This document shows, piece by piece, positions 1 to 6,561 of a DNA stretch of 6,561 bases (the first letter of the stretch is position 1; every line of letters starts with the position of its first letter). The position numbers were made by a program, and so were the translations under genes. Source of the stretch: an uncultured Gemmatimonadota bacterium (GTDB taxonomy: Bacteria > Gemmatimonadota > Gemmatimonadetes > Gemmatimonadales > Gemmatimonadaceae). The stretch is from positions 1 to 6,561 of the forward strand of contig CAMLHT010000220.1 in NCBI GenBank assembly GCA_946479895.1. Direction: 5' to 3'. Below the pieces are notes generated by a model. It did not search any database. It saw nothing but the letters and a program-made list of their open reading frames with translations, and was not told the origin of the DNA.

Positions 1-21
1 CTGTTCTCCGGATGGTGGTCC

Positions 22-59
22 GGCGGCCGGGAAGCCCGGGAATCCGGGGTCCGGCCGCC
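22..59. other. GC-rich hairpin in the leader region
   Basis: GGCGGCCGG (22-30) and CCGGCCGCC (51-59) form a perfect 9-bp inverted repeat around a 20-nt loop. It may be the terminator of a gene lying left of the window, but no T-run follows on either side. The rest of 1-174 shows no gene: reading frames there lack homologous-looking content and are the 5' ends of frames that run antisense or out of frame through rph. Confidence 0.35.
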
Positions 60-174
60 TCTCACCCATCACGTCGAACGAGCCGGGGGGAAATCGACAT
101 CCGCCCTGCCAGGCCCGCCTGGCCTCGACCCGCCGGCCTCGGCCCTCTCGCCACGTTCAATATGTATGTCACCC

Positions 175-196
175 GGGGGCTTGCCGGAAGGCCCCC
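175..196 (+). promoter_or_regulatory. RAE-like inverted repeat upstream of rph
   Basis: A 22-bp GC-rich inverted repeat lies about 90 nt before the rph start. The left arm GGGGGCTT (175-182) faces the right arm AAGGCCCCC (188-196) across GCCGG, with one bulged G; read symmetrically, GGGGGC/GCCCCC pair around a 10-nt centre. The pattern GGGGCTTGC...AAG(G)CCCC is what I remember of the 19-bp rifamycin-associated element found before rifamycin-inactivating genes in actinomycetes. The gene downstream is such a gene, which makes chance unlikely. The exact match to the published consensus was not computed. Confidence 0.7.
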
Positions 197-202
197 ATGG
201 GG

Positions 203-211
203 TGGTAGTGT
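203..211 (+). promoter_or_regulatory. Possible extended -10 of the rph promoter
   Basis: TGGTAGTGT reads as an extended -10 (TGN followed by TAGTGT, which keeps the first, second and last bases of TATAAT). It starts 7 nt after the RAE-like repeat, so the -35 position would fall inside the repeat. This would give a 5' leader of roughly 65-70 nt. A rival -10 is TATGTAT at 161-167; that would place the repeat inside the transcript as a hairpin. No mapped start exists, so this is a weak call. Confidence 0.25.
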
Positions 212-285
212 CGCTCGCTTCGATTTGCGTCGCAGCCGACGAATGGAAGCGGCGTTCCAGGACGAACGAACAGGGGGGGATGGGA

Positions 286-2841
286 ATGCACTCGTACGTG
301 CTGGACCTGCAGGAGATCGACCGGACGCAGGTCGCGCTCGTCGGCGGCAAGGGCGCGAATCTCGGCGCGCTGTCGCGCCTCGAAGGCATTCGGGTGCCTG
401 CAGGCTTCTGCGTCACCACGGATGCCTTCGAGCGCATGATCGCCGAGGTGCCATCGCTCGACGAGCAGCTGGACGGCCTGTCGCGCCTGTCATCGGGCGA
501 TCACGAAGCGATTCGCGTGCTGAGCGCCGAGATCCGCCGCAGCATCGAGAGCGTCACCGTACCGCACGACATCGCGACCGCGATCAACGATGCGCTCAGG
601 CGCCTCGGCGAGCACGACGCCTACGCCGTCCGCTCCAGCGCCACGGCGGAAGACCTGCCATTCGCATCCTTTGCCGGTCAGCAGGACAGCTACCTCGACG
701 TCAGCGGCGCGACGGCCGTCCTCGAGCATGTCATCCGCTGCTGGGGATCTCTCTTCAGCGAGCGCGCCGTCACGTATCGCCTTCGCAACGGCTTCGATCA
801 CCGGAAGGTGCGCATGGCAGTGGTCGTGCAGCGCATGGTGGACGCACAAGTGTCCGGCGTCCTGTTCACCGCCGATCCCGTCACCGGCAACCGCAAGGTT
901 TCCTCCGTGGAAGCCATCGTCGGCCTCGGCGAGGCGCTCGTGTCGGGCCGAGTGAATGCGGACGTCTTCACGGTGCGAGACGACCGCGTGATCACGAAAA
1001 CCATCGCCACCGCGCAGCGGACGCTGACGGACGCGCAGGCCGCGCGACTGGTGCAGCTTGGCCGACGTATCGAGGCGCATTTCGGCTCCCCGCAGGACAT
1101 CGAGTGGTGCCTCGCCGACGACGACTTCCACGTGGTGCAGAGCCGCCCGATCACCACGCTGTTCCCGACTCCGGACGTCACGGACGGCGCGAACCACGTC
1201 TACGTCTCCGTCGGCCACCAGCAGATGATGACCGACGCCATGAAGCCGCTCGGCCTCTCGGTCTGGCAGCTGACGACGCCGCGCCCGATGGCGGAGGCCG
1301 GGGGTCGATTATTCGTGAACGTGACGCAGACGCTCGCATCGCCGGCAAGCCGCGCCAGCCTGCTGTCAGCGCTTGGCAATTCCGACCCGAGAATCAGCCA
1401 CGCACTGCAGGAAGTACTCGACCGCGCCGACTTCGTGCGCGAGATGCCGGACGCCGGCCCCGCCTGGTCACCGCCGGGTGCGGGCTCGTCGGCGATCGAG
1501 ACCGATCCGGCGATCGTCACGGAGCTGATCGAGCGGAGCGAGGCGTCCATCTCGGACTCCGAGCGTGCGATCCGGTCGAAGACTGGATCGGAGCTGATGG
1601 CGTTCATCCGTGACGACCTCCAGAAGCGAAAGCGGGAACAGTTCGATCCGCGGAGCCTGCAGGTGATCATGGCGGGCATCGAGGCCGCACGGTGGCTGAA
1701 TGACCGGATGCGGGAGTGGCTCGGCGAGACGAATGCCGCCGACGTGCTCTCGCAGTCCGTGCCGAACAACATCACGTCGCAGATGGGGCTCGCCCTGCTC
1801 GACGTTGCCGACGTCATCCGACCGCACGCGGAAGTGGTGGCGTTCCTCGAGCACGCCGAGGATGACGATTTCCTCGACGAGCTGCCGCGCGTCGCCGGAG
1901 GACGCGAAGCGCATGAGGCCATCGCCACGTGGCTCGACAGGTACGGCATGCGCGGACCGGGCGAGATCGACATCACGCGGCCCCGCTGGCGGGAGCGGCC
2001 GAGCATGCTCCTGCCGATGATACTCGCCAACGCGAGGAACTTCGAAGCCGGCGCCGCCGTTCGCCGATTCGAGCAGGGGCGTGCCGAGGCGAGCAGGAAG
2101 AGAGCGGAGCTGCTTGCGCGCCTGCGTGAGCTGCCCGACGGAGAGCAGAAGGCACAGGAGACCGAGGCGATGATCGATCGGGTCCGGACCTTCGCCGGCT
2201 ACCGCGAATATCCGAAATACGCGATGGTGAGCCGCTACTTCGTCTACAAGCAGGCGCTGCTCCACGAAGCCGAGCGACTCGTGCGGGCGGGCGTGATTCA
2301 CGAAGTGGAGGACATCTTCTTCCTCCGGTTCGAGGAGCTCGAGGAGGTCGTGCGCACACAGCGCGCGAATCGGCAGCTCATCCGCGACCGCCGCGAAGCG
2401 TTCCGGCGTCACGAGGCGCTCACGCCACCGCGCGTGCTCACCTCCGACGGCGAGATGCTGTCGGGGAGCTATCGGCGCGGCGACCAGCCGGCCGGTGCGC
2501 TGGTGGGGCTTCCCGTCTCCACTGGCATCGTCGAGGGGCGGGCGCGCGTCATCCTCGACATGGCGGAGGCGACGCTCGAGCCGGGAGACATTCTCGTGAC
2601 CGCGTACACCGACCCGAGCTGGACGCCGCTCTTCGTGGCGATCAGGGGACTGGTGACGGAAGTCGGTGGCCTGACGACGCACGGCGCGGTGATCGCCCGC
2701 GAGTATGGCTTGCCGGCCGTCGTGGGGGTGGAGGACGCCACGCGGCTGATCGGGGATGGCGACCGCCTCCGCGTGAACGGGACGGACGGGTGGGTCGAGG
2801 TCCTTGCCCGCTCCACCGGGGCCAGGCCGAGGGAGCGTTGA
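286..2841 (+). CDS. rph: Rifampin (rifamycin) phosphotransferase, complete
   Basis: This is an 851-residue cytosolic enzyme of the Rph family, which inactivates rifamycins by moving the beta-phosphate of ATP to a hydroxyl of the ansa bridge, giving AMP and Pi. Three parts are visible. An N-terminal ATP-binding (PPDK_N-like) domain at about residues 1-300 has VGGKG with Lys22, RSSAT with Arg116, GLGEALVSG with Glu216, DIEW with Glu273 and QSRP at 285-288. A central rifamycin-binding region at about 310-730 carries the family signatures VGHQQMMTDAMKPLG, RGPGEIDITRPRW (from residue 556) and GYREYPKYAMVSRYF. A C-terminal swivelling domain begins at about 738 and carries the phospho-carrier His799 in GGLTTHGAVIAREYG. 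Length is close to the Listeria enzyme (about 867). The start at 286 gives the usual N-terminus (MHSYVLDLQEIDRTQ) and lies 6 nt after a G-rich ribosome site at 272-279; ATG 280 is possible but sits against that site. The gene is intact. PEP synthase is the distant alternative, but the central signatures point to Rph. Confidence 0.95.
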   Translation: MHSYVLDLQEIDRTQVALVGGKGANLGALSRLEGIRVPAGFCVTTDAFERMIAEVPSLDEQLDGLSRLSSGDHEAIRVLSAEIRRSIESVTVPHDIATAINDALRRLGEHDAYAVRSSATAEDLPFASFAGQQDSYLDVSGATAVLEHVIRCWGSLFSERAVTYRLRNGFDHRKVRMAVVVQRMVDAQVSGVLFTADPVTGNRKVSSVEAIVGLGEALVSGRVNADVFTVRDDRVITKTIATAQRTLTDAQAARLVQLGRRIEAHFGSPQDIEWCLADDDFHVVQSRPITTLFPTPDVTDGANHVYVSVGHQQMMTDAMKPLGLSVWQLTTPRPMAEAGGRLFVNVTQTLASPASRASLLSALGNSDPRISHALQEVLDRADFVREMPDAGPAWSPPGAGSSAIETDPAIVTELIERSEASISDSERAIRSKTGSELMAFIRDDLQKRKREQFDPRSLQVIMAGIEAARWLNDRMREWLGETNAADVLSQSVPNNITSQMGLALLDVADVIRPHAEVVAFLEHAEDDDFLDELPRVAGGREAHEAIATWLDRYGMRGPGEIDITRPRWRERPSMLLPMILANARNFEAGAAVRRFEQGRAEASRKRAELLARLRELPDGEQKAQETEAMIDRVRTFAGYREYPKYAMVSRYFVYKQALLHEAERLVRAGVIHEVEDIFFLRFEELEEVVRTQRANRQLIRDRREAFRRHEALTPPRVLTSDGEMLSGSYRRGDQPAGALVGLPVSTGIVEGRARVILDMAEATLEPGDILVTAYTDPSWTPLFVAIRGLVTEVGGLTTHGAVIAREYGLPAVVGVEDATRLIGDGDRLRVNGTDGWVEVLARSTGARPRER

Positions 2842-2866
2842 CACTTCTGTGCTGTTGTGGCACATT
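2838..2866 (+). promoter_or_regulatory. Possible tetR promoter, giving a leaderless mRNA
   Basis: A consensus -35 TTGACA (2838-2843) overlaps the rph stop codon. A poor -10 candidate CACATT (2861-2866) follows at 17 bp and lies inside the palindrome. Transcription would then start at or next to ATG 2873, which would explain the missing ribosome binding site. The -10 match is weak, and read-through from rph remains an alternative. Confidence 0.35.
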
Positions 2867-2880
2867 TGTGCCATGACAGC
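2851..2880. promoter_or_regulatory. Palindromic operator over the tetR start codon
   Basis: The core TGGCACA-TT-TGTGCCA (2858-2873) is a perfect inverted repeat. It is flanked, after a 2-bp mismatch on each side, by GCTGT (2851-2855) and ACAGC (2876-2880), giving a 30-bp palindrome with 12 of 14 arm positions paired. Size and symmetry fit a TetR-family dimer operator. It includes the ATG, so a bound repressor would cover both the likely -10 and the start codon. The assignment to the adjacent TetR is inference. Confidence 0.65.
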
Positions 2881-3478
2881 TCCCTCCCTTCGCGAACGCC
2901 AGGCATCCCTCGCCCGCACCGCCGTCTTCGAGGCGCTCGTCACCCATCTCGAGGCTGGCGATGCCGACGAGGTCCCGATGGAAGACCTCGCCCAGGACGC
3001 GGGCGTCTCCCGCCGCACGCTCTATCGCTACTTCCCCACCCGCTCCGCGCTGCTCGCCGAAGCGGCGGAGTGGGTCCGCGACGAAGTGCTCCAGCTCCCC
3101 GTGGAGATCAGCGAGGAGGGAATCGCTGCGAGCTTCCGGCAGGCCGCCGAGCGGGTGGCGGACCGACCCGCGCTCGCGCGTGCGCTGCTCCGCACAACCG
3201 CCGGACGTGCGCTGCGCGCCGGATACCGAAGCGCGCGTGTCGAGGCAATCCGCGATGCGTTGCGTCGCGAGGTACCCGGCCTGTCGCGGCGCGAGCTCGA
3301 TCGCGCCGCTCCCGTGCTGACCTACCTGTGCAGCTCGAGTGCGTGGATCAGCATCGAGGACGAATCCGGACTCGCTCCCCGCCAGGCCCAGGCCGCAGTG
3401 GAGTGGGCCATTGAAGCGCTGCTCACGCAACTGCGCGACGGCACGACTGCAACCCGGAAGAGAGGAGGCAAGCGATGA
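2873..3478 (+). CDS. TetR-family transcriptional regulator
   Basis: This 201-residue protein is a one-component repressor-type regulator. The N-terminal helix-turn-helix is clear: MEDLAQDAGVSRRTLYRYF at about residues 36-54, followed by TRSALL, the usual TetR junction. The remaining 140 residues are helical and should form the ligand-binding and dimer domain; the ligand cannot be told from the sequence. ATG 2873 is chosen because it places the HTH at the normal distance from the N-terminus; TTG 2855 or CTG 2852 are less likely. No Shine-Dalgarno precedes ATG 2873. It begins 31 nt after the rph stop and its own stop overlaps the cupin start (ATGA). A large palindrome over its start codon suggests autoregulation. 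Control of rph is not indicated, because no similar palindrome lies before rph. Confidence 0.9.
   Translation: MTAPSLRERQASLARTAVFEALVTHLEAGDADEVPMEDLAQDAGVSRRTLYRYFPTRSALLAEAAEWVRDEVLQLPVEISEEGIAASFRQAAERVADRPALARALLRTTAGRALRAGYRSARVEAIRDALRREVPGLSRRELDRAAPVLTYLCSSSAWISIEDESGLAPRQAQAAVEWAIEALLTQLRDGTTATRKRGGKR
3463..3468 (+). promoter_or_regulatory. Ribosome binding site of the cupin gene
   Basis: AGGAGG lies within the last codons of tetR, 6 nt before ATG 3475. It is the only consensus Shine-Dalgarno seen in the window and fixes the cupin start. Confidence 0.85.
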
Positions 3479-3930
3479 AGGCAGCGACGAAGGACGCGCG
3501 CACCATCCGGTTCCTCGGCAACAACGAGATCACCGTCCTCGTGTCCGGCAGCGAGTCCGGCGGCGCGTTCAGCCTGATGGAGCTCATCGTCCAGCCACGC
3601 GGGGGCGCGAACGCGCTCCACATCGATCGGTGGGTCGAGGTCTTTCACGTGCTCGACGGCGAGGTGGAATGGACGCTCGAGCGCGATGGCTCCCTGGACA
3701 CCTGGATCGCGCGGCGCGGGGATACGATCGTCGTGCCGAGGGGAGCGAAGCACCGCTTCGCCGGCGCGGGGAAAGCACCCTGCCGGATGCTCACCATGGG
3801 AACGCCGGAGTACGAGCAGTTCTTCCGCGCGCTGGGCGAGGCCTGGCAAGGGCCGTTCGATCGTGAGCGGACGCCGCAGGCGGTGGGGCCGGTGTTCGAG
3901 CGGTTCGGGATGAGGCTCTGCCCGGCCTAG
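3475..3930 (+). CDS. Small single-domain cupin protein
   Basis: This 151-residue protein has one RmlC-like cupin barrel. Motif 1 appears around residues 49-66 (ALHIDRWVEVFHVLDGEVEW) and motif 2 around 82-95 (GDTIVVPRGAKHRF). Likely metal ligands are His49, Glu55 and His93. The second histidine of the usual HxH is absent: the motif reads HID and is one residue shorter than the common HxHxxxxE spacing, so metal binding may be altered or lost. A strong AGGAGG (3463-3468) sits 6 nt before the ATG, and the start overlaps the tetR stop by ATGA, so the two are translationally coupled and probably co-regulated. The substrate is unknown; candidates range from dioxygenase- or isomerase-type enzymes to a small-molecule sensor. 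The gene ends 4 nt before the end of a convergent gene. Confidence 0.88.
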   Translation: MKAATKDARTIRFLGNNEITVLVSGSESGGAFSLMELIVQPRGGANALHIDRWVEVFHVLDGEVEWTLERDGSLDTWIARRGDTIVVPRGAKHRFAGAGKAPCRMLTMGTPEYEQFFRALGEAWQGPFDRERTPQAVGPVFERFGMRLCPA

Positions 3931-3934
3931 ACCG

Positions 3935-4600
3935 CTACACCCGCTCCGCCAGCCGCGCCGCGATTGCGTCCATCTGCTCCCGACGGCGGCGCGCCCACTT
4001 CGGCAGCCGCAGCGCGCTGTTCGCAAAGAGGAACGCGCTCGCCGCCAGGGCCGTCGCGACGCCGGGCAGCGCGCTGGCAAACCCTCCAGCCCCAGCTGAC
4101 GAGACCGCAATCACTCCCGCGAAGCCGAGCGCGGCCGTTCCTGCGCCAAGCATGCGGCGGAACTGCCCATTCGTGGTGCGGAGACGCAGTCGCTGGCCGG
4201 TCGGCGTGGGCTCGAGCAGCGCCTGCAGGTTGCCGTTCGTCCACTGCCGGAAGCCGCCCGACCCGCTCATCGTGCCGCGCGCGTTGAACACCTCACGCAG
4301 CTCGACGACGAGCTGCTCCCATTCGTCCTCGGTCAGCTTCCGGTCGAAGTTGACGGTCCGGCCGACGCTGACGGGGAGCCCGAGGAAGGTGCCACCCTCC
4401 TGTGCGGCAGTCGGCACGAGCGTCTTCGCCGCGGCGGCGACCGCGGACGGCTCGATCCCGACCTCGCGTCCGATCTCCTGCAGCTCGGCGAGGGTGAGCC
4501 CCTCTTCCTGCGGCTCACCGACCGGCGGGGCCGACGACCCTTCCGTCGCCCGCGCGAAGATGGCTGCGACCTCGTCGTCGGAGTAGCGTCGTTCGTTCAT
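3935..4600 (-). CDS. Hypothetical protein with two C-terminal membrane helices
   Basis: This is a 221-residue protein of unknown function. Residues 1-20 (MNERRYSDDEVAAIFARATE) and 34-61 (GLTLAELQEIGREVGI and on) form charged helical segments, the second resembling a small helical-bundle or HTH-like unit. The stretch 70-148 is mixed alpha/beta, with FDRKLTEDEWEQLVVELREVF as an amphipathic helix. Two hydrophobic segments at about 151-169 and 174-197 form a likely transmembrane hairpin, followed by a basic tail (PKWARRRREQ) expected on the cytoplasmic side. The N-terminal pattern recurs, as far as I recall, in uncharacterised proteins of Gemmatimonadota and related groups; I cannot give a family name. 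ATG 4600 starts the protein-like part; the longer frame upstream is out of phase with the neighbouring gene. Only a weak GGA precedes the start. It converges on the cupin gene, 4 nt apart, without an evident terminator. Confidence 0.82.
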   Translation of the reverse strand: MNERRYSDDEVAAIFARATEGSSAPPVGEPQEEGLTLAELQEIGREVGIEPSAVAAAAKTLVPTAAQEGGTFLGLPVSVGRTVNFDRKLTEDEWEQLVVELREVFNARGTMSGSGGFRQWTNGNLQALLEPTPTGQRLRLRTTNGQFRRMLGAGTAALGFAGVIAVSSAGAGGFASALPGVATALAASAFLFANSALRLPKWARRRREQMDAIAARLAERV

Positions 4601-4742
4601 GAGGGAAATCCGTGTCGCCTGACGTCTCCCGTAAGAACGCCGGTCGCCTCCGGATTCGCAAACGCTGCGCAGGGTTGAGGACGCGCTCGATCGAGCGAGG
4701 TGTGGTACAGCCTGCACGCCGCCGACGGCGCGAGCTCGCTGC
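4601..4742. other. Spacer with promoter for the two-TM gene
   Basis: This 142-bp gap lies between two minus-strand genes and holds no gene. It should carry the promoter of the gene starting at 4600. Reading the minus strand, TTGCGA (complement of 4656-4661) could be a -35, but no good -10 follows at 17 bp (GTTCTT), so I do not assign one. Confidence 0.4.
4684..4697. repeat. 14-bp perfect palindrome
   Basis: CGCTCGATCGAGCG is perfectly self-complementary. It lies about 85-100 bp upstream of the gene starting at 4600 and about 45 bp after the stop of the small gene before it. It could be an operator or a short terminator stem, but no T-run follows. The CGATCG core is common in high-GC genomes, so chance is possible. 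Confidence 0.35.
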
Positions 4743-5063
4743 TCACTCCGACGCGCGAAGGTAGCGCGCCAGCACGTCGCGGGCAGCGGGCTCGTACGCC
4801 GCAACCGGCGGCAGTCCGCCGTCGAGCAGCGGCCCGGAATCGCGCAGGAGACGTGCGACGTCGGCCACCAGGCGCTCGGGATCGTGGTGCTCGGTGACGC
4901 ACGCATCGAGGAGCTCGACGAGGTAGTCGGCCAGCTCTTCCGGCGTGGGCTCGCCGACCGAGTGCCAGCCGACGGCGGCGAGCGCCTCCGCGAGGCGTGG
5001 CGTGGCACCGCCGCTGGCGCGGTCGTTCCGGTATCGGTCGCGGAGGGCGGAGAAGGTGATCAA
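4743..5063 (-). CDS. Small helical protein of unknown function (106 aa)
   Basis: The protein-like part of this frame begins at LITFSALRDRYRND and ends in ARDVLARYLRASE; it is rich in alternating Leu/Ala/Glu/Arg, which suggests an all-helical acidic protein. There is no signal peptide, membrane segment or known motif, and no function can be given. The start chosen is TTG 5063, whose last two bases are the first two of the TGA stop of the preceding zinc-binding gene (TTGA), a typical translational-coupling arrangement. A longer version from ATG 5228 exists, but its extra 55 residues are Arg/His-rich and are the out-of-frame image of the zinc-binding gene, so I reject it. The two proteins are probably made together and may act together. 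Confidence 0.65.
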   Translation of the reverse strand: MITFSALRDRYRNDRASGGATPRLAEALAAVGWHSVGEPTPEELADYLVELLDACVTEHHDPERLVADVARLLRDSGPLLDGGLPPVAAYEPAARDVLARYLRASE

Positions 5064-5341
5064 CCGCCGCGCGAACCGCGCTGCTTCGCGTCGCGGGACT
5101 GGGTCAGTTCGGTCTTCTCCCGGAACGTGAGCGTCGCCCCGCACTGCGTGCAGCAGTAGTTGCCGGTGCGCTCGCCCAGATCGTATTCGCGCGACAACGC
5201 GGGATGATCGCAGTGCTTTCCGCCCCACTTCTGCTGGAGCTCGATGGCCTTCTTGCGTTGCAGTGGCGTATCCTCGTCAGGGAATGGGACTGACCCCTCG
5301 TAAGGTACTCGCGGGGCCACGGCCGGCGGAGATGCAGTCAC
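5060..5341 (-). CDS. Small Cys/His zinc-binding protein (about 93 aa)
   Basis: The frame encodes a charged segment DEDTPLQRKKAIELQQKWGG (22-41) followed by a compact metal-site pattern: Cys44-x-His46 and Cys64-x2-Cys67 (GNYCCTQCGATLTF), with 17 residues between His46 and Cys64. This looks like a zinc ribbon or treble-clef knuckle that binds one zinc ion; an extra Cys63 is present. The tail (REKTELTQSRDAKQRGSRGG) is basic and probably disordered. No enzyme function is evident; nucleic-acid or protein binding is possible. The start is uncertain: GTG 5341 is the first in frame, with only a weak GGGATGGG upstream, and GTG 5320 is an alternative. The stop overlaps the start of the next small gene. 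It follows the receptor gene by 60 nt, with a large hairpin between. Confidence 0.7.
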   Translation of the reverse strand: MTASPPAVAPRVPYEGSVPFPDEDTPLQRKKAIELQQKWGGKHCDHPALSREYDLGERTGNYCCTQCGATLTFREKTELTQSRDAKQRGSRGG

Positions 5342-5342
5342 A

Positions 5343-5397
5343 TGACGCCCATCCCGCAGGCGCCTGTTTTCGCAGGCGCGTGCGGGATGACACGTCA
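5343..5397. terminator. Long imperfect hairpin after the receptor gene
   Basis: CATCCCGCA (5350-5358) pairs with TGCGGGATG (5381-5389); after one G/G mismatch, GCGCCTG (5360-5366) pairs with CAGGCGC (5373-5379) around a TTTTCG loop. An outer TGACG/CGTCA pair (5343-5347 and 5393-5397) extends it to 55 nt. It starts 4 nt beyond the stop of the receptor gene on the minus strand and so is well placed as its terminator. There is no U-tract on either strand, so it may instead stabilise the mRNA 3' end or be a dispersed palindromic element. It also lies directly before the zinc-binding gene. Confidence 0.6.
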
Positions 5398-5401
5398 GCG
5401 A

Positions 5402-6561
5402 TCACGGCCCCCCGAACCCCACGCTCCCCCCGCCCGTCGTCTCCGGCGCCACCTGTCGCACCCGTGGCGGCCGCCCGTACGTGTACGAGTACCCGATGAA
5501 CACCATCCGCGACTCGGGATTCCGCTCCGTGATCTGCACGACCTTTGCGTCGCCGGCCGTGACCTTGAAGTGCAGCATCTCGAACGGATCGTTCACGCGC
5601 AGCGTCACCGCACCCCGGTCGCCCTGGATCTTCTGTCGCAGGGCGAGAGTCAGCATCTGCTGCGCGCCCATCTCGCCGCGCTCGAGCTTCATCGCGCCAC
5701 GATAGTTGTACGCTCCCTGCACCGTCGTGCTCTTCGTGACCTCCGACGTCAGGTTGATGCGCCCCATCCAGCCGATCGAGCTCGAGCCCACCGCGCTCGC
5801 CGAGCCGCCGTCGGTCACCATCTTGAACAGGCTGACGTTCGTCAGCGCGGAGAGCTTCGGCCCGAGGCGCAGCTGCCCCGTCAGGTCCGAGCCCCACGAG
5901 TTGCTCTGCGCCAGGTTGCGGAAGCTGATCGACGTGATCTCCCGGTTGTCCAGCGTGTCCGTGGTGTTGATGTCGATCCGGATGACGTTCGTCGTGTGCC
6001 GCCAGAATGGCTGGAGCTGCACCATCCCGAGCTTGCCCGTCTTCGTCACGCCGAGCTCGATCGCATCCGTGTACTCGGGGCTCAGGTTGGGATTGCCGAA
6101 GAAGACGTTGTCGGCGTCGAAGTAGGTCGGGAACGGGTTGAGCTGGTCCATCCCCGGCCGGTTGATGCGCCGCGAATAGCTGGCCTTCGCGTTCGCCCCC
6201 TCGCTGAAGTTCCAGCTCGCCACCGCGCTCGGGAACAGGCTGGCGTAGTCGTGCGGATACCGGTCGCTGCCGAGGATGAAGTTGCGCGTCGCGTACTCGC
6301 CGCGCAGCCCTGCCTGGAAGTCCCACTGCTGCACGCCCTCGCTGAACAGCGCATACACCGCGTGCACCCCCTCGTCGAGGGCGAGTGCGTTGCTGAGCGG
6401 CGTCCGCACCCAGCTGCCGTCGCCGGACGCGTCCTCCGTCTGCACGTAGTCGCGGTCCAGCCAGCGGGCGTTGCTCTTCCATCCGGCGTCGATCTTCACG
6501 CGTGGACGCAGCGTCTTCGTGTAGTCGAGCTGCCCGGTGAGCTGCTTCGTCACCGCGTCGT
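5402..6561 (-). CDS. TonB-dependent receptor-like outer-membrane beta-barrel, C-terminal part
   Basis: This is the last 385 residues of an outer-membrane protein; the reading frame stays open to the right edge, so the start, signal peptide, any carboxypeptidase-like domain and any plug domain are outside the window. The sequence alternates polar and hydrophobic residues in beta-strand style (for example QLDYTKTLRPRVKIDAGWKS, FQAGLRGEYATRNFILGS). It carries the hallmark of the OMP_b-brl_3 group at about 6050-6175: SYSRRINRPGMDQLNPFPTY, then FFGNPNLSPEYTDAIELG. The last strand (MVFIGYSYTYGRPPRVRQ) is followed by a short Gly/Pro-rich tail ending GSVGFGGP instead of a terminal aromatic residue, as is common in this group. 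Such receptors import bulky substrates such as siderophores or glycans with TonB energy; the substrate here is unknown. It identifies a diderm host. A hairpin just past the stop may end the transcript. Confidence 0.92.
   Translation of the reverse strand, partial: DAVTKQLTGQLDYTKTLRPRVKIDAGWKSNARWLDRDYVQTEDASGDGSWVRTPLSNALALDEGVHAVYALFSEGVQQWDFQAGLRGEYATRNFILGSDRYPHDYASLFPSAVASWNFSEGANAKASYSRRINRPGMDQLNPFPTYFDADNVFFGNPNLSPEYTDAIELGVTKTGKLGMVQLQPFWRHTTNVIRIDINTTDTLDNREITSISFRNLAQSNSWGSDLTGQLRLGPKLSALTNVSLFKMVTDGGSASAVGSSSIGWMGRINLTSEVTKSTTVQGAYNYRGAMKLERGEMGAQQMLTLALRQKIQGDRGAVTLRVNDPFEMLHFKVTAGDAKVVQITERNPESRMVFIGYSYTYGRPPRVRQVAPETTGGGSVGFGGP

What the first reader, a model, noticed from the sequence alone, without database searches (positions are those of the whole stretch)
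175..211. Rifamycin-associated-element-like repeat before rph outside Actinobacteria
GGGGGCTT-GCCGG-AAGGCCCCC lies about 90 nt before an intact rph and is followed 7 nt later by a possible extended -10. Established knowledge: the RAE is a 19-bp inverted repeat found upstream of rifamycin-inactivating genes in actinomycetes and linked to rifamycin-induced expression. Here the host appears to be a Gram-negative lineage with TonB-type receptors. If real, the rifamycin-sensing promoter works with, or was transferred to, another phylum's RNA polymerase, which would suggest the signal is read by RNA polymerase itself and not by a dedicated actinobacterial regulator.
Basis: partly seen in the sequence, partly recalled or inferred. 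Interest (0 to 1): 0.82.

Follow-up and report, generated by a model that had tools for sequence, protein, structure and literature searches.

The report
Rifamycin-alarm promoter in a Gemmatimonadota bacterium
A short DNA switch known from soil actinobacteria, placed before genes that disarm rifamycin antibiotics, is found before such a gene in a very different bacterial group, and comparison suggests that it is the exact midpoint between two mirror-image promoter halves.

Summary
Bases 176-194 fit the rifamycin-associated element (RAE) at 18 of 19 columns: 24 bits, about 5e-9 per position. The next gene is a rifamycin phosphotransferase, rph. A flanking protein points to Gemmatimonadota.

The larger finding: the RAE is more than a 19-bp palindrome. 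In 46 of 46 sites from 20 actinobacterial genomes (before rph, rox-like, helR-like and other genes), a -10-like hexamer lies exactly 20 nt from the palindrome centre on each strand. Thirteen of 18 actinobacterial rph loci without the RAE carry an unrelated palindrome with the same 20/20 mirror. The window has it too: CATATT 159-164 (minus) and TAGTGT 206-211 (plus), around base 185. Its left flank alone fits the actinobacterial profile (0 of 1e6 random sequences). Some Chloroflexota share it.

I conclude: a genuine RAE-type module before rph, probably a symmetric, mutually exclusive back-to-back promoter pair (inferred). Whether RNA polymerase or a palindrome-binding protein senses the drug is open. 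No induction data exist for this host, and no sister promoter DNA could be read.

The parts
150..175 (-). Left block, homologous to the conserved actinobacterial block CCACTTTCAACNTATAGCGCACCGG left of the RAE
   Evidence: Columns -30..-1 (146-175) score 20.9 bits against 76 non-redundant actinobacterial sites; 0 of 1e6 random sequences at 68% GC and no other window position reach this
159..164 (-). Left -10-like hexamer CATATT on the minus strand, 20 nt from base 185
   Evidence: Position equals the left hexamer in 46 of 46 genome-wide actinobacterial sites; only A2/T6 hexamer at offsets 14-26 on its side. Promoter activity inferred
176..194 (.). RAE palindrome GGGGCTTGCCGGAAGGCCC, centre base 185
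   Evidence: Matrix score 24.0 bits
181..186 (+). -35-like TTGCCG, 19 nt from the right -10
   Evidence: Column alignment with actinobacterial sites; function inferred
206..211 (+). Right -10-like hexamer TAGTGT (TG at 203-204), towards rph
   Evidence: Same column as CAGAAT in actinobacteria, but the letters do not fit that profile (p 0.17); seemingly kept in two relatives by their mistranslated leaders
215..220 (+). Predicted transcription start zone of rph (about 217)
   Evidence: Inferred from distance to the -10; not mapped
286..2841 (+). rph, rifamycin phosphotransferase, 851 aa (alternative start 280)
   Evidence: NF041857 1408.7 bits, cut-off 999; PPDK_N and PEP-utilizers

Best explanation
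A genuine RAE-type module that drives rph in a Gemmatimonadota bacterium (identity about 0.9; induction by rifamycin about 0.8, by homology only). It works as a symmetric two-promoter switch: the palindrome centred on base 185 is the shared upstream recognition region of two back-to-back promoters whose -10 boxes (159-164 minus, 206-211 plus) lie 20 nt to either side, so that two polymerases can hardly sit there at once. Without drug the start towards rph is held low; with drug the balance tips towards a start near 217. Shown: the anatomy and its conservation. Inferred: that both halves are active promoters and that rifamycin tips the balance (about 0.5). Open: whether polymerase alone or a factor on the palindrome reads the drug.
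For: Core score and left-flank score. A2/T6 hexamers exactly 20 nt from the centre: 98% right and 94% left in 52 actinobacterial rph sites; 46 of 46 on both sides in all palindrome matches (up to 1 mismatch) of 20 actinobacterial genomes, of which 17 lie before rph and 29 before other genes. Same 20/20 around an unrelated palindrome in 13 of 13 type-2 loci and around an even-length palindrome in L100. In Ktedonobacterales, of 30 palindrome rows, the 7 rows that are the 4 rph sites have the pair, 0 of the other 23 do. Rph directly downstream. Relatives P0005 and P0010 keep the promoter letters in mistranslated leaders.
Against: No expression data. The window's right spacer, -10 and start region do not fit the actinobacterial profile (p 0.25, 0.17, 0.16); the left -10 begins with C and the right with T, the reverse of actinobacteria. 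Column 11 breaks the palindrome. No left terminator in the window. Sister DNA could not be read, and named Gemmatimonadota rph proteins fall in another clade. For M. smegmatis helD a sense promoter starting about 20 bp before the RAE has been mapped (PMC10719064, section 9), which my left-going start does not predict. Steric exclusion abolished induction in the B. subtilis system (PMC12802891).
Confidence: 0.55

Rival explanations
1. A dedicated two-fold symmetric regulator binds the palindrome and, with rifamycin, activates or frees polymerase on both sides; the mirror exists because the dimer contacts polymerase equally left and right.
For: Palindrome arms conserved outside the -35-like hexamers; a second, unrelated palindrome in the same frame, not -35-like, as expected for a second specificity; reviews assume an unknown factor (PMC10719064, PMC12802891).
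Against: No linked regulator family: largest shared neighbour sets outside rph are 3 of 16 loci, 5 of 24 type-1 loci and none shared by 3 of 4 non-actinobacterial loci; type-2 loci share an ABC transporter gene in 7 of 13 and a large SARP-like protein in 5 of 13 at varying places (names from my reading). Neighbour DNA was short for L121 and L085. In Ktedonobacterales the full element was found once per genome, before rph.
Confidence: 0.4
2. The left block is a second sense-oriented promoter, as mapped for M. smegmatis helD, and the mirror on the minus strand is incidental.
For: PMC10719064 section 9: P1 starts about 20 bp before the RAE.
Against: The minus-strand hexamer is TAAAAT in four Ktedonobacterales while the plus-strand reading varies (TATAGC, TACAGC, TAGCGC, TATCGC); it keeps 20 nt from the centre when the palindrome changes length or sequence.
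Confidence: 0.2
3. A relic that came with rph and is no longer regulated in this lineage.
For: Column 11 change, diverged right half.
Against: Left flank and spacing kept; leaders of P0010 and P0005 suggest conservation in the clade.
Confidence: 0.12
4. A chance GC-rich inverted repeat or a terminator.
For: GC-rich repeat in 69% GC DNA.
Against: Scores; no T run follows on either strand.
Confidence: 0.01

Closest known systems
Rifamycin-associated element (RAE) of actinobacteria (original 2014 and 2022 papers not held: known here from passages of PMC10719064, PMC8655204, PMC12802891, PMC10194278)
   Same: 19-bp palindrome, before a rifamycin-resistance gene, overlapping a -35 region
   Different: Host is not an actinobacterium; column 11 changed; right half diverged. 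The mirrored -10s and left block, though present in actinobacteria, are not described in the passages read
B. subtilis helD/pps two-promoter rifampicin alarm (PMC12802891)
   Same: Two opposed promoters before a rifampicin-resistance gene (pps is an rph homologue); polymerase is the sensor there
   Different: There the promoters converge and exclusion by closeness abolishes induction; here they point away from a shared centre
M. smegmatis rpoBC double promoter (Zhu 2018, as told in PMC10719064 section 9)
   Same: Sub-inhibitory rifampicin shifts use between two promoters
   Different: First promoter lies upstream and interferes with the second; no palindrome is mentioned

Membership tests
Rifamycin-associated element (RAE) | 19-bp palindrome of the family | tested here: met
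   18 of 19 columns carry a base common in actinobacterial sites; 24.0 bits
Rifamycin-associated element (RAE) | Lies before a rifamycin-resistance gene | tested here: met
   rph at 286-2841, over the curated cut-off
Rifamycin-associated element (RAE) | Overlaps the -35 region of a promoter | tested here: inconclusive
   TTGCCG 181-186 and TAGTGT 206-211 in the family's columns, but no start is mapped and the simple scan found none
Rifamycin-associated element (RAE) | Mirrored -10s 20 nt from the centre (found here) | tested here: met
   CATATT and TAGTGT; 46 of 46 in the family
Rifamycin-associated element (RAE) | Needed for induction by rifamycin | not testable with these tools
   No expression data
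Rifamycin-associated element (RAE) | Actinobacterial host (known range, hardly defining) | tested here: not met
   Flank protein: 6 of 120 listed relatives bear an organism name, all Gemmatimonadota or groups in it
B. subtilis-type convergent two-promoter alarm | Convergent promoters, 45-100 bp apart (PMC12802891 section 37) | tested here: not met
   The two -10s point away from each other around base 185

The most novel reading that the evidence does not exclude
The RAE is not an operator but the hub of a reversible, mirror-symmetric promoter: one RNA polymerase can load in either direction, one way into a dead end (in many actinobacteria a short terminated RNA), the other way into the resistance gene, and rifamycin bound to polymerase itself tips the choice. 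Needing no dedicated regulator, the module works in Actinomycetota, Chloroflexota and Gemmatimonadota.
Probability: 0.25. Interest if true: 0.92.

Novelty: new variant of a known kind. Interest (0 to 1): 0.76.

Why it matters
A paper of January 2026 calls the mechanism of the RAE and its regulator unresolved (PMC12802891, discussion passage). The mirrored two-promoter anatomy gives that question a concrete, testable structure. The occurrence in Gemmatimonadota and Chloroflexota suggests that rifamycin-controlled resistance is not an actinobacterial speciality, and the type-2 palindrome is a natural swap experiment on what the palindrome does.

Tried and rejected
Rejected: chance repeat and terminator. 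L001, a Hyphomicrobiales MAG contig, as evidence for Pseudomonadota: its rph nests among Actinomycetota and it alone of 240 genomes of its class has one over the cut-off, so it is probably misbinned. The Myxococcota case L019 (=L115) is one MAG contig, 1 of 4 genomes with rph among 188; its rph pairs with a Rubrobacteraceae MAG and its left hexamer TAAGAC lacks T6; nothing rests on it.

Led nowhere: no whole genome is held for the window and I found no handle for a Gemmatimonadota genome, so sister promoters could not be read as DNA. A targeted protein search for further mistranslated leaders: 42 candidates, none at E up to 10. Viral contigs: none encodes a relative. Five of 70 actinobacterial rph loci (L007, L022, L028, L046, L057) and most other Chloroflexota and Myxococcota loci show neither palindrome.

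Limits of the counts. Of the 52, one is probably a chance match (right hexamer GCGGCC; lowest leave-one-out score -15) and 3 lack the left A2/T6. The 46 genome-wide sites were oriented by their better plus-strand -10, so only the left count is unbiased; 17 of them lie before rph in genomes that also gave rph loci. Genes: 12 rox-like plus L219 by tblastn, 10 helR-like, 2 glycosyltransferase, 2 MFS, L207 (TetR-like, MFS further on), L211 unassigned; three representatives were checked with NCBIfam and, being partial, score below the cut-offs (732 of 800, 660 of 750, 641 of 800); MFS, TetR and SARP names are from my reading. The left start (7 nt after the -10) is assumed. L085 has no recognisable right -10 (ACACTG). 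The tree is a quick one without mixture model; 8 of 19 genome search rows failed my length filter and were dropped. Shuffles exchange blocks of two bases.

Papers: PMC12802891 abstract, sections 37, 48, 49, passages; PMC10719064 section 9 and passages; PMC8655204, PMC7283461, PMC10194278 passages; others only as listings. The 2014 and 2022 RAE originals are not held. Searches behind 'not described'.

Full report
Observation. The window carries GGGGGCTTGCCGGAAGGCCCCC at 175-196; the RAE register is 176-194, centre 185. A 9-mer count without any consensus over up to 450 nt before the 80 rph loci finds TTGCGGCAA in 50 of 80 regions on either strand; the best 9-mer in 20 sets of shuffles reached 14. 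A matrix from 50 distinct actinobacterial sites scores the window at 24.0 bits, about 5e-9 per position at 70% GC. Column 11 is the only departure within the 19-mer. rph is over the curated NCBIfam cut-off.

Host. Of 120 listed relatives of the 221-aa product of 3938-4600 (minus), six bear an organism name, all Gemmatimonadota or groups in it, at 56-59% identity. A TonB/OMP beta-barrel lies at 5402-6553. The closest rph protein, P0001 (82%), and the closest flank protein, P0121 (95%), are both given with a contig of 16110 nt from the same source, which suggests, without proof, that they are linked in a sister. In a quick tree the window groups with P0001-P0010 (11 rows, support 100); rph proteins named Gemmatimonadales, Gemmatimonadaceae and Longimicrobium fall in another clade together with Acidobacteriota ones.

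Outside Actinobacteria. In Ktedonobacterales the RAE with the conserved distance to a -10 lies before rph in L009 (a complete chromosome), L021, L047 and L121. In that order 19 of 47 genomes have rph over the cut-off; four of these have the element (L086, L119, L121, L122, the first, second and fourth being the genomes of L009, L021 and L047). In a Chloroflexota sample 16 of 121 genomes have rph over the cut-off and three of these show a type-1 palindrome (L085, L086, L100). In Myxococcota 4 of 188 genomes have rph and one contig has the element; four named Myxococcaceae loci lack it. Altogether 7 of the 39 loci have it.

The element is larger than 19 bp. Alignment of the 52 actinobacterial sites on the palindrome (47 after removal of near-duplicates) shows a conserved left block, the palindrome, a spacer, CAGAAT and a conserved start region. 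The left block (columns -30 to -1) holds 32.8 bits, the palindrome 27.0, spacer 9.2, -10 10.6. On the minus strand the left block has a hexamer with A2 and T6 exactly 20 nt from the centre in 94%, the right side has one exactly 20 nt away in 98%; at other offsets from 14 to 31 the highest values are 54% (right, 23), 40% (left, 26) and 17% (right, 22), the rest 6% or less. All 46 palindrome sites (39 exact, 7 with one mismatch) in 20 actinobacterial genomes have TANNNT on the left and A2/T6 on the right. The reversed control pattern matched 12 times on the forward strand in these genomes. Seventeen sites precede rph, 29 other genes: rox-like, helR-like, glycosyltransferase, MFS and two unclear.

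Control. In 47 Ktedonobacterales genomes a looser palindrome pattern gave 30 rows. The seven rows that are the four rph sites have the 20/20 pair, none of the other 23 rows has it (in a few of these the palindrome is poor and the register unsure).

Natural variants. Eighteen of 70 actinobacterial rph loci lack the RAE. Thirteen of these have the palindrome GCGCCTCATGAGGCGC (with variations) and the same left block, with A2/T6 hexamers exactly 20 nt from the centre on both sides in 13 of 13. A pattern for this type 2 occurs once in each of 12 type-2 genomes searched, at the rph locus by its coordinates, and in none of 4 type-1 genomes. In L100 the type-1 palindrome has an even length and both hexamers (TATGAT, CAGAAT) are again 20 nt from its centre. 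In L009, L021, L047 and L121 the left hexamer is TAAAAT. A terminator-like hairpin with a T run lies on the minus strand near the predicted left start in 28 of 46 sites (14 of 17 rph, 14 of 29 others), in 27 of these beginning at the predicted first base, against 6% in shuffles and 1 of 46 on the right side. The 13 type-2 loci, the window and L019 show none, Ktedonobacterales only weak ones. So the hairpin is not essential to the architecture.

The window. Its left flank alone scores 20.9 bits; 0 of 1e6 random sequences and no other window position reach this. CATATT and TAGTGT are the only A2/T6 hexamers from offset 14 to 26 on their sides. Its right spacer, -10 and start region do not fit the actinobacterial profile. 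They seem kept in its own clade: two of the ten nearest relatives are annotated with extended N-termini that, read in the window's frame, are the translated promoter. P0010 aligns over 181-255 (2 of 20000 shuffles as good), P0005 over 202-267 (62 of 3002). Residue E at codon 187-189 implies that P0010 shares the column-11 change. This is an inference from protein.

Mechanism. Shown: a palindrome exactly midway between two outward-pointing -10-like boxes, conserved before several kinds of rifamycin-resistance genes and in three phyla, with two interchangeable palindromes. Inferred: two mutually exclusive promoters, the left one idle or making a short RNA, the right one driving rph, and rifamycin shifting the balance. 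Not known: the sensor. The lack of a shared neighbouring regulator argues against a linked one; the conserved arms and the type-2 palindrome argue for a binding protein; the B. subtilis exclusion result (PMC12802891, section 48) argues against the simplest polymerase-only model; the sense P1 mapped in M. smegmatis (PMC10719064, section 9) is not predicted by the mirror.

What is known. In the passages read, the RAE is a 19-bp palindrome of actinobacteria that overlaps a -35 region and is perhaps bound by an unknown factor. The mirrored -10s, the left block, the type-2 palindrome and occurrence in Chloroflexota or Gemmatimonadota were not in those passages, and the searches listed in Tried and rejected showed no paper on them. 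The originals are not held and may contain parts of this.

Noticed in passing
Upstream of rph in L024, L027, L031, L035, L039, L041, L043, L044, L050, L065, L069, L073, L078: A second, unrelated palindrome (GCGCCTCATGAGGCGC) replaces the RAE with the same mirrored -10s; one copy per genome in 12 genomes searched.
   Followed up: yes
Minus strand left of the RAE in actinobacterial loci L192-L237: Terminator-like hairpin starting at the predicted left start in most cases, as if a short terminated RNA were made (28 of 46 sites).
   Followed up: partly
window 2838-2878: TTGACA overlapping the rph stop, 17 nt, CACATT, inside the palindrome TGGCACATTTGTGCCA just before the TetR-family gene's ATG at 2873: looks like a self-regulated promoter separate from rph (read from the sequence).
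   Followed up: no
L001: Contig of a Hyphomicrobiales MAG with an actinobacterial-type rph and RAE, probably misbinned.
   Followed up: partly
L100 (genome G025): rph is split into two overlapping frames behind an even-length RAE palindrome; described only.
   Followed up: no
L123, L124, L125, L127, L128, L130, L087, about 130-330 nt before rph: Low-GC Chloroflexota share a conserved block resembling the left block (CCACTTTTATTGTATCACC...) followed by T runs, without an RAE; unexplained.
   Followed up: no
P0005 and P0010: Annotated N-termini of two rph relatives are translated promoter sequence, i.e. wrong start calls.
   Followed up: yes
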